A DNA stretch of 64,000 nt from an uncultured Eubacteriales bacterium (lineage in GTDB: Bacteria; Bacillota; Clostridia; Oscillospirales; Acutalibacteraceae), in NCBI GenBank assembly GCA_900316455.1, contig ONCX01000016.1:32657-96656 (forward strand). Direction: 5' to 3'. The position numbers and the translations under genes were made by a program. Numbering within the stretch: the stretch's first letter is position 1; the number at the start of each line of letters is the position of its first letter. The notes under the pieces were generated by a model. It saw nothing but the letters and a program-made list of their open reading frames with translations, was not told where the DNA came from and did not search any database. Of the stretch, positions 1 through 64,000 are shown piece by piece.

Positions 1-246
1 GACCGCCTGAGCAAGAATGTGAGACGTCGTGTGCCAGAATGCCTTTTTGCCTTCCGGATCATCGAATGTCAGAATTTCAGCCTCACAGTCCTTATTGAGA
101 ACCGTGCGGAGATCGCACACCTTACCGTCAACCCTCGCGGCGCACGCGGACTTATATAGCCCCGCTCCTATGGATTTTGCAATCTCGGCTACAGATACGC
201 CGGATTCAAATTCTCTCACGTCGCCTTTCAGCGTTACCTTAATCAT
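1..246 (-). CDS. thrS: Threonyl-tRNA synthetase, N-terminal part (runs off the window)
   Basis: Charges tRNA-Thr with threonine. Only the first 82 codons lie in the window. They show a TGS domain (residues 1-62, opening MIKVTLKGDVREF) and then the start of the editing domain with FWHTTSHILAQAV, the histidine-containing motif typical of ThrS. The ATG at 244-246 has an acctcc complement (253-258) as its ribosome binding site at good spacing. The gene sits behind a T-box leader and its own promoter, so uncharged tRNA-Thr probably controls it. The upstream gene on the same strand encodes a membrane protein with a similar TGS domain. Identification is firm; the rest of the enzyme is outside the window. 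Confidence 0.95.
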   Translation of the reverse strand, partial: MIKVTLKGDVREFESGVSVAEIAKSIGAGLYKSACAARVDGKVCDLRTVLNKDCEAEILTFDDPEGKKAFWHTTSHILAQAV

Positions 247-299
247 AACAATACCTCCGTAAAAATTAATTGATAATAAATTATTTCCCGAACGAATAA

Positions 300-627
300 A
301 TTAAAACTCACCCCGAACGCGCCGCAATGCACATTCGGGGTGAGGCGTAAATCTGATAGAAAACCCCACGGTTCCACCCGTGTTGAAGCTGATATTTATT
401 CAATACCGCTTCCGCTCATAATAAGACCTTTAACGCGGTCACGCGCCGGAGCTTATGCTTTAAATAATTCTCTGCTTTTTCGCTTCGGACTCAGGAGCGG
501 TTTATGCCTGAATGCCCCGTCCGCCCTCTCAGCATACAGGCGGATCTCTGTGACATGGAACAGAAAGGTTTTTTCTCCATCGACGTTTTTTTATTATTTA
601 TTCATTCGACATGAACTTATTGTAACC
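300..627 (-). promoter_or_regulatory. T-box leader of thrS
   Basis: Read on the minus strand, 364-380 gives GGGTGGAACCGTGGGG, close to the T-box consensus GGGTGGNACCGCG that binds the tRNA acceptor end. It is followed by a strong terminator hairpin at 307-344. Upstream, 480-560 can form a GC-rich stem (CCGCC pairing with GGCGG) that fits Stem I. The leader fills the whole gap between the promoter and thrS. I could not place the threonine specifier codon with confidence. Confidence 0.9.
307..344 (-). terminator. Intrinsic terminator of the thrS T-box
   Basis: The arms ctcaccccgaa and ttcggggtgag form an 11-bp stem with a loop of about 16 nt, followed on the minus strand by TTTTAATTTATT. It lies directly after the T-box motif, so it is the conditional terminator of the leader. 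Confidence 0.85.
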
Positions 628-656
628 ATGATAACTCAAATAAAATAATTTGTCAA
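628..656 (-). promoter_or_regulatory. thrS promoter
   Basis: On the minus strand there is TTGACA (651-656), a 17-bp spacer and TATCAT (628-633), preceded by an A-tract. It starts just past the stop codon of the upstream TGS-domain gene. Confidence 0.75.
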
Positions 657-673
657 TAGTTTTTTTTGACAAA

Positions 674-2464
674 TCAGCCCACTACCTCATCAGGATCATA
701 TCCTGTCGGAACTGAAGGCTTTTCGGAAGTGACAGGCGCAGTTGTGGCTTTTGTAGTACTTGCGGTTGTGACTTTCGTAGTACTTGTGGTTGTGACTTTC
801 GTAGTACTTGTGGTTGTGTCTTTTGTCGTACTTGCGGTTGTAGGCTCTGTCGTACTTACAGTCGTAGACTCTGTCGTACTTGCGGTTGTAGGCTCTGTCG
901 TACTTGATGTTGTCTTTTTGGTTTTGGCTGTTGTCTTTTTTGTTGTTGTTGTGGTTTTCTTAGTCGTGGTCTTTTTAGTTGTGGTTGTGGTCTTTTTAGT
1001 TGTGGTTGTGGTCTTTTTAGTTGTGGTTGTAGTCTTTTTTGTTGTTGTTGTGGTTTTCTTAGTCGTGGTCTTTTTAGTTGTGGTTGTGCTTTGAGTAGTC
1101 GTGTCAGCCGTCGATGAGGTGACAGTCGATTCAGTCGCTTCTGTAGTCTTATCTGATTCTGACGGAATAGATTCCACATTATCATTCTTTGTGAAATCGG
1201 TTGCAGAAACATCAGTCATAGACACAGGCGCTTTGTTGCCATTATCCTTAACTCCTGACGAACCGACAGCCTGAATTGCAAGCCTTCCAACTCCCCAGCC
1301 CACACCGAGCAGAAGCGCTATTATCAAGGCTGCCTTAGCAAATGCGGGAATTCCGCGCTTTCCGCGCTTATAAGCCGGTTTTGCCGCAACGGAGCTTTCG
1401 GCATGACTTGTTTCATAATTTACAAAATCATCTATTGAATCATCATCTACATCATACGCTGATTGATTTGATAAATCTTCTGCTGTAATTATTTCTTGCG
1501 TATCTTCGTCTTTTACACCTTCATTTTCCGAAACAATACTTTCGGATTCCGGCTTGACCGCCTGAGCGGAAATAAAATCATTCATGTCGCCGTCGTCTAT
1601 GGAATAATCACTGCCGGATTCATTGATATGCTGTTCATCAACTTCTTCTGTTTCCGCGCCGCTCTGAGCCATTTCAGTTCCGAAAAACATCATCATGGCA
1701 ATGTCAGAATTCCCCGCGTCATCTGATTTCTCAGAAATATCCTCTTTTGGTTCAGCCGGAGTATCCGTTTCGTACTCTTCGGCAAAAGTCTGTTCTTCAT
1801 CATTGCTTTCGTCAAACAGACTCTCTGACAGTTGGCTGAAGCAGAAATTTCTGAGAGAAGCAAATTCACCGTCATATTCCGGTTCAATCTCCTCGTCAGA
1901 ATCTTCTTCCGGACTGTAATCGGAATCATCAAATTCAGACGCTTCATACTGTAAATTATCTTCCGCAGGTTCGTCAATATCTTCAGCTGGCAGACTGTCG
2001 CCTTCGAGACTCTGCTCAACATTGTCTTCCGATCCTTCAGCATCGTCAAGTTCGTCAAGCTCGTCAATAATCCTTGCCATTTCATCGAAAGGATCACCGT
2101 CGTCCTTATAATCCTTGGACATTACAACCTGACCCTCATCGTCAGTTTTAATCATACGGTCCAATGTCATCATCGTGAATTCCGCAATCTCGTCAGACGA
2201 GGGAACATAGCCGTATTCTGCGGAGTCAGTCAATTCATCGGCAGATTTTTCACTGACAGACTGTTTCCCCCCAAGATCTCTGAATGTAAGCAGTTCCATT
2301 TCACAATCTTCACTGACAGTATCCTCCAGACTAAGCTTCTTTCCGTTTGCTTTTACAGCGCAGACAGACTGCAAATACTCCGGATCGAATTCATTAAGAA
2401 CGTCATAAACAGCAATTTTCTGATTAAATCTCTTTGTTTTACCATTAATCGTTATATTTATCAT
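674..2464 (-). CDS. TGS-domain membrane protein with acidic cytoplasmic segment and Thr/Lys-rich tail
   Basis: A 596-residue protein of unknown function. Residues 1-65 (opening MINITINGKTKRFNQKIAVY) align by eye with the TGS domain of the neighbouring ThrS, including the shared pattern DCEMELLTF versus DCEAEILTF. Residues 66-360 are very acidic and look disordered. A basic stretch (YKRGKRG) and one membrane helix follow (about 366-398), then an outside tail. Residues 458-520 of the tail are repeats of runs of Thr with Lys pairs, followed by TTxSTTE-type repeats to about 585. By the positive-inside rule the TGS domain is cytoplasmic and the tail extracellular. The ribosome binding site is GAGGGAAC. 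It probably forms a unit with the upstream peptidoglycan-binding gene, which has the same layout. The tail resembles wall-spanning or O-glycosylated linkers. No catalytic domain is visible. Confidence 0.85.
   Translation of the reverse strand: MINITINGKTKRFNQKIAVYDVLNEFDPEYLQSVCAVKANGKKLSLEDTVSEDCEMELLTFRDLGGKQSVSEKSADELTDSAEYGYVPSSDEIAEFTMMTLDRMIKTDDEGQVVMSKDYKDDGDPFDEMARIIDELDELDDAEGSEDNVEQSLEGDSLPAEDIDEPAEDNLQYEASEFDDSDYSPEEDSDEEIEPEYDGEFASLRNFCFSQLSESLFDESNDEEQTFAEEYETDTPAEPKEDISEKSDDAGNSDIAMMMFFGTEMAQSGAETEEVDEQHINESGSDYSIDDGDMNDFISAQAVKPESESIVSENEGVKDEDTQEIITAEDLSNQSAYDVDDDSIDDFVNYETSHAESSVAAKPAYKRGKRGIPAFAKAALIIALLLGVGWGVGRLAIQAVGSSGVKDNGNKAPVSMTDVSATDFTKNDNVESIPSESDKTTEATESTVTSSTADTTTQSTTTTKKTTTKKTTTTTKKTTTTTKKTTTTTKKTTTTTKKTTTKKTTTTTKKTTAKTKKTTSSTTEPTTASTTESTTVSTTEPTTASTTKDTTTSTTKVTTTSTTKVTTASTTKATTAPVTSEKPSVPTGYDPDEVVG
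905..1090 (-). repeat. Coding repeat for Thr/Lys tract
   Basis: Degenerate short tandem repeats (gttgtggttgtggtcttttta on the plus strand) encode runs of four to five Thr separated by Lys-Lys. Thr codons are mixed (ACA, ACC, ACT, ACG), so the repeat is kept mostly at protein level, with some near-identical DNA units prone to slippage. Confidence 0.8.
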
Positions 2465-2539
2465 TTTTTTGTTCCCTCAATTCCGTGTTTTTTTATTTGT
2501 CTAAGAATAATTCTGTTTTTCTTTAACGTTCTGTCAGGC

Positions 2540-4396
2540 TCAAGGATTTCCAATATTCTCAGATGTATTTAAATAAGAATCGTTGTTTTCTGAAATTATA
2601 GGTTCCGCCTCCGTCGGGGCGGTATCTGACGGATTATCTGATGTTCTATCTTCATCTGATGAATCGGCAGACGTCGCGGTTGTCGGCTTGGTTTCTTCAG
2701 AGGAGGAAGCCGACGACGTAACGCTTTCTGTCTGTGACGCGGACGTTGGCGTTTCCGTGCCTGTAGTCTGCGTTTCAGCTTCAGTAGTTGTCGGCAAATC
2801 TGTCGTTCGCGTGGTGGGAGCTGTCGCGTTGCTGTCGAATATCAGCTGATATGTCGATTTATCCACCACTCCTGTAGCTTCAAGATAATTTGCTTTCTGG
2901 AACATCACAACAGCGTTTTTGGTGGTCGAGTCATATACTCCGCTCACATCTCCCTGATTAAGATATCCAAGAGACGCAAGGGTTCTCTGAACCGCGTCAA
3001 CCATATCCCCTTTGTCGCCGAGTGTGAGCTTCTCCGCAGTGAAGTCAGGAACTACTACCGGCTCCGGCTCCTGATCGTCCTTAAAAGGCTTTATGATCGT
3101 ACTCGACGTGGAATAATTATATTCGTCAGCCGAAACAGTATCATCCGCGCCCATTACGGAAAAAGCCACAACGCTCAGAAGCCACGCAAGACCGACAACA
3201 ACAGCAAGCAACGCGGCAATCTGGGCAAGTCCCTTGAAAAAGCCGTAACGCTTCTTCCGGCGGATCTCGGCATAATCAGGCGAATAGCCGCCTGCACCGC
3301 CATATGTCGGCTGCGGTCTGACCAGCTCAAAAACGTTCGTATGCTCTATCTCACCGACGCTTTCCGACAGGTCAATCACCATTTCTTCATCAGAATAATC
3401 CGGTTCGGGCTGATTGCCGCCATGAAATACCTTTACGTCATCGTCTTCCTCATATGATGAATAATCCTGTTTTACAAATATCTTAACGTCGTCATCATTG
3501 TTGTCTTCAATATAGAAATTATCTTCCTGATTCTTGATTTCAGAATCAGACGAATATTCATTCAATTTCAACGAATTGACCCTGTCCGAAAGGTCAAATT
3601 CAACGGTTCTTTCCTCGGCAAATTCTTCGTCAGGATCCTCTGAATCGCTGCCAAGCTCATTCGCAAGCATAAAAAGATCCGCGGAAGACACTTCGTTTTT
3701 ATCTTCTTCACTGCCATCATTGAAAACTTCCTGCAAGTCGTCAACTAAATCGGTTATTCTTTCGTTAATAAGTCCATCTTCTTCGGGCTGTTCGTCCTCC
3801 GGCTGCTCGGCTTCGGGCTGTTCGTCCTCCGGCTGCTCGGCTTCGGGCTGTTCGTCCTCCGGCTGCTCGGCTTCGGGCTGTTCGGCTTCGGGCTGTTCGT
3901 CCTCCGGCTGTTCGGCTTCTGACTGTTCGTCCTCCGACTGCTCGGCTTCGGGCTGTTCGTCCTCTGACTGCTCGTCCTCCGACTGCTCGTCTTCGGGCTG
4001 TTCGGCTTCGGGCTGCTCGTCCTCTGACTGCTCGGCTTCGGGCTGTTCGTCCTCCGACTGCTCGGCTTCGGGCTGCTCGTCCTCCGACTGCTCGGCTTCG
4101 GGCTGTTCGTCCTCCGACTGCTCGGCTTCGGGCTGTTCGTCCTCCGACTGCTCGTCCTCCGACTGCTCGTCTTCGGTCTGTTCGGCTTCGGACTGTTCGT
4201 CCTCTGGCTGCTCGGCTTCGGGCTGCTGCAATTCATCTGCAAGCAATTCGAGTTCCACGGAAAGATCATTGTCAGACGATTCTTCAAAGCCCTCCGGAAA
4301 ATCCTCCGCGCTCTCTTCGTTAATCGCTTCCGCCTGAGCGGTTTCGTTCAATTGCAGTTCTTCTTCGTTCTTCTCCCTGATATCTTCTGAAATCAT
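2540..4396 (-). CDS. Membrane-anchored protein with acidic repeats and a peptidoglycan-binding domain
   Basis: A 618-residue protein. The N-terminal half is cytoplasmic and highly acidic. Residues 55-207 are some 30 units of a five-residue repeat (EQPEA / EQSED). After another acidic segment and a basic RRKKR patch comes one membrane helix (about 385-415). Outside lies a PG_binding_1-type domain (about 455-520, LTLGDKGDMVDAVQRTLASL through GVVDKSTYQLIF), then a Ser/Thr/Glu-rich tail. It probably attaches to the cell wall, with the repeat segment as an intracellular stalk or interaction surface. The ATG has GAGGGAAC upstream and a sigma-A-like promoter at 4453-4481. It leads the pair with the TGS-domain gene. 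Function is unknown. Confidence 0.85.
   Translation of the reverse strand: MISEDIREKNEEELQLNETAQAEAINEESAEDFPEGFEESSDNDLSVELELLADELQQPEAEQPEDEQSEAEQTEDEQSEDEQSEDEQPEAEQSEDEQPEAEQSEDEQPEAEQSEDEQPEAEQSEDEQPEAEQPEDEQSEDEQSEDEQPEAEQSEDEQSEAEQPEDEQPEAEQPEAEQPEDEQPEAEQPEDEQPEAEQPEDEQPEEDGLINERITDLVDDLQEVFNDGSEEDKNEVSSADLFMLANELGSDSEDPDEEFAEERTVEFDLSDRVNSLKLNEYSSDSEIKNQEDNFYIEDNNDDDVKIFVKQDYSSYEEDDDVKVFHGGNQPEPDYSDEEMVIDLSESVGEIEHTNVFELVRPQPTYGGAGGYSPDYAEIRRKKRYGFFKGLAQIAALLAVVVGLAWLLSVVAFSVMGADDTVSADEYNYSTSSTIIKPFKDDQEPEPVVVPDFTAEKLTLGDKGDMVDAVQRTLASLGYLNQGDVSGVYDSTTKNAVVMFQKANYLEATGVVDKSTYQLIFDSNATAPTTRTTDLPTTTEAETQTTGTETPTSASQTESVTSSASSSEETKPTTATSADSSDEDRTSDNPSDTAPTEAEPIISENNDSYLNTSENIGNP
3774..4230 (-). 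repeat. 15-bp coding minisatellite
   Basis: About 30 copies of a 15-bp unit (plus strand ctgctcggcttcggg / ctgttcgtcctccga) encode the acidic five-residue repeat. Many adjacent 30-bp blocks are identical, so copy number is probably variable between strains. Confidence 0.85.
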
Positions 4397-4452
4397 ATCG
4401 TTCCCTCGTTTCCCTCCAAAAGCAATAAACCTGAGGTCTATATCCGACTATA

Positions 4453-4481
4453 ATTATAAGATATTCCACGATTTAATTCAA
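4453..4481 (-). promoter_or_regulatory. Promoter of the acidic-repeat/PG-binding gene
   Basis: TTGAAT (4476-4481), a 17-bp spacer and TATAAT (4453-4458) on the minus strand, about 57 bp before the ATG. Confidence 0.6.
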
Positions 4482-4572
4482 TTGGACAAAACGCCAAATA
4501 TTATCTATTAATCCACCGTATTTTGGAAAAGAATCACTCAATTCCCGAAACAATGCACACTTGACCGCTATT

Positions 4573-5196
4573 TCAGTCGTCAGTATTAAAATATTCCTCT
4601 CTCTTTGCGTTCCAGTATTCCTTATCCTTTGCAGTTATCTCGCGAATAACGCGGCAAGGATTGCCTGCCGCCACCACATTCGGCGGGATATCCCTCGTAA
4701 CTACCGAGCCGGAACCGATTACCGCGTTATCTCCTATTGTGACTCCTGGATTAATTACGGTATTTCCACCTATCCATACATTATTGCCTATGGTTACGGG
4801 ATAGCCGTATTCAAGCACCTCAATCCGTATCTCGGCGTCGATTGGATGACCTGCCGTAAAAACGCAGACCTTGGGACCGAACATTACATTGTCCCCGATT
4901 GTGACCTTATTAACGTCCAGAATAACGCAGTCGAAATTCGCATAAAAATTCTCGCCTACATAAGTATTGCAGCCGTAATCAAAATGAACGGGAGGTTCAA
5001 ACTTGCATTTCTTCCCGCACCCGCCGAGCAGTTCTCCGAGAAGCTGACGGCGGTATTCCGACTGCTCTTCCGTAGTGCCGTTGAAAAGCCTTACCAGCAT
5101 TCTGCACTTTTTAACGTCCTTTTCAAGCTCTTTATCCTCTCTCGGAATATAGAGTTTTCCGGAGAGCATTTTTTTCTTCTCATTCTTGCCGTACAT
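4573..5196 (-). CDS. Sugar O-acetyltransferase (maltose/galactoside acetyltransferase family)
   Basis: A 207-residue left-handed beta-helix acyltransferase. The N-terminal Mac-type segment (MLSGKLYIPREDKELEKD) is followed by hexapeptide repeats (IGDNVMFGPKV, IGNNVWIGGNTV, IGDNAVIGSGSVV). It contains the family's catalytic histidine in TAGHP and the C-terminal AGNPCRVIREI. Members transfer acetyl from acetyl-CoA to the 6-hydroxyl of sugars in the cytoplasm; the true substrate cannot be told from sequence. The length is normal. It lies 19 bp after the CotH gene on the same strand, so the two may be co-transcribed. Confidence 0.9.
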   Translation of the reverse strand: MYGKNEKKKMLSGKLYIPREDKELEKDVKKCRMLVRLFNGTTEEQSEYRRQLLGELLGGCGKKCKFEPPVHFDYGCNTYVGENFYANFDCVILDVNKVTIGDNVMFGPKVCVFTAGHPIDAEIRIEVLEYGYPVTIGNNVWIGGNTVINPGVTIGDNAVIGSGSVVTRDIPPNVVAAGNPCRVIREITAKDKEYWNAKREEYFNTDD

Positions 5197-5215
5197 AGTT
5201 TTCCTCCTGCAATTC

Positions 5216-6700
5216 TCATTCGGTGTTTTTCAGAATATTAGCTTTCATTTTTTCCATGAATTCAACTATGGACATGTTGCCGTTGCACTCTTCCCCGCCC
5301 TCCATGGAAAATTCAATATTCATATTAATGGTGCTGAGATAGTTGTATTTTGATATGAGCTTATCGCTGTAATTCTTCCTGGCAATATCGTAATATTTGC
5401 GGTAATTGCTCTCCGTAAGCCATTTGCTCTGGGCGACGTCGCGAAGACATTCGGTGTAAATATCGGTAAAGTACCCGCCCTTCAGCACGGTCTGACGGAG
5501 CATCGGAACCTTCTGTTCAGCATCGTAGCGATAGTTATACGAGACATACGGCGATTCCTCCGTGAGCGCGGATTCCGACGGGCTCCATAAATACGTGTCG
5601 CCAAGCACGATCTCATTGTCATACGGAATGATAACTGCCTTTCCATCGCTTTTTCGGAAATAAATGTAATGGTTATTGTAATTGTTACGCATATCGTCCT
5701 GATTCCCCATGGCAAAGTTGATCGCCTGCACGAGCGCAAGCTCTTCCATATCAATCACCGATTCAAAATCCTGCTTTGTCGCGCCGGGCTTGTTGACTAC
5801 ATTCAGCAGATTTTCAAGCGATTTGTGTTCGCTTTTGCCGATGTTGGTTTTCAGGTCAAAGTTATACATCTCCGTCTTCTTTTTATTCCCCACGCCATAG
5901 GTATTATCCTTGGAATATGTTACCGGACCATCCTTGGTGCATCTCGCCTTGTAGAGATCACCGCCCCAGTCCTCTTGCGGGAAATATCTGTGTATAAATT
6001 CCTCATCGACTGGCTCGAACAAACGGTATATTCCCATCTTACAGCCGCCGAGACTCAATGTGCAAAGACTGCAGCTCTGCGCCGGAACGCCGTATGCCTT
6101 AAACGTCTCCTGCACGTATTTGTTGCGGACATATGTGTTATCTGCCGCAATGTTCCATTTAAGCTCTATGCTCTTCATGGTGGCAAAGGTACGGTTTTTG
6201 CGCTTGCGCTTTTCCTCCTTGTCAGTCCATGTGTGGGTTTCCAGTCCGTAGTCCTCCGTATCCTCAAACGTGCATGTAAAGCTTATACGGAAATTTACAA
6301 GATTATATATTCCAAATACGTCGTCAAAAAAATTGCATCTTGAGGAAGTGCCCTTCAACCTGATTCCAACATCGTCAATTACGTATTTCTTACCGTTGAC
6401 GGTAATTGTTACATTATTGCATATGCGGTAAACGGAAGAACGCGAATGCTTCTGCCTGAAGAATTCAAAATCCGCCTGCATGTTTGAAATCTGTTCTTTG
6501 GAAATATCCACATTGATGTCGATAACGCTGTCAGGCGCGAATAATTCGTCATATAACGCCTGCTCGTCAATAGATGAAGCAACCGCCTCATCGTCAACAA
6601 ATATGCTGTCAGCCGAAACATGCGCGGGGCTGATGCTCACAACATTTATCATCAGCAGAATGACAGCCGCCGCAAGGACGCACGCAATTATTCTTCTCAA
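5216..6700 (-). CDS. CotH-family secreted protein
   Basis: A protein of about 494 residues with an N-terminal signal or anchor (RRIIACVLAAAVILLMINVV) and a CotH domain: YRLFEPVDEEFIHRYFP, then NQDDMRNNYNNHYIYFR and VIIPYDNEIVLGDTY, which carry the Asp/Asn residues expected in this atypical-kinase fold. CotH in Bacillus phosphorylates spore-coat proteins; many clostridial members are exported and of unknown role. An upstream in-frame ATG at 6730 precedes the ribosome binding site (cctcc complement 6711-6715), so the start is one of two TTG codons. 6700 gives 10-nt spacing and 6706 gives 4-nt. Confidence 0.85.
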   Translation of the reverse strand: MRRIIACVLAAAVILLMINVVSISPAHVSADSIFVDDEAVASSIDEQALYDELFAPDSVIDINVDISKEQISNMQADFEFFRQKHSRSSVYRICNNVTITVNGKKYVIDDVGIRLKGTSSRCNFFDDVFGIYNLVNFRISFTCTFEDTEDYGLETHTWTDKEEKRKRKNRTFATMKSIELKWNIAADNTYVRNKYVQETFKAYGVPAQSCSLCTLSLGGCKMGIYRLFEPVDEEFIHRYFPQEDWGGDLYKARCTKDGPVTYSKDNTYGVGNKKKTEMYNFDLKTNIGKSEHKSLENLLNVVNKPGATKQDFESVIDMEELALVQAINFAMGNQDDMRNNYNNHYIYFRKSDGKAVIIPYDNEIVLGDTYLWSPSESALTEESPYVSYNYRYDAEQKVPMLRQTVLKGGYFTDIYTECLRDVAQSKWLTESNYRKYYDIARKNYSDKLISKYNYLSTINMNIEFSMEGGEECNGNMSIVEFMEKMKANILKNTE

Positions 6701-6809
6701 ATCCAAAGTCCCTCCTTTACGGAAATGCAACCAATGTATTTTTGATTATTATATCAAAAAAAGTTTAATATTTCAATTCTTATTAATTAATTGTAATAAA
6801 AATTACAAA

Positions 6810-8210
6810 TCAATCCAGAAAGAATTCATAAAAAGCCCTGTAAGCCATATAAACGTCTATCTTTGAAACAATCTCCCACGGCGCGTGCATGGAAAGAACC
6901 GGAACGCCGAGATCCACCGTATCAATGTCGAGATTCGCAACGAATTTCGCAACGGTTCCGCCGCCGCCGATATCCACCTTGCCCAGCTCGCCTATCTGCC
7001 AGAGGACATTCTTACTGTCAAGAAGCCTTCTCAAGCGTGCCATATATTCAGCCGAAGCGTCAGACGTGCCGCTCTTGCCGCCGGCTCCCGTGTACTTGGT
7101 AAGGCACACGCCCTTGTTGAGGAAGCAGGCGTTTCTTTTCTCGTACACATCGGCGTAATTCGGGTCAAACGCCGCGTTTACGTCTGCCGAAAGGCACTGT
7201 GATGCCGAAAGAGCATCTCTTCCTTTCACACCCTGCATATCCGCGAGGTCATAAATGAAATATTCCATATACGCCGATTTAAGACCGGTGTTGCCTTCGC
7301 TGCCTATCTCCTCCTTGTCGGTGAGAACCGTGATCGCCGTGTGTTCGGGATTGTTGCAGGTGAGAGCCGCCATGAGCGCGGGATACGCGCATACGCGGTC
7401 GTCGTGACCGTAAGCGCCTATCATCGAGCGGTCGAAGCCGACGTCGCGAGCTTTTGCCGCGGGAACAAATTCTATCTCAGCCGAGAGGAAATCTGCTTCC
7501 ACAAGTCCGTATTTCTCATTGAGCAATCTGAGGGTATTGAGCTTGACAAGGTCGCTGCCCTTTTCTTCATTTATTGGAAGACTGCCGACAAGTATATTCA
7601 GATTCTCAGCCGGAATTGCTGTGGCAAGAGGCTCCTTTTCCTGCTTGCGTCCGAGATGCGGCAGCAGGTCTGTAACACAGAACTGCGGATCTCCCTCGTC
7701 CTCGCCTATGCGGACTTCAAGCTTGCTGCCGTCGGCAAGGCAGATAACGCCGTGCATGGCAAGCGGTATCGTCGTCCACTGGTACTTCTTGATACCTCCG
7801 TAGTAGTGGGTCTTGAACATGGCTATCTCGTCGGACTCATAAAGCGGATTGGGCTTGAGGTCGAGTCTCGGAGAGTCGATGTGAGATATTGCCAGACGAA
7901 CTCCGTCGCTGACCGGCTTGCTTCCGATAACCGCGAGAATTATCGCCTTACCTCTGTTGACGCGGTACACCTTATCGCCCGCATTGTAGACCCTGCCCTT
8001 TTCAAAGGGAACAAATCCGGCTATCTCAGCCAGCCTTACCGATTCTGCGACAGCCTCGCGCTCGGTCTTGGCGGCATCCAAGAATTCCTTATAGTCGTCG
8101 CAGAATTCAAATGCCTTTCTGAGCTGATCGTCAGTGAGCTTTAATCCTCCGTTCTTTGGATTGTAAACAAGCTGCTCGCGGAGCTTCTCCGCCAATGTCT
8201 TTTCTTTCAT
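6810..8210 (-). CDS. M18-family aminopeptidase
   Basis: A cytoplasmic metallo-aminopeptidase of about 466 residues that trims N-terminal residues, often acidic ones. Metal-ligand and catalytic motifs of family M18 are visible: SHIDSPRLDLKP, LTDKEEIGSEGNTG (the catalytic Glu pair) and the late LSMHAPWEI histidine. The start at 8208-8210 is chosen because GGAG lies nine bases before it; the in-frame ATG at 8228 is upstream of that site. It is followed by the CotH gene after about 110 bp and lies 32 bp after obg, so it is probably co-transcribed with obg. Confidence 0.93.
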   Translation of the reverse strand: MKEKTLAEKLREQLVYNPKNGGLKLTDDQLRKAFEFCDDYKEFLDAAKTEREAVAESVRLAEIAGFVPFEKGRVYNAGDKVYRVNRGKAIILAVIGSKPVSDGVRLAISHIDSPRLDLKPNPLYESDEIAMFKTHYYGGIKKYQWTTIPLAMHGVICLADGSKLEVRIGEDEGDPQFCVTDLLPHLGRKQEKEPLATAIPAENLNILVGSLPINEEKGSDLVKLNTLRLLNEKYGLVEADFLSAEIEFVPAAKARDVGFDRSMIGAYGHDDRVCAYPALMAALTCNNPEHTAITVLTDKEEIGSEGNTGLKSAYMEYFIYDLADMQGVKGRDALSASQCLSADVNAAFDPNYADVYEKRNACFLNKGVCLTKYTGAGGKSGTSDASAEYMARLRRLLDSKNVLWQIGELGKVDIGGGGTVAKFVANLDIDTVDLGVPVLSMHAPWEIVSKIDVYMAYRAFYEFFLD

Positions 8211-8242
8211 TACATATCTCTCCTTCAAAAATTTTTGCTATA

Positions 8243-9508
8243 TCAATTTATAAAGTCAAATTCAAAATCGTAAATGCTCACGGTGTCCTTTTCCTGTACG
8301 CCCGCTTCGCGCAGTCCGTCGATAATGCCGCTGCTCGTCAGCACTCTCTCGAAATACTGCATGGACTCATAATCGTCAAAATTCACCGAACGCATGATAT
8401 TCAGCAGCCACGGTGCTTCCACAATATACACGCCGTCCTCCACGCGAATGCTGAATTCACGCTTGTCCTCTACCTGTTCCGGAACAAACGGCTCCGGCTC
8501 GTAAACGGCTATCGGAGGAAGCTTGGAAAGCATTTCCGTTATCTTGGCGATAAGCTCGTCAACCCCGTAATTAATCGGCGCTGAAATCGGAAAGTATTCG
8601 TAGCCCTTGCCGCGGACATACTCTTCAAAACGCTTCATCTGTTTCTCTTCGGCAAGGTCTATCTTGTTGCCGGCTACTATCATCGGACGTTCAGCGAGCT
8701 TTTGACTGTACTTGACAAGCTCCGAATTGATGGACTCAAAATCCTCTATCGGGTCGCGACCCTCGCTGCCCGAAACGTCAACAATATGCACCAGAAGCCT
8801 GCACCGGTCAATATGACGCAGGAATTCATGCCCAAGACCGACGCCGTCGCCCGCGCCCTCGATAAGTCCGGGGATATCAGCCATGACGAACGACTGTCCC
8901 TCTCCCCTGCGAACAACGCCCAGCACCGGCTCGACGGTTGTGAAGTGGTAATTTCCCACTACCGAATTCGCTTCGCTGACCTCGTTGATGAGAGAAGACT
9001 TGCCTACATTCGGAAATCCCACAAGACCTACGTCGGCAAGAAGCTTTAGCTCCAGAAGAACTTCAAATTCCTCGCCCGGGATACCGGGTTTTGCAAATTT
9101 CGGAACCTGTCTTGTAGGCGTCGCAAAGTGAGTGTTGCCCCAGCCGCCATTGCCGCCTTTTGCTATTATATGCGGCTGATCGTCGGATAGATCGGCAATT
9201 ATCCTGCCGCTTTCCGCGTCGCGCACCACGGTTCCCAGAGGAACCTGAACTATAAGGTCCGCGCCCTTCTTACCGGAACCTCTGCCCGACTTGCCCTTGC
9301 CGCCGTCCTCTGCGCGGTACTTGCGTTTGTAGCGGAAGTCCGCGAGCGTGGAAAGATGCGTGGACACGACAAATACTATATTTCCGCCCCTGCCGCCGTC
9401 ACCGCCGTCGGGACCGCCCGCCGCGACATACTTCTCGCGGTGGAACGAAACCGCGCCGTCACCGCCGTTGCCGGCTTTAAGCTTTATCTTCGCTTTATCT
9501 ATAAACAT
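8243..9508 (-). CDS. obg: GTPase Obg (ribosome assembly / stringent response)
   Basis: A 421-residue essential GTPase. The glycine-rich Obg fold (residues 1-158, with GNGGDGAVSFHREKYVAAGG) is followed by the G domain with GFPNVGKSS (G1), DIPGLIEGA (G3), NKID (G4) and SAP (G5). A C-terminal OCT domain follows (ending IYDFEFDFIN). It binds the large ribosomal subunit and (p)ppGpp. It lies just downstream of rplU-prp-rpmA on the same strand, the usual Firmicutes order, but a terminator and a small membrane gene separate them. Confidence 0.97.
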   Translation of the reverse strand: MFIDKAKIKLKAGNGGDGAVSFHREKYVAAGGPDGGDGGRGGNIVFVVSTHLSTLADFRYKRKYRAEDGGKGKSGRGSGKKGADLIVQVPLGTVVRDAESGRIIADLSDDQPHIIAKGGNGGWGNTHFATPTRQVPKFAKPGIPGEEFEVLLELKLLADVGLVGFPNVGKSSLINEVSEANSVVGNYHFTTVEPVLGVVRRGEGQSFVMADIPGLIEGAGDGVGLGHEFLRHIDRCRLLVHIVDVSGSEGRDPIEDFESINSELVKYSQKLAERPMIVAGNKIDLAEEKQMKRFEEYVRGKGYEYFPISAPINYGVDELIAKITEMLSKLPPIAVYEPEPFVPEQVEDKREFSIRVEDGVYIVEAPWLLNIMRSVNFDDYESMQYFERVLTSSGIIDGLREAGVQEKDTVSIYDFEFDFIN

Positions 9509-9514
9509 GGCTTA

Positions 9515-9973
9515 TCACCATATCCTGTCGAACTGATCGTCGTCCTTGCTGAAAACTATCAGAGGAACGAATATCAGTGTGAGAAGAACCATTACATATG
9601 AGCCGATAACAAGAAAAGCCGATCTGACTGTGGGCATATCAAAGGACAGCGGGAAGAAGTTTTTAAGCTCGCTTCCGTAAATTATCAGTGTGTAAAGAGC
9701 GAGCAAACCGTTCGTAATTCCCACTCCGAGCGTGAACTGCTTGAAAATATTGGCGCATACGGCAGTTACGGCGATCATCAGTCCAAACAGCAACCACAGC
9801 ACTACTGTCGGAACATTCATTATCCCCGGCACAAACAGCCTCGGAACAGTCGAGGCGCAAAGAATTCTCGATTTTTCGGCATACAGAGTGTCACTTGTCA
9901 GAACTCCCAGAAAAAGCACGGCATAGGTGACAGCCATATATCCGTAAATAAGCTTGTAAGCGGATTTTCCCAT
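9515..9973 (-). CDS. Small polytopic membrane protein
   Basis: A 152-residue protein with four hydrophobic segments (around residues 8-25, 52-72, 80-97 and 118-142) and a short charged C-terminus (SKDDDQFDRIW). A good GGGAGG ribosome binding site precedes the ATG. It ends six bases before obg starts, which suggests translational coupling. I do not recognise a family. Confidence 0.75.
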   Translation of the reverse strand: MGKSAYKLIYGYMAVTYAVLFLGVLTSDTLYAEKSRILCASTVPRLFVPGIMNVPTVVLWLLFGLMIAVTAVCANIFKQFTLGVGITNGLLALYTLIIYGSELKNFFPLSFDMPTVRSAFLVIGSYVMVLLTLIFVPLIVFSKDDDQFDRIW

Positions 9974-10005
9974 AATATAGCCTCCCTGAAATAATAAATT
10001 AAATA

Positions 10006-10043
10006 AAAAAACCCGAGACTACTCAAAATGGTCCCGGGTTTTT
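10006..10043 (-). terminator. Terminator after rpmA
   Basis: A stem of 12 pairs with one mismatch (aaaaacccgagac with gtcccgggttttt) and a short loop, ending in a T-run on the minus strand. Confidence 0.8.
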
Positions 10044-10096
10044 GTCGGAATGTTTACAAAAGCCGTCTGACCGAAAATTTCAGTCCGACTATTGAA

Positions 10097-10381
10097 TTAC
10101 TGCTCGGCGGGATATACAGAAGCCTTCTTGCGGTCCCTGCCAAGTCTCTCGAAGCGAAGAATGCCGTCGCATGTGGCAAAAAGGGTATCGTCGCCGCCCT
10201 TGCCTACGTTTGCGCCCGGATGGATCTTTGTGCCTCTCTGACGGACAAGGACATTGCCCGCAAGCACAAACTGACCGTCGCCTCTCTTTACGCCAAGACG
10301 CTTTGATTCGGAATCTCTGCCGTTCTTGGTGGAGCCCATACCTTTTTTATGAGCGAAAAGCTGTATATTTACTCTCAGCAT
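10097..10381 (-). CDS. rpmA: 50S ribosomal protein L27
   Basis: 94 residues. The protein starts [17 protein letters not shown], the Firmicutes form in which the first nine residues (to F) must be removed so that the mature N-terminus can reach the peptidyl-transferase centre. The protease for this step is encoded by the adjacent prp gene, whose stop codon overlaps this ATG by one base. Last gene of the rplU operon. Confidence 0.97.
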
Positions 10382-10704
10382 TACTGATGCACCTCCAAAA
10401 AATTCAATTTGATCTGTTTGGGATACTGGTCGGCAAGCTGCTCCAGATGAAGCCGCAGTCCCTCAAGTATCGCCTTCGACTTCGGAATACCGTCACCGTC
10501 CACGATGACGCTCATGTATCCGTCGCATACCGAAACATCGGCGTCTACTCCGAGAATTTCGGTAATTGTGTTAGCCGCCATATAGCACGCCGACGACACA
10601 GCCGCGCAAACCACCGACTGTCCGCTTGTTCCCGTATGACCGCTTACTCTGAATCCCGCCGGATCATCAGACCCCTGCGCGAAATAAAGCTCTGCCGTAA
10701 TCAC
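10381..10704 (-). CDS. prp: Ribosomal-processing cysteine protease Prp
   Basis: 107 residues. It cleaves the N-terminal extension of L27. The catalytic His (VSGHTG, residue 22) and Cys ([12 protein letters not shown], residue 33) are both present, as is the family's conserved AAVS stretch. It sits between rplU (8-bp gap) and rpmA (1-bp overlap), the standard arrangement. Confidence 0.93.
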
Positions 10705-10712
10705 CGCCGGAA

Positions 10713-11018
10713 TTATCCGATAATCTCAGTGATAGCGAGCTTTGTATAGGGCTGTCTGTGACCCATCTTGCGTGAAGAGCTCTTCTTGGGCTTGTAGGTA
10801 AAGACTGTGATTTTCTTTGACTTACCGTTCTTGACGACCTTAGCCATTACCTTAGCGTTCTCAACGTCGCTGCCAACCTTGATACCGTCCTCAAAACCGA
10901 GAGCGATAACCTTCAGCTCAACGACGTCATCAGCCTCCGCGTTCAGAAGCTCGGCGTAAATCTCGTCGCCCTGCTCCACCTTGAACTGCTTTCCGCCTGT
11001 TTCAATAACTGCGTACAT
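10713..11018 (-). CDS. rplU: 50S ribosomal protein L21
   Basis: 101 residues, opening [20 protein letters not shown] and ending with the [13 protein letters not shown] signature. It binds 23S rRNA in the large subunit. First gene of rplU-prp-rpmA, behind a leader of about 100 nt. Confidence 0.97.
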
Positions 11019-11119
11019 AATTTTTACGGCACCTGCCTTATCCTAAGACTCGCTGCTGACGGGCGCAGACCTTGCAAAACCAATAAAAGTCCGACTTAAA
11101 AAAGCCCGCAACAAGCGGC
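11019..11119 (-). promoter_or_regulatory. rplU leader (probable L21-type leader)
   Basis: About 100 nt of untranslated RNA. The first 22 nt form a hairpin with a T-run (AGCCGC...GCGGGCTTTTTT, 11098-11120), followed by a GC-rich segment (gtctgcgcccgtcagcagcg). Position and gene fit the L21 leader family; I could not verify the full consensus. Confidence 0.5.
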
Positions 11120-11125
11120 TTATTG

Positions 11126-11155
11126 ATTATACCATCAACAAGGGCATGTTGTCAA
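11126..11155 (-). promoter_or_regulatory. rplU operon promoter
   Basis: TTGACA (11150-11155), an 18-bp spacer and TATAAT (11126-11131), with the same A-tract-plus-CTATTGACA upstream sequence as the thrS promoter. Confidence 0.8.
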
Positions 11156-11254
11156 TAGTTTTTTTTAAATTTTGTCCGCAATACATATTATCATTGAGTC
11201 TGAGGAAAAATAATTCTGCCATAAACAATCAATATAGAAAGGCGCCTGATAAAA

Positions 11255-11695
11255 ATGAGAGTCGAAATAACACGCCGCTGTTCCTCAAAATATACCGCGC
11301 TGCTCAGAATATACTGCGGAATGATCGCATTCGTTTCTCTCTGCGCGTCCATAGCGCTCGGCATGTGGGAGATCACGGAATTATCATTCGCTGCCGGCGG
11401 CATGTGCGCCGTTATGTGCTGCGCCGCCGTTGTAATTCCGATGAGCTTCGGCAGGATAAGCTATCTTCGCAGCGGAGGCTGCATTAAAATAGAAAAGGGA
11501 CTATTCACGCGGAAAACGCTTTTACTGAACCGCAGCGACATTCGCGCTTCCGAAATAAAGCGGGGATTTATTCAGCGCAGAATGGGACTCTGTACGCTTA
11601 CGTTCTTTACGGGAAGCGGCGAGATAAGGCTAAGAGGAATTGAGCTTGCCGACGGAAAACTGCTCGACAGAATGATAAGCGCGGAGGTTATCTGA
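11255..11695 (+). CDS. Membrane protein with bacterial PH-like domain (YdbS-like)
   Basis: 146 residues: two hydrophobic segments (about 18-36 and 42-64), then a bPH2-like region (YLRSGGCIKIEKGLFTRKTLLLNRSDIRASEIKRGF). Size, layout and its larger partner directly downstream resemble the YdbS/YdbT pair of Bacillus. The molecular role of that pair is poorly known. It is two bases from the next start, so translation is coupled. Confidence 0.65.
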   Translation: MRVEITRRCSSKYTALLRIYCGMIAFVSLCASIALGMWEITELSFAAGGMCAVMCCAAVVIPMSFGRISYLRSGGCIKIEKGLFTRKTLLLNRSDIRASEIKRGFIQRRMGLCTLTFFTGSGEIRLRGIELADGKLLDRMISAEVI

Positions 11696-11696
11696 T

Positions 11697-12854
11697 ATGT
11701 CGGTTTCACACGCCAACGTTATTGTAAAAGAAAAGCACAAGGAAATAAATCTTTGCGGCGGCTTGCTAAAATACAAAAGTCCGCGTTATGAAAAACTGCT
11801 TCGGCTGGACTGCGTGGAACGGGTAGAATTGTATCGTACATTTCTTTCACGTTTTTCCCGCCGTAAAAAAATAAAAATCTATTCCGACGCGTCGCGCAGG
11901 GCATGGCTGTCAGTCAGGATTCCCGAAAAATCGGCTGAAGCAATGTTAAACGCTCTCGCTTCATACGGACCTGAAACCGGACGTATTCTTCCCGGACCGC
12001 ATTCCGCGGCGGTCTGCGCGATAACCTCCGGCAGGACTGCCGCGCTGTTGATCATGTCTGCGTTTTTTACAGCCTTCGGAGCTGAAAGCGCCGTTATGAA
12101 TATTATTGCCGCGCTTTCACTTGCTATTGCATTCGCTCATATATTGTTTACGGCGGCTGCACAGAAAAATCTTTCTCTTATACGTCACGTTTGCGGAATT
12201 AGCCTGACGAAAGGTTTTTCCGGAAGCAAAACAATATTCATTCCGGATAAGGCGGTCACCGGCGCGGTTTTCAGACAAGGTCCCGCCGGTATCATATGCG
12301 GCTCCGGTTCAGTCGGTCTGATAACGGCGGGAGGTTCAGAGATAACCTGTGCAAGCCATGTAAGCCGGAGCGAAACGGAAAACATCATCTGGCGGCTCAT
12401 AGGCGCGTCCGGCGGAACCTGTACCGTTCTTTCGGGAAAGGAAGAGCTAAAAAAAAATTATGTCCGGAAGCTGACCGTCTCATTGTTTGCCGCGTTTTCG
12501 GGAACAATCCTTGCCTTTACAACTGACAACGAACCCTTTCTCATATTGACCTGCCCGGTTGGTGCAATCATGACTTATATTGCAATCGACTGCCTGATCG
12601 GTCTGAAATCAGCGGACGTCTCCGGTCTAAAAATTTTCCCGTCCGCAATATTCGCAAGCGGAACGGTTAATTGTATGAATACTTCTTATTGCATCAAAAG
12701 AAACTGCGTTTCTGGAGTAAGGATAAGAAGCGGAATATTCAGGCGAATGAACGACATGTGCATTACAGAGCCGGTTCCCAAAGGGCGCAGGCACAGTGTA
12801 AAATGCGCTTGTGTTCCTTATAAGGCTGCAACCGGATTTTTAAGAAGATTCTGA
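11697..12854 (+). CDS. Membrane protein with bacterial PH-like domains (YdbT-like)
   Basis: 385 residues. It has a PH-like start (GGLLKYKSPRYEKLLRLDCV), two membrane helices (about 108-125 and 130-150), a second PH-like stretch (RHVCGISLTKGFSGSKTIFI), two more helices (about 265-300) and a third soluble end. Partner of the upstream bPH2 gene, with AGGTTATC as the ribosome binding site inside the upstream gene's end. It is shorter than Bacillus YdbT. The family call is tentative. Confidence 0.6.
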   Translation: MSVSHANVIVKEKHKEINLCGGLLKYKSPRYEKLLRLDCVERVELYRTFLSRFSRRKKIKIYSDASRRAWLSVRIPEKSAEAMLNALASYGPETGRILPGPHSAAVCAITSGRTAALLIMSAFFTAFGAESAVMNIIAALSLAIAFAHILFTAAAQKNLSLIRHVCGISLTKGFSGSKTIFIPDKAVTGAVFRQGPAGIICGSGSVGLITAGGSEITCASHVSRSETENIIWRLIGASGGTCTVLSGKEELKKNYVRKLTVSLFAAFSGTILAFTTDNEPFLILTCPVGAIMTYIAIDCLIGLKSADVSGLKIFPSAIFASGTVNCMNTSYCIKRNCVSGVRIRSGIFRRMNDMCITEPVPKGRRHSVKCACVPYKAATGFLRRF

Positions 12855-12889
12855 TTTTTTTATTTTTCTTTTTTTAACAGAAAAAAAAC

Positions 12890-12918
12890 TTGACAACCCA
12901 ATAATCGTGTGTTATACT
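12890..12918 (+). promoter_or_regulatory. infC operon promoter
   Basis: TTGACA (12890-12895), 17-bp spacer, TATACT (12913-12918). Confidence 0.85.
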
Positions 12919-12924
12919 TATTCA

Positions 12925-13090
12925 GACAATAAAGAAGTCGGCGGCATTTGCCTCCCTCACCTCCGTTCTGACAGTCAGGCGGTCGGTCAATATTTCTGTA
13001 GCAATTACGCGCCCACTTCGGCGGCGTGTTTTACGCGATTATTGAAATTATTGCACAGGGGAAGCTTTACTGCCTGCCCTGTGCTTTTTT
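12925..13090 (+). promoter_or_regulatory. L20-type leader of infC-rpmI-rplT with attenuator
   Basis: A structured leader of about 165 nt ends in a strong terminator: gcacaggg (13053-13060) pairs with ccctgtgc (13077-13084), followed by six T. L20 in Firmicutes represses its operon by promoting such a terminator. The position in front of infC matches that family. Confidence 0.8.
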
Positions 13091-13129
13091 GTGTGCAAAA
13101 ATTATTATTTTATCTGGGGGTGCTTGGTC

Positions 13130-13651
13130 ATAAGCAAAGAACAACAGGTGCAGATCAACGAAGATATTCGTGACAAGGAAGTGCGAGTCATCGGATCCGA
13201 CGGCGGTCAGCTCGGCATTATGAGCGCGTCGGAAGCTCTCGAAAAGGCGGCGGAGGCAAATCTCGATCTGGTTAAGATAGCTCCTCAGGCAGTTCCTCCC
13301 GTCTGCAAAATCATGGACTACGGCAAATACCGTTTTGAACAGCAAAAGCGTGAAAAGGAAGCCAAAAAGAATCAGCGCACGTTTGATATCAAGGAGGTTC
13401 GTCTTTCACTGGGTATCGATACCCACGACTTTGAGACTAAGGTCAAGCAGGCGGCTAAATTCGTTCAGGGCGGCGACAAGGTCAAGGCGACTATCAGATT
13501 CAAGGGACGTGAGCTGGGGCATCCCGAACACGGTCTCGTTATTATGAAGAAATTCGCCGAGGCTCTGGCTGACGTAGCGGTAGTGGAAAAGCCTGCGAAG
13601 CTGGAAGGCCGCAGCATGATGATGTTCCTTGCGGCTAAGCCGAACAAGTAA
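13130..13651 (+). CDS. infC: Translation initiation factor IF-3
   Basis: About 173 residues, starting ISKEQQVQINEDIRDKEVRV and carrying EALEKAAEANLDLVKIAP, DYGKYRFEQQKR and the C-terminal domain. IF-3 proofreads the start codon on the 30S subunit. The reading frame extends upstream to a GTG at 13091 inside the terminator tail, but the ribosome binding site (GGGGGTG, 13116-13122) places the start at ATA 13130. A rare start codon here fits IF-3 autoregulation, as in other bacteria where infC starts with ATT. A TTG at 13124 would be too close to the binding site. Confidence 0.92.
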   Translation: MSKEQQVQINEDIRDKEVRVIGSDGGQLGIMSASEALEKAAEANLDLVKIAPQAVPPVCKIMDYGKYRFEQQKREKEAKKNQRTFDIKEVRLSLGIDTHDFETKVKQAAKFVQGGDKVKATIRFKGRELGHPEHGLVIMKKFAEALADVAVVEKPAKLEGRSMMMFLAAKPNK

Positions 13652-13675
13652 GATTACATTAAGGAGGATATTTCA

Positions 13676-13879
13676 ATGCCCAAGATCAAAACACACAGCG
13701 GTGCAAAGAAACGTTTTAAAATTACCAAGAACGGCAAAGTGTTGCACAGCAAGACAAACAGAAGACACAAGCTCAACAGCTCTAAGAAATCCACCAAGCG
13801 TAAGAGAAACCTGAGAAAAGTAGCGATTACCGACAAGACCAATGTAGCTCAGGTAAAGAGACTCCTTCCTTACAAATAA
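13676..13879 (+). CDS. rpmI: 50S ribosomal protein L35
   Basis: 67 residues, opening [15 protein letters not shown] and rich in Lys/Arg, as usual for L35. The ribosome binding site AAGGAGG is well placed. It lies between infC and rplT. Confidence 0.97.
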
Positions 13880-13935
13880 TCACAGGTTGGTTGGGAAGCA
13901 TCATTATTCAGACTATTATTGGAGGTAATATATAA

Positions 13936-14292
13936 ATGGCACGTGTAAAGGGTGCTCTTGCCACTCGCAAGAGAAGAAAAAAGACATTAAAGCTCGCCAA
14001 GGGATACTGGGGAGCAAGAAGCAAGCACTTCAAGATGGCTAAGGAAGCCGTTATGAAGTCCGGCAATTACGCATATATCGGACGCAGACAGAAAAAGCGT
14101 GACTTCCGCCGCCTCTGGATCACCAGAATCTCGGCAGCCTGCAAGTTCAACGGCATCAACTATTCTCAGTTCATGAACGGACTCAAGAAGGCAGGCGTAA
14201 ACCTCAACAGAAAAATGCTCTCTGAGATCGCTATTGCTGATCCCAAGGCATTCACCGCTCTTGTTGAGACCGCAAAGGACGCTCGCAAGTAA
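13936..14292 (+). CDS. rplT: 50S ribosomal protein L20
   Basis: 118 residues, opening [20 protein letters not shown] with the [11 protein letters not shown] signature. Assembly protein of the large subunit and, in Firmicutes, the repressor that acts on the leader of this operon. Preceded by a GGAGG site; a terminator follows. Confidence 0.97.
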
Positions 14293-14307
14293 TTTCTTTT
14301 CAAATCC

Positions 14308-14365
14308 AAACGAGCCGCGCCATATGATTCTCCGGAAGAATCATGGTGCGACTCGTTTATTATTT
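14308..14365 (+). terminator. Terminator of the infC operon
   Basis: A long hairpin (aaacgagccgc...gcgactcgttt with inner gattc/gaatc pairing), then ATTATTTTTCTT. Confidence 0.75.
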
Positions 14366-14389
14366 TTCTTCATAAAGGAGGTTTTCAAA

Positions 14390-14953
14390 ATGAACCACAT
14401 AGGAACGCGGACAATTGAAACGGAAAGACTTATTCTGAGAAAATCCCGCCGCGAAGACGCTCAGGCAATGTTTGACAACTGGGCAAGCGACGATAAGGTC
14501 ACTCGATTCATGACATGGCAGACCTATCGCAGCGTTGAAGAAGCCGTCTGGCGTATCGACTATATGCTCGGAGAGTACGCAAAGGACAATTATTATGATT
14601 GGTTTATCGAACTCAAAGAAACAGGTCAGCCAATCGGCAGCATTTCAGCGGTACATTTTATAGACAATATACGGCTTGCACACATCGGATACTGCATAGG
14701 CAATAAATGGTGGGGACAGGGAATAATGCCGGAAGCTCTCGGTGCCGTCATAAAATTCTTCTTTGAGGAAGTCGGCGTCAACCGCGTCGAAGCCTGCCAC
14801 GACGTAAACAACCCGAATTCCGGCAGAGTCATGGCAAAGTGCGGCATGAAGTACGAAGGCACTCTCCGTCAGTCCGGCTGGAACAATCAGGGGATTAACG
14901 ACCGGGCTTTTTATGGGCTTCTGAGAGAGGAATATTTTGACTCTAAAGATTGA
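14390..14953 (+). CDS. GNAT-family N-acetyltransferase (RimJ/RimL type)
   Basis: About 187 residues. It has TERLILRKSRREDAQAMFDN at the start, then the acetyl-CoA binding region (YCIGNKWWGQGIMPEALGAV) and RVEACHDVNNPNSGRVMAKCGMKYEG, the Asn/Ser motif of the RimJ/RimL-like GNATs. The substrate, a protein N-terminus or small amine, cannot be told. The start is the ATG after AAAGGAGG; the frame continues upstream into rplT but that part is not a gene. Its 3' end overlaps the convergent amidohydrolase by 11 bp. Confidence 0.9.
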   Translation: MNHIGTRTIETERLILRKSRREDAQAMFDNWASDDKVTRFMTWQTYRSVEEAVWRIDYMLGEYAKDNYYDWFIELKETGQPIGSISAVHFIDNIRLAHIGYCIGNKWWGQGIMPEALGAVIKFFFEEVGVNRVEACHDVNNPNSGRVMAKCGMKYEGTLRQSGWNNQGINDRAFYGLLREEYFDSKD

Positions 14954-15731
14954 AAATTCTCTCGGCGTTGCCGTGCATCAATAATTCATAGTCGTCATGT
15001 GATACCCATTCCCTGAATTTCCCAAAATAGACCTTATAGAACGGGTGCGCGTATGTGTCGGGACCGTCGATGGGATTGTCCGTGCCGAAAAGCAGCTTGT
15101 TGGCTCCGTATTTCCTGATAAGCTTGAGTCCCGATTCCGGCTTGACCCACGTCGTATCGCCGTAAAGATTCGGCAGAGAGCCTATCAGCTCTATCGCCTC
15201 ATTGTTGTCGCTGATAAGACCCATATGTACCATGATAAAATTGATATTGGGATGCGACTTTGCCGCTTCATAAACAAAGCGCGGCTGGGAAAATTCATCG
15301 TTTGATGAATGTACAGCAACCGGAAGTCCCCTTTCCGCTGCAAAGGCAAGATACGGCTCGTTCTGCGGATCCGTTATGGGAAGCATGGAGTGATAGGGAT
15401 GGAATTTCAGCCCTTTGATATATTCGCCGCCCTCGTCGATGAGTCTGACAAATTCGTCGTTAAATCCCTCAAGGCGCGGTCTGCACCATGCTAAAATTCC
15501 GATTTTGCCGTCGTTTTCGCGTGCGAAGTCTATCGCTTCCCTGTTGGCAATAATCTGGTTATAGCGCCAGTCCGCCGGAAGCGGGGAATGATCGCTCTGA
15601 AATTCCACTCCTGTTATAGGCGACAAAAGAGAGTAGTCAATCCCGTACCGCTTCATAGAGTCGATGACGTATTCCGGTTTCATGTCATACTTTCCGAAAA
15701 CGCCTGTATGCACATGCGTGTCAATAATCAC
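14943..15731 (-). CDS. Amidohydrolase-2 family metal-dependent hydrolase
   Basis: About 262 residues. The metal-binding DTHVHTG at the start, HSSNDEFSQP, IMVHMG and LLFGTDNPID at the end fit the amidohydrolase_2 branch of the TIM-barrel hydrolases, which includes decarboxylases and lactonases. The substrate is unknown. I chose GTG 15731 because GGCGGAG lies four bases before it; an in-frame ATG at 15758 has a weak site. It lies about 30 bp after the metallophosphoesterase gene, probably one transcript. Confidence 0.85.
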   Translation of the reverse strand: MIIDTHVHTGVFGKYDMKPEYVIDSMKRYGIDYSLLSPITGVEFQSDHSPLPADWRYNQIIANREAIDFARENDGKIGILAWCRPRLEGFNDEFVRLIDEGGEYIKGLKFHPYHSMLPITDPQNEPYLAFAAERGLPVAVHSSNDEFSQPRFVYEAAKSHPNINFIMVHMGLISDNNEAIELIGSLPNLYGDTTWVKPESGLKLIRKYGANKLLFGTDNPIDGPDTYAHPFYKVYFGKFREWVSHDDYELLMHGNAERIFNL

Positions 15732-15762
15732 TTTTCTCCGCCTTCTTTCATACGTCAATTCA

Positions 15763-16440
15763 TCACAGCTGGATTATCTTGTTGTATAAAACCGTGTGGC
15801 ACTCGTCTATTCTCCAATCAACATGGAAATGACCGAAGTACCAATGCCTGTAGCCAACGGTATTTCGCAGCTCGTCAAAAAACGGCATCAGCTCGTCGTC
15901 CTCCGACTTGGCAATATCTATCATTCTCGCAATTGATTTAGGCGCGTCGTGGGTTATCATAATGTCCACCTGATTATCATTTATGGCAAGATTCTGTCGT
16001 GCGCGCTGAATTTCCTCCGCGCTCGGCATTTCCTCCCGCCACCATGATACGTTCTCCGTGCGGAACATTCTGTCTACTGACCGCGCCCCGCCCATCGCAA
16101 ATATTTTCATTCCCTCAAGATCAAAGACATATCCCCTCATCAGGTGAATGACCGAAGGACGGATAAACTGCACCTTGCCGCCGTTCCAACTGCATTCATC
16201 ATATTGTGAAAGAGCAGCGAAATTCTCATGGTTTCCGTCGATAAAAAGAGTCGTAAAGCTCTTTTCCTCAAGCCAGTCGAGCCAGTAATCGTCCTTTTTG
16301 TTGCCGTACCATACTCCGCCAAAGTCTCCACAGATTATCACGTAATCGTTCTTTGTAAGTTCCTTCTGCTGTGGAAAATTCTTTGAGTTGAGCTTGGAAA
16401 TATCTATCGGTATATGAGTATCACCTGTAACAAAGATCAT
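15763..16440 (-). CDS. Metallophosphoesterase
   Basis: About 225 residues. Calcineurin-type motifs are in order: TGDTHIP, ICGDFGGVW, DGNHEN, then ITHDAP and YFGHFH. They bind the two-metal centre that hydrolyses phosphate esters; the substrate is unknown. The start is the ATG at 16438-16440 with GGTGGAAAAAA before it; the open frame continues upstream through another small gene in a different frame. Confidence 0.9.
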   Translation of the reverse strand: MIFVTGDTHIPIDISKLNSKNFPQQKELTKNDYVIICGDFGGVWYGNKKDDYWLDWLEEKSFTTLFIDGNHENFAALSQYDECSWNGGKVQFIRPSVIHLMRGYVFDLEGMKIFAMGGARSVDRMFRTENVSWWREEMPSAEEIQRARQNLAINDNQVDIMITHDAPKSIARMIDIAKSEDDELMPFFDELRNTVGYRHWYFGHFHVDWRIDECHTVLYNKIIQL

Positions 16441-16469
16441 TTTTTTTCCACCTTTCTTTTTGGAAGAGA

Positions 16470-16565
16470 TTATTCTTGCATTATCTTTAAAATAAAAGCA
16501 ACAATCAGCTTTATCAGCCCTATTAAGATAAAAAAGCACCCGAGTACAGAAAGAATTGAAGACAT
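16470..16565 (-). CDS. 31-residue membrane peptide
   Basis: A short gene with a near-perfect ribosome binding site (GAGGAGGTG) and a promoter directly upstream. The product is almost one hydrophobic helix: GCFFILIGLIKLIVAFIL at residues 9-26, ending KIMQE. It lies 29 bp before the metallophosphoesterase on the same strand, so the two are probably co-transcribed. It could be a small regulatory or accessory membrane protein; a type I toxin is possible but there is no antisense RNA signal I can point to. Confidence 0.65.
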   Translation of the reverse strand: MSSILSVLGCFFILIGLIKLIVAFILKIMQE

Positions 16566-16586
16566 ATTCACACACCTCCTCACTAT

Positions 16587-16615
16587 ATTATAGTACTAAA
16601 TTCATAGGTTATCAA
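16587..16615 (-). promoter_or_regulatory. Promoter of the small-peptide/metallophosphoesterase unit
   Basis: TTGATA (16610-16615), 17-bp spacer, TATAAT (16587-16592) on the minus strand, about 20 bp before the small gene's ATG. Confidence 0.7.
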
Positions 16616-16670
16616 GAGGTTTCACAAAATAAAAAACGAAGCGGAATTGCAAAAAATTCACTTCAAGCAC

Positions 16671-16699
16671 TTGACATACAACCTTATATATGATAAAAT
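16671..16699 (+). promoter_or_regulatory. rpsF operon promoter
   Basis: TTGACA (16671-16676), 17-bp spacer, TAAAAT (16694-16699). Confidence 0.8.
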
Positions 16700-16704
16700 A
16701 AATT

Positions 16705-16760
16705 TGTTGCGCAATCGGCGCGACATTATCCTTGCTCCGAGAGAAACGGAGCCATATGCC
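16705..16760 (+). promoter_or_regulatory. rpsF leader with possible S6:S18 binding hairpin
   Basis: The leader has a hairpin gctccga-gagaaa-cggagc (16734-16752) and a flanking gttgcgc...gcgcgac segment. S6:S18 bind a leader hairpin with a CCG element in many bacteria. Only the position and a CCG in the stem support this here. Confidence 0.35.
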
Positions 16761-16779
16761 CAGAAGGAGGTGCTGAAAG

Positions 16780-17133
16780 ATGGAAAAGATGAAAGAAGCT
16801 TATGAGTCCATCCTTATTGTGTCCTGTGAAGCCATTGCAGAAGTAGTCGGCAAGTTCAAGAATATGATCGAAACCGACGCCACTCTTGACAGCGTTGAGG
16901 AATGGGGCAAGCGCAAGCTCGCTTACCTTATCAACAAGGAGTCCGAGGGTTACTATGTACTCTTCAACTTCACAAGCGATGCGGAATTCCCTGCTGAACT
17001 CGACAGAGTTTACAACATCACTGACGGCGTTCTTCGCTCGCTTATCGTCAAGAGAATCGAGAAGTCCGAGGCTCCCGCAGCCGCAAACGACGCTCCCGCA
17101 GCTGCCGAAACAGCAGAAGCTGACGCCGAGTAA
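16780..17133 (+). CDS. rpsF: 30S ribosomal protein S6
   Basis: 117 residues: YESILIVSCEAIAEVVGKF, VEEWGKRKLAYLINKESEGYYVLFNF and an Ala/Pro/Glu tail. It forms a pair with S18 on the small subunit. First gene of rpsF-ssb-rpsR, with a perfect AAGGAGGTG site. Confidence 0.95.
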   Translation: MEKMKEAYESILIVSCEAIAEVVGKFKNMIETDATLDSVEEWGKRKLAYLINKESEGYYVLFNFTSDAEFPAELDRVYNITDGVLRSLIVKRIEKSEAPAAANDAPAAAETAEADAE

Positions 17134-17151
17134 TCGAGAGGTATTAAATCT

Positions 17152-17637
17152 ATGCTCAACCGTGTTATTTTAATGGGCAGACTCACTGCCGAACCCGATT
17201 ACCGTACTACTCAGAGCGGCGCGACGTTCGCAAGATTTACGCTGGCTGTTGAGAGGGATTTTTCCGGTCAGGGAGCCGAGCGCAAGACAGATTTTCTCGA
17301 CGTGGTTGTGTGGAGAAACACCGCTGATTTTGTCAGCAAATACTTCCACAAGGGACAGCTCGTTGCCGTTCAGGGAAGCATTCAGGTGAGCAGCTACACC
17401 GACCGCGAGGGAAACAAGCGCAGATCATGGGACATTGTTGCCGATCAGGTCTATTTTGCCGAGGGCAAAAGGGACAACGGATATCAGCAGAATAACTATG
17501 ACTACAGCCGTTATGAACAGATGACCCCTCCGCCTTCACAGAATCAGCAGCCGTCATATAATGAGCCGGCAAGCTCATACAGCAGCGGCAGCGAAGGCGA
17601 CTTTACACCTGTTGCTGACGACGATCTGCCGTTCTGA
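17152..17637 (+). CDS. ssb: Single-stranded DNA-binding protein
   Basis: 161 residues. The OB fold (MLNRVILMGRLTAEPDYRTT...FLDVVVWRNTADFV) is followed by a Gln/Asn/Tyr/Ser-rich linker and the acidic tip DDDLPF, which recruits replication and repair partners. Located between rpsF and rpsR, as is usual. Confidence 0.97.
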   Translation: MLNRVILMGRLTAEPDYRTTQSGATFARFTLAVERDFSGQGAERKTDFLDVVVWRNTADFVSKYFHKGQLVAVQGSIQVSSYTDREGNKRRSWDIVADQVYFAEGKRDNGYQQNNYDYSRYEQMTPPPSQNQQPSYNEPASSYSSGSEGDFTPVADDDLPF

Positions 17638-17685
17638 CAAATTCGATCTTAGTATGACACATAATTACGTAAGGAGGATTAACCT

Positions 17686-17925
17686 ATGGCTGACAGACCC
17701 GAACGCAGAGGCCGCAAAGGTCGCAAGAAGGTTTGCAATTTCTGTGTGGAAAACATCAAGGAAATTGATTACAAGGACGTAAACAAGCTCAGAAGATATG
17801 TTTCTGACAGAGCCAAGATTCTGCCCCGCAGAGTCACAGGTACATGCGCTTTCCATCAGCGTCAGCTCACAGTAGCCATCAAGCGCGCACGTCACGTCGC
17901 TCTTATGCCCTACACCGCTGACTGA
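17686..17925 (+). CDS. rpsR: 30S ribosomal protein S18
   Basis: 79 residues with [38 protein letters not shown] and [20 protein letters not shown]. It retains CxxC and further Cys/His residues, so it may bind zinc. Last gene of the operon; a terminator follows. Confidence 0.97.
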
Positions 17926-17968
17926 TTATAAAAATGCGTTTACCATCAAGGCAATAATTTTTAAGGCT

Positions 17969-18014
17969 ACGGCACACAATACGGCTGCAATACCTGTTGT
18001 GTGCCGTTTTTTTT
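17969..18014 (+). terminator. Terminator of the rpsF operon
   Basis: An 11-bp stem (acggcacacaa with ttgtgtgccgt), 17-nt loop, then eight T. Confidence 0.9.
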
Positions 18015-18034
18015 ATTAAAATACGGCAAATGTA

Positions 18035-18063
18035 TTGAAAATACTGCTAAGTAATGCTATAAT
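18035..18063 (+). promoter_or_regulatory. Promoter of the DRE-TIM aldolase gene
   Basis: TTGAAA (18035-18040), 17-bp spacer, TATAAT (18058-18063). Confidence 0.7.
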
Positions 18064-18136
18064 ATTTTCCGCATATTCAAAAGAAAGCATATTAAATGCT
18101 TTATGCCATTTATTTGAGAGAGGAATTGAATTAAAA

Positions 18137-19111
18137 ATGAACAGAAGAGGCAATATTGTCTCCTACAGACCTGACGTGAAAGTGCTTGACGCGACTATAC
18201 GCGACGGAGGTCTGGTGAACAATTTTTATTTTGACGATGAATTTGTCCGCGCGCTATATCTCGCTAACGTCAAGGCAGGCGTGGATTATATGGAATTCGG
18301 CTACAAGGCGTCGAAGGATATATTTTCGCCTGACAAATTCGGCAAGTGGAAATTCTGCGACGATGAGGACATTCGCGCTATTGTCGGGGACAACAACACA
18401 GATCTCAAAATCTCAGTCATGGCTGACGTAGGCAGAACGGATTTCCGCAGGGATATCAAACCCCGTTCCGAAAGCGTGATAGATATGGTGCGCGTCGCTA
18501 CATATATCAATACCATTCCCGCCGCTCTGGAAATAGTGGAATACTGTCATGAGCTTGGCTATGAGACGACCGTGAATATCATGGCAATTTCCAACGCAAG
18601 CATTTTTGACATTGACGGCGCTCTTGATATGATTTGCCAGAGCAGCGTGGACGGAATATATCTCGTTGACAGCTATGGCTCACTTTACCCTGAACAGATT
18701 GCGAGACTTACTGAAAAATACCTCGCTTACACTGAAAAAGCCGGTAAATTCTTAGGCATTCACGCCCATAACAATCAGCAGCTTGCTTTCGCAAACACAA
18801 TTGAATCCATGTCGCTCGGCGCAAGCTATCTCGACGCAACCGTAAGCTGTATGGGAAGAGGCGCGGGCAATTGCGCTATGGAGCTTCTTTTGGGCTTTTT
18901 CAAAAATCCTAAATTCAACATATCGCCGATTCTCAGCTTTATCGAAAAATATATGCTCCCGCTCAAAGCATCGGGCATTGTCTGGGGATATGACGTTCCG
19001 TACCTTCTCACCGGCAGACTTAACAGACACCCTTCCTCGGCTATTGAATTTATTCGTGACAAGAAAACGAATTACGCCGATTTCTATCAGGAGCTTTTGG
19101 ACAGAGATTGA
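18137..19111 (+). CDS. HMGL-like (DRE-TIM) aldolase family protein
   Basis: About 324 residues. The start LDATIRDGGLVNNF is the DRE-type catalytic and metal motif, and IHAHNNQQLAFANT carries the metal-binding HxH. The family includes 4-hydroxy-2-oxovalerate aldolases, HMG-CoA lyase and isopropylmalate synthases. Later residues (ATVSCMGRGAGNCAMELLLG) support the aldolase branch, but no acetaldehyde dehydrogenase partner is nearby, so the substrate is open. The start is the ATG at 18137 after GAGAGAGGAA. A bidirectional terminator separates it from comF. Confidence 0.8.
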   Translation: MNRRGNIVSYRPDVKVLDATIRDGGLVNNFYFDDEFVRALYLANVKAGVDYMEFGYKASKDIFSPDKFGKWKFCDDEDIRAIVGDNNTDLKISVMADVGRTDFRRDIKPRSESVIDMVRVATYINTIPAALEIVEYCHELGYETTVNIMAISNASIFDIDGALDMICQSSVDGIYLVDSYGSLYPEQIARLTEKYLAYTEKAGKFLGIHAHNNQQLAFANTIESMSLGASYLDATVSCMGRGAGNCAMELLLGFFKNPKFNISPILSFIEKYMLPLKASGIVWGYDVPYLLTGRLNRHPSSAIEFIRDKKTNYADFYQELLDRD

Positions 19112-19123
19112 TTCAGATAAAAA

Positions 19124-19175
19124 ATAACCGCGACGGAGTAAGACAGCAATGTCAATTCCGCCGCGGTATTTTTTT
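19124..19175. terminator. Bidirectional terminator between the aldolase gene and comF
   Basis: ataaccgcgacgga pairs with ttccgccgcggtat; a T-run follows on both strands (tatttttttga on plus, tattttttatc on minus). Confidence 0.8.
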
Positions 19176-19193
19176 GATTTTCATATGTATACT

Positions 19194-19967
19194 TCACCGT
19201 AATACCCCGAATGAAGCCGCCTTTATGGCAGGCATTTCCGAAAGAACAGCCACCGTCGCGGTTACGCAGTAAACAGCCCTTGCGCCGGCGTCGAGCAGCG
19301 TCAAGGCGCATTCGTCAAGCGTAAAGCCGGAGGTTATTACGTCGTCACAGAGAAGTATTGTTTTTCCCTTTATCATTTCGGGGCGCTGCACACTGAATAC
19401 TCCCTTGATATTCTTTTCTCGTTCAGCATATGAAAGAGTGTGCTGAGGGTGGTTTTTGACCTTCTTTATCAGCACCTTGTTTAAGAACGGAATATCCGTC
19501 TCTTTAGCCACAGTTTCCGCGAGAAGCGCTGCCTGGTTGTAGCCCCTTGTCATGAAATCATCCCTGTGCATCGGAACGCCCATGACATAATCAAACCGAA
19601 TGCCGTTATCGAGATATTCGGTCCGTACGGAATGCGCCATCAGCTTTCCGAAGTATATCGACGAATATGGGGAATTGCGGAATTTAAGGCGGTGAATGCC
19701 CTTTTTGGCAGTCTTGTTGTAAATAAGCGGAGATACATTGCGAATAAAAACGTGATCTCCCCTTTTGCAATTGCAGGAATAGAGCGGTCTGCCGCATATT
19801 CTGCATACAGGACGGCGGATAAATTCCACGTCCTGTGAGCATTTGGAGCAAATTCTTTCATTGCTGTTGATTAAAGCTCCGCAGAGCGGACATCTTCTCG
19901 GATATATGATATCCGACACACTTTCCTTAATTCTTTCGAGCATTCCCATATCAAAATTATCCTCCAA
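19194..19967 (-). CDS. comF: ComF-family phosphoribosyltransferase-like protein
   Basis: 257 residues. An N-terminal zinc finger (CPLCGALINSNERICSKC, then CRICGRPLYSCNC) is followed by a PRTase fold with the PRPP loop ILLCDDVITSGFT. ComF proteins act in DNA uptake during competence in Bacillus and Haemophilus; in many genomes the role is unproven. The stop of the recD2 gene lies 17 bp upstream, so they are probably one operon. Confidence 0.9.
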   Translation of the reverse strand: MEDNFDMGMLERIKESVSDIIYPRRCPLCGALINSNERICSKCSQDVEFIRRPVCRICGRPLYSCNCKRGDHVFIRNVSPLIYNKTAKKGIHRLKFRNSPYSSIYFGKLMAHSVRTEYLDNGIRFDYVMGVPMHRDDFMTRGYNQAALLAETVAKETDIPFLNKVLIKKVKNHPQHTLSYAEREKNIKGVFSVQRPEMIKGKTILLCDDVITSGFTLDECALTLLDAGARAVYCVTATVAVLSEMPAIKAASFGVLR

Positions 19968-19984
19968 AACAAAATAGCTGAACT

Positions 19985-22204
19985 TTACATTGTATCACGC
20001 CGCAAAAAAACATCAAGCGCGGAATATCTCAGTGTCTTTTTATTATTTCTCACCATCTGAAAGGCAACCTGCCTATGTCCCACCATTATCAGTAATGAAC
20101 GGGCACGCGTGACCGCTGTGTACAACAGATTCCTGTAGCAGAGCTGCGGCGCCATTGGGTACATCGGTATTATTACCGCCGGAAATTCGCTGCCCTGACT
20201 CTTGTGGACAGTAATAGCATAGGCATGCTCCAGCTCATCGGCGTCGTCTAAGGAGTATGCAGCTGTCCGGTCGTCAAAACGCACTCTCAGAATCCCACGC
20301 AGCTTGTCTATTTCCTCAAGCATTCCCACGTCGCCGTTGTATATTCCAGTGCCTTCCGTGCCGTCGTCCTTTTTCCACTCGACGTTGTAATTATTCCTGA
20401 TCTGCATTATCTTGTCGCCCTGACGGAATATCACACCGTTCAGATTAATTTCTGGACGCTTCTGGTGGCGCGGGTTGAATCGCTGCTGCAATATCCTGTT
20501 CATCTCCATTGTGCCAAGCTCGCCCTTGCGCCCAGGACACAACACCTGAATGTCCCTCAGCGGATTGAAGCCGTAAGCGTCCGGCAGGCGTGTGAAGCAG
20601 AGATCGCTCACCATTTGCTCGATTTTTTCCTTTTCACGCAAAGGCAAAAAGAAAAAATCGTTATCCAGCAGATTCAGCTGAGGCATTTCGCCGTTTACAA
20701 TCCGGTGCGCGTTCATTATAATGGCGCTCTTCTGCGCCTGACGGAACACCTCCGTAAGCGCGACGACAGGCACGCGCCCCGATTTTATCAGATCGCCAAG
20801 AACATTCCCCGCTCCCACGCTCGGAAGCTGGTCGCTGTCCCCCACAAGCACAAGCCGGCAGCCGAATTTTACCGCCCTGAGCAGATTCTGAAAAAGCAGA
20901 ATGTCTGTCATTGAAAGCTCGTCTACAATAAGCGCGTCGCAATCGAGAGGATTCTTTTCATTCCGGGCAAAGGACTGCGTGTCATTCTCTCCCCATTCTA
21001 CCTCGAGCAGACGGTGAATGGTCTTTGCCTCGTGTCCGGTTATCTCTGTTATCCGCTTGGCTGCGCGTCCCGTCGGCGCGGCAATCGCAACCTTGTTTCC
21101 GTATATCTCCAGCAATTGAATTATGGCGTTGAGAGTGGTGGTCTTGCCTGTTCCGGGACCTCCGGTCAGCACAAGAAGTCCCTTGTTCATAGCAGCGTCG
21201 ATGGCTTCCGTCTGACGTTCGTCGTAGGTAATGGCTGTAATGCTTTCGATTAGCTCCATCTGACGGACGTAATTCCTTATCGGCTCCGCGGGACACATCG
21301 CCATTGTCGCAATACGCCCCGCACAGTATAGCTCCGCTTCATAAACGTATGGCAGAAAAATAAATTCCGTGTCCCGTATCTCGTCCTGCATGAATTCGCT
21401 GTCGTCGAGATCGTCCTCCAGCTGACCCGCGACGGTCGCACGGTCCACTTCGAGCATCGACGAGGCGACGTCAAGCAGCTTCTCTTTAGGCAGACAGGTG
21501 TGTCCGTTGCCCAAATTGTGGCTGAGGACATAGGTAATTCCCGCCGTTATCCTCCTGCCGCTGTCCGGCGACTTTTCCATGCTCATAGCAATCGCGTCCG
21601 CACGCTCAAAGCCTATATTCAGTTCATCGGCGCACAGCACATAGGGATCGTCCTTAATTAGCTCTACGCAGCCGACTCCGAACCGCTTCCAGACGGCGAG
21701 AGCCTGATTAGGATTGATGTGGTACTGCCCTAAAAAAGCCATTGCCTCCCGCAGTCCGAAGTGCGAACGGAAATCCTCTGATATCTGCTCCGCCTTGCTT
21801 TTGGAAATACCCCGTATCTCGGCAAGACGCATGGGCTGATTCTCTATTATTTCAAGAGTGCGGTCGCCGAATGCCTCTACGATTTTAGTCGCTGTTGAGG
21901 GACCTATTCCCTTTACGGCTCCTGACGAAAGGTATCGAAGTATCGCGGACGCGCCTGATGGCATTTTGCTCTCGCAGCTCTCAGCGGAAAACTGTCTGCC
22001 GAATTTTGGGTGAGTGGTCCAATGCCCGTACATATGCACTTCCTCACCTGAATTTACAGGCGGAAGCACTCCGACGGCTACCACAGGTTCGCCGTCAATA
22101 TCAAGCTCGACCACAGTAAAGCCGCTCTGCTCATTCCGGAAAGATATTTCCTCCACAGAGCCGGTTATTTCGTCGAGCTTTTGATTTTTTTCAGTATCGG
22201 GCAA
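19985..22204 (-). CDS. recD2: RecD2-type SF1 DNA helicase
   Basis: About 739 residues. An N-terminal OB-like region (ITGSVEEISFRNEQSGFTVVEL) and helix-hairpin-helix segments (SSGAVKGIGPSTATKIVEAF) precede the helicase core. The core has Walker A LTGGPGTGKTTT (about 346), Walker B IVDELSM, motif III VGDSDQLPSVGAG and motif VI AVTRARSLLIM. RecD2 unwinds DNA 5'-3' without RecBC. The true start is TTG 22204: GGGAGG precedes it by eight bases, whereas the in-frame ATG at 22234 is upstream of that site. Confidence 0.93.
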   Translation of the reverse strand: MPDTEKNQKLDEITGSVEEISFRNEQSGFTVVELDIDGEPVVAVGVLPPVNSGEEVHMYGHWTTHPKFGRQFSAESCESKMPSGASAILRYLSSGAVKGIGPSTATKIVEAFGDRTLEIIENQPMRLAEIRGISKSKAEQISEDFRSHFGLREAMAFLGQYHINPNQALAVWKRFGVGCVELIKDDPYVLCADELNIGFERADAIAMSMEKSPDSGRRITAGITYVLSHNLGNGHTCLPKEKLLDVASSMLEVDRATVAGQLEDDLDDSEFMQDEIRDTEFIFLPYVYEAELYCAGRIATMAMCPAEPIRNYVRQMELIESITAITYDERQTEAIDAAMNKGLLVLTGGPGTGKTTTLNAIIQLLEIYGNKVAIAAPTGRAAKRITEITGHEAKTIHRLLEVEWGENDTQSFARNEKNPLDCDALIVDELSMTDILLFQNLLRAVKFGCRLVLVGDSDQLPSVGAGNVLGDLIKSGRVPVVALTEVFRQAQKSAIIMNAHRIVNGEMPQLNLLDNDFFFLPLREKEKIEQMVSDLCFTRLPDAYGFNPLRDIQVLCPGRKGELGTMEMNRILQQRFNPRHQKRPEINLNGVIFRQGDKIMQIRNNYNVEWKKDDGTEGTGIYNGDVGMLEEIDKLRGILRVRFDDRTAAYSLDDADELEHAYAITVHKSQGSEFPAVIIPMYPMAPQLCYRNLLYTAVTRARSLLIMVGHRQVAFQMVRNNKKTLRYSALDVFLRRDTM

Positions 22205-22237
22205 TCGGATCACCTCCCTTTTATTATGGTACAATTC

Positions 22238-23399
22238 CTAAAGCGTTCCAGTAAATCTCATGAACGCACTCTTTCCCTTTTCGTCGCGTTTGAATACGCC
22301 GGCGTCCTCAAGGACATGCATGAATACCCGTCCGACTTCTTCTTCAAGCGCCGCACGTATATGCTCGCGCGGTTTTCCAATTAATTCCGGAGCGAATTGA
22401 GCCGCCCACTTCGCGTGCTTGGCTGTCCGCTCGTCCGAAGCAATATCCTTGCCCTTCGCAATATAATCCTCCAGAATGTCAAGCTCCTTCTGAAGTCTCG
22501 ACGGAAGCACCGCAAGTCCCATTACTTCTATAAGTCCTATGTTTTCCTTCTTGATATGGTGCCACTCGGCGTGCGGGTGATAAAGACCCATAGGGTGCTC
22601 GTCGGTGGTGAGATTATTACGCAGACAGAGGTCAATTTCATAATCCTCTCCCCTGCGGCGCGCAATCGGAGTTATTGTATTGTGCGGCGTGCCGTTTGTC
22701 TCCGCAAGAATCATCGCTTCACGGTCGGTATATGCTCTCCATTTGCTTAAAATGCCCGTCGATAATAGGGTAAGCCTTTCCGGATCTGCGCTTCTGAGAC
22801 GAATGACAGAAAGCGGCCATTTTACTATTCCGGCGGTCACATCGGGATAGCCTTTGATTTCAAACGGCGTTTCTATCTCCGCTTTTTCCATAGCGAATGT
22901 GTAGCGTCCGCCCTGGAAGTGGTCGTGACTGAGAATCGACCCTCCCACAATAGGCAGATCAGCGTTTGAACCCACAAAATAATGCGGGAACTGCCTTACA
23001 AAATCAAAAACTATAAATGTGCATGGCTTGGTAGATGTGTACAAATAGCAGTGTAAATAAGAACTATGTCGAGGCATAGCAGGACGAATTTGAACTGTCA
23101 TTTGTGCAATTTAACAACGATGCACATTTATAGTCAAAAAGTCTCACAAATGCCCTTTCGTCTATCTTCATCGGAATATTTTCCGTGGAGTCCGAAATTA
23201 TACCCCTCTGGGCGGCGATATCGCAAAGCTCTCCGAGAATATCGCAAAGCTCACGCTTTTCAACCGCTCCGGAAGCCTCGAAGCCGTCCTCGCCCATGAC
23301 GGCAAGAAGCATATTTCTTGAATAAACCTCCTCGCAGGGCTCGATAAGCCCTTTCTCCAACGCGTAACCGATAAGCTGTTCTATTGATTGATAAAGTAT
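22238..23399 (-). pseudogene. galT: Galactose-1-phosphate uridylyltransferase (class II), disrupted
   Basis: Three lesions are visible. The codon at the expected start (23397-23399, eight bases after GGAGG) is ATA, giving ILYQSIEQLIGYALEKGLIE. Residues about 58 to 185 of the family are missing: GIISDSTEN joins in frame to IPMKIDERAFVRLFD. A 123-bp element then interrupts [19 protein letters not shown]; removing it with one target duplication restores the frame. The rest is well preserved, including [27 protein letters not shown] and [20 protein letters not shown]. The family is about 490-510 residues; only about 340 remain. A downstream frame starting inside the element (from 23101) could yield a truncated, almost certainly inactive protein. 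Confidence 0.92.
23011..23133. mobile_element. 123-bp MITE-like insertion in galT
   Basis: The ends are perfect 14-bp inverted repeats (ctataaatgtgcat at 23011-23024, atgcacatttatag at 23120-23133). Both sides carry the 7-bp direct repeat tcaaaaa (23004-23010 and 23134-23140). There is no transposase gene. Excision together with one repeat joins galT codons exactly. The transposon family is not identified. Confidence 0.9.
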
Positions 23400-23411
23400 T
23401 TTATTACCCTC

Positions 23412-23954
23412 CTATTCCAAGCTTATTGATTGTCCGAATTCATACGCCTTTTTGAGATCGTCCTGTGTGACCGCGCCCATTTCCCTCGCCCCGCGTATCA
23501 GAACCGTTCCGGAATCCGCGAGATGAAAGAAATTCAATATCAGTCTGTACTGCGTAATAATCGAGTCGAAAAGCTCCGGAAGCTCCGCGGCTCCGACAAG
23601 TATCATTCCGAGTTTTTTTATGTGGAAGCCGTTTCTCATAGGTGTGTGCAGTCTGTCCACTACAGCCTTGAGCTGGGCGCTTATACCATAGAAATAAACC
23701 GGCGACGCTATTACCACAATATCCGCCTTACTGAGCCTGTCGTAAACAAGCGTCATGTCATCGTCCTGAAAGCACTTGTTTCCCTCCCGCTCAAAGCAGG
23801 AATTGCAGCCGACGCAGGGATTTATCTTATAGTCGTGAATTGATATGACCTCCACATCGTTTTTTCCCTCCGCGCCCTTCACAAAGCGTTCCACAAGTCT
23901 GTCGGTATTACCTCCCCTGCGCGGGCTTCCGGATAAAACCAGTATTCTGCTCAC
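23412..23954 (-). CDS. Flavodoxin-fold NAD(P)H-dependent FMN reductase
   Basis: 180 residues. The FMN phosphate loop (LVLSGSPRRGGNTDRLVERF), CVGCNSCF with FQDDDM, and ASPVYFYGISAQLKAVVDR match the iron-sulfur flavoprotein/NADPH-dependent FMN reductase family. It is intact although its neighbours galK and galT on the same strand are broken. The electron acceptor is unknown. Confidence 0.88.
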   Translation of the reverse strand: MSRILVLSGSPRRGGNTDRLVERFVKGAEGKNDVEVISIHDYKINPCVGCNSCFEREGNKCFQDDDMTLVYDRLSKADIVVIASPVYFYGISAQLKAVVDRLHTPMRNGFHIKKLGMILVGAAELPELFDSIITQYRLILNFFHLADSGTVLIRGAREMGAVTQDDLKKAYEFGQSISLE

Positions 23955-23982
23955 TGTAACTCATCTCCCGAATCATGTAGTG

Positions 23983-25139
23983 TTATCTGACAACTCCCGC
24001 GCCGTCGCCCGGACTTACATTGTAAACCGCGCAGTCGAAACCGAATCTTTCACGGTATGAGCTACTGATGCTTTCGGCAAATTCGCCCTCGCTTCCGCGT
24101 TTTACCAAATTGACCGTACAGCCTCCGAAGCCTCCGCCTGTCATTCTCGCTCCGAATACAAACGGCATTTCCCACGCCCGCTCCGCGAGGAAGTCCAACT
24201 CCGCGCACGACACCTCATAATTGTCCCTTAAAGATACGTGCGATTCATTCATCAGCCTGCCGAATTTTTCAATGTCGCCGCTTCTGAGATTTTCAGCCGC
24301 CGCGATTGTCCGTGAATTCTCGCTTACAGCGTGGAGAGCGCGTCTGCGGCAGCTTTCGTCCTCTATAAAGCCCTCCAGTTCCTTGAATTCATCATCGCTT
24401 ATGGAACAAAGCGAGGGAATTCTCTTATGGACGCAGATATTGGCAAGCGCCGTTTCACATTCTCTGCGGCGCGTATTATACGCAGACGACGCAAGCGAAT
24501 GCTTTACTCCCGAATTGACAATTACAACCGAAGCGCGGCTTGTGTCGATGGGAGAATATTCCACATCAAGGGTATACGTATCTAAAAGCAGCGCGTGTCC
24601 GCTTCTTCCCATTGCGCTCGCAAACTGATCCATTATACCGCAGTTCACGCCTATGAACCGATTCTCGGCGAATTGACCGAACACCGCGTTCTGCTGGGAC
24701 GTGACCGGCAGCTTCCAAAGCTCGCAGAGAATTTTCCCCGTCAGCACCTCGAGAGCTGCGGAAGAGGAAGGTCCCGCGCCGTCTGGAAGATTGCCCTTGA
24801 AAAGAAAATCCGCTCCTGATTTCGGAGCATATCCGAACCGGCTGAATGTCATTATAACCGCCATCGGATAATCCGACCAGTCTCCGCCGCGTACAGGCTC
24901 ATTCGCGGATCTTTCCGACACGCCCGCGGAGGGGAAGTTGGCGGAATAAAACCGAATCTGCCGTCGCTTCTCGGAGCCGCCATACATTCTATTCCGAGAT
25001 TTATGGCGCAAGGGAATACCCTCCCGCCGTTGTAATCGGTGTGATCGCCTATCAGATTCACCCGTCCCGGAGCGAAACAATGCACCGAATGCTTTCTTCC
25101 GAATACCGCGACAAAATCGCTGCCCGATAGAATATGCAC
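23983..25139 (-). pseudogene. galK: Galactokinase, frameshifted
   Basis: The N-terminal part, from GTG 25139 behind AGGAGG, has [17 protein letters not shown] and runs to AAPRSDGRF. The same protein then continues in another frame as [20 protein letters not shown], so one base is missing at about 24945-24955. The remainder is complete: GAGPSSSAALEV (Leu to Pro in the usual GAGLSSSA), GVNCGIMDQFASAMG, and MTGGGFGGCTVNLV. Galactokinase phosphorylates galactose in the Leloir pathway. With galT also broken the pathway is dead here, unless intact copies exist elsewhere. A sequencing error could mimic the single frameshift. Confidence 0.85.
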
Positions 25140-25210
25140 ATAAATCCCTCCTGTTTCATTCATAATTATATTATAAATGACGCGTGACTTTAAATCAATA
25201 GCAAAAACAC

Positions 25211-25247
25211 AAAAAAGCCGCCGCATTTTTTGTGAAACGCGGCGGCT
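25211..25247 (-). terminator. Terminator after the hemolysin III gene
   Basis: gccgccgc pairs with gcggcggc; CTTTTTTGTG follows on the minus strand. Confidence 0.85.
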
Positions 25248-25268
25248 CAATTATATCCGTAAGATAGC

Positions 25269-25994
25269 TTATAAATTATAGAGAATAAAGCTGTAAAGAC
25301 TTGCAAAGTGGAAGATTGTGCCTCCCAAAACGAAAAGATGCCATATAGTGTGCATATATCTTATCTTGTTGCCAAGACCATAGAAAATCGCGCCTACTGT
25401 ATACACAACTCCGCCCGCGACAAGCATGAAAAGCTGATCATGCGAAAGGGCTGCCGCGATATCCCTGTATGCCAGAACAATGCACCAGCCGGATGTAAGG
25501 TAACATGCCATTGAAACATAAGCGTATTTTTTCAGATTAATGACGTTAAGCGCTATTCCAAGCACCGACGTCAGAACAACTACTGCAAATATTATTTTTC
25601 CGGCAAGATTGTTCATAACCATCAGCGTATAAGGCGCGTAAGTTCCGGTAATAAGAAGAAATATCGAACAGTGATCCATTATCTGGAATTTCTTCTTTGC
25701 CGTTGAAAGCTTCCAGCCGTGATAAAGCGCCGAATTGCCATAAAGAATTATCATTGTGACAAAGAATACGCTCATTGAAATCGTCGCGGCGGGATTGCAC
25801 GCGGGAATCAGCAGCTTCAGGCTCATTATCCAGCCCACAATGCCCAGAAGCGCTCCAAGCGCATGCGTCACGCAGTTGAGCATCTCCTCGTTAAATGTGT
25901 ATGTCGGAAGGCTCAACGCCTTTATCTGACTCTGACGGCTTACCTCGCGCTGCGCGTACATCATTCTGTAATCGTTAATTGAAATATTCATCAA
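25269..25994 (-). CDS. Hemolysin III / PAQR-family membrane protein
   Basis: 241 residues with seven predicted helices. The conserved residues are present: FNEEMLNCVTHALGALLG near the start, YGNSALYHGW in the third helix, IMDHCSIFLLITGTYAP and the late HTIWHLFVLGGTIFHF, whose histidines form the zinc site of the family. Related proteins affect membrane homeostasis; the name hemolysin is historical. The promoter at 26037-26065 abuts a 27-bp palindrome, so a repressor probably controls it. Confidence 0.9.
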   Translation of the reverse strand: MMNISINDYRMMYAQREVSRQSQIKALSLPTYTFNEEMLNCVTHALGALLGIVGWIMSLKLLIPACNPAATISMSVFFVTMIILYGNSALYHGWKLSTAKKKFQIMDHCSIFLLITGTYAPYTLMVMNNLAGKIIFAVVVLTSVLGIALNVINLKKYAYVSMACYLTSGWCIVLAYRDIAAALSHDQLFMLVAGGVVYTVGAIFYGLGNKIRYMHTIWHLFVLGGTIFHFASLYSFILYNL

Positions 25995-26036
25995 CCAGTT
26001 CTCCCTTCAAAAGCATTCGCTTTTCTTTATGTCAGA

Positions 26037-26065
26037 ATTATATCATATAAATATTCAAATGTCAA
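26037..26065 (-). promoter_or_regulatory. Promoter of the hemolysin III gene
   Basis: TTGACA (26060-26065), 17-bp spacer, TATAAT (26037-26042) on the minus strand. Confidence 0.8.
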
Positions 26066-26090
26066 TACATAGTTTTTAAAACTATGTATT
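26064..26090. promoter_or_regulatory. 27-bp perfect palindrome, probable operator
   Basis: The arms aatacatagtttt and aaaactatgtatt surround one central base. The palindrome overlaps the upstream edge of the -35 box of the hemolysin III promoter. No gene ends against it in the direction of its T-run, so an operator is more likely than a terminator. Confidence 0.65.
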
Positions 26091-26162
26091 ATTTTTTTGT
26101 TAATGTCATCAAGCATGTTCCGACATTATTATTCCACGTCCGCATTTAAAATATCGGAATGC

Positions 26163-26206
26163 AAAAATCCCGCATTGCCATGATTTGAGCAATACGGGAT
26201 TTTTTA
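26163..26206 (-). terminator. Terminator after the Pro/Gln-rich membrane protein gene
   Basis: aaatcccgcattgc pairs with gcaatacgggattt (one mismatch); T-runs follow on both strands. Confidence 0.8.
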
Positions 26207-26220
26207 AATTATTTATTTTT

Positions 26221-27849
26221 TTATCGTCTGCCGCCCTGACCGTTCGGCTTTCCCTCTGTGGGATTGAATTGATTAAGGCTGTATCGTGAACGGTCCGTCG
26301 GATAATAATATTCATAGGTGTATTCGTCTTCATCATCGGCAGTCTGCTGCACAACATCACGATTCTGACGTTCAAGACGGTCAACGTGGTCTGTGAGTCT
26401 TTCGCCGGAACGTGAATAGCCCTGTGCAAGACGTACATTCCTGCCCTGTCGGGATTCATTCGCCGGAGCCGGAAGCTTTTCGTCAGGCGACGCGCTGACA
26501 TATTGGTTTGAAGGCGGCTGGCTGCGGTTGACGCTGTTCTGCAGACGTGCTATGGAACTGTCCACCTCTCCTGTCAGCTTTTCAAGCTCCCTGTTCTGCA
26601 GCTCGGAACGCCTGCGCTCATACTGATACTGAGCTGCCGCGGCGTCGTATGGATTGACGTATTCCGTCGGCTGCTGAGGCACGGGATAGCTCATATTCGG
26701 CGGCATCATTCCCTGATAGGGATATACCGGATATGCCGGCGGATAATACTGCGGCTGCCCCTGCTGCGGATACTGCGCCTGAGGATATTGTCCGTAATAC
26801 GCCGCGGGATTTGCAATATATGGCGGCGGCGTTCTCTGAGGCTGCGCGGACTGCTGACGCTGCTGCTGGCGGTTATTTACGCCGTATTGCTGCTGCTTTC
26901 TTCCTTTTCCTCCTATAGATGAATTAACCGGAATATAAGGCGATTCGTTTATATCGTCGTCGAGCAGACTGCCCTCCTCCAGTTCGTCTACCGGCGTGTG
27001 CAGTATCAGATTTGGCTTTGGCAGATCGTATGTTTCATAGAAATAATCGTCCCATTCCTCGTCATCGAAATATTTCGCCGGATATGATACGTGGAAGAGA
27101 GCGCCTATGGCAAACAGCGCCATAAAAATATCGGTAAGAATAAGCGGATTCCCTAAAATATCCTCCATAGACTTGCATTCGGTAACAAGCCAGTTCACGC
27201 TGTAGAGAAGCGAGGTCATGATACCTATGCAGCCGGCTGCAAAGCCCCATTTAATTGAATTTGAATTTATACAGCAAAAGAGCTTTCCGATAGCCAGAGA
27301 AAATATTGTAAACGAACAGCACATTGCTATTACAGGCAGCTCCGCGCTGATATCCGCCATCGAAGCCGACCTGAGAAAAGCGGAAAGCATTCTGTAGCCG
27401 TACCACAGAGCCGGACAAAGCGGAACAAGAGGCATTGATAGAATTACGTTTTCGCCCTTGAAAAAGGTCACGGAATAAAACATCATTGCCAGCACGGTGA
27501 GAAGTCCGAGTATAACAAGCACAATTCCCCCCGCGCCCGCATAAGCCGGAATATTGTCGCCGACAATGCCCATTACAGACGAATACCCGCAAAGCACCGC
27601 GGCTGCCATCGACACTACTCCGAGGACATTTGATTTTCGCGGCGAATATGTGTGAGGATAGTCGTCGCTGAAAATCGAGAAAGCCGATACAAGCAAAATA
27701 AAAACCGTCATCAGGACATTATTTATTATACTCACTGTATTGATGAATTCCTCCGACGCGTTCGCGGAAAAAATACTGCGATACAGCGATATTGGAATGA
27801 TTAATGAGGCAATTATAAATAAAACTACCATAGATCGTCTTATTTTCAT
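26221..27849 (-). CDS. Polytopic membrane protein with Pro/Gln/Tyr-rich cytoplasmic tail
   Basis: About 542 residues. The first 260 contain about eight hydrophobic segments. Then comes an acidic stretch (DDEEWDDYFYETYDLP), a long low-complexity region rich in Gln, Pro and Tyr (YGQYPQAQYPQQGQPQYYPP), a coiled-coil-like part (ERRRSELQNRELEKLTGEVD) and a disordered end. I recognise no family. The start is the ATG at 27849 after GGAGGGAAACAG; the open frame continues upstream. It stands alone between two terminators. Confidence 0.75.
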   Translation of the reverse strand: MKIRRSMVVLFIIASLIIPISLYRSIFSANASEEFINTVSIINNVLMTVFILLVSAFSIFSDDYPHTYSPRKSNVLGVVSMAAAVLCGYSSVMGIVGDNIPAYAGAGGIVLVILGLLTVLAMMFYSVTFFKGENVILSMPLVPLCPALWYGYRMLSAFLRSASMADISAELPVIAMCCSFTIFSLAIGKLFCCINSNSIKWGFAAGCIGIMTSLLYSVNWLVTECKSMEDILGNPLILTDIFMALFAIGALFHVSYPAKYFDDEEWDDYFYETYDLPKPNLILHTPVDELEEGSLLDDDINESPYIPVNSSIGGKGRKQQQYGVNNRQQQRQQSAQPQRTPPPYIANPAAYYGQYPQAQYPQQGQPQYYPPAYPVYPYQGMMPPNMSYPVPQQPTEYVNPYDAAAAQYQYERRRSELQNRELEKLTGEVDSSIARLQNSVNRSQPPSNQYVSASPDEKLPAPANESRQGRNVRLAQGYSRSGERLTDHVDRLERQNRDVVQQTADDEDEYTYEYYYPTDRSRYSLNQFNPTEGKPNGQGGRR

Positions 27850-28048
27850 CTGTTTCCCTCCGGACAGCAATTTCTTAGAAAAAAACTGACGATGTGATTT
27901 TGGCAGATCGTACTGCATATACATATAATTATGATAAATAAAAAAATGCATAATTATCTTTTTATATTTTATCTCATATTAACCATAAAGTCAAGTAATA
28001 AAAATATACAAGCTACTAAAGAAACAGAAAACAAGGGTTGTGATTTTT

Positions 28049-28999
28049 ATGGAAAGATTTAAAAATGTACTGCTGCTGAATTTCATCTTTGTGCTGCTGC
28101 TCTCGCTGATTCCTGTCGCGTCGCTTGCAGCGTCAAAAAGAAACGATTCGCCCGTAAATGCTCTTGCGTCGCAGAGCGACCTGAGTATGCGGCGCAGTCG
28201 TTCAGTGACGGTGAATGATCCCGAAACAGGCGAGAGAACCGTAATGACCGAGGAGGACTACCTTTGCGGTATAGTCGCGGCTCAGATGCCCGCGGAATAC
28301 GACGACGAGGCAATAAAGGCGCAGGCAGTCGCTTCCTACACGCTTATGAAGTACCGCGGGAAGAATGCGAATCAGGAAGCGGAACAGGGCTTCATTTCAG
28401 TAAAGGAGATGAAGCGGACATGGAACGGCGATTTCAAAAAGAATTATACAAGGCTCAAGGCACTTGTCCATTCGGTTTACGGCGAATATATCGCCTATGA
28501 AGGACAGCCGATTCTGGCGGCTTACCATGAATTCTCATGCGGCAGGACGGAATACGGCAAAAACATCTGGGACGGTGAATTCCCGTATCTTGTGCCTGTC
28601 GGAAGCCGCGATGATATATGCGCGGAAAATTACCGCGGCTCGGTCAGGCTTACGGAAAGCGAATTCAAAAGGATATGCGGGAAGAAGCTTAATGTCGTTC
28701 CGGACGGCGACCCGAAAAAATGGGTCGGCGAATGCGTGCGCTCCGATTCCGGTTATGTGATGAGATGCAGCATATGCGGAGTAAGCATAAACGGACAAAA
28801 GCTGAGAAACGCTTTCGCCCTGCGTTCGGCATGCTTCACGATAAAATACGACGGAAAATTATTCGTATTCGACGTCAGAGGAAGCGGTCACGGCGCGGGA
28901 ATGAGCAAATTCGGCGCAAACCTCATGGCACTCAATGGGAAAAATTACCGCGATATTCTCGCGTATTATTACAGCGGAACATCAATTCAAAAAGATTAA
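28049..28999 (+). CDS. SpoIID/LytB-domain protein
   Basis: About 316 residues. A signal segment (LLLNFIFVLLLSLIPVASLA) is followed by the SpoIID domain: VMTEEDYLCGIVAAQMPAEY with the catalytic Glu, IKAQAVASYTLMKY, YHEFSCGRTEYGKNIWDGEF, and GSGHGAGMSKFGANLMAL. SpoIID is a lytic transglycosylase that works on denuded glycan during engulfment. This gene is not next to spoIIM/spoIIP, so it may be the sporulation enzyme or a vegetative relative. Start is the ATG at 28049. Confidence 0.9.
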   Translation: MERFKNVLLLNFIFVLLLSLIPVASLAASKRNDSPVNALASQSDLSMRRSRSVTVNDPETGERTVMTEEDYLCGIVAAQMPAEYDDEAIKAQAVASYTLMKYRGKNANQEAEQGFISVKEMKRTWNGDFKKNYTRLKALVHSVYGEYIAYEGQPILAAYHEFSCGRTEYGKNIWDGEFPYLVPVGSRDDICAENYRGSVRLTESEFKRICGKKLNVVPDGDPKKWVGECVRSDSGYVMRCSICGVSINGQKLRNAFALRSACFTIKYDGKLFVFDVRGSGHGAGMSKFGANLMALNGKNYRDILAYYYSGTSIQKD

Positions 29000-29060
29000 A
29001 AACAGCGGCGGAGCTTCAGGTCGATTTTAATGAAGCTCTGCCGCTGTTTAATTTTTTTTT
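29000..29060. terminator. Bidirectional terminator between spoIID and the transglutaminase gene
   Basis: aacagcggcggagcttca pairs with tgaagctctgccgctgtt; T-runs follow on both strands. Confidence 0.85.
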
Positions 29061-29062
29061 GC

Positions 29063-31060
29063 TTAATTCAGGAAAAATTCGGATTGTATTCTGATTCTGC
29101 GCTCCCTGATGCGCACTATTATTGTCACAAATATTGCAAGCACAAGCAGAATACCGGCTATGACCGCTACAAGAATTGTGTCGGCTGTAAGCCTGAGGGA
29201 CATGTCATCGTTTTTTTCCTCGCTCACCAGCGCGAACGGGCTGAATTTATTACTCTCGAACCACACGCCGCGTTCATCGCAAATTACGTTTTTCATGCGC
29301 TCGACAGTGCCATCGGATTTCTGATGATATACAGAATATTCACAATCGCCGTCTTTACCCGCAATGGAAGCCGGAAAAGCAAGACACAGCCTTACATTTC
29401 CCTGTTCCATCGTAACTGTGCGTCCGTAGTTGTCAGAAAGCTCGATATCATATTCCTCAAGAAAGGAATTGTCATTTTCAAAACTGCCGTCAATATTTCT
29501 TATTCCGTCACTCAGCGATTTTTTCTCAGCGTCGTTGAGCTTTTTGACGTTTATCTTTACTTTTTCAAGCTCAATGTACTCGCCGCCGACCTTTGTCCTT
29601 GCGTCCTGTGAAAATACTGCCGATTTTACAAATCCGTTGTCAGGATCGCCGAGCCTTATCTCCACTTCCCTTATCGACTGAGTTGCCGATGTTACGTTCG
29701 CGGTCGTGGTTGCAACCGTGCTTGGCGCGGTTGTTTCGGAAACATCATTTGAAGCCGTTGTTGCTTCGGAATCGGAATTTGAAGCCGTTGTGGTTTCAGC
29801 AGAAGTTCTGTCAGGAGAACGCAGGCGCACCGGTCTTGATGGCTCCGTCCCGGAAACCGAAACTTCCGGCTCGTCAAGGCTCTCCGGCACATCTTCGCTT
29901 TGATTGAAATTGTAATAATAATCATTTGTGGAAAGGCAGGGATAATTTATCTCAACCTCAAATTTCGTGCCGTCGGTATATACTCCTCCCGGATTCGACG
30001 GGGTGTGGGCTGAAGAGAATGAATTGCTTCCTTTCAGAAAATAATTGTAGATTATTCCGGAATTCGTGTCATCCCATGTAACGTCAACCGCGTACCACAT
30101 GCCATCTTCCATCTGCACATAATTCCACATATGTCCGTCAATGCTGTCGCCTAAATTTGCCGTTCCACAGACCAGTACGCACGGAATACCGAATCTGTCG
30201 CACAGAACCTTGAATGACTTTGAGTATCCCTCGCAGACGCAGGTTCCCGTTCCGTTGAAAAGCGGCGCGGCTGTGTGAGATTCCTGATTTCCGCCGTTTT
30301 CCGCTTCATAACTGTCATATACCAGATTGTTGCATACATAGTCATGAATGTTTTTAAGGGTTCCAAATCTGTCACTGCCCACGGCTATTGCGTTCTGAGC
30401 CGCGTTAATGCCGTTTCTTACAATGTCAAGCTGATCATACGCTCCGGAATATGACTCCTGAGGTATTACCGAAAATTTAACTATTTCAAGCTCATACCCT
30501 GAGTCAACCTCTCTTTGGTAATAGTATGTGCTTGTAAGGCTGCTCTTTGTCCAGAAAACCTCAGGGTGATCATACAAAAAAGCGAATTTCCCGCGGTTTA
30601 CACTTGAAGAAAAATCCTGATAATTCTGGTCGTTGTCATCAGGATCTATCATTGAATAGCCCTGATCGTCGGTTCTTCCGTTATCCACTCCCACTACGAA
30701 TATATGGGGATCCAGTTCGATAGTGAATCTGCCTTTTCCCGATACCGCCGCATAATTTGCGTAGTACTTATCATATACTGCCAAGGCTATATCGTCGCCC
30801 AGAAGTTCACTGCGGTAACTGCCGTTATATGATAACGGAGCGGCTTGTGAGTATAGCTGTTCCTCCGAATACACGCTGTCAAGGACAAGCGTATCCTCGG
30901 TTGTTTCGGTATAGTCCATTTCAATACAGGCATCCGTTTCCGCCGATTCGCTCGTGACAGTTCCGGCGCTGACTGTTCCGCCGGATACTGCGAGCAATGA
31001 CGCAATTATCCCTGCTGTAAGAACCGTCCGTAACGCAATTGTAATTTTTCGTTCTTTCAC
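29063..31060 (-). CDS. Surface protein with transglutaminase-like domain
   Basis: About 665 residues. A signal peptide (IALRTVLTAGIIASLLAVSG) precedes the extracellular part. The transglutaminase core (about 263-325) has GTGTCVCEGYSKSFKVLC with the catalytic Cys, GHMWNYVQMEDGMWYAVDVTWDD with His and Asp. A Ser/Thr-rich linker follows (about 395-470), then another domain and a C-terminal membrane helix (VAVIAGILLVLAIFVTIIV). Such proteins act as peptidases or cross-linkers at the cell surface. GTG 31060 is chosen because GGAGAGG precedes it by nine bases; the frame also has a TTG at 31078. Two related boxes lie upstream. Confidence 0.85.
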   Translation of the reverse strand: MKERKITIALRTVLTAGIIASLLAVSGGTVSAGTVTSESAETDACIEMDYTETTEDTLVLDSVYSEEQLYSQAAPLSYNGSYRSELLGDDIALAVYDKYYANYAAVSGKGRFTIELDPHIFVVGVDNGRTDDQGYSMIDPDDNDQNYQDFSSSVNRGKFAFLYDHPEVFWTKSSLTSTYYYQREVDSGYELEIVKFSVIPQESYSGAYDQLDIVRNGINAAQNAIAVGSDRFGTLKNIHDYVCNNLVYDSYEAENGGNQESHTAAPLFNGTGTCVCEGYSKSFKVLCDRFGIPCVLVCGTANLGDSIDGHMWNYVQMEDGMWYAVDVTWDDTNSGIIYNYFLKGSNSFSSAHTPSNPGGVYTDGTKFEVEINYPCLSTNDYYYNFNQSEDVPESLDEPEVSVSGTEPSRPVRLRSPDRTSAETTTASNSDSEATTASNDVSETTAPSTVATTTANVTSATQSIREVEIRLGDPDNGFVKSAVFSQDARTKVGGEYIELEKVKINVKKLNDAEKKSLSDGIRNIDGSFENDNSFLEEYDIELSDNYGRTVTMEQGNVRLCLAFPASIAGKDGDCEYSVYHQKSDGTVERMKNVICDERGVWFESNKFSPFALVSEEKNDDMSLRLTADTILVAVIAGILLVLAIFVTIIVRIRERRIRIQSEFFLN

Positions 31061-31392
31061 GTCAACCAGCCTCTCCAAAAAATCAACTCAGCAAAATCAA
31101 TAACACTATCCGACTATTTTTATCTAAAAACGCGCTATTCAGCATTTTAAATAACACTGTCCGATATTTTTGTGTAAATTTTCCAATCCGTTAAATTACA
31201 CTGTTATTATATTCCTGTTGTGCAAAATTGTCAAGTTGATGATTTGAAGTTAATTATTTATGGTTATATTTGTCTGAAAGAAATGAGCAAAAGAAACAAA
31301 AAAATAACAAAATAATGACAAAGCCGCCTCCCTTACGCGAAAAATGCGCTCGGGAGACGGCTAAATGTGTTATAATGCTGTGTAATGTGTGA
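31061..31392. other. Intergenic region between ilvC and the transglutaminase gene
   Basis: It holds the probable ilvC terminator (31322-31362) and two copies of a 23-bp box (31099-31121 and 31150-31172, core aataacact.tccga). I see no gene and no convincing full promoter in the rest. Confidence 0.6.
31322..31362 (-). terminator. Probable terminator after ilvC
   Basis: agccgcctccc pairs with gggagacggct; the T-run on the minus strand is interrupted (TTTGTCATTATTTTG). Confidence 0.6.
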
Positions 31393-32559
<1,167 letters not shown>

Positions 32560-32644
32560 CTATAGGTTTACACAATTATCAATCAATCGACGTCAAAACA
32601 ACTTGCCGCAACCTCACCGACAACGGGATTCATATGTTTTTCTG

Positions 32645-34300
32645 TCAGCGCTTATCGTTAAAAAGTCTCGCCGATACTCTTCTGCCTATAATGCGGGTTC
32701 TGTTCAGGACGTCGATAACCTTTTCGGCATATTCCTGCGGAACATCAAACGTTGAAAAACGCTCGTTTATTTCAATTTTGCCTATAAGTCTGCCCTCAAT
32801 TCCCGTTTCACCCGCCACAGTGCCTACAATGTGCTTGGGAAGGAGTCCGGAACAGCTGCCGATGTTTATATGAATTCTGACTGAACGGCTGTCGCTTCTG
32901 CCGGATCGGAAGCCTTCGCTCCTTGACCTGCGTTCGGCGTTTCTCCGGCGTTCGTGACCCGCGAATATAAAGTCATCAGCCTCGGACGGCATTGCAGTCT
33001 TGCCTCCTGACGTCATTTCGGATCTGAGAAGAGCTGCTGCAATTTCAACCGACGATATTCCCTCGTCCGCAAGCTGTTCAACCATAGCTATGTATTGGCT
33101 GAGATCCTCGCTTTCCACAGCCGCACAGACCCTTCTGGCGAATCTCAGCCTGCGGCATTCCATGACCTGCGCGCTCGTCGGTATTGAGGATTTGATTATA
33201 TCCTTGTGCGTATAGTCAATTATTCCGCGAAGCTCCGCCATCTCACGTGAGCCTGTGACAAATGTGAACGCCAGACCTTTCTTTCCGGCACGTCCGGTCC
33301 TCCCTATGCGGTGAACGTAATATTCGTAATCCTGCGGTATATCGTAATTGAATACCGCGCCTATGTCGCTTACATCTATTCCTCTGGCTGCCACGTCGGT
33401 AGCAACGAGAATATCTACCCTGCCGCCGCGAAACGTATTCATAACGTGATCTCTCGCCTGCTGCTTCATATCGCCGTGAAGTCCCTCGGCTACATATCCG
33501 CGAAGCTGCATGGCGCTGACAAGCTCATCCACCTTTTTCTTTGTATTGCAGAATACCATAGCCGGTTCGGGATGATACACGTCCATGAGACGGCTGAGTG
33601 CCTCGATCTTGAGACTCTGCGGAATGTTGAAGTAATACTGGTCGATTCCCTCCACCGTCAGTTCCTTTCGCAACACGCGTATTACGGCGGGATCCTTCAT
33701 ATATAATTTGGTTATCTCCAGAATCTCCGGCGACATGGTTGCCGAAAAAAGCACTGTCTGACGCTCAGACGGAATATCGGCAAATATTGTGTCTATATCC
33801 TCCCTGAATCCCATTGAAAGCATTTCGTCAGCCTCATCGAGAATTACTATCTTAACGCCGTCAAGCCTGAGAGTGTGGCGGCGCATGTGATCCATTACCC
33901 TGCCCGGCGTACCGACGACTATCTGCACTCCTGAACGCAGCCGCTTTATCTGGTAATCTATATCCTGACCTCCGTAAATCGCGGTCGGATTTATAAAGCC
34001 CGTATGAGCCGTAAGCTTGCGTATCTCATCACACGCCTGTATGGCAAGCTCCCGCGTCGGACAGAGAATCAACGCCTGCACACCGTTTCCCCTGTCGGCA
34101 AGCAGCCTTTCTATTGCTGGAATAGCAAAAGCCGCCGTCTTACCTGTCCCTGTCTGTGACTGACCTATAACGTCCCTGCCGCTCAACAGAAGCGGTATTG
34201 TCTCGGTCTGTATCGGAGTGGCTTCTTCGTAGCCTATGTCGTCTATCGCCTGCATTACAGGCTCAGACAGTCCGAATTCCGAAAAAGGTATGGTATGCAT
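32645..34300 (-). CDS. DEAD-box ATP-dependent RNA helicase
   Basis: 551 residues. Q motif and Walker A (SQTGTGKTAAF), LDEADEM (motif II), SATMS (III), TDVAARGIDV (V) and HRIGRTGR (VI) are in order. After a variable Arg/Ser-rich linker there is a C-terminal DbpA-like RNA-binding domain (VRIHINIGSCSGLLPKHIVG, about 475-551). Relatives such as CsdA/CshA and DbpA remodel rRNA or mRNA in ribosome assembly and cold response. The promoter is about 130 bp upstream, so the mRNA has a long leader, as is common in cold-induced helicase genes. Confidence 0.95.
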   Translation of the reverse strand: MHTIPFSEFGLSEPVMQAIDDIGYEEATPIQTETIPLLLSGRDVIGQSQTGTGKTAAFAIPAIERLLADRGNGVQALILCPTRELAIQACDEIRKLTAHTGFINPTAIYGGQDIDYQIKRLRSGVQIVVGTPGRVMDHMRRHTLRLDGVKIVILDEADEMLSMGFREDIDTIFADIPSERQTVLFSATMSPEILEITKLYMKDPAVIRVLRKELTVEGIDQYYFNIPQSLKIEALSRLMDVYHPEPAMVFCNTKKKVDELVSAMQLRGYVAEGLHGDMKQQARDHVMNTFRGGRVDILVATDVAARGIDVSDIGAVFNYDIPQDYEYYVHRIGRTGRAGKKGLAFTFVTGSREMAELRGIIDYTHKDIIKSSIPTSAQVMECRRLRFARRVCAAVESEDLSQYIAMVEQLADEGISSVEIAAALLRSEMTSGGKTAMPSEADDFIFAGHERRRNAERRSRSEGFRSGRSDSRSVRIHINIGSCSGLLPKHIVGTVAGETGIEGRLIGKIEINERFSTFDVPQEYAEKVIDVLNRTRIIGRRVSARLFNDKR

Positions 34301-34427
34301 AAAATAATAAATCCCCCTATCCTGACGAACAACTGAATTTTTTACGATCTATATCGAATACTAATTGAAGTGTACCGACTCAATTATACAAATCGCAAAA
34401 TAACATGTCTCTCTTCTGTACATTTAA

Positions 34428-34456
34428 ATTATAATATATGTTGCGTCACATTGCAA
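34428..34456 (-). promoter_or_regulatory. Promoter of the DEAD-box helicase gene
   Basis: TTGCAA (34451-34456), 17-bp spacer, TATAAT (34428-34433) on the minus strand. The region 34301-34619 otherwise holds only the helicase leader and the promoter of the divergent gene. Confidence 0.6.
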
Positions 34457-34552
34457 TTTAAAATATGACAAATGTTGAAAAAACCCGATTTTGACCAAAA
34501 GTTGGGATTATTCATCGAAAAATATATGAAAAATTCGAATAAAATACACTAC

Positions 34553-34581
34553 TTGACAAATCGGTATTTCTGATATAGCAT
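34553..34581 (+). promoter_or_regulatory. Promoter of the DUF5662 gene
   Basis: TTGACA at about 34554-34559 with a weak TAGCAT -10 at 17-bp spacing. Confidence 0.5.
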
Positions 34582-34619
34582 ATTCATTAGTAATATATTT
34601 AAGGAAAGTGTTATTGCAC

Positions 34620-35177
34620 ATGAATTTTGCAAAGAGATTTTTCGGTCATCTTCACACCGTCAACACTCACCGCCGCAAGGTCATTGTCAACTGCTTCCGC
34701 GCCGGAATTCCTTTGCGCGGACTTCTGCACGATCTCAGCAAATACAGTCCAACGGAATTCTGGAACGGCGTGAAATACTTTCAGGGCATGCGGAGTCCTA
34801 ATGAAGCAGAACGGGAGAACATAGGCTATTCCCGCGCATGGCTTCACCACAAGGGCCGCAACCGTCATCATTTTGAATTCTGGACGGATTACGATCCGGT
34901 GACAAAGCTTTGTCAGCCGGTGAAAATGCCGGTGGTTTTTGTGGCGGAGATGTTCTGCGACCGAATGGCGGCAAGTAAAACGTACCTCAAAAATAATTAC
35001 ACCGACTCTTCCCCGCTTCAATATTTTTTAAAGGGAAAAAAGCGCAGGATAATTCACCCCGAAACCTCCGATCTTCTGGAAAGCTGGCTTACAATACTTG
35101 CCGAGCAGGGTGAAAAAGCCGCTTTTTCCGAAATAAGAGCCTGTTTAGATTCTCGGAGCATACGTCATGCGAAGTAA
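34620..35177 (+). CDS. DUF5662-family protein
   Basis: About 185 residues. It has HLHTVNTHRRKVIVNCFRAG, HDLSKYSPTEFW and WLHHKGRNRHHFEFW, with His/Asp residues spaced like a metal-binding helical (HD-like) fold. I place it in DUF5662 from these motifs; its function is unknown. The start could be ATG 34620, or TTG 34614 which is better spaced from AAGGA. It is followed by a short degenerate stretch and the hydrolase gene. Confidence 0.75.
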   Translation: MNFAKRFFGHLHTVNTHRRKVIVNCFRAGIPLRGLLHDLSKYSPTEFWNGVKYFQGMRSPNEAERENIGYSRAWLHHKGRNRHHFEFWTDYDPVTKLCQPVKMPVVFVAEMFCDRMAASKTYLKNNYTDSSPLQYFLKGKKRRIIHPETSDLLESWLTILAEQGEKAAFSEIRACLDSRSIRHAK

Positions 35178-35292
35178 GATTTTTCGCCAGATGCAGCCAA
35201 AACCACAGGCAATACTTTGTGTGATTAACTATGGAAAATTTTGTTTCCATTGATTTTGGCAAAATATGGCGGAAAAGATGCAAGCATGACGA

Positions 35293-35415
35293 GTGTGGAG
35301 AGATTCTGAACAGGCTCTTAAAGAAATTGACTTCGGACTTGATGTTTTTTTTCAGCAAAATCTCATTGATATTATTATACAGGAGCCGGAACATAATGAA
35401 AAAAACACAGGATAA
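35293..35415 (+). pseudogene. Possible remnant of a TetR-type regulator C-terminus
   Basis: A short open stretch reads VWRDSEQALKEIDFGLDVFF and continues QQNLIDIIIQEPEHNEKN, similar in character to the last helix of TetR-family regulators (…FDFGLDLIL…). It has no start region or DNA-binding domain and overlaps the start of the hydrolase gene. Weak evidence. Confidence 0.25.
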
Positions 35416-36490
35416 GAAAAAACATTCTAAACTTAAAATACTTGGAATCGTTCTGCTTTGTTTATTTATTCTGATGATTGTGGGCTGGGGCGCATTTTCG
35501 ATTTCAATTTACAATGAAAACTTCAATCAGCGTTTCGAGAGCTATGAGCCGTTGATGTTCAGGGTTGAAGATTTTGAAGGACTAAACCTTACAGAATACG
35601 AATTCACCTCAGACAAAGGACAAAAGCTGGCGGGATACTGGTACTCCGCCGGAGAAAATCAGCATGGCATTATCGTACTGGCACACGGCTTCGGCGGCGG
35701 CGGACATAATTCCTACATGGACGTTGCCAACTTCTTCGCACAGCACGGTTATTACGTATTTACCTACGACGCCACAGGTAACGACAAGAGCGAGGGCGAA
35801 GGCGTCGGCGGCGTTCCTCAGGGACAGATCGATCTTGATTATGCTGTTTCATTTGTGGAAGAAAGCGGAGATTTCCCCAAGCTTCCCATAGGACTATTCG
35901 GTCACAGCTGGGGCGGATACAGCGTTTGCAGCGTGTTGACTTTCCACCCGGAAGTCAAGGCTGTCATTGAATGCTCAGGTTGTAATTCCTCCGCCGATCT
36001 CTTTGAAGGCGGTGGAAAGAAACAGGCAGGAGATGTGATCTATACCATGATGCCGTTTGTACGTCTGCATGAGCTGATTCATTATGGAAAATACGCCGCC
36101 AACTCTGCGCTGGACGGCTTTGAAGCGAGCGACGCTGCAATTATGGTGGTTCACAGCGAAGATGACAACGTGGTTTCTATTGAGTACGGTCTGGAAAAGT
36201 ATTATGAAAAATATAAGGACGATCCACGCTTTGTATTTAAGCGTCTGAAGGACAAAGGACACAATCATATTTATAATGACATGTCATACATTAATGCTTT
36301 CAACGCGGAGTTTGATAAATGGCTTACAACGTTAAATTATGACTACAACGCGGCTGAAAACAAAGAACGCTTCATAAATGACAAGTCAGACTATATCCAC
36401 ACACATCTCGACAGAAACGAATGGGCAAATACTCTGAATGAAGAAATGTTTAATGAATTTCTTGCATTCTATGACAAGCATATTTCCTGA
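35396..36490 (+). CDS. Membrane-anchored alpha/beta hydrolase
   Basis: 364 residues. One N-terminal membrane helix (LKILGIVLLCLFILMIVGWG) is followed by an alpha/beta-hydrolase domain: HGFGGGG (oxyanion region), GLFGHSWGGYS with the Ser nucleophile, VHSEDDNVV with Asp and DKGHNH with His. Probably an outward-facing esterase or peptidase of unknown substrate. The start is the ATG after AGGAGCCGG; the frame continues upstream to 35231 without a ribosome binding site. Confidence 0.85.
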   Translation: MKKTQDKKKHSKLKILGIVLLCLFILMIVGWGAFSISIYNENFNQRFESYEPLMFRVEDFEGLNLTEYEFTSDKGQKLAGYWYSAGENQHGIIVLAHGFGGGGHNSYMDVANFFAQHGYYVFTYDATGNDKSEGEGVGGVPQGQIDLDYAVSFVEESGDFPKLPIGLFGHSWGGYSVCSVLTFHPEVKAVIECSGCNSSADLFEGGGKKQAGDVIYTMMPFVRLHELIHYGKYAANSALDGFEASDAAIMVVHSEDDNVVSIEYGLEKYYEKYKDDPRFVFKRLKDKGHNHIYNDMSYINAFNAEFDKWLTTLNYDYNAAENKERFINDKSDYIHTHLDRNEWANTLNEEMFNEFLAFYDKHIS

Positions 36491-36501
36491 AAAATGATGA
36501 C

Positions 36502-36548
36502 AAAAAACGCCTGTCAAAGCGAAAAATCGCATTGGCAGGCGTTTATTT
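36502..36548. terminator. Bidirectional terminator between the hydrolase gene and rplL
   Basis: acgcctgtcaa pairs with ttggcaggcgt with an inner agcg/cgca pairing; T-runs follow on both strands. Confidence 0.85.
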
Positions 36549-36584
36549 GTTTAAATTCGGGTGAAAAATAAAGCCGGAATAAAA

Positions 36585-36962
36585 TTATTTAATCTCGACG
36601 GTTGCGCCGACTTCCTTGAGCTTGGCTTCGATAGCTTCTGCTTCGTCCTTGGATACAGCTTCCTTGAGAGGAGCGGGTGCGCCATCAACAAGAGCCTTTG
36701 CTTCCTTCAGACCAAGACCGGTCAGCTCGCGAACGACCTTGATAACCTTGATCTTCTCTGCGCCTGCGGCGGCGAGGATAACGTCAAACTCTGTCTTCTC
36801 TTCAGCGGCAGCGGCTGCGCCACCGGCTGCGGGAGCTGCAACAGCAACAGCTGCAGCGGCGGATACGCCGAATTCTTCCTCGATTGCCTTGACAAGCTCG
36901 GAAAGCTCAAGAACAGTCATTTTCTTAACTTCTTCGATAATGTTTGCAATTTTCTCAGACAT
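36585..36962 (-). CDS. rplL: 50S ribosomal protein L7/L12
   Basis: 125 residues. The dimerisation domain ([20 protein letters not shown]), Ala-rich hinge and C-terminal factor-binding domain ([20 protein letters not shown]) are all present. It forms the ribosomal stalk with L10, encoded 62 bp upstream. Confidence 0.97.
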
Positions 36963-37024
36963 GGTATTTTACCTCCAAATATAATATTTAAATTGATTGT
37001 TTGCAGAAAGTAATCTAAGGAAAA

Positions 37025-37567
37025 TTACTCTGCTGCGGGTGCTTCCTCAGCAGCGGGAGCCTCCGCGCCATCGCTCTGCTTGTCCACGATTGCTTTGATA
37101 GCAATGGCAAGACCCTGAATGGTCGCGTTGAGTCCGAATGCGAGCTGAGTGAGAAGAGTCTCCCTGGAAGGAGTCTTAGCAAGTGTTTTTACCTCGTCAA
37201 CGGTCATCTTTTTACCGTCAATGAAGCCAGCCTTGATTTCAAAGCCCTTTTTGTTGCCCTCAGCGTACTCGTTGAGGATCTTTGCGGCTGCGATATAATC
37301 GCTTTCGCAAGTGGCAATAGCTGTTGTTCCGTTAAGAACGGCGTCGTCAATTTCAACACCTGCATCTGCGGCGGCACGCTTGATAAGAGTGTTCTTAGCT
37401 ACAGTGTAGACAACTCCCGCCTCGCGAAGCTGCTTGCGGAGCTTGGTGTCATCGGCAACAGAAATTCCGCTGTAGTTCACGATAACGCCTGCGACAGAAT
37501 TCTTGAGTCTGTCGGAAAGATCGGCAACCATAGCCTGCTTCTGTTCCAATATTGCTTTACTTGGCAT
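37025..37567 (-). CDS. rplJ: 50S ribosomal protein L10
   Basis: 180 residues, opening MPSKAILEQKQAMVADLSDR, with VNYSGISVADDTKLRKQLRE and an Ala/Glu tail. It anchors L7/L12 dimers. The ATG 37567 follows GAGGTGAAACTATT; the long open frame upstream is leader RNA. An L10 leader controls the gene. Confidence 0.96.
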   Translation of the reverse strand: MPSKAILEQKQAMVADLSDRLKNSVAGVIVNYSGISVADDTKLRKQLREAGVVYTVAKNTLIKRAAADAGVEIDDAVLNGTTAIATCESDYIAAAKILNEYAEGNKKGFEIKAGFIDGKKMTVDEVKTLAKTPSRETLLTQLAFGLNATIQGLAIAIKAIVDKQSDGAEAPAAEEAPAAE

Positions 37568-37599
37568 AATAGTTTCACCTCTGAATTTCAGGATATTTC

Positions 37600-37785
37600 G
37601 CAGGAAACAAAAATGTCCGTCCCAGATATGCCACCAAGGACGGACAGACAAATTCATCATGAAAAAATGCGGAATCCACACTATTAATATCACCTGAAAA
37701 TGCTCTGTTTCCCTCGGCAGGCGTTTTCATCACGAAAAACGTTGGGCAAAAATGCAACCTGCTGTCTTTGGTATTTCATTCAGCA
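37600..37785 (-). promoter_or_regulatory. L10 leader of rplJ-rplL with attenuator
   Basis: On the minus strand AGACAGCAGGTTGC (around 37755-37768) is complementary to CGCCTGCCGAGGGAAACAG (37705-37725), the signature pairing of the Firmicutes L10 leader. It is followed by a terminator-like hairpin tgtccgtcc/ggacggaca (37614-37646) with TTTTTG. Confidence 0.85.
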
Positions 37786-37813
37786 TAAGCCGAATGTTGT
37801 ACACAGCTTTATT

Positions 37814-37842
37814 ATATTATCACAGCTTAGTAAATTTGTCAA
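37814..37842 (-). promoter_or_regulatory. rplJ-rplL promoter
   Basis: TTGACA (37837-37842), 17-bp spacer, TAATAT (37814-37819) on the minus strand. Confidence 0.8.
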
Positions 37843-37879
37843 GATGTTTTTTTGATTTTTTTAATGCGAAATAAAAAAT

Positions 37880-38854
37880 TTACCTTCTGATACTGACTTC
37901 GCCTGAATTCAGTACCTCCTCGCTGCCGTCCTCATATCGTACCAAAAGACCGCAGCTTGAATCTATGGAAAGAGCAAGCGCCTTTCGCGGTTCACCCCTG
38001 CCGAGAACGGTTATCCTCTCCCCTACCGTCACGGAACGACTTACATATTCCGTAAAAAATTCGTGTTCCGGAAGCATATTATAATATTCCATGAATTTTT
38101 TTATAATTCCGGCTGCTATACGGTTCTTGACGTCAGACCCTGGCGGATCATCGAACACGGCTCCGGCAATATCCCTGATCTCTTCCGGAAATCCACCTGC
38201 CGGCGGAGTAATGTTAACCCCTATTCCGCACACGGCATACTGCATTTCTCCGCTCTCCATGTTTAACGAAGCCTCGGTCAGTATTCCGCATATTTTTCTT
38301 CCGTCAATAAGCACATCGTTGACCCACTTGATACCGGCTTTTTTTCCCGAAATATCCTCAACTGTGCGCGCCACGGCAACTGCCGCAGCCGTGGTTATGA
38401 AAAGAGCTTCACCAGCGTTTATAACGGGACGGAGAAGTATACTCAAATAGAGTCCGGTTCCCAAAGGAGAATGAAAACGCCGGTTCATTCGTCCCCTGCC
38501 GGCAGTCTGTCCCTCAGCCGCAACAACCGTTCCTTCCGCCGCGCCGTCCGCAGCCATTTCTTTAAGAACGGTGTTTGTAGAAGTAACAGTCTTATATACT
38601 CTTATATCATATCGCCCTGCTTCATTTCCGAGATATTTCTCTATTCCGCTTTTGGAAATAACGTCACTGTCAATTCGCAGCGAATATCCTCTGCCGGTTG
38701 AGGCGTCAAATTCGTAGCCTTCCGCTTCAAGCTGTTTTACCGCTTTCCATACGGCGCTCCGGCTGACATTAAAACGTGCGGCAAGCTCTTCTCCCGAAAG
38801 ATATTTCCCGCGGTTTTGTTCAAATAATTCCAGTATATCTTCCCTGACGCTCAT
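37880..38854 (-). CDS. birA: Biotin operon repressor / biotin-protein ligase
   Basis: 324 residues. An N-terminal winged helix (LSGEELAARFNVSRSAVWKAVKQL) is followed by the ligase domain with GRGRMNRRFHSPLGTGLYLSI (biotin/ATP loop) and KWVNDVLIDGRKICGIL, then a C-terminal SH3-like domain. It attaches biotin to carboxylases and, with its DNA-binding domain, can repress biotin genes. The ClC channel gene ends 38 bp upstream on the same strand. Confidence 0.95.
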   Translation of the reverse strand: MSVREDILELFEQNRGKYLSGEELAARFNVSRSAVWKAVKQLEAEGYEFDASTGRGYSLRIDSDVISKSGIEKYLGNEAGRYDIRVYKTVTSTNTVLKEMAADGAAEGTVVAAEGQTAGRGRMNRRFHSPLGTGLYLSILLRPVINAGEALFITTAAAVAVARTVEDISGKKAGIKWVNDVLIDGRKICGILTEASLNMESGEMQYAVCGIGVNITPPAGGFPEEIRDIAGAVFDDPPGSDVKNRIAAGIIKKFMEYYNMLPEHEFFTEYVSRSVTVGERITVLGRGEPRKALALSIDSSCGLLVRYEDGSEEVLNSGEVSIRR

Positions 38855-38892
38855 ATTATTTCAGAAAACCTCCCGCACAAATGCACATTCTG

Positions 38893-40179
38893 TCAGTGTG
38901 CGCTTGTATTTATAAATTCGGCTCTGTCCTTTGAATACAGAATTTTCTGTCCTATATAAAGACCGTAGTAACCTGATAACATATAGCTCGTGGCAACTGC
39001 AACCGCAAAAAATATCAATCCCTGCGGTCCGAACATCTCTACAGAAAGTATTATGGAAGTAATCGGGCAGTTTGTGACTCCGCAGAATACGGCAATCATT
39101 CCCACAGCTGCAGCGAATGTACCGCTTATTCCAAGCAGAGGGGCAACAAGACACCCGAATGTCGCTCCGACGACAAATGACGGTACAATTTCGCCGCCGC
39201 GGAATCCTGCTCCAAGAGTTATAGCCGTAAAAAGCAGCTTTAGCAGAAAAGCCTGAGGAATGGTTTGCCCTTCCAGAACAGCGCTGTTTATCAAAGCCAT
39301 TCCGGCTCCGTTATAATCGGGGCTTCCGATTATGTATGTCAGGTTTATAAGTATTGCAGAACAGATAAGTATTTTGACGTACTTATTCGGATAGGCGTTT
39401 TTGAGAAGCTTTCCAGTGCCGTGCATTGCTATGCAAAACACAATACTCAGCAATCCGCATAGCACAGCCAGCGCGGTAACCCTCACAACCGACGGAATCG
39501 TTATCGACGGTATATAATTCAGTTCAAAAAACGTCTTTTCCACCCCTAAACGCACTGCTATGCAGTAGCCTACAAGAGCAGATATTACGCTCGGTACAAG
39601 CGCCGAATAATACATAGCTCCGACGCTTATGACCTCCATCGAGAATATAGCCGCTGTTACCGGAGTGCCAAAAAGCGCGGAGAACGCGGCGCTCATGCCG
39701 CACATTATAATGAGCTTCTGATCCTTTTCGTCCAGACGCAGCAGCCTGCCTATCTGATATCCTATTCCTCCGCCCATCTGAATCGCCGCGCCTTCACGTC
39801 CGGCGGAGCCTCCGGCGAGATGCGTGAGTACGGTGGATAAAAAAATAAGCGGAGCGGTAAATAATGGCGGTTTTTCCTCACTGCGAACCGAAACGAGTAT
39901 CATATTTGTCCCCTTGTCGTTATCCATTCCGCAGTACTTATACAAAGCGACTATAACGACGCCGACAAAAGGCAGCAGCCATACCATTTTCAGATTGGAC
40001 ATTGCAAAGGTCTCAGCCGATATCTTTATCAGATAATGAAATAGAGTACCCACGCAGCCCACAACTGCTCCGATTATCACCGCGCATACGCACCATTTTA
40101 AAAACATCTTGAAATGGGTAACGCCGTGGCTGAATTCTTCCTTTGACTTTCGCTCGAATTTCCTTATGAAAAGAGGCAA
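38893..40179 (-). CDS. ClC-family chloride channel/antiporter
   Basis: 428 residues with 10 or more helices. The three anion-binding motifs are recognisable: GSAGREGAAIQMGGG (GREGP-like), GAGFRGGEIVPSFVVGATFG (GGIFxP-like) and a degenerate first motif. It moves chloride, or fluoride in some bacterial clades, across the membrane. No fluoride riboswitch was found upstream. The promoter is followed at once by an 11-bp inverted repeat. Confidence 0.92.
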   Translation of the reverse strand: MPLFIRKFERKSKEEFSHGVTHFKMFLKWCVCAVIIGAVVGCVGTLFHYLIKISAETFAMSNLKMVWLLPFVGVVIVALYKYCGMDNDKGTNMILVSVRSEEKPPLFTAPLIFLSTVLTHLAGGSAGREGAAIQMGGGIGYQIGRLLRLDEKDQKLIIMCGMSAAFSALFGTPVTAAIFSMEVISVGAMYYSALVPSVISALVGYCIAVRLGVEKTFFELNYIPSITIPSVVRVTALAVLCGLLSIVFCIAMHGTGKLLKNAYPNKYVKILICSAILINLTYIIGSPDYNGAGMALINSAVLEGQTIPQAFLLKLLFTAITLGAGFRGGEIVPSFVVGATFGCLVAPLLGISGTFAAAVGMIAVFCGVTNCPITSIILSVEMFGPQGLIFFAVAVATSYMLSGYYGLYIGQKILYSKDRAEFINTSAH

Positions 40180-40201
40180 TTATATCACCCTCAAATATAA
40201 T

Positions 40202-40239
40202 CGGCAGACTGTACAAATATTCAAGTACACAGTCTGCCG
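40202..40239 (-). repeat. Inverted repeat at the transcription start of the ClC gene
   Basis: cggcagactgt and acagtctgccg form an 11-bp stem around a 16-nt loop. It begins about where transcription should start (TATAAT at 40243-40248), so it is either an operator or a 5'-terminal RNA hairpin. No T-run follows, which argues against a terminator. Confidence 0.65.
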
Positions 40240-40242
40240 GAG

Positions 40243-40271
40243 ATTATATCATATTTTTAGCAAAAGGTCAA
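40243..40271 (-). promoter_or_regulatory. Promoter of the ClC channel gene
   Basis: TTGACC (40266-40271), 17-bp spacer, TATAAT (40243-40248) on the minus strand. Confidence 0.75.
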
Positions 40272-40349
40272 TTACCTTTTTTACTGGTTTACGCCATATC
40301 ATTCTTCTCAGGATTATAATGATGGTATATTTATTTATAAGACAATCAA

Positions 40350-41393
40350 TCATGAAAGATTAGGAATTATTTGATCCACAAAAGAATAGATTTTTTTATT
40401 GTATTTTGATTTTAACAGTTTAGACATTAAATACGCAAAAAGCCATACAGTTAAATACGCAAAAACAAATGCAAATAAAAAAGTAAGCCTTGAGTTTGGA
40501 TCATATTTAATTCTGCTAAAAATCAGATTATTAGTCAAACAATAGAACATAGGATGAAGCAAAAAAATTTCAAACGATATAAAACCCGTTTTGTGCAATA
40601 ACGATGGAAAACTTAGTATTTTCTGAATTAACGGAGAGTATAAACATACAAGTAAGATAATAGAAGCAGAAACTCCGTCAAGGAGATAAGTTGTATCGTT
40701 CTCAGGAAAGCGAATTATTAGATATGCAACTACAAGAAGACATATTTTTAATGCGGAAAAAAGCAATTTGTTTTTACTCATCTGTTTGATGAAATTCTTA
40801 AAAAAAGACAATTGTGAAACATGATAAATTATCGCACCAAAAAGGCAAATACTTATCCATAATCTTTGATAGAATAGAAACAAAACAGAAAGAAAAAGCA
40901 TAAATAATATTCGATGTTTTTTTTCATTTAGCAAGTAAATAATTACACTTGCACTGAAGAAAAATGAAATACACCAAGCTTGCGCACAAAGCATATTAGA
41001 TTCGAAAAGAAAGCTTATAGACGGGATCAAAAAAACATCTCTCTTACTTACACTATTCTGAAAATAATAAATTACATATTGAAGAGAAGAAACTAACAGC
41101 AGCGGAATACAGAATTGTAAATATCTGTGAACTATACGGTCAACTATGTTTTTATTTTTGCTTTGTGCTGCTAAATAACCCAAAAAAACGCAAAAAAATG
41201 ATACGGCGTATTTTCCGCTTATACCATATAGAATTTTTGAGCCAATTGTACCCCAACTAAAATTTATTCCCCAGTTTAAAAACGAAGATTGAATAAAATG
41301 AGTCAGAAAAATCCATGAGACGGCAATTGCTTTCAAACTATCAATCCAAAGCATTCTATTTTTTGAAGTTTTTTGGCAAATATCAGCGCTCAT
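40350..41393 (-). CDS. Acyltransferase-3 family membrane protein
   Basis: About 347 residues with about ten helices. The family's start motif RMLWIDSLKAIAVSWIFLTHF includes the catalytic-type His. Relatives O-acylate polysaccharides or lipids at the membrane. The gene is visibly more AT-rich than its neighbours and uses many AAA/ATA codons, which suggests recent acquisition. It starts 36 bp after icd at the ATG preceded by AAGGAAGTG, so it may be read from the gltA-icd transcript although unrelated in function. Confidence 0.85.
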   Translation of the reverse strand: MSADICQKTSKNRMLWIDSLKAIAVSWIFLTHFIQSSFLNWGINFSWGTIGSKILYGISGKYAVSFFCVFLGYLAAQSKNKNIVDRIVHRYLQFCIPLLLVSSLQYVIYYFQNSVSKRDVFLIPSISFLFESNMLCAQAWCISFFFSASVIIYLLNEKKHRILFMLFLSVLFLFYQRLWISICLFGAIIYHVSQLSFFKNFIKQMSKNKLLFSALKICLLVVAYLIIRFPENDTTYLLDGVSASIILLVCLYSPLIQKILSFPSLLHKTGFISFEIFLLHPMFYCLTNNLIFSRIKYDPNSRLTFLFAFVFAYLTVWLFAYLMSKLLKSKYNKKIYSFVDQIIPNLS

Positions 41394-41429
41394 TATTTTC
41401 ACTTCCTTTTTGACAGAAGTATTCAAAGT

Positions 41430-42644
41430 CTAATTATACATAGCCGAAAGTCGCTTTTCAACTTCTCTCAGGAATGTCTCGGTATTCACCTTTTTCTTGT
41501 TTTCAAGCGTTGAAAGGAGGTAAAGATCTCCAGTCATAACCCCGTCCTCTATGGTTTGAATTGTTGCCTGTTCAAGATTATCGGCGTATTTGCAGAGATC
41601 AGGAGTTCCGTCAAGCTCGCCGCGCTTTCTCAACGCGCCGCTCCACGCAAAGAGAGTGGCTACGGAATTGGTGGAGGTTTCCTCGCCCTTTAAATGCTTG
41701 TAGTAATGGCGCTGCACAGTGCCGTGAGCCGCTTCGTATTCATACACGCCATCTGGAGAAACCAGCACGCTTGTCATCATGGCAAGCGAACCGAACGCTG
41801 TTGCGATCATGTCGCTCATAACGTCGCCGTCGTAATTCTTGCATGCCCAGATATAGCCGCCCTCGCTTCGGATAACTCTTGCGACAGCGTCATCTATAAG
41901 CGTGTAGAAATATTCAATGCCGACTTCTGCAAATCTTTCTTTGTATTCGGTATCAAAAATTTCCTGAAAGATGTCCTTGAAGCGGTGGTCGTACTTCTTG
42001 CTTATGGTGTCCTTGGTGGCAAACCAGATATCCTGCTTCTGATCCAGCGCGTAATTAAAGCAGGCTCTCGCAAAGGAGCTTATTGAACTGTCAATATTGT
42101 GTATTCCCTGAATTATACCGTCGGAATCCTTAAAATTATGAATCATGCTGCGCTGCTCGCTTCCGTCGGGATTTGTAACGCAAAGCTCCGCCTTTGAGCC
42201 TTTGGAAACAACCATCTCGGTGTTCTTGTAAACGTCGCCGTATGCGTGACGCGCTATGCAGATAGGCTTTTTCCATGTCGGAATGTAGGGAGTAATGCCC
42301 TTTACAAGTATCGGAGCGCGGAATACTGTGCCGTCCAGAATCGCTCGGATAGTTCCGTTGGGCGATTTCCACATCTCTTTAAGATTGTATTCCGTCATTC
42401 TCGCGGCATTCGGTGTGATTGTCGCGCACTTCACGGCAACGCCGTATTTCTTTGTGGCTTCTGCGCTGTCGAATGTCACCTTGTCGTTCGTTTCGTTGCG
42501 GTTGACAAGACCAAGGTCATAATACTCGGTTTTAAGCTCTACATACGGTTCGATAAGAATGTCCTTTATCATCTTCCATATGATGCGGGTCATTTCATCG
42601 CCGTCCATCTCCACAAGCGGAGTTTTCATCTGAATTTTATCCAT
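41430..42644 (-). CDS. icd: NADP-dependent isocitrate dehydrogenase
   Basis: About 404 residues of the dimeric, eukaryote-like subfamily: [54 protein letters not shown] and [20 protein letters not shown]. It turns isocitrate into 2-oxoglutarate, giving NADPH. It is 32 bp after gltA; together they form the branch toward glutamate. No aconitase gene is in the window. The start is the ATG at 42644, spaced from AAAGGA; an in-frame ATG at 42653 overlaps that site. Confidence 0.96.
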
Positions 42645-42676
42645 CGAAATCATTCCTTTGCGTTTTATAGAAATAT

Positions 42677-44056
42677 TTAGCCTTCTCTTACTTCCAGTTC
42701 CTTATACGGTCTGTGGTGACCAACGTACTTATAAGCGGGACGTATTATCTTGCCCTTGTTAATAACCTCTTCAAGACGGTGGGCGCTCCAGCCGGATATT
42801 CTGGATATTGCAAAAATCGGGGTAAAGAGCGATTCCGGTATACCAAGAATATCATACACAAGTCCGCTGTAGAAATCAACATTTGCGCAAATCGGCTTAA
42901 AGAGATGTCTGCGGCTCGCTATAGTCGCCTTGGCGATACGCTCAACGCGGTCGTAGAATTCATACTCGCGTTCACGTCCTTTGGCGGCTGCCAGCTTTTC
43001 GGCATATTCCTTGAGTATAACCTCACGCGGGTCGGAATAAGTGTAGACCGCGTGTCCAATGCCATAAATCAGTCCGTTCCTGTCAAACGCCTGCTTATCG
43101 AGAATCTTAATGAGATAATCGCGTATCTCCTCTTCGTCCTCCCAGTTTTTGACGTTTGCCATGATCTCCTCCATCATGTGCTTTACCTTGAGATTGGCGC
43201 CGCCGTGGCGGAATCCCTTGAGAGAAGCTATGGAAGCCGACAGCGCGGAATAAGTATCTGTGCCGGAGGAGGTCACCACATGCGCGGTAAACGTGGAATT
43301 GTTTCCGCCGCCGTGTTCCGCGTGAAGCACAAGCGCCACATCGAGTACCTTTGCCTCAAGCTCGGTGAACTGTCCGTCGGGACGCAGCATATAGAGCAGG
43401 TTTTCCGCCGTGGAATATTCGGGCTTGGGATTTTTTATGACAAGATTCTTGTCCAAAACAATATGCTGATAGGCATGGTAAAGATACGTCGCCATAGCGG
43501 GCATCTTGGCAATTATCTGCAATGACTGCCGCAGGATATTCGCAGGAGAAATGTCCTCGGGACTGTCGTCATACGAATAAAGGGTCAGAAGTCCCCTCTG
43601 AAGTCCGTTCATAATATTCTCGCTTGGCTTATTTAAAATGACGTCGCGGGTAAATTCATTGGAAAGCGGACAGAAATCAGACATAAGCTCCTTGAACTGC
43701 TCAAAATGCTCGCTGCTCGGCAGGTCACCGAAAAGCAGAAGATATGTAGTTTCCTCAAACGCGTACCGCTTGTCCTTCATGCCGTCGATAAGATCATAAA
43801 CGTTATAGCCCTGATAATAGAGAGAACCTTCATCAGGCATCTTCCTGCCGTCAACCGTCTTTGTTGCGACGACGTCGGATATCTCGGTAAGACCTGTCAG
43901 AACGCCCTTGCCGTTGGAATCGCGCAGACCGCGCATTACTCCGAATTCCTCATACAGATTTACGTCGATCATGCCGGACAGCATGGCGTTATTGTAAAAT
44001 TCGTCAAACAGATCCGTTTTGCTTTTCTCAAATTGCACAACCTCATATTTGCCCAT
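42677..44056 (-). CDS. gltA: Citrate synthase
   Basis: About 459 residues. Catalytic-site motifs are [37 protein letters not shown], and [16 protein letters not shown]. It joins acetyl-CoA and oxaloacetate. It is longer than the classical short type II enzymes and has an N-terminal extension seen in clostridial forms. The start is ATG 44056 after CAGGGAGATGATATT. It leads gltA-icd. Confidence 0.96.
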
Positions 44057-44111
44057 AATATCATCTCCCTGTTTGTTGAGTGAAAGACGGAGCATATTCT
44101 AAGGATCTAAT

Positions 44112-44167
44112 GAAAAAGGAGCAAAGACGGGGCATTCTCGTTAAGTAAATGTCCGCACCTTTGCTCC
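44112..44167 (-). terminator. Terminator or attenuator between ylmC and gltA
   Basis: ggagcaaag and ctttgctcc form a 9-bp stem with a 32-nt loop, followed by CCTTTTTC on the minus strand. It ends 56 bp before the gltA start, so it either ends the ylmC transcript or attenuates gltA. Confidence 0.65.
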
Positions 44168-44282
44168 GATACTCCGTTTTAATTAATTTAACATAAATAA
44201 TAAATGAAAAATTCCGATTTGTCAAGCAGGAATAGATTGGATAAAATTAAAAGATTTTGTTTATATTGCTCAATCAGCGTCA

Positions 44283-44579
44283 CTAAAGACTGCAAATAAT
44301 GTTTTCAAGCAGCTTTCTCCGACAGCCCCCGCATTGTCTGCGGGAACTGCAATTGACTAAAATACTGTCCTCGCCGATAACTTCTATGTCGCTCCATTCT
44401 ATAATGCAGTCGTCTTCCCTGCCGAGCAGACCGAAGAGACGTGCCCTGCCGTAGATGACAATGGCTACAAGACGCGCGTCGCAGGTATCCACCTCCACAT
44501 CGCTGACATATCCGAGACGTGCGCCGTCCTTAATGTTGATTACTTCTTTGTTCCTGAGATCTACAATACGACAATTCAC
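44283..44579 (-). CDS. YlmC/YmxH-family PRC-barrel protein
   Basis: 98 residues opening MNCRIVDLRNKEVINIKDGA, then LGYVSDVEVDTCDARLVAIV, with a Cys-rich end (CSSRRQCGGCRRK). This small family is found in spore-forming Firmicutes, and its members are linked to sporulation by genomic context. The start is GTG 44579 behind GGAGGG. Confidence 0.85.
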   Translation of the reverse strand: MNCRIVDLRNKEVINIKDGARLGYVSDVEVDTCDARLVAIVIYGRARLFGLLGREDDCIIEWSDIEVIGEDSILVNCSSRRQCGGCRRKLLENIICSL

Positions 44580-44696
44580 AACATGATCCCTCCAAAGCGT
44601 GCATATGGATTTGCTATCATTATATTATTGCTTTTGAAAAAAATGAATGGTATAAATATTGTTATTCATATTTTAATATATTTTTAATATTTAATA

Positions 44697-44726
44697 TTGA
44701 AATTTTATCTCACTGTACTTTATAAT
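44697..44726 (+). promoter_or_regulatory. Promoter of the pepV-like gene
   Basis: TTGAAA (44697-44702), 18-bp spacer, TATAAT (44721-44726). Confidence 0.65.
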
Positions 44727-44760
44727 AGTATTATATAATTTGTTAAACGGAGATGATTTT

Positions 44761-46140
44761 TTGTTTAAACCCGTAATGGCAAAATACAAAAATGAAATAC
44801 TGGTCGAATTAAAGAATTTAGTCGCTATAGAATCTGCCGCTGTTCCGGACTGTGATAAAGAAGGATATCCTTTTGGCGAAAAATCAGCCCGGGCGCTCCA
44901 ATTTATGACTGATTTGGCTGACAGACTCGGATTTTCCTCCGAGAACTGTGACAATTTCGCCGCGCATGCCCAACTTGGCAGCGGTGACGACAGTGATTAC
45001 GCCGCCGTTCTGTGTCATGTAGACGTGGTTCCTGTTGGTGACGGCTGGCACACAGACCCGTGGACGCTCACTGAAAAGGACGGATATATCTATGGCAGAG
45101 GCGTCGCCGACGACAAGGGCGCCGCAATGGTTTCTCTCTTTTGCATGAAGGCTATGAAAGACAACGGAGTTCCCATGAAGCGTCCGATCCGCTGCATATT
45201 CGGCGGAGGTGAAGAGATAGGTATGGACGATATGGAGCATTATTTTTCCAAGCACGCCCTGCCCTCATTTGCGTTCACTCCTGACGCGGACTATCCCGCA
45301 TGCAATTGCGAAAAGGGAATCCTGCACATAAGACTTACCGGAAATACCGACCCCGCCATTAATTCGATAAAAGGCGGCAGCGCTATAAACTGCGTTATCG
45401 ACCGCTGCGAAGCTGATATTATTCCGGACAATGAAGCCGCCGGAATGCTTGCCGAAAAAATCAAGGTCTCCGGCGCAAAATGCACATTTACCAACGACGG
45501 AAAAATAAACGTAACAGGCGTTTCCGCGCACGCAATGTGCCCCGAAAAGGGAATCAACGCAGCCTCGGAGCTTCTCCTCGCGCTTGACGGTTCAGGCGCG
45601 CTTTCAGAAGGAAGCGCCGAATACTTCTTTGCAAAAAAGCTCTGCGGCGACACTCGCGGAAAAAAAATCGGCGCTGCATGTTCCGATGAAATGTCCGGTG
45701 AAATGACCCTGAATATCGGAACTATTTCATCTGAAAACGGAGCTACGACCCTTGGAATTGACATTCGCTATCCGGCGACGTTAAGCAGCGACGGTATTAT
45801 TTCCAGAATAAATGAAGCTGCCCAATCCGCAGGTATCAAAGTTGAAATTATAGACGATAATCCGCCGCTTTATGTTCCGGCTGACGACCCGCTCATATTG
45901 GCACTCGGAGAATGCTACACCGAAGTAACAGGAAATCCAATGATTCCGATTGCAATGGGCGGCGGAACGTATGCCCGCACACTGCACGGCAAAGGCGTTG
46001 CGTTCGGTCCTGTTTTTCCTGACGCAAGACCGTCAAACCTCCACATGGCTGACGAAAATCTTTCGGTCAGCGAATTAATGCTTCACGCGGAGATATGCTA
46101 CAGGGCGATGTGCCGTATAGCTTCGCTTGAAAAAGAATAA
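44761..46140 (+). CDS. PepV-type M20 dipeptidase
   Basis: About 459 residues. Metal-binding motifs are CHVDVVPVGDGWHTDPW, GRGVADDKGAA and GGGEEIGMDDMEHYF with the catalytic Glu; the late GGGTYARTL supplies the last His-side region. PepV/Sapep enzymes split dipeptides in the cytoplasm. The start is TTG 44761, eight bases after GGAG; the in-frame TTG at 44740 precedes that site. The next gene begins four bases after its stop. Confidence 0.93.
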   Translation: MFKPVMAKYKNEILVELKNLVAIESAAVPDCDKEGYPFGEKSARALQFMTDLADRLGFSSENCDNFAAHAQLGSGDDSDYAAVLCHVDVVPVGDGWHTDPWTLTEKDGYIYGRGVADDKGAAMVSLFCMKAMKDNGVPMKRPIRCIFGGGEEIGMDDMEHYFSKHALPSFAFTPDADYPACNCEKGILHIRLTGNTDPAINSIKGGSAINCVIDRCEADIIPDNEAAGMLAEKIKVSGAKCTFTNDGKINVTGVSAHAMCPEKGINAASELLLALDGSGALSEGSAEYFFAKKLCGDTRGKKIGAACSDEMSGEMTLNIGTISSENGATTLGIDIRYPATLSSDGIISRINEAAQSAGIKVEIIDDNPPLYVPADDPLILALGECYTEVTGNPMIPIAMGGGTYARTLHGKGVAFGPVFPDARPSNLHMADENLSVSELMLHAEICYRAMCRIASLEKE

Positions 46141-46144
46141 CATA

Positions 46145-46537
46145 ATGAACAGGCTCAGATCAACTCTGCGGCAGTTCGGAATAAAACGCGGAGATATCGC
46201 ATTGCTTCTCGCTCTGCTGGCATTTTCGTTAATTTCAGGAATAATAATCGCCGTAACCATGCCCTCTCCCGAATACGTTGTGATTAAGTCTGACGGTGTG
46301 GAAACGGCGCGTTTGCCGCTTAATGAGGATTGTACCTACAGAATCGGCGATGGCAATACAATTGAAATTTCAGGAGGAAGCGTGCGAATGTCATTTGCCG
46401 ACTGTCCGGATAAGATATGCGTTAAGACAGGGGCAATATCGCGCAGCGGACAGTCAATTGTCTGCGCTCCGCACAGAATAGTTGTCACCATCACCGGAAA
46501 GCAAAGCAATAATTCTTACGATGTGATTACAAATTAA
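46145..46537 (+). CDS. NusG domain II-like secreted/membrane protein
   Basis: About 130 residues. One N-terminal membrane helix (ALLLALLAFSLISGIIIAVT), then a NusG_II-type beta domain with DCPDKICVKTGAISRSGQSIVCAPHRIVV; the two Cys residues are typical. In many Clostridia such proteins sit with FMN-binding redox proteins or prenyl-diphosphate synthase subunits, which are absent here. Start ATG 46145, four bases after the dipeptidase stop. Confidence 0.8.
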   Translation: MNRLRSTLRQFGIKRGDIALLLALLAFSLISGIIIAVTMPSPEYVVIKSDGVETARLPLNEDCTYRIGDGNTIEISGGSVRMSFADCPDKICVKTGAISRSGQSIVCAPHRIVVTITGKQSNNSYDVITN

Positions 46538-46554
46538 TAAAAAGGAAGATTAAA

Positions 46555-46887
46555 ATGAACAACGACGCAAAAACATTCAGTTATCTGGCATATATCGGAC
46601 CTCTTTTCCTTGTGGGACTTTTCAGCGATATCCGCAATAATCCTACTCTCCGTTTTCACTTGAATCAGGGCATGGTGCTTTTCATCTGCGAACTCGCGGG
46701 TATGATAATTCATTCCGTTGTAAATTCCATATTTGGCGGAATCATTCTGCTTAATATTATTCCCGCTCTGCTGTTTGCGCTTGTGGGACTTGGCTCCCTT
46801 ATACTTTCCCTCATAGGAATATTTAATGTCGCGGGCGATAGACTTAGCCCGCTGCCAATAATAGGCGTAGTTAACATTCTGAAGTAA
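46555..46887 (+). CDS. DUF4870/Tic20-like small membrane protein
   Basis: 110 residues with three or four helices. The pattern FSYLAYIGPLFLVGLFSD, then RFHLNQGMVLFI is typical of the DUF4870 family, of unknown function. The ribosome binding site AAGGAAGA is well spaced. Part of the plus-strand run 44.7-49.9 kb. Confidence 0.75.
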   Translation: MNNDAKTFSYLAYIGPLFLVGLFSDIRNNPTLRFHLNQGMVLFICELAGMIIHSVVNSIFGGIILLNIIPALLFALVGLGSLILSLIGIFNVAGDRLSPLPIIGVVNILK

Positions 46888-46901
46888 CCGGAGTGATTGA
46901 T

Positions 46902-48422
46902 TTGTCTGTCAGAACGACCAGACTCTTATCATACATACTTGTGTTATCAATGCTGATTTCATCTGTAAGCAGCTGCGGAAAGAATGAAAAAAAGCATTTT
47001 GTAATGCGAACGTTCAGCACGCTCGGTTCCGATGAAGACGCTAAGGTATATTCCGAAATAATATCCGAATATACCAAAACACACAAAAACGTCGTTATCA
47101 ACGACACCTCAACAACACGATCCGGCGGATACAAAATGGAGCTTTCCATTCCTTCAACCTACCGCGGAGCTTCAACGCCCGATGTTATTTATTATTCGGC
47201 AATGGACGACATGAGCGCTCTTTCTGATTTTTTCATGACAATTGATGAAATACGAAAGGATTATCCGGCGTTTGCGTCGAATATTTCTGAGGCGGCAATC
47301 AACAGCGCCGCGGCGGACGACGGCGGAAGGTATTGTATTCCGGTAAGAGGACAGTGGCAGGGAATTGTGATAAACGCCGCTTTATTCCGCAGAAGCGCAC
47401 TGAAAATTCCAGAAAAGTGGGAGGACGTAGTTCGCGCAGCAATGCATTTTGAAAAAAGCAAGGTTTCTCTCTTCGCAAACAGTCTTGATGAAAGCGGCGC
47501 GTTGCTCGAATATATGGTTCGCGGACTTGGCGGCACAAAATCGCTTAATTCGGCAATAAAAGGTACGCCGGACGAAAACTGGAGTACCGCGCTTGACGCG
47601 ATAGAAGCGCTTGACGAGCTTAACGCTTTTCCTAAAATGTCAAAGAGTTCCTTTGACACGTTGATTTCACCGTCTGACCTCAGGCATACATCGGCAAAAA
47701 AGCAGCCGTCGCCAGTGGAGCTTTACAACAGCGGCAAAGCCGCTATCCTGCTGATGGACAACACAATCTGCGGACAAATTAACGCGGATATAGACAGCAG
47801 CTACATTGCGCTTCCTGAAGTCGGAACATTTACACAGGCAGAGTCAACCACGGCTTCCAATTCATACCCGACTCACGCGATATCCGGACCGGTATATCCT
47901 CCGATAACAGCCAATACTCTTCCCCCGGAGGAGCCGGAAACAACCGTTAAGCACTCTCCTGACCCGACTCAAAGTCTGAGCGGCTCCGTTTCGGATTCCG
48001 ACTCGGTAAGCGCTGAAAACGGACTGTATGTCAGCTTTTCCGAGGGGTTCTATATAACCAAAAAGGCTTATTACGACAAAAACAAACGGGAAGATGTGCT
48101 GGATTTCGTTGAATCATTTTTAAAAGAACAGAACGCCGTTAAGCTATGCGGAAATTATCAGGCGCCTTCCCTGAAAAAGCTGTCCAAAAGGATACGTAAT
48201 AATCTCACCGATAAGTCCAACATATACAACGGGGTAATTAAATCCGTGCAGTCCGCCGACAGCTTTTATGTAAGCGCAAGAACTCAGGAAAATTCATTTT
48301 TCTGGGAACACTGCTCACTGGCTGTAGCCTGTATGTCTAAGGGAATTCTCACAAAAAAAGAAGCGCTTGGCATGATCAGTAATTCGCAAACTACAGTAAA
48401 TGATATTATTGCAGATCGCTGA
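46902..48422 (+). CDS. Extracellular solute-binding lipoprotein (family 1)
   Basis: About 506 residues. A lipoprotein signal (ILVLSMLISSVSSCGKNEKK) with Cys after SSVSS is followed by a periplasmic-binding fold: YSEIISEYTKTHKNVVINDT, PDVIYYSAMDDMSAL, VRGQWQGIVINAALFRRSAL. A Ser/Thr/Pro-rich insertion of about 60 residues (about 308-370) splits the second lobe. No ABC permease or ATPase is adjacent, so it may be a sensor or use a distant transporter. The start is TTG 46902, eight bases after CCGGAG. Confidence 0.8.
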   Translation: MSVRTTRLLSYILVLSMLISSVSSCGKNEKKHFVMRTFSTLGSDEDAKVYSEIISEYTKTHKNVVINDTSTTRSGGYKMELSIPSTYRGASTPDVIYYSAMDDMSALSDFFMTIDEIRKDYPAFASNISEAAINSAAADDGGRYCIPVRGQWQGIVINAALFRRSALKIPEKWEDVVRAAMHFEKSKVSLFANSLDESGALLEYMVRGLGGTKSLNSAIKGTPDENWSTALDAIEALDELNAFPKMSKSSFDTLISPSDLRHTSAKKQPSPVELYNSGKAAILLMDNTICGQINADIDSSYIALPEVGTFTQAESTTASNSYPTHAISGPVYPPITANTLPPEEPETTVKHSPDPTQSLSGSVSDSDSVSAENGLYVSFSEGFYITKKAYYDKNKREDVLDFVESFLKEQNAVKLCGNYQAPSLKKLSKRIRNNLTDKSNIYNGVIKSVQSADSFYVSARTQENSFFWEHCSLAVACMSKGILTKKEALGMISNSQTTVNDIIADR

Positions 48423-48458
48423 AGTTGACTAAGCTGTTTCATTTGAAAGGAACTTTTT

Positions 48459-49901
48459 ATGCACAAAAAAGTAACCACCGGCGGCATGAAGCTTCTGATG
48501 TCGCTGGCAGTTATCTCATGTATCGCGGTTATGATCCTATCGGCGGCGGCAGCTTCCGAAATGTATACTCCAAGCAGCGACAAATTCATGTCGTCTCTAT
48601 GCAAGAATCTCGCCGCTCTTTGCGAAAAGTCGGAATCCGGACTGAGTAAAACACAGCTTTCCATAATTGAAAACGCGGAAATCAAGAGCATACAATACAA
48701 TACCAAATCGAGCGGAGAACGAATGTTCTTTGCCAGACTCTTTCTCCGCGCTCCCGTCGAAAAGCTTATGAGTTATTCGGATAACCCGACTGAATATCTG
48801 AATGACACTCTGAAAACCATGTATTCGGGCGAACCGGAGGAAATTGAAATAATGGGGATATGCGGCAATGGAAATGACGCAAATTCACCTGTTTTGGATA
48901 ACGAAACGGTCAGCTCATTGATTCAAGCCGCTAAGAATGCGTGGGCGAACGAAAAGCTTACTGAAAGCGTTAACTTTGGATATGCTCTCACAGATATTTT
49001 AATTCCGGAGCCTTATCCAGACAGAGCCTTTTCCGACCAGACTGATTATCTGCCCGCCTACGACGAATGGCTTGACAAATGTGCAAAGCATTTTGCTTCG
49101 GAAGGTCTTACAGTTAAAGTAAATGATACCTCATCGTCCGAAGCAACCGATATCCGCTCTGCTCTCGAACAGATCATCACTCCTTATCTCTGTTCAATCA
49201 GGAATGTTTCTGTGTCCAGAAGTGATGATAACGATGGATTCATCACTTTGACATTCGATTCCCTCGACGTTATCGGCACTTTGTCTGCGGCAAAAAAACC
49301 ATCTGTTTCAGCTCTTAATAAGCTTGCGGGGGTCTATTCGGATGAAAGAGTGTTAAAAGTTAAAATTGAAATCGACCTTGCCGATTTTATCTCCGACGAC
49401 AGCAGAATGAAGCTCCCGTTTTTCAATATGATACGCGCAATGACAGGCTACGGATCATTTGTCGTAATTCCTCTCACCAAAATCAAGACTCCGGCTTCTA
49501 CCCAGGTAATATCCGGAAAGTCAAACGGTCAGTGGCCTGTGGAATTCAAACGCGCAAAGGGCGACGGCAATATCATTATTGACGTTATCAGCATTGACGA
49601 TTCCGGTGCGGAAGCATCTGTGCTGAAAATATTTCTGACTGACGGCGGCAAAATTACAGTCTGCCTTGGCAAGGGGAAATATCGTCTCAATATGGCTGTT
49701 GGCAATACTTATTACGGCAGCAAAGAGCTATTCGGGGCAAACGGCATTTACATGAAGGATACAACGAATATTTATTCTGTCCCCTCAAAGGAGCTTAAAA
49801 CCATAACTGTAGAAAAACAGCAGGGCGAGAGCCTTAAATTTAAAGACTATCTCCTTGCTGTAGGTACTGATCCGTCACTTATTGACAGGGCTGAATTTTG
49901 A
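48459..49901 (+). CDS. Secreted or membrane-anchored protein of unknown function
   Basis: 480 residues. An N-terminal hydrophobic segment (LLMSLAVISCIAVMILSAAAAS) acts as signal or anchor. The rest is soluble, Ser/Asp-rich, with a beta-rich C-terminal end (GGKITVCLGKGKYRLNMAVG) that recalls a carbohydrate-binding-like sandwich. I recognise no family. It begins 36 bp after the solute-binding lipoprotein and probably shares its transcript. Confidence 0.7.
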   Translation: MHKKVTTGGMKLLMSLAVISCIAVMILSAAAASEMYTPSSDKFMSSLCKNLAALCEKSESGLSKTQLSIIENAEIKSIQYNTKSSGERMFFARLFLRAPVEKLMSYSDNPTEYLNDTLKTMYSGEPEEIEIMGICGNGNDANSPVLDNETVSSLIQAAKNAWANEKLTESVNFGYALTDILIPEPYPDRAFSDQTDYLPAYDEWLDKCAKHFASEGLTVKVNDTSSSEATDIRSALEQIITPYLCSIRNVSVSRSDDNDGFITLTFDSLDVIGTLSAAKKPSVSALNKLAGVYSDERVLKVKIEIDLADFISDDSRMKLPFFNMIRAMTGYGSFVVIPLTKIKTPASTQVISGKSNGQWPVEFKRAKGDGNIIIDVISIDDSGAEASVLKIFLTDGGKITVCLGKGKYRLNMAVGNTYYGSKELFGANGIYMKDTTNIYSVPSKELKTITVEKQQGESLKFKDYLLAVGTDPSLIDRAEF

Positions 49902-49921
49902 ACCTGTTCTCACTATAACAA

Positions 49922-49976
49922 AGAACCGCAACATGTCATACAATCCAATGACATGTCGCGGCTCTGTTTTTTATTT
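49922..49976 (+). terminator. Terminator of the plus-strand envelope gene run
   Basis: agaaccgcaacatgtcat pairs with atgacatgtcgcggctct, followed by GTTTTTTATTT. Confidence 0.85.
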
Positions 49977-49983
49977 CATAATA

Positions 49984-51339
49984 TCAGCCAATGTTCACAT
50001 CAACCTGATAACTGCCTATTGCCCAGCAATTAGAACGGTTTTTTATAGAAACAATCGCATTTACAGTACAAGGTCCGGTTACAGTCTCCATTCCCGTCAT
50101 GTCCGCCTCAATAATCACATCTTTGGCTGTAATCTTTTCAACAACATACGCCGGACCTATTATGCGTAAATTGTCAAGAGTCTTTGTCTTGAAGCTGACC
50201 TTGCGCGTTCCGGTGTAATTTATTATGTCAAATTTTGAATTGGCTGAATTAACATCTAAGGATTCAACCTTATACTTTGAAAGGTCAATATCCACCTTTA
50301 TTTTGTCAATCTTATCGGCTTCAAGCCCCGTACTGAGTGAAAGGGCAAAATTATATGTGTTAGTACCCTTTCGCAGCTTTGATATGTCTATCTCGCCGGC
50401 GGTATACGTTTCCTTTAAATTGTTTATAGCATCAGGAGAACCGGTAATCGTAAGCGTGCTGGGCGATATTTCTATCGGCAGCTTGGCAGCGTCAAAATTT
50501 GACGGCGCGTTTTTGAATGTAACCCCAACTTTAAACTCCTTGGTACTCCGTATCGGAATTGTCACAGACACCGATTCGGTTATGTCTGTAGCTACGGTAA
50601 TATGACCGAGATTAAGCTGATCGCCATTCTTATTTAAAAAAAGTATAGATCCGTCAAATGTTTCTCCGTCTGTAAGCTCTTTATTTATGTCCGCGCTTAC
50701 AACGACAGAAGAAATCTGGTTGACCTCAGTTTCAGGACCTTTAACATTAACTGTTGAAACATTGGTATAAGGCGTACCCATAGTAAGATTTGAGTCGCTC
50801 GGAATAGTCGCTCCTATTGCCTTTACATTGGATATTGTGTATTCCTTTTCAACAAAGCGATCAAATTTCACATATATCTGCTGAGTATTCTGCTCGATCT
50901 TTACGTCAAGCAGCGGATTCTTGCATGTGACAAGAAGCGTAAAGTCATATGAACCCGGCTTGGATATGCTTTTGTTTGCCGAAGCTACCGCCGAAAAATC
51001 ATCAGCCGTAAGCTGTGTCAAAAGGTACTTTCTCCCGCTTACCTTCACGTCAAGTTCAAGCGTTTTTAATGACTCAGGACTGATTATTTCCACAAAGTCA
51101 AGTCCAAAATTGTCTTTTATAGTATCAACATTAATTGTAATCGGAACCGCTGATATTATCTTTGACTCAACCGGACTGATATTAATTGCGAGCGTAGCCC
51201 ACATCAGAACGGAGCATATAACCGACAGCGTTACCAGAAATTTTTTATTATAAAACCACGGACGATTTATAAAACCCCGTATTTTTCTGTATACAGCGAC
51301 GACCAGCTTTCTGCCGCCGCCCTTTGAATTGTTTCCCAT
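49984..51339 (-). CDS. cdaR: CdaR, YbbR-domain regulator of CdaA
   Basis: About 451 residues. A cytoplasmic N-terminus, one membrane helix (FLVTLSVICSVLMWATLAIN) and about four YbbR repeats outside (for example VESKIISAVPITINVDTIKD, KEYTISNVKAIGATIPSDSN). CdaR binds CdaA and tunes c-di-AMP synthesis. It follows cdaA by 34 bp. glmM, the usual third gene, is not here. Start ATG 51339 follows AAAGGA. Confidence 0.9.
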   Translation of the reverse strand: MGNNSKGGGRKLVVAVYRKIRGFINRPWFYNKKFLVTLSVICSVLMWATLAINISPVESKIISAVPITINVDTIKDNFGLDFVEIISPESLKTLELDVKVSGRKYLLTQLTADDFSAVASANKSISKPGSYDFTLLVTCKNPLLDVKIEQNTQQIYVKFDRFVEKEYTISNVKAIGATIPSDSNLTMGTPYTNVSTVNVKGPETEVNQISSVVVSADINKELTDGETFDGSILFLNKNGDQLNLGHITVATDITESVSVTIPIRSTKEFKVGVTFKNAPSNFDAAKLPIEISPSTLTITGSPDAINNLKETYTAGEIDISKLRKGTNTYNFALSLSTGLEADKIDKIKVDIDLSKYKVESLDVNSANSKFDIINYTGTRKVSFKTKTLDNLRIIGPAYVVEKITAKDVIIEADMTGMETVTGPCTVNAIVSIKNRSNCWAIGSYQVDVNIG

Positions 51340-51373
51340 TGCCACCAGTCCTTTTACGTTAAAGGGAACACAT

Positions 51374-52258
51374 TTATTGTTTTTTTTCGATACTTGTAAT
51401 TTTCTTCCTTACCGCGGTAAATAACGGTATCTTTTTTCCCTGCTGTTCATCGTCGTTTCTGCTGGGAAGAAGAACCTGCATAAGCTCCGAAGTAAATTCG
51501 GTCACAGTGTCAAAACGCCGAAGCTTTCCGCCTATAGCTATGGAAAGCTGTCCCGTTTCCTCAGAAAGCACAACAACCACGGCGTCAGAATTTTCGCTCA
51601 TGCCGATTGCCGCTCGATGTCGCGTACCAAGCTCCATTGAAATATTTGTACTCTTTGTAAGCGGCAGAATGCAACCAGCCGAATGCACTCTTCCCTCACG
51701 AATTATTACTGCTCCGTCATGAAGCGGAGCTTTATTAAAGAAAATATTCGATACAACTCCGGCATTAGGCAGCGAATCAACCTGAGTGCCGGTTGCGGCT
51801 ATATCATTAAGTAGGTCTTCCTGTTCAAAAACCACAAGCGCACCCATCTTTTGCTTCTGAAGCGTGCGAAATGCCTCCACTACACCGTTGATGGCATTAA
51901 GCTGCGCCTCGTGCGGATCCTCCTCGTCGCCGAAAAAACTGCCTACTGAAAACTTGCTGCGCCCCATATGCTCCAGAAAACTGCGAAGCTCCGGCTGGAA
52001 CACAATAATCACTGCTAATATTCCGTTATTGACAATAATATCAATAATATAAAGCAATGTGTTAAGCTTTAGCCATGAAGCGAGAAGATAGGCGACAAAA
52101 ATAACCAGTATACCTTTCATTAACTGCTGAATGCGCGTATCCCTTATAAAGACTATAAGATAGTATATTAAGAATGATACAATTAAAATATCCAGAAGGT
52201 CAAATATAGAAAAATATGTAACAAGGCGCTTTAATATTTCAAAGAAATCGTTAACCAT
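51374..52258 (-). CDS. cdaA: Diadenylate cyclase CdaA
   Basis: 294 residues. Three N-terminal membrane helices, then the DAC domain with both catalytic motifs: DGAVIIREGRVHSAGCILPL (DGA) and LGTRHRAAIGMSENSDAVVV (RHR). It makes c-di-AMP from two ATP, a second messenger that controls potassium and wall homeostasis. In operon with cdaR. Confidence 0.95.
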   Translation of the reverse strand: MVNDFFEILKRLVTYFSIFDLLDILIVSFLIYYLIVFIRDTRIQQLMKGILVIFVAYLLASWLKLNTLLYIIDIIVNNGILAVIIVFQPELRSFLEHMGRSKFSVGSFFGDEEDPHEAQLNAINGVVEAFRTLQKQKMGALVVFEQEDLLNDIAATGTQVDSLPNAGVVSNIFFNKAPLHDGAVIIREGRVHSAGCILPLTKSTNISMELGTRHRAAIGMSENSDAVVVVLSEETGQLSIAIGGKLRRFDTVTEFTSELMQVLLPSRNDDEQQGKKIPLFTAVRKKITSIEKKQ

Positions 52259-52391
52259 GAAAAATCACCGTTGAGGTAGTCAGTTTTATAAAAAATATCC
52301 TCTTATTATTTTATCATAAACCCGCAATATATTTCAAGCGTTTTTTATTTTTTTATTACAATTTTAATAAAAAACTGATTCACAGAAATTA

Positions 52392-52437
52392 AAAAAATCC
52401 GTTACATACGCTAAACAGCGCAGGTAACGGATTTTTT
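52392..52437. terminator. Terminator near the DUF5684 gene
   Basis: aatccgttac pairs with gtaacggatt with an inner gcgc segment; T-runs lie on both sides. Confidence 0.85.
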
Positions 52438-52445
52438 AGTTAGAA

Positions 52446-52856
52446 TTACGCGGGCTGACCTTTGGGACCTACGTACTGAGCCTTGCCGAACGCGAGAATA
52501 AGCATAAATATCGTGTTCAGGAAGAGTAATCCAAAACCAAAGCCTACTCCCTTGCCGAACGACTTCGCCATTCTGAATACCAGCATAATCGCATAGATAA
52601 TGTTAACTATCGGGATCAAGAGCAACAGGAACTTCCAGCCGTTGCCGTCAACTATTTTTACCAGTGTATAAGTGTTGTAAATCGGAATCAGGCATTTCCA
52701 GCCAGCCTGACCTGCTTTCTTGAAGATTATCCACATTGCTACGATTGAAAGCACTGAAATGACCAGTGTAACAGGACTGGTACTTGAAATCATCTCCGAA
52801 AGCTGTTCAGTATTCTGAGTGACAGTTGAATTGTAAGCGTCAAGAGTATTAGTCAT
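52446..52856 (-). CDS. DUF5684-like small membrane protein
   Basis: 136 residues. Three hydrophobic segments with the pattern FKKAGQAGWKCLIPIYNTYT, then GWKFLLLLIPIVNIIYAI, which I associate with DUF5684; function is unknown. Single gene with its own terminator. Confidence 0.75.
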   Translation of the reverse strand: MTNTLDAYNSTVTQNTEQLSEMISSTSPVTLVISVLSIVAMWIIFKKAGQAGWKCLIPIYNTYTLVKIVDGNGWKFLLLLIPIVNIIYAIMLVFRMAKSFGKGVGFGFGLLFLNTIFMLILAFGKAQYVGPKGQPA

Positions 52857-52967
52857 ATTATTTCACCCCTCTTTTTTATTCATCGTCTGTATTATATATC
52901 AAAAATATCTAAAAGTCAATATTAATACTATATTTTTTTCAATTTTTAATAAATTATTTGAAAAAAA

Positions 52968-53001
52968 GGCGGAATGCAGATGGAATAAATCCGCATTCCG
53001 G
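52968..53001 (-). terminator. Terminator after the HATPase sensor gene
   Basis: cggaatgc pairs with gcattccg; CCTTTTTTTC follows on the minus strand. Confidence 0.8.
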
Positions 53002-53012
53002 CAAAAATCAGA

Positions 53013-54737
53013 TTAAATTTTCTCGGGAAGTATCATTGTAATTCTTGTTCCTTTGCCTACCGTTGATTCAGCCGTGACGGAACCGCCCAGTTTTTCTATT
53101 ACAGAACGGGTTATAAACAATCCCATTCCTGTACGGCGTCCTGATTCATTCGGAACATTATCTCCCATGAAGCCAGCCATGAATATATGAGGTAAATCCT
53201 CATCAGATATTCCGCAACCGCTGTCATCAACCATCAGGTGAATCATACTGCCTTCCTTTTTGGCGGAAATAGCTATTTTTCCTCCAAGTCCAGTGAATTC
53301 CACTGCGTTGAAAACCACCTGAGTAAGGGCGAAAATAAGCCAGCGCTTGTCTGTAACTATATCTATATCAAGACCCTTCCACAGCAAGCCGATTCTTTTT
53401 TCCATAAAGAAAGGCGAGAAGCGTCTGAGGCATTCCTTTACCATGGCGGAAAAGTTGTATTTTGTCAGTTCGAGATTATCCTTTACGCTGTCAAGCATTG
53501 TGAAATAGTAGATTCTGTCAAGCATGGCATTGACATATTCCGCTTCCCTGCCCAAAGAATCCGCCGTCTTCTTGTCTGCAAGGGATTCAACCTGCCTGAG
53601 CAGACGTATTGCAGCAGGTTTTGCGTCAGAAGCCCATACTTCCACACAATCGCTGTAAAGAATTTCATCATCGCTCATGTGATCAAAAAATTCTTCGATT
53701 TCCTGTCCCCTGTCCTCGCGTTTTGCCGCTGACTGAACATTGTATGTATTCACCGCAGGCTCCGGCTGCGACACCGGCTCCGGCTGCGACACCGGCTCCG
53801 GCTGCGACACTGGCTCGGCTTTCTTTACTTCCACTGTGGCAACATCTGACGTCGCTCCCCTGAACGGAATGGACATCACCGGACCGCCTATTGTGTCAAC
53901 CGGTTCTGGCTTGACTATCAAGGGAGCCGCGGTTTCGGCGGCAAACCGAACCTCATCACGCACAGGACGTGACGGAACGTCAAATGTCATAACAGGCTTG
54001 CCAATGACATTATCATCATATAATGAAGCGGAACGGTCGGTATTTTTCTCAGGCTCGGGGCGAAACTCAAAACGTGAAGGAGCATTACGGCGTATTCCCT
54101 CTTCCCCTGAATTCTGTTGTCTTGCGAAAGATACTGGTTCAGGAGTAACCGTATATTCTATCGCATCGTCGCGGTAATCTCTCGCATCATCATAAACGGG
54201 TTCGCTTTCAAAGTTGCCATTATCGTGATAATCATAATTATCCGAATAATTGCCGTCATCTGGATAACTCTGATCGTCCATGTAACCGCCGTTGTCTGAA
54301 TAATCCTGATTGTCTGTGTAATCAAAATCACCGGAATAATTATTTTCATTTGCGGCGTCGCTGAAATCCGGATTGTCAAAGCCGTCCATTGGACCGTCAT
54401 TTGCCCTGTATCCTGACGATTCATCCTGATAGCCGTAATCATCAAGACCGTCGTCAAAAAATTGATACTGCTCATCTGTGTGATTATTCACGGGAATCTC
54501 TCTGCGAGACATGATAAAATCCGTAATAATAATGGCTGCCATCAGCAAAAAGCCTATGGCAACGGATATAAGCGCAACCACGCCTCCCGCCTCGGCAATT
54601 GCGTCGATGAGTATGCCCAGAAGCGAGACTATGGCAAAAACAAGAAATCCCGCGGCAAGTATGCGCTTTTTCTTATCCATATCTCTTATTATGGGAATCT
54701 TATCAAGAAAAGAATCCAAAAAGTTCATAATAAACAT
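53013..54737 (-). CDS. Membrane sensor protein with HATPase domain (orphan histidine-kinase-like)
   Basis: 574 residues. Two membrane helices near the N-terminus (about 25-72), a long Asp/Tyr/Asn-rich linker (about 85-195), three repeats of EPVSQP, then a C-terminal kinase-like ATPase domain. The N box is FNAVEFT, G1 is DDSGCGIS and G2 is GRRTGMGLFI, all good. A canonical HELR-type phospho-acceptor box is not obvious; the best histidine is in EEFFDHMSDDE. No response regulator is adjacent. It may signal by protein contact or have lost phosphotransfer. The start is ambiguous between ATG 54737 and ATG 54728. Confidence 0.82.
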   Translation of the reverse strand: MFIMNFLDSFLDKIPIIRDMDKKKRILAAGFLVFAIVSLLGILIDAIAEAGGVVALISVAIGFLLMAAIIITDFIMSRREIPVNNHTDEQYQFFDDGLDDYGYQDESSGYRANDGPMDGFDNPDFSDAANENNYSGDFDYTDNQDYSDNGGYMDDQSYPDDGNYSDNYDYHDNGNFESEPVYDDARDYRDDAIEYTVTPEPVSFARQQNSGEEGIRRNAPSRFEFRPEPEKNTDRSASLYDDNVIGKPVMTFDVPSRPVRDEVRFAAETAAPLIVKPEPVDTIGGPVMSIPFRGATSDVATVEVKKAEPVSQPEPVSQPEPVSQPEPAVNTYNVQSAAKREDRGQEIEEFFDHMSDDEILYSDCVEVWASDAKPAAIRLLRQVESLADKKTADSLGREAEYVNAMLDRIYYFTMLDSVKDNLELTKYNFSAMVKECLRRFSPFFMEKRIGLLWKGLDIDIVTDKRWLIFALTQVVFNAVEFTGLGGKIAISAKKEGSMIHLMVDDSGCGISDEDLPHIFMAGFMGDNVPNESGRRTGMGLFITRSVIEKLGGSVTAESTVGKGTRITMILPEKI

Positions 54738-54842
54738 TCAACCTCCGTTTTTCGGAACAGATGCCCTTAGGACACTTCACACAAATACCTGAATATTATA
54801 ACTCAAACATCGGTTAAATGTCAATTATAGAATTATTAAAAT

Positions 54843-55319
54843 TTATTCCTTATCCCTCACCATAAAAGCCGAGACAGCAAATACGACAAACATTACTCCC
54901 ATAGCAATTACGCTGAATAGAAGTCCTTTGCCGGAAGTAAGCCAATCAGCGTACTTTCCAAGCGACGGCACAGAGAATTCCGTTCCTTTGCCTGCTATTT
55001 TAGCGTAAGGAATATCTGCCGTTCCGTTTTTCGTCTTTACAGTAATCTTTGACGTCTCAGCATTGTTAACCGTGACATGAGAACCCACAGCAGTACGTCC
55101 CTTGTAATATAGCGCGACGTCGCCATCGCTCAGGTCGCTTACCGATACCTCTCTGACAAACGCGAGAGCGCCGTCAGTGTAAATACTGTCAGCGTTGCTC
55201 CCGTTAACAGGACACGCTGAAAATCCTAAAAGCGGAAGTACACCAAAAAATACAATCAACACCACACATTGAAGAATAAGCAGTATGCCTGAAATCGCTC
55301 TTATTATTTTTGCTGCCAT
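54843..55319 (-). CDS. Divergent signal-peptidase-fold (S26/SipW-like) membrane protein
   Basis: 158 residues with a helix at each end. The middle reads NGSNADSIYTDGALAFVREV, SDLSDGDVALYYKG, VGSHVTVNNAE and KIAGKGTEFSVPSLGKYADW. This follows the SipW/archaeal signal-peptidase order (GSMxPTIYxGxLVFV, GDVxxY, HRV, IGKV..IPxLG), but the Ser motif is GSN, not GSM, and HRV is HVT. A catalytic Ser-His pair may remain. It could process an exported substrate or be an inactive relative. Start ATG 55319 behind AAAGGGG. Confidence 0.6.
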   Translation of the reverse strand: MAAKIIRAISGILLILQCVVLIVFFGVLPLLGFSACPVNGSNADSIYTDGALAFVREVSVSDLSDGDVALYYKGRTAVGSHVTVNNAETSKITVKTKNGTADIPYAKIAGKGTEFSVPSLGKYADWLTSGKGLLFSVIAMGVMFVVFAVSAFMVRDKE

Positions 55320-55481
55320 TTTTATTGCCCCTTTTTTAAGTTTTATGTTATTATTATACAGCCTTTTTATCCTGAATGCAAGATGTATTTGCAAACAAAC
55401 GCGGAAAACAATCCGGAATGATTTATTTATAAATTGAAAAAGCACCTTGAGTATAAAAAAATACCTCTTGCACAAATTTGC

Positions 55482-55510
55482 TTGAAATTCTCATAATTAA
55501 ATTGTATTAT
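55482..55510 (+). promoter_or_regulatory. Promoter of the LytTR-ABC operon
   Basis: TTGAAA (55482-55487), 17-bp spacer, TATTAT (55505-55510). Confidence 0.6.
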
Positions 55511-55542
55511 ATTACCGTAAGCAGAAAAAAGGATGTGACGGA

Positions 55543-55983
55543 TTGAAGATTACTCTGAATAAATTGGAAAGCGGCGAAAATGAAGTAATCATTAATTACA
55601 TCGAAATGAACAGCGAAGTGGAGGATATTATCCGAGCCGCGAGCGGAGAGGATGAAAAAATCCCATGCAGCCGCGACGATTCCAGATTCATGATCCCCGT
55701 AAGACACATTCTTTATGTGGAGAGCGTTGACAGGACTACATTCTTATATACCGCAGACGGCGTGTATAAAACCTCCTGTTCGCTTCAGGCTCTGGAAATA
55801 ATGTACGCTGACAGGGGCTTTTTCCGATGCTCAAAGTCAATGATAATTAACATATACCGTATAGTCGAGCTGCGAAGCGAGTCCGGAGGAAGAATAAACG
55901 CGTCTTTGGAAAACGGAGAGCATGTGATAATATCGCGCAGCTACGCCAAATCATTCCGACGTGTACTGAATGGAGATGGATAA
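55543..55983 (+). CDS. LytTR-domain transcriptional regulator
   Basis: 146 residues with no receiver domain. The LytTR DNA-binding domain covers about 45-140: IPVRHILYVESVDRTTFLYT, DRGFFRCSKSMIINIYRIVE and IISRSYAKSFRRVL. Stand-alone LytTR proteins of this kind commonly pair with a DUF3021 membrane protein, as here, which is thought to hold the regulator in check at the membrane. The start is TTG 55543. First gene of a four-gene operon. Confidence 0.88.
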   Translation: MKITLNKLESGENEVIINYIEMNSEVEDIIRAASGEDEKIPCSRDDSRFMIPVRHILYVESVDRTTFLYTADGVYKTSCSLQALEIMYADRGFFRCSKSMIINIYRIVELRSESGGRINASLENGEHVIISRSYAKSFRRVLNGDG

Positions 55984-55989
55984 TTCCTT

Positions 55990-56502
55990 ATGAACCCAAA
56001 AGTTAAAAAAATATTAAAAAAGGCTCTTGTAAATGAAATTGCAATCGACTTCAGGGCGTGCGTATATTTCTTTTGCGTGGTATTTTTCTACTGTGTAGTG
56101 CGGCTCTGCGATGGAGTACACAGCGTTGAAATATTGACTCTTGCCGAAATAATTATTTCCAATTACATTATCTGCTATGTGCAGACTTATCTTTTTAACG
56201 ACTTCGATGAGTCTGACCGCTTGGGTTCAAGCGAAATAGCCGGCATACTCATGTGTACATTTCTCTACACGGCGTCAAGTATGCTGTTCGACTGGTTCGG
56301 AGGCAGCGAATTGATAACCGCGTTGTTTGCTTTGTTTATAGCTCTTACCTACATTTGCGTTATTATCTGTTACATTGTAAAAAGAAAACTGGACACCAAA
56401 CAGCTTAATATGATGCTTAATAATTACAAGCAAAACGAAAGGGGAGATTTGCATGAACAGTGCAATTTCAATCAGAAATCTGACGAAGAATTACGGAGCT
56501 AA
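55990..56502 (+). CDS. DUF3021-family membrane protein
   Basis: 170 residues with four helices (about 22-42, 47-70, 82-102, 108-130) and a polar tail. DUF3021 proteins are the usual partners of small LytTR regulators and probably restrain them. Its last 50 bases overlap the start of the ABC ATPase gene in another frame, which suggests translational coupling. Confidence 0.78.
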   Translation: MNPKVKKILKKALVNEIAIDFRACVYFFCVVFFYCVVRLCDGVHSVEILTLAEIIISNYIICYVQTYLFNDFDESDRLGSSEIAGILMCTFLYTASSMLFDWFGGSELITALFALFIALTYICVIICYIVKRKLDTKQLNMMLNNYKQNERGDLHEQCNFNQKSDEELRS

Positions 56503-57316
56503 CCGCGGAGTGGAGGACATATCCTTCGACGTCGCAAAGGGAGAGATTTTCGGCTTTCTCGGACCGAACGGAGCCGGTAAATCAACCACAATACGCTGTT
56601 TGCTCGGTCTTATCAAGCCATCGGGCGGGAGCGCGGAAATCCTTGGCTCCGACATGGTGAAGAATCACCTGGAGATAATGAAGCGCGTCGGCTACATGCC
56701 GTCGGAAACGCAGTTTTATCCGTCCATGAAGGTGTCGGAAATAATTAAATTCGCGGCTGACGTGCGTGGAATTGATTGCGGAAAAGAAGCGGAAAAGCTG
56801 TGCGACAGACTTAAAGTTGATACCCGCAAGCGCATAGAAGATCTGTCGCTCGGAAACCGCAAAAAGGTCAGCATAGTCTGCGCTATGCAGCACAAGCCCG
56901 AACTCTTCATTTTTGACGAGCCTACTTCAGGACTTGATCCGCTCATTCAGGCGGAATTCTTTGAGCTTGTCAGGGAATACAACGAGCAGGGCGCTACCTG
57001 CTTCCTGTCGTCGCACATCCTTTCCGAAGTAAGGAAATACTGCGGCAGAGCGGCAATAATACGTGAAGGCAGGCTTATTGCCTGTGATACTATAGAAAAC
57101 CTCGCGCACACTAACGTGAAATTCGTGCGTATTTCGGGCATAAACGAGCTTTCCGCCGATGGAATCAGCAATGTAAAGCAGACTGCGGACGGTATGGAAT
57201 TTGTCTATGGCGGCGATATAAACGAGCTTCTGCGGGCGTTGTCAAACGTGAACGTCAAGGATCTTAGCATAGAAGAACCGTCGCTCGAGGACGTCTTTAT
57301 GCGCTACTACAACTGA
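56453..57316 (+). CDS. ABC transporter ATP-binding protein
   Basis: 287 residues. Walker A GPNGAGKST, signature LSLGNRKKV (a variant of LSGGQ), Walker B LFIFDEPTSGLDP and the switch His in SSHILSEV. It powers the downstream permease. It most resembles ATPases for antimicrobial peptide or multidrug export, but the cargo is unknown. The start (ATG 56453) follows AAAGGGGAGATTTGC inside the DUF3021 gene. Confidence 0.93.
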   Translation: MNSAISIRNLTKNYGANRGVEDISFDVAKGEIFGFLGPNGAGKSTTIRCLLGLIKPSGGSAEILGSDMVKNHLEIMKRVGYMPSETQFYPSMKVSEIIKFAADVRGIDCGKEAEKLCDRLKVDTRKRIEDLSLGNRKKVSIVCAMQHKPELFIFDEPTSGLDPLIQAEFFELVREYNEQGATCFLSSHILSEVRKYCGRAAIIREGRLIACDTIENLAHTNVKFVRISGINELSADGISNVKQTADGMEFVYGGDINELLRALSNVNVKDLSIEEPSLEDVFMRYYN

Positions 57317-57327
57317 GGAGGATAAGC

Positions 57328-58119
57328 ATGACACTATATAAACACGAATTGAAAATGAACCGAATGAGCTTTTTTATCTGGCTTGTAGGAGTTCTCTCAA
57401 TGGCGGCGGGCTGCATTTTTCTCTTTCCGCTGATAGACGAATCCATGTCCGACATGTCTGACGCCTTTGCGTCGATGGGAGGCTTCTCGGCGGCATTCGG
57501 CATGGACAAGCTGCCAATAACCACATTAGAAGGCTTTTTCGGCACGGAGATAGGCACGACATTTGCCCTTGGCAGCGGAATGTACTCAGCTCTGCTCGGA
57601 ATATCAGCCCTGTCACACGAGGAAAGCGGTCATACGGCTGAATTCCTGCACACGCTCACACTCGGCCGCGTCGGAATTGTTACAGGAAAGCTCTTATCAG
57701 TTATTACATTCATCGCATTCTTCGATATCATTGCGTTCGGCGTTTTTGCCGGCTCGGCGGCTATAATCGGCGAATCGCTTGACATGAAGTGTCTTATAGG
57801 CTATGTTATTGCTCAGTTTGCCGCGCAGATTGAGACAGCGTCAATATGCTTCGCGCTTTCGGCTTGTTCAAGGCGAAGCGGTACGGGCGTCGGTCTTGGA
57901 ATAGCGCTTATTCTTTATGTTCTGGATATTGTGGCAAGGATTACAGACAAAGCTGACTTCCTGAAATATATTACGCCTTTCAGCTACTCCAACGCCACTG
58001 ATGTTTTTGTAAATAAAGGCTCAATAGAAACCGTTCCGCTCTGCATAGGCGTATGCGTAACAATGATAAGCATATCGGCGGCATATATTATTTACAACAG
58101 AAGAGACATAGCCGCGTAA
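57328..58119 (+). CDS. ABC-2 type transporter permease
   Basis: 263 residues with six helices and an outside loop after the first (FPLIDESMSDMSDAFASMGG). It is typical of ABC-2 permeases of one subunit that dimerise. It starts 11 bp after the ATPase stop with GAGGAGG as ribosome binding site. With the ATPase, it forms the output of the LytTR operon. Confidence 0.88.
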   Translation: MTLYKHELKMNRMSFFIWLVGVLSMAAGCIFLFPLIDESMSDMSDAFASMGGFSAAFGMDKLPITTLEGFFGTEIGTTFALGSGMYSALLGISALSHEESGHTAEFLHTLTLGRVGIVTGKLLSVITFIAFFDIIAFGVFAGSAAIIGESLDMKCLIGYVIAQFAAQIETASICFALSACSRRSGTGVGLGIALILYVLDIVARITDKADFLKYITPFSYSNATDVFVNKGSIETVPLCIGVCVTMISISAAYIIYNRRDIAA

Positions 58120-58211
58120 TATTTTTGAATAAGAACATTTGCCGTAAGTCCTCATATTATGTAATGCGAGGAATAAACAGCCTCGAATTTCCTAAAAGGA
58201 GGACATAATCC

Positions 58212-59108
58212 ATGGGTGATAAAAATGCACAGTGCATGGGCGGAAATGCTCAGAATCTTGGCGAAAGAGCGGGTCAGTGCGGCAGACGCGACTGCTTCAA
58301 GGAGGCAGTCTGCATTAACGCGGGCAGAGTATACGACGCGTGCCGCGACAGAGAATGCCTTGAGGACCTGCAGGTATTCTTTGTGGAACGCGACCAGGAC
58401 GTTATAAACAACGCCCTCGGCGTGAGACTTAAATCCGCCGACGTGGTAAACGTCGTGATAGATACTGAGCCTGTACCTTTCAACAGAGGATATTATTCGG
58501 TAGATATCACCGTTTATTTCTGCGTGAAATTGGACGTAACCATGTCGCCGATAAGCCCGTCATGCGAAATCAGAGGTCTTTGCGTCTACAATAAGAAGGC
58601 GATTCTTTACGGCAGCGAGGGCAGCGTTAAGGTATTCAGCTCCGATTACGTTGGCGGCGACGATGACGAACAGAATATTCCCGCCGGCAATCTTCCCAAG
58701 GCGACCGTACAGATTGCGGAGCCAATCGGACTCGGAGCGAGAATAGTTCCGGTCTGTGAAACACATTATCCCTGCTGCTGCGTTCCCAATCGCGTTGCAA
58801 GAATGTTCGCCGGCAGCTTCGATCACAGACTCGCTGAAAAAGCCGTCAAAGTGACTCTCGGTATCTTCATGATAATTCAGCTTGAAAGACAGGTTCAGAT
58901 GCTCGTTCCGGTTTACGACTTCTGCATGCCTGACAAAATCTGTGTCGATTCGGGGAACGAAAGTCCGTGTGAGCTTTTCAAGAAGATCAGCTTCCCCGCG
59001 GATGAATTCTTCCCGCCCAAGGCTGGAGACCTGCATTGCAGCGAAGCTCAGATGATGCGCGGTCAGAGCTCGGGCGTCGGTGGCTGCGGCTGCGGTTGCG
59101 GTAATTAA
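58212..59108 (+). CDS. Cysteine-rich protein of unknown function
   Basis: 298 residues, no signal peptide. Cys clusters occur at both ends: CGRRDCFKEAVCINAGRVYD, then CRDREC near the start; THYPCCCVPNRV in the middle; GGCGCGCGN at the C-terminus. The core is beta-rich (GYYSVDITVYFCVKLDV) with repeats of similar length around it. The composition suits a self-assembling, disulfide-linked structural protein such as a spore-layer component; this is inference from composition only. A strong GGAGG site and a terminator frame it as a single gene. Confidence 0.75.
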   Translation: MGDKNAQCMGGNAQNLGERAGQCGRRDCFKEAVCINAGRVYDACRDRECLEDLQVFFVERDQDVINNALGVRLKSADVVNVVIDTEPVPFNRGYYSVDITVYFCVKLDVTMSPISPSCEIRGLCVYNKKAILYGSEGSVKVFSSDYVGGDDDEQNIPAGNLPKATVQIAEPIGLGARIVPVCETHYPCCCVPNRVARMFAGSFDHRLAEKAVKVTLGIFMIIQLERQVQMLVPVYDFCMPDKICVDSGNESPCELFKKISFPADEFFPPKAGDLHCSEAQMMRGQSSGVGGCGCGCGN

Positions 59109-59118
59109 TTAAAAGAAG

Positions 59119-59160
59119 CGACGGCTTCAGGAATTTTTTCCTGACAGCTGTCGTTTTTTG
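59119..59160 (+). terminator. Terminator after the cysteine-rich protein gene
   Basis: cgacggcttcagga pairs with tcctgacagctgtcg (one bulge), followed by TTTTTTG. Confidence 0.85.
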
Positions 59161-59209
59161 CTTTAAATATTATTATCAAATTTTGCTCAGTAAAAATTCC
59201 AAAAAAGAC

Positions 59210-59240
59210 TTGACTCTCACGTTGCGTAAAGGTTTATAAT
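59210..59240 (+). promoter_or_regulatory. MerR-type promoter with 19-bp spacer
   Basis: TTGACT (59210-59215) and TATAAT (59235-59240) are 19 bp apart, the over-long spacing that MerR regulators correct by twisting DNA. The spacer holds an imperfect dyad (CTCACGTTGCGTAAAG). It lies just before the merR gene, so self-regulation is likely. Confidence 0.75.
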
Positions 59241-59264
59241 ATTATCAACAGGGAGAGATATATC

Positions 59265-60029
59265 ATGGAAAATACACATGGCAATAAAAAACTGTTCTCA
59301 ATCAGTGAGGTAAGCAGACTTTCGGGAATAAGCGTAAGAACGCTGCGTTATTATGACGAAATAAATCTGCTCATTCCGACAATAACGACTAAGGCAGGAT
59401 ACAGATTATATGACGAAAATGCTCTTCGACGGCTGCAAATCATACTTCTGTACCGTGAACTTGAATTTCCACTCAAAGAAATAAGCGACGTCATGAGCGG
59501 CAACAATTTTGATATTAAAAACGCGCTTGAACGTCAGATCAAACTGCTTCAAAAGAAAAAAACGCACATTGAGAACCTTATCACTCTCGCGGAGGGAATA
59601 AAAATACTGGGGGTAAACAATTTGGATTTCAGTGAATTTGACGTCAGGAAAATCGACGAGTATGAAGAACAAGCCAAAGCCAATTGGGGAAACACGCCCG
59701 AATATAAGGAATTTGAGCAGAAATCCGTCGGGAGAACCGCAGAGGACTACTCTTCTCTGGCAATGGGTCTGATGAATATTTTCAGAGAATTCGGCAAGCT
59801 GCGGGAATTACAGTCGTCAGACGGCAAGGTACAGCAATTGGTCGGAAAGCTGCAGGATTACATAACCGAGAATTTCTACACCTGCTCCGACGAGATACTT
59901 CTGTCCTTGAGCAAAATGTACAGCGGCGGAGGAAGTATGCAGCGTAACATCGACCAAGCATCTGGTGAAGGAACTGCTGAATTTGTCACACATGCAATCG
60001 AATATTACTGTGACGATAAGCGGCAGTAA
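59265..60029 (+). CDS. MerR-family regulator with TipAS-like ligand domain
   Basis: 254 residues. The winged helix (LFSISEVSRLSGISVRTLRY) is followed by YDEINLLIPTITTKAGYRLY, a dimerisation helix (NALERQIKLLQKKKTHIENL) and a helical C-terminal domain (YEEQAKANWGNTPEYKEFEQ, then YYCDDKR) typical of TipAS. Such regulators sense drugs or peptides and activate their own promoter. No target transporter is directly downstream. Confidence 0.9.
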   Translation: MENTHGNKKLFSISEVSRLSGISVRTLRYYDEINLLIPTITTKAGYRLYDENALRRLQIILLYRELEFPLKEISDVMSGNNFDIKNALERQIKLLQKKKTHIENLITLAEGIKILGVNNLDFSEFDVRKIDEYEEQAKANWGNTPEYKEFEQKSVGRTAEDYSSLAMGLMNIFREFGKLRELQSSDGKVQQLVGKLQDYITENFYTCSDEILLSLSKMYSGGGSMQRNIDQASGEGTAEFVTHAIEYYCDDKRQ

Positions 60030-60072
60030 CAACAAAAATCTTTATATTTCTCTTTCCCTGTTATTGGCATAA

Positions 60073-60116
60073 AAAATCCGTACATTGCAAAGCTCGTCAA
60101 CAATGTACGGATTTTT
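60073..60116. terminator. Bidirectional terminator between merR and the lipid kinase gene
   Basis: aatccgtacattg pairs with caatgtacggatt; A- and T-runs flank it on both sides. Confidence 0.9.
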
Positions 60117-60125
60117 ATTTGCAAA

Positions 60126-61034
60126 TTATTTCACAGTTTGAGGACATAAGAGTCTTATCTTGCTTTTAAGGCATTTTATCTCACTGCTGCCGGTGGTATA
60201 CGCAAATTCACCGTCAAGGGACCAGTCGGATCTCGCTGATGGATAAATTTTGAATTTATCCGATCGGTCAAATTCTATCAGCGGATTATCTGAAAATTTA
60301 TTCGACACAAGACTCCGTATTATAGAAAAGAGCTGTAAGGGATTCCTCGGCTTGTGAATCAGCAAGATTTCAAGCTTGCCGTCGTTCATATTCACAATCC
60401 GTGGATCATATTTAAGCACGCCTCCGACAGAAGCCGAATTTGTGACCGCACCAAAAAGGAAGTCGCCCTCATAAGCTCTGCCGTTTGTTTCCACTCTCAT
60501 GTGCTCCGCTTTTATCCGACCCAATTCTGTAATGCTGTTAAGCATATAAGATAGCCTGCCGCCAATTACATTTTTTACTCGCTGAGGCGTACTGTAAGAT
60601 GTGCGGGTAAAGATTCCGAATGAAGAAACATAACAAAAATACCTGTCATTGAAAATTCCCGTGTCTATATCTATCGTAATCCCGCTCAGAATGTTGTCTA
60701 CAGCCTTATCGATATTCCTTGAAAGATGCATGCTCCTTGCAAAGTCATTTGTGCTTCCCGCGGGAATGTAGCCGAGAGGAACGTCAAGATTTGCTTTTAA
60801 TACCCCGTTGATAACCTCATTAAGAGTGCCGTCGCCCCCCATGCACGCAACAATATCATATTTGCTTCCATCATCAATAACAAACTGCGTGGCGTCTCCC
60901 CTTTTCCCCGTCATATACAGAACGCATTCACAGCCCTGATTTTTTAACATGGAAACTATCTTCTCAGCATTTTTCATGCCTGATTTCCTACCGGCACATG
61001 GATTTATAATAAGCATTATCTTTTTTATTCCCAT
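60126..61034 (-). CDS. Diacylglycerol/lipid kinase (DagK family)
   Basis: 302 residues. NPCAGRKSG at the start, the nucleotide-binding ACMGGDGTLNEVINGV and GYIPAGSTNDFARSM, and the C-terminal DGKLEILLIHKP and SLDGEFA are characteristic. It phosphorylates diacylglycerol or a related lipid at the membrane, recycling it to phosphatidate. Single gene. Confidence 0.92.
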   Translation of the reverse strand: MGIKKIMLIINPCAGRKSGMKNAEKIVSMLKNQGCECVLYMTGKRGDATQFVIDDGSKYDIVACMGGDGTLNEVINGVLKANLDVPLGYIPAGSTNDFARSMHLSRNIDKAVDNILSGITIDIDTGIFNDRYFCYVSSFGIFTRTSYSTPQRVKNVIGGRLSYMLNSITELGRIKAEHMRVETNGRAYEGDFLFGAVTNSASVGGVLKYDPRIVNMNDGKLEILLIHKPRNPLQLFSIIRSLVSNKFSDNPLIEFDRSDKFKIYPSARSDWSLDGEFAYTTGSSEIKCLKSKIRLLCPQTVK

Positions 61035-61161
61035 TAATATGACTCCAATCAGAGTAAGAATTTTCCATTATTTAAATTATTATAAATCATGTTTGTTAAC
61101 TTGATATTAACACGGGCATTTTCAAATGCTTATTTGGATGCATATGACTGACGTCTGAAGC

Positions 61162-61548
61162 TCAGAAATGATTTTCTCCATTATCTCCGATACTATCGAT
61201 GTATTCAAATATCATATTCATACCCGAAATAAAGCTCTGATATTCTTCCTTTATCTTTTCAAGATACTCCCTGCCCAATTCGGTTATTCTGTAATGAATT
61301 CTCCTGCGATCGTCGGAAATCGCTTTGCCGGCTATCTCTATGTAACCTCTGTCGGACATTCTGTATATTACCCCGTATGGATACTGTATGCTGCATACTC
61401 CGTTGCTTTGTTTGTCAAGAATATTCAGAATTTCAAAAATCGTCATATCCTTCTTGCTGAGAAATGATAAAATAAGCATCTCGGTAAGTGCTTTTTTAAG
61501 ATTTTCAGACATTTTGGCGCTATAATCCTTGTTCGTTTCTCTTGACAT
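61162..61548 (-). CDS. PadR-family transcriptional regulator
   Basis: About 128 residues. The winged helix LTEMLILSFLSKKDMTIFEI and SIQYPYGVIYRMSDRGYIEI with RRIHYRITELGREYLEKIKE follow the PadR pattern, and a C-terminal helix mediates dimers. PadR proteins usually repress their own gene and a nearby target. Start ATG 61548 behind GGGAGG. Whether it acts on the lipoprotein gene upstream on the same strand is unknown. Confidence 0.88.
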   Translation of the reverse strand: MSRETNKDYSAKMSENLKKALTEMLILSFLSKKDMTIFEILNILDKQSNGVCSIQYPYGVIYRMSDRGYIEIAGKAISDDRRRIHYRITELGREYLEKIKEEYQSFISGMNMIFEYIDSIGDNGENHF

Positions 61549-61668
61549 TATAAAACCTCCCATTCTGATCGTTATTACAAATATTATTATAATGCAATTT
61601 TTTCTAAAATTAATAAGAATTTGTTAATTGCATGTTTCATACTTAAATTTTTGGTTTTAATATATTAA

Positions 61669-62619
61669 TCACTGTGAGTCAGAATACTGCTCAAGCCATA
61701 TCTTTATCGGATAAGGATTTTCTTTTTCATACACCCAGTTGTTTGAATAATATGAGGGCGCTTCATTCTCAAATGATACTACCGCGCTTATGCTTCCGTC
61801 ATCAAATTCAATTACACAAGCCGCGTATTGCTGATTCACCATTGAACCGTAATGTATTGTGCCGCCGATTCCATCGTGCATATGAACTGCGCCTCCATAC
61901 TCATAGGGCAGATTGCTGCCAGTGGCGTCGCTGCGTACCGCATTATGTATTTGAAAACAGCAAAGCAGGCGGAAATACACATCCTCGCCCATGAGCTTGC
62001 GAAGACTGTCATCGCTCTTTTTGCTAAGCACACCCATTTCATACAGACTGCTGTTTATATATTCCTCATCATGCGAGAAGATTCCTGTTATCTGAGCATT
62101 TTCATCAAATCCTTCAAATGCGGTCCATTCGGTATAATTGCCTGTGGTAATAAAAGAAATATCAAGCTTATCATCTTCTGTATCGTCAAAGCAGAATTCA
62201 ATATAGCTTCTTGGATCCTCAGCATAATAATATGCGGCATATCCGGCGTCATCTGATACCGTTTCCTTAAAAAAAGCGGCGTTATCCTCGTCAAAATCCG
62301 TGTCCTGAGGAATATAGTCATTTATTTTCTTCTGAAACAGCGCGTGGCATTCTTTCAGTTCACCTGCTTTATTCCCGTTGTATACGGTCAGACTAAAGTC
62401 AAAGCCTTCACCTGAAACATTGCTTATTTCAACATAGCACCTTGAAAAAGGCGAATCACCCTCACGATACCATGTTCCGCTCCAATCAGAGGCTCTTCTT
62501 CCGCCTGCCGAACCGCATGACGTCATACCAACCGCCATTATTATGAGCATTAACGCGGCAAGCAGACAACTCCACACCTTAAATATTTTACGGTTACAAA
62601 CGACAAAACCATGACGCAT
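61669..62619 (-). CDS. Lipoprotein of unknown function
   Basis: About 316 residues. A lipoprotein signal (LLAALMLIIMAVGMTSCGSA) with GMTSC as lipobox. The exported part has SDWSGTWYREGDSPFSRCYV at its start, resembling the opening strand of lipocalin-like or DUF-type beta barrels, and several acidic loops. I recognise no family. The start is ATG 62619, nine bases after GGAG. The PadR gene lies downstream on the same strand. Confidence 0.75.
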   Translation of the reverse strand: MRHGFVVCNRKIFKVWSCLLAALMLIIMAVGMTSCGSAGGRRASDWSGTWYREGDSPFSRCYVEISNVSGEGFDFSLTVYNGNKAGELKECHALFQKKINDYIPQDTDFDEDNAAFFKETVSDDAGYAAYYYAEDPRSYIEFCFDDTEDDKLDISFITTGNYTEWTAFEGFDENAQITGIFSHDEEYINSSLYEMGVLSKKSDDSLRKLMGEDVYFRLLCCFQIHNAVRSDATGSNLPYEYGGAVHMHDGIGGTIHYGSMVNQQYAACVIEFDDGSISAVVSFENEAPSYYSNNWVYEKENPYPIKIWLEQYSDSQ

Positions 62620-62802
62620 AGAAAACATCTCCATTATCGTTTTTTAAAGTATAATATTGTATTATAGTACTTTTTTATATTAAGGTCAATAGTTCACATC
62701 AGCTAAAATAAAAATAGCAAATGAGCTTTAGCGAGAAAAGTAAAGAAAAACAGAGAAAACAAAAGGTATGTTATTTATAAATTAAATTTTTTTAAAAAGG
62801 TG

Positions 62803-62831
62803 TTGACAATGGAAAAATAATGTGGTAATAT
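62803..62831 (+). promoter_or_regulatory. rplM-rpsI promoter
   Basis: TTGACA (62803-62808), 17-bp spacer, TAATAT (62826-62831). Confidence 0.85.
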
Positions 62832-62837
62832 ACTCAC

Positions 62838-62900
62838 TGCGAGCTTACGAATATGCCGTCTGACGGCGTTATTTACGAGGTTCATAAAGTATATTATGTA
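62838..62900 (+). promoter_or_regulatory. rplM leader (probable L13-type leader)
   Basis: A short leader with gcgagcttacgaatatgccgtctgacggcg and a cgag-rich end, in the position of the Firmicutes L13 leader. gccgtc/gacggc form a small hairpin. The consensus was judged by eye only. Confidence 0.5.
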
Positions 62901-62914
62901 TGGAGGAAAAAGCT

Positions 62915-63343
62915 ATGTCAACATTTATGCCAAAAGCCGGCGAAATTGACCGCAAGTGGTATGTAATCGATGCAGCAGGCAAGCCGGTCGGTCGTGTAGC
63001 GACACTGGCTGCCGATATTCTCAGAGGTAAGACTAAGCCGATCTTTGCGCCCCATGTGGACTGCGGAGATCATGTGATTATCATTAATTGCGAAAAGGCA
63101 ATTCTCACCGGAGGCAAGCTTGAAAAGAAAATTTACTATCGCCACACCGGTTACATCGGTCACCTCAAGGAAACGAAGGCTGGTACTCTCATGAAGACCA
63201 AGCCCACAAGAATTATGGAGCTTGCCGTTAAGGGTATGGTTCCCAACACCACCATCGGCAGAGCCGCTCTCACAAGACTGCATCTCTACGCAGGCGCGGA
63301 GCATAAGCATGAGGCTCAGAAGCCCGAAGCATGGGCAATGTAA
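62915..63343 (+). CDS. rplM: 50S ribosomal protein L13
   Basis: 142 residues, opening MSTFMPKAGEIDRKWYVIDA, with VDCGDHVIIINCEKAILTGGK and HKHEAQKPEAW. Start ATG 62915 after GGAGG; an in-frame ATG at 62900 overlaps the binding site. First gene of rplM-rpsI. Confidence 0.96.
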   Translation: MSTFMPKAGEIDRKWYVIDAAGKPVGRVATLAADILRGKTKPIFAPHVDCGDHVIIINCEKAILTGGKLEKKIYYRHTGYIGHLKETKAGTLMKTKPTRIMELAVKGMVPNTTIGRAALTRLHLYAGAEHKHEAQKPEAWAM

Positions 63344-63367
63344 TTATTGGAAGGAGGAAATTATTTT

Positions 63368-63769
63368 ATGTACGATAAGACACCGTTTTTCTATGGTACA
63401 GGCAGAAGAAAAAGCTCAGTTGCCAGAGTAAGACTTTACAAAGGTACTGGTAAAGTAGTCATTAATAACAGAGAAATTGACGATTATTTCGGACTCGACA
63501 CTCTCAAGGTCATCGTTCGTCAGCCTCTTGAGCTTACAGGTCTTACAGACCGCTTTGATGTAATATGCAACGTAACAGGCGGCGGCGTAACAGGTCAGGC
63601 AGGTGCAATCCGTCACGGTATTGCCAGAGCGCTGCTCCAGTACGACACAGAGAACCTCCGTCCCATGCTCAAGTCTGCGGGCTTCCTCACCAGAGACCCC
63701 AGAATGAAGGAAAGAAAGAAGTACGGTCTCAAAAAGGCAAGACGTGCTCCCCAGTTCTCCAAGAGATAA
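63368..63769 (+). CDS. rpsI: 30S ribosomal protein S9
   Basis: 133 residues: [20 protein letters not shown] at the start, [20 protein letters not shown], and the [12 protein letters not shown] tail that reaches the P-site tRNA. Start ATG 63368 after GGAGG. Follows rplM as in most bacteria. Confidence 0.96.
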
Positions 63770-63859
63770 AGTCAATACCTCGCAAACGCCTAAAATACGC
63801 GGTTTTCAGATTTATAAAGCTGAATTTGCTGTTTATTTGCTGTTTATTGGCGAAAAAAT

Positions 63860-63906
63860 GTGGCTGCTTTCGCATATTTCATGCGGGTGCAGCCACTATT
63901 TTTATC
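63860..63906 (+). terminator. Terminator of rplM-rpsI
   Basis: gtggctgc pairs with gcagccac with an inner gcat/atgc step, followed by TATTTTTATC. Confidence 0.8.
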
Positions 63907-63909
63907 ATG

Positions 63910-63938
63910 TTGACTTTTATTCATACCGGTGGTAAAAT
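63910..63938 (+). promoter_or_regulatory. Promoter of the gene entering at the right edge
   Basis: TTGACT (63910-63915), 17-bp spacer, TAAAAT (63933-63938). Confidence 0.6.
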
Positions 63939-63985
63939 AAGCTTAGGGATAGCCTCACATTATGAGAAGGAAAGGCGATGATTCT

Positions 63986-64000
63986 ATGACAGCAATTCAG
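63986..64000 (+). CDS. Start of a gene cut by the window edge
   Basis: Five codons (MTAIQ) after AAGGAAAGGCG and a promoter. Nothing can be said about the product. Confidence 0.4.

Follow-up and report, generated by a model that had tools for sequence, protein, structure and literature searches.

Organization of the locus

The window (the whole stretch of DNA analysed here, 64,000 nucleotides long) carries at its beginning, on the reverse strand, two adjacent genes for membrane proteins (P0002, then P0001), followed by a promoter-like site, a T-box leader and the start of thrS, in that order (Table 1). The P0001 gene encodes 596 amino acids from its ATG: an N-terminal TGS domain (the ‘head’), a long acidic stalk, a single membrane helix and an outside part of 194 residues, of which 43% are Thr and 14% are Lys. 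An earlier, sequence-only reading of this DNA had proposed such an acidic stalk, a single helix and a Thr/Lys-rich outside tail, and both the structure model and the residue composition bear that layout out; the same reading overlooked that most orthologues have a PG_binding_1 domain and that the upstream gene is a paralogue. In an AlphaFold (AF2) model of residues 1-403 (mean pLDDT 56.6), the trustworthy parts are the TGS domain and the helices alone. The 15 residues preceding the hydrophobic stretch of the helix carry a charge of +5, and these positive residues on its N-terminal side suggest an N-in, C-out topology; residues G389, W390, G401 and S402 are invariant across 11 full-length orthologues. 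Searches against Pfam found no editing, catalytic or anticodon domain of a synthetase in P0001 at E<=10, and such domains are likewise absent from the eight Pfam families listed for the 11 orthologues. Matches to NCBIfam are all far under cut-off, and fall mostly in the low-complexity tail.

Table 1. Features at the beginning of the window, in window coordinates
Feature	Position	Strand	Basis
Beginning of thrS, which likewise encodes a TGS domain (82 aa in window)	1..246	-	PF02824, 47.5 bits
Terminator-like hairpin of T-box	307..344	-	Terminator-like site
T-box leader of thrS	333..592	-	RF00230, 76.5 bits, E 3.2e-16; specifier ACC (Thr) by eye
thrS promoter-like site, TTGACA-N17-TATCAT	628..656	-	11/12 hexamer letters; 17 nt past P0001 stop
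P0001, TGS-membrane protein gene	674..2464	-	Open reading frame; orthologues in 14/18 genus genomes including own
P0001 outside part, Thr/Lys-rich, without PG_binding_1	677..1264	-	Composition, Pfam, orthologue comparison
Single transmembrane helix (residues 374-400)	1265..1345	-	Predicted model
Acidic stalk, mostly disordered (residues 67-371)	1352..2266	-	305 aa, net charge -81
Second conserved stalk motif, YDVDDDSIDDFVNYE (residues 337-351)	1412..1456	-	Orthologue alignment
Conserved stalk motif, DYSIDDGDMNDF (residues 286-297)	1574..1609	-	Orthologue alignment
TGS domain (residues 1-66), presumed cytoplasmic	2267..2464	-	Profile, fold, dN/dS
P0002, upstream neighbour (618 aa), paralogue without TGS	2540..4396	-	Homology, tree, Pfam
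Promoter-like site ahead of P0002, TTGAAT-N17-TATAAT	4453..4481	-	10/12 hexamer letters, consensus match only

Identity of the N-terminal head

Between residues 1-69 of P0001 and the start of the neighbouring ThrS there is a gap-free alignment (22/69 identical, pairwise E 1e-12), and the similarity stops near residue 69. The Smith-Waterman score of this pair is 122, whereas none of 2000 shuffles scored above 48; a BLAST version of the same comparison, in which 1500 of the 2000 shuffles gave matches, yielded 51.6 versus 22.3 bits. Taken singly, the window copy is undecided in Pfam, since it falls under the cut-off both for TGS (13.1 bits, cut-off 22.2) and for ThiS (19.7 bits, cut-off 22.5), and the assignment to the ThrS type is therefore decided by a profile of 14 family members. 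Aligned (by hhalign) with 28 ThrS TGS rows, a set from which L033 and L037 were left out, that profile gives 99.4% probability and an E-value of 8.6e-22 over 68 columns; searched against PDB profiles, it places ThrRS (6vu9) first at 1.3e-6, with SAMP2 third (0.002), ThiS (2lek) at 0.3 and Rel (6yxa) at 0.75. When the 14 members are searched individually, ten give a Pfam TGS hit with E<=1 (best 4.5e-8) and four give none, while Pfam ThiS also matches ten (best 4.3e-5).

A model of the head alone (AF2; pLDDT 89.6, pTM 0.72) contains five strands of at least three residues, and its best Foldseek match is 1tje, a chain titled as the editing domain of ThrRS (TMq 0.83, E 9.3e-6), followed by further chains of ThrRS and by mL39 of the mitoribosome, with ThiS (3cwi) sixth. 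It is very improbable that the domain is instead a ThiS/MoaD sulfur carrier or a member of some other ubiquitin-like family. The higher ThiS score of the window sequence (both scores being under cut-off), the equal count of members matched and the sixth place of 3cwi speak for such an assignment, but ThrRS comes first in the family profile, the PDB profile search and the fold search alike, and the best single-member E-value belongs to TGS. Sulfur carriers moreover need a free C-terminal Gly-Gly, which the head does not have because the domain runs on into the stalk. Profile comparison and modelled fold thus confirm the head as a TGS domain of the ThrS type, as the sequence-only reading had held; the structure prediction which that reading had suggested as a check returned a ThrRS-like beta-grasp fold rather than an unrelated ubiquitin-like one.

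Distribution and linkage to thrS

Fourteen of the 18 genus genomes, that of the window (G000) included, carry the P0001 gene; the other carriers are G001, G002, G004, G006, G008-G011 and G013-G017. In 12 of the 14, thrS is the next gene on the same contig, and the other two (G006 and G017) have the gene truncated by a contig end, while a separate contig carries the terminal part of a gene of this kind ahead of thrS. Linkage to thrS, first noticed in the window and then followed through a survey of gene order, is accordingly kept among the carriers of the genus. A CotH-like gene and the PGB paralogue also stay linked, however, as far as the fetched stretch reaches (by eye), and the adjacency may therefore be plain synteny. 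Two draft genomes, G003 and G007 (83% and 87% complete), contain thrS with no match to the membrane protein found, and so the gene may be dispensable; in G007, no Thr tail can be read in the 240 bases ahead of the thrS promoter. The remaining two (G005 and G012) gave no matches even for thrS and are uninformative on gene presence. The Thr tail of the G008 orthologue (L050) is interrupted by a run of unknown bases, beyond which the reading frame breaks down; this is probably an assembly gap in the repeat.

A search of 300 genomes of the family matched 245, of which, among the matches listed, four belong to this genus. Outside the genus, none of the listed matches is of full length or extends past position 144 of 404, and most are ThrS-length frames, with a few cut or shorter. 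Four family genomes were listed with two matches, the second of which was short in each case (three TM-like, one of 43 residues), and no TGS-stalk-TM protein was found in these four. At the level of the order (394 genomes, E 1e-21), the window’s own genome was the sole match. The named relatives are metagenome-assembled genomes of uncultured Ruminococcus (RUG10784, RUG14461, RUG14799 and RUG10756), uncultured Clostridiales (RUG198) and uncultured Clostridia; the RUG names presumably point to the rumen.

Variation and constraint among orthologues

The set of full-length orthologues (n=11) leaves out the partial copies of G006 and G017 and the copy of G008 with its run of N; correspondingly, G006 and G017 were dropped from alignments A2 and A3, and G008 from A2. 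Eight of these 11 have a PG_binding_1 domain (‘PGB’, PF01471) that separates the helix from the Thr tail, and the G008 protein, outside the set, also has a PGB region. According to Pfam, PF01471 is absent from the window protein and from the G004 and G010 orthologues; the window protein is a PG_binding_1 membrane protein by descent alone, the domain itself being absent. The three PGB-less proteins (G000, G004 and G010) cluster in the TGS tree (100/84), so that one loss suffices. The order TGS-stalk-TM-PGB-Thr tail is likely to be the ancestral form, and we infer that the PGB domain was lost in the window species and two relatives rather than gained elsewhere.

Two motifs recur in the stalk, in the forms DYSVDDxDMDxF and YxVDxxxIxDFVDY. 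Both occur in the window protein and in G002, G004, G009, G010, G015 and G016, the same six orthologues, from its nearest relatives, that keep a MQMHLGVPKIDDLV-like stretch which the window copy does not have; the first motif occurs also in G008, G011 and G013, and clear copies of either are absent from G001 and G014.

The TGS domain is better conserved than the protein as a whole, with a mean column identity of 60% (n=14) versus 38% over the full-length alignment (n=11); C54 is kept in 13 of 14 heads, and G8, A36, G41 and F61 are kept in all 14. Among the closest 15 of 91 pairs, 12 give the domain a dN/dS of 0.11-0.24 and three have saturated dS; these values are rough, with dS above 1 in several pairs. 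In each of the same 15 pairs, the ThrS copy of the domain has the lower pN. The TGS domain of the membrane proteins is under purifying selection, and is thus kept for something, if only its fold.

The upstream paralogue and the origin of the head

P0002 is laid out as an acidic stalk, a TM helix, a PG_binding_1 domain and a Ser/Thr tail, with TGS absent. P0001 orthologues share a homologous TM-PGB region with it (blastp to 1.6e-21), and in a 160-column tree (which does not include the upstream paralogues of G006, left out, or G008, cut at a contig end) one branch (99/96) separates nine TGS-bearing rows from 12 TGS-less rows plus that of G003. Homology and tree together establish, at the level of sequence comparison, that P0001 and P0002 are paralogues. 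The duplication would predate the divergence of the carriers if the root lies on the branch between TGS-bearing and TGS-less rows, a rooting that the tree itself does not establish. The promoter-like site ahead of P0002 perhaps serves both membrane-protein genes. In G003, a TGS-less PGB protein is encoded directly ahead of thrS; this protein groups with the TGS-less rows, though placing it among the TGS-bearing ones is not rejected (p 0.265), and its state may reflect either the time before the gain of the head or a loss.

The sequence-only reading had suggested that the head arose by duplication of the first domain of ThrS, and the evidence on this point is divided. Searched with the head profile, the four ThrS domains of the genus that were in the set are the top non-self matches (65.7-71.2 bits), followed by other ThrS domains (up to 65.3 bits) and by the TGS domains of uridine-kinase-type proteins (up to 55.4 bits). 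A 67-column tree (without L089-L092, L001 and matches under 50 residues) prefers to group the head with the uridine-kinase-type TGS (99/100, on long branches), so that a clade with ThrS is not demonstrated. The uridine-kinase-type rows nest inside the TGS-membrane rows, for which a single clade is not rejected (p 0.43); once the uridine-kinase-type rows and the longest other rows are removed, the TGS-membrane rows form one clade (100/99). A clade of the head with ThrS of the genus is not rejected either, with or without the uridine-kinase-type rows (p-AU 0.21 and 0.22, respectively). The four TGS matches at E<=1 in the window’s own genome are ThrS, YchF, P0001 and a 766-aa frame, which we take to be Rel/SpoT; no uridine-kinase-type TGS is seen among them. 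It is plausible, judged from these comparisons, that the TGS domain was copied from the neighbouring thrS.

Several further features of the TGS-less proteins may be recorded. The stalk of P0002 contains a long run of acidic EQPEAEQ/EQSEDEQ repeats, and P0002 and its relatives carry T-x-V-F motifs (for example HTNVF, KTAVF and DTQVF), which to our eye resemble Ser/Thr-kinase or FHA sites. The genus also encodes short TM-PGB proteins at other loci, and two of these have neighbouring genes that resemble, by eye, those for exopolysaccharide synthesis; in proteins with such neighbours (L133 4384-5238 and L134 4508-5287), the sequences GYSVNSTLLEEF and DFSINSVHLDEF resemble a P0001 stalk motif.

The thrS promoter, the T-box and the Thr-rich tail

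A site resembling TTGACA-N17-TATnAT is found ahead of thrS in 16 of 16 loci of the genus, G003 and G007 included, and lies 17-57 nt past the stop codon of the membrane protein gene in 11 carriers. A T-box is present at all 16 loci as well (the window, L044-L048, L050-L053 and L055-L060), with scores of 52.7-76.5 bits that lie below the Rfam gathering score of 93, for which reason default scans miss it; GGCATxxACC surrounds the specifier in 15 of the 16, the exception being G008. Elsewhere in the window, an L10 ribosomal leader is found at 37600-37789 on the reverse strand (RF00557, 49.1 bits).

The P0001 gene lies upstream of the thrS promoter and T-box, and is not transcribed behind the T-box. 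The sequence-only reading had speculated that the Thr-rich tail serves as a sink or sensor for charged tRNA-Thr; on that view its translation would report to the thrS T-box. After codon 430, in a position just ahead of the T-box, the tail does contain 81 codons for Thr, and the absence of any listed terminator-like site between P0001 and the thrS promoter makes some read-through into thrS possible. The separate thrS promoter intervenes at every locus, however, even where the gene itself was not found, the Thr codons are mixed (ACA 35, ACT 18, ACC 17, ACG 11) rather than tuned to ACC, and Thr/Lys tails of similar kind occur on TGS-less proteins; on these three grounds a sensing role of the tail, which is hardly credible, was set aside.

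A proposed wall-tethered adaptor and its alternatives

We tentatively favour, at somewhat short of an even chance, the view that the P0001 family consists of cell-wall-tethered membrane adaptors with a TGS docking head. A PGB membrane-protein gene and its TGS-bearing copy form a tandem beside thrS. The paralogy, the domain and the adjacency are observed; the order of events and the donor are conjectural, one copy having gained an N-terminal TGS, perhaps from thrS. Inside the cell, the head would act as a ubiquitin-like docking site for a protein or RNA partner, while the acidic stalk would provide a flexible spacer in which the two conserved motifs look like further docking sites. A single helix is predicted to cross the membrane, and outside it the PGB domain (to judge from its family) and the Thr-rich tail would hold the protein in the wall; in the window species and two relatives, the PGB domain is absent, presumably through loss, and the Thr/Lys tail alone is left. 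The role of such a protein would be to position or retain a cytoplasmic partner at the envelope.

The docking role is argued by analogy. The TGS domain of SpoT, according to one report, binds ACP and Rsd, and together with the helical domain binds YmgB (PMC10704370), and a TGS head without an attached enzyme could therefore serve as a docking module. The preference for a protein partner is a choice, because TGS is called an RNA-binding domain in two beta-grasp surveys (PMC1949818, PMC1779556), one of which places it almost always in RNA-binding multidomain proteins (PMC1779556). Several observations count against the adaptor: the window copy has neither a PGB domain nor the MQMHLGVPKIDDLV stretch, clear stalk motifs are missing in two carriers (G001 and G014), no gene was found in G003 and G007, and Pfam ThiS matches as many members as TGS, with four of the 14 giving no TGS match.

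An unlikely account is chance capture, in which the TGS domain arrived as the gene pair arose beside thrS and does no more than cap the N-terminus stably, without binding any particular partner. Capture beside a presumed donor needs no function, and the sub-threshold Pfam score of the window head, the four members without a TGS match at E<=1 and the two genomes without a copy would all sit well with a mere cap; the low dN/dS of the closest pairs and the retention of C54, G8, A36, G41 and F61 oppose it, although the keeping of a fold could explain part of that constraint.

It is quite unlikely that the head engages ThrS, tRNA-Thr or another translation partner at the membrane, and so links threonine charging or translation to the envelope. 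The domain type shared with ThrS, the adjacency of thrS (with contig ends that fit in the two broken cases) and a membrane-anchored synthetase known in cyanobacteria (PMC4893482) lend it some weight. Against this stand the missing synthetase, editing and anticodon domains (Pfam), the separate thrS promoter and the possibility that the adjacency is synteny; a search of the window’s own genome (88.6% complete) for a FemAB-type wall ligase likewise found none at E 0.01. Distinctly improbable, finally, is a transmembrane link from wall to translation, in which the outside part would read or hold peptidoglycan and the TGS head would govern where ThrS, tRNA or an alarmone enzyme is located or how active it is; if true, it would tie the state of the wall to the supply of translation.

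Whichever role applies, the TGS head on a membrane protein of a wall-binding family is likely to be a new domain architecture: among titles and abstract openings in the open-licence literature, no description of TGS on a membrane or peptidoglycan-binding protein was found. An accessory domain of a synthetase family appears to have been reused in a genus-specific envelope protein of uncultured Ruminococcus-like bacteria, and the P0001 family thus offers a clean natural case in which to ask what a TGS domain binds when no enzyme is attached to it.

Comparison with known systems

The closest counterpart of the head is the TGS domain of bacterial ThrRS (PF02824; 1tje, 1qf6 and 1nyq), with which P0001 shares its fold, its N-terminal position and a gap-free 69 residues, including the DCE..LTF.D end common to the ThrS TGS and the P0001 head. 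The differences are equally clear: P0001 is a membrane protein in which editing, catalytic and anticodon domains were not found by Pfam, and P0001-type heads have not retained the DLR motif that all 28 ThrS rows share. The remainder of the protein finds its likeness in single-pass PG_binding_1 proteins such as P0002, with which most P0001 orthologues share the stalk, TM helix, spacer, PGB domain and Thr-rich tail, whereas P0002 has no TGS head and the window’s own P0001 has no PGB domain.

The TGS domain of SpoT/Rel may be likened to the P0001 head as a docking site, but the relationship is weaker (E 0.75 for Rel 6yxa versus 1.3e-6 for ThrRS), and P0001 has neither an HD nor a synthetase domain. 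Reuse of TGS outside ThrS is seen also in the uridine-kinase-type proteins, with which the tree groups the P0001 head, and in mL39, which matches it in fold and is itself ribosomal. L075 carries the kinase domain PF00485; L071 (cut by a contig end), L076, L078 and L080 are called uridine-kinase-type by resemblance. We know of no membrane protein among the uridine-kinase-type TGS proteins or mL39.

Synthetase-related parts are tied to the membrane in MprF/LysX. In cyanobacteria, CAAD-anchored aminoacyl-tRNA synthetases are tied to the membrane as well (PMC4893482). The CAAD systems anchor a synthetase, whereas P0001 anchors only a 66-residue accessory domain.
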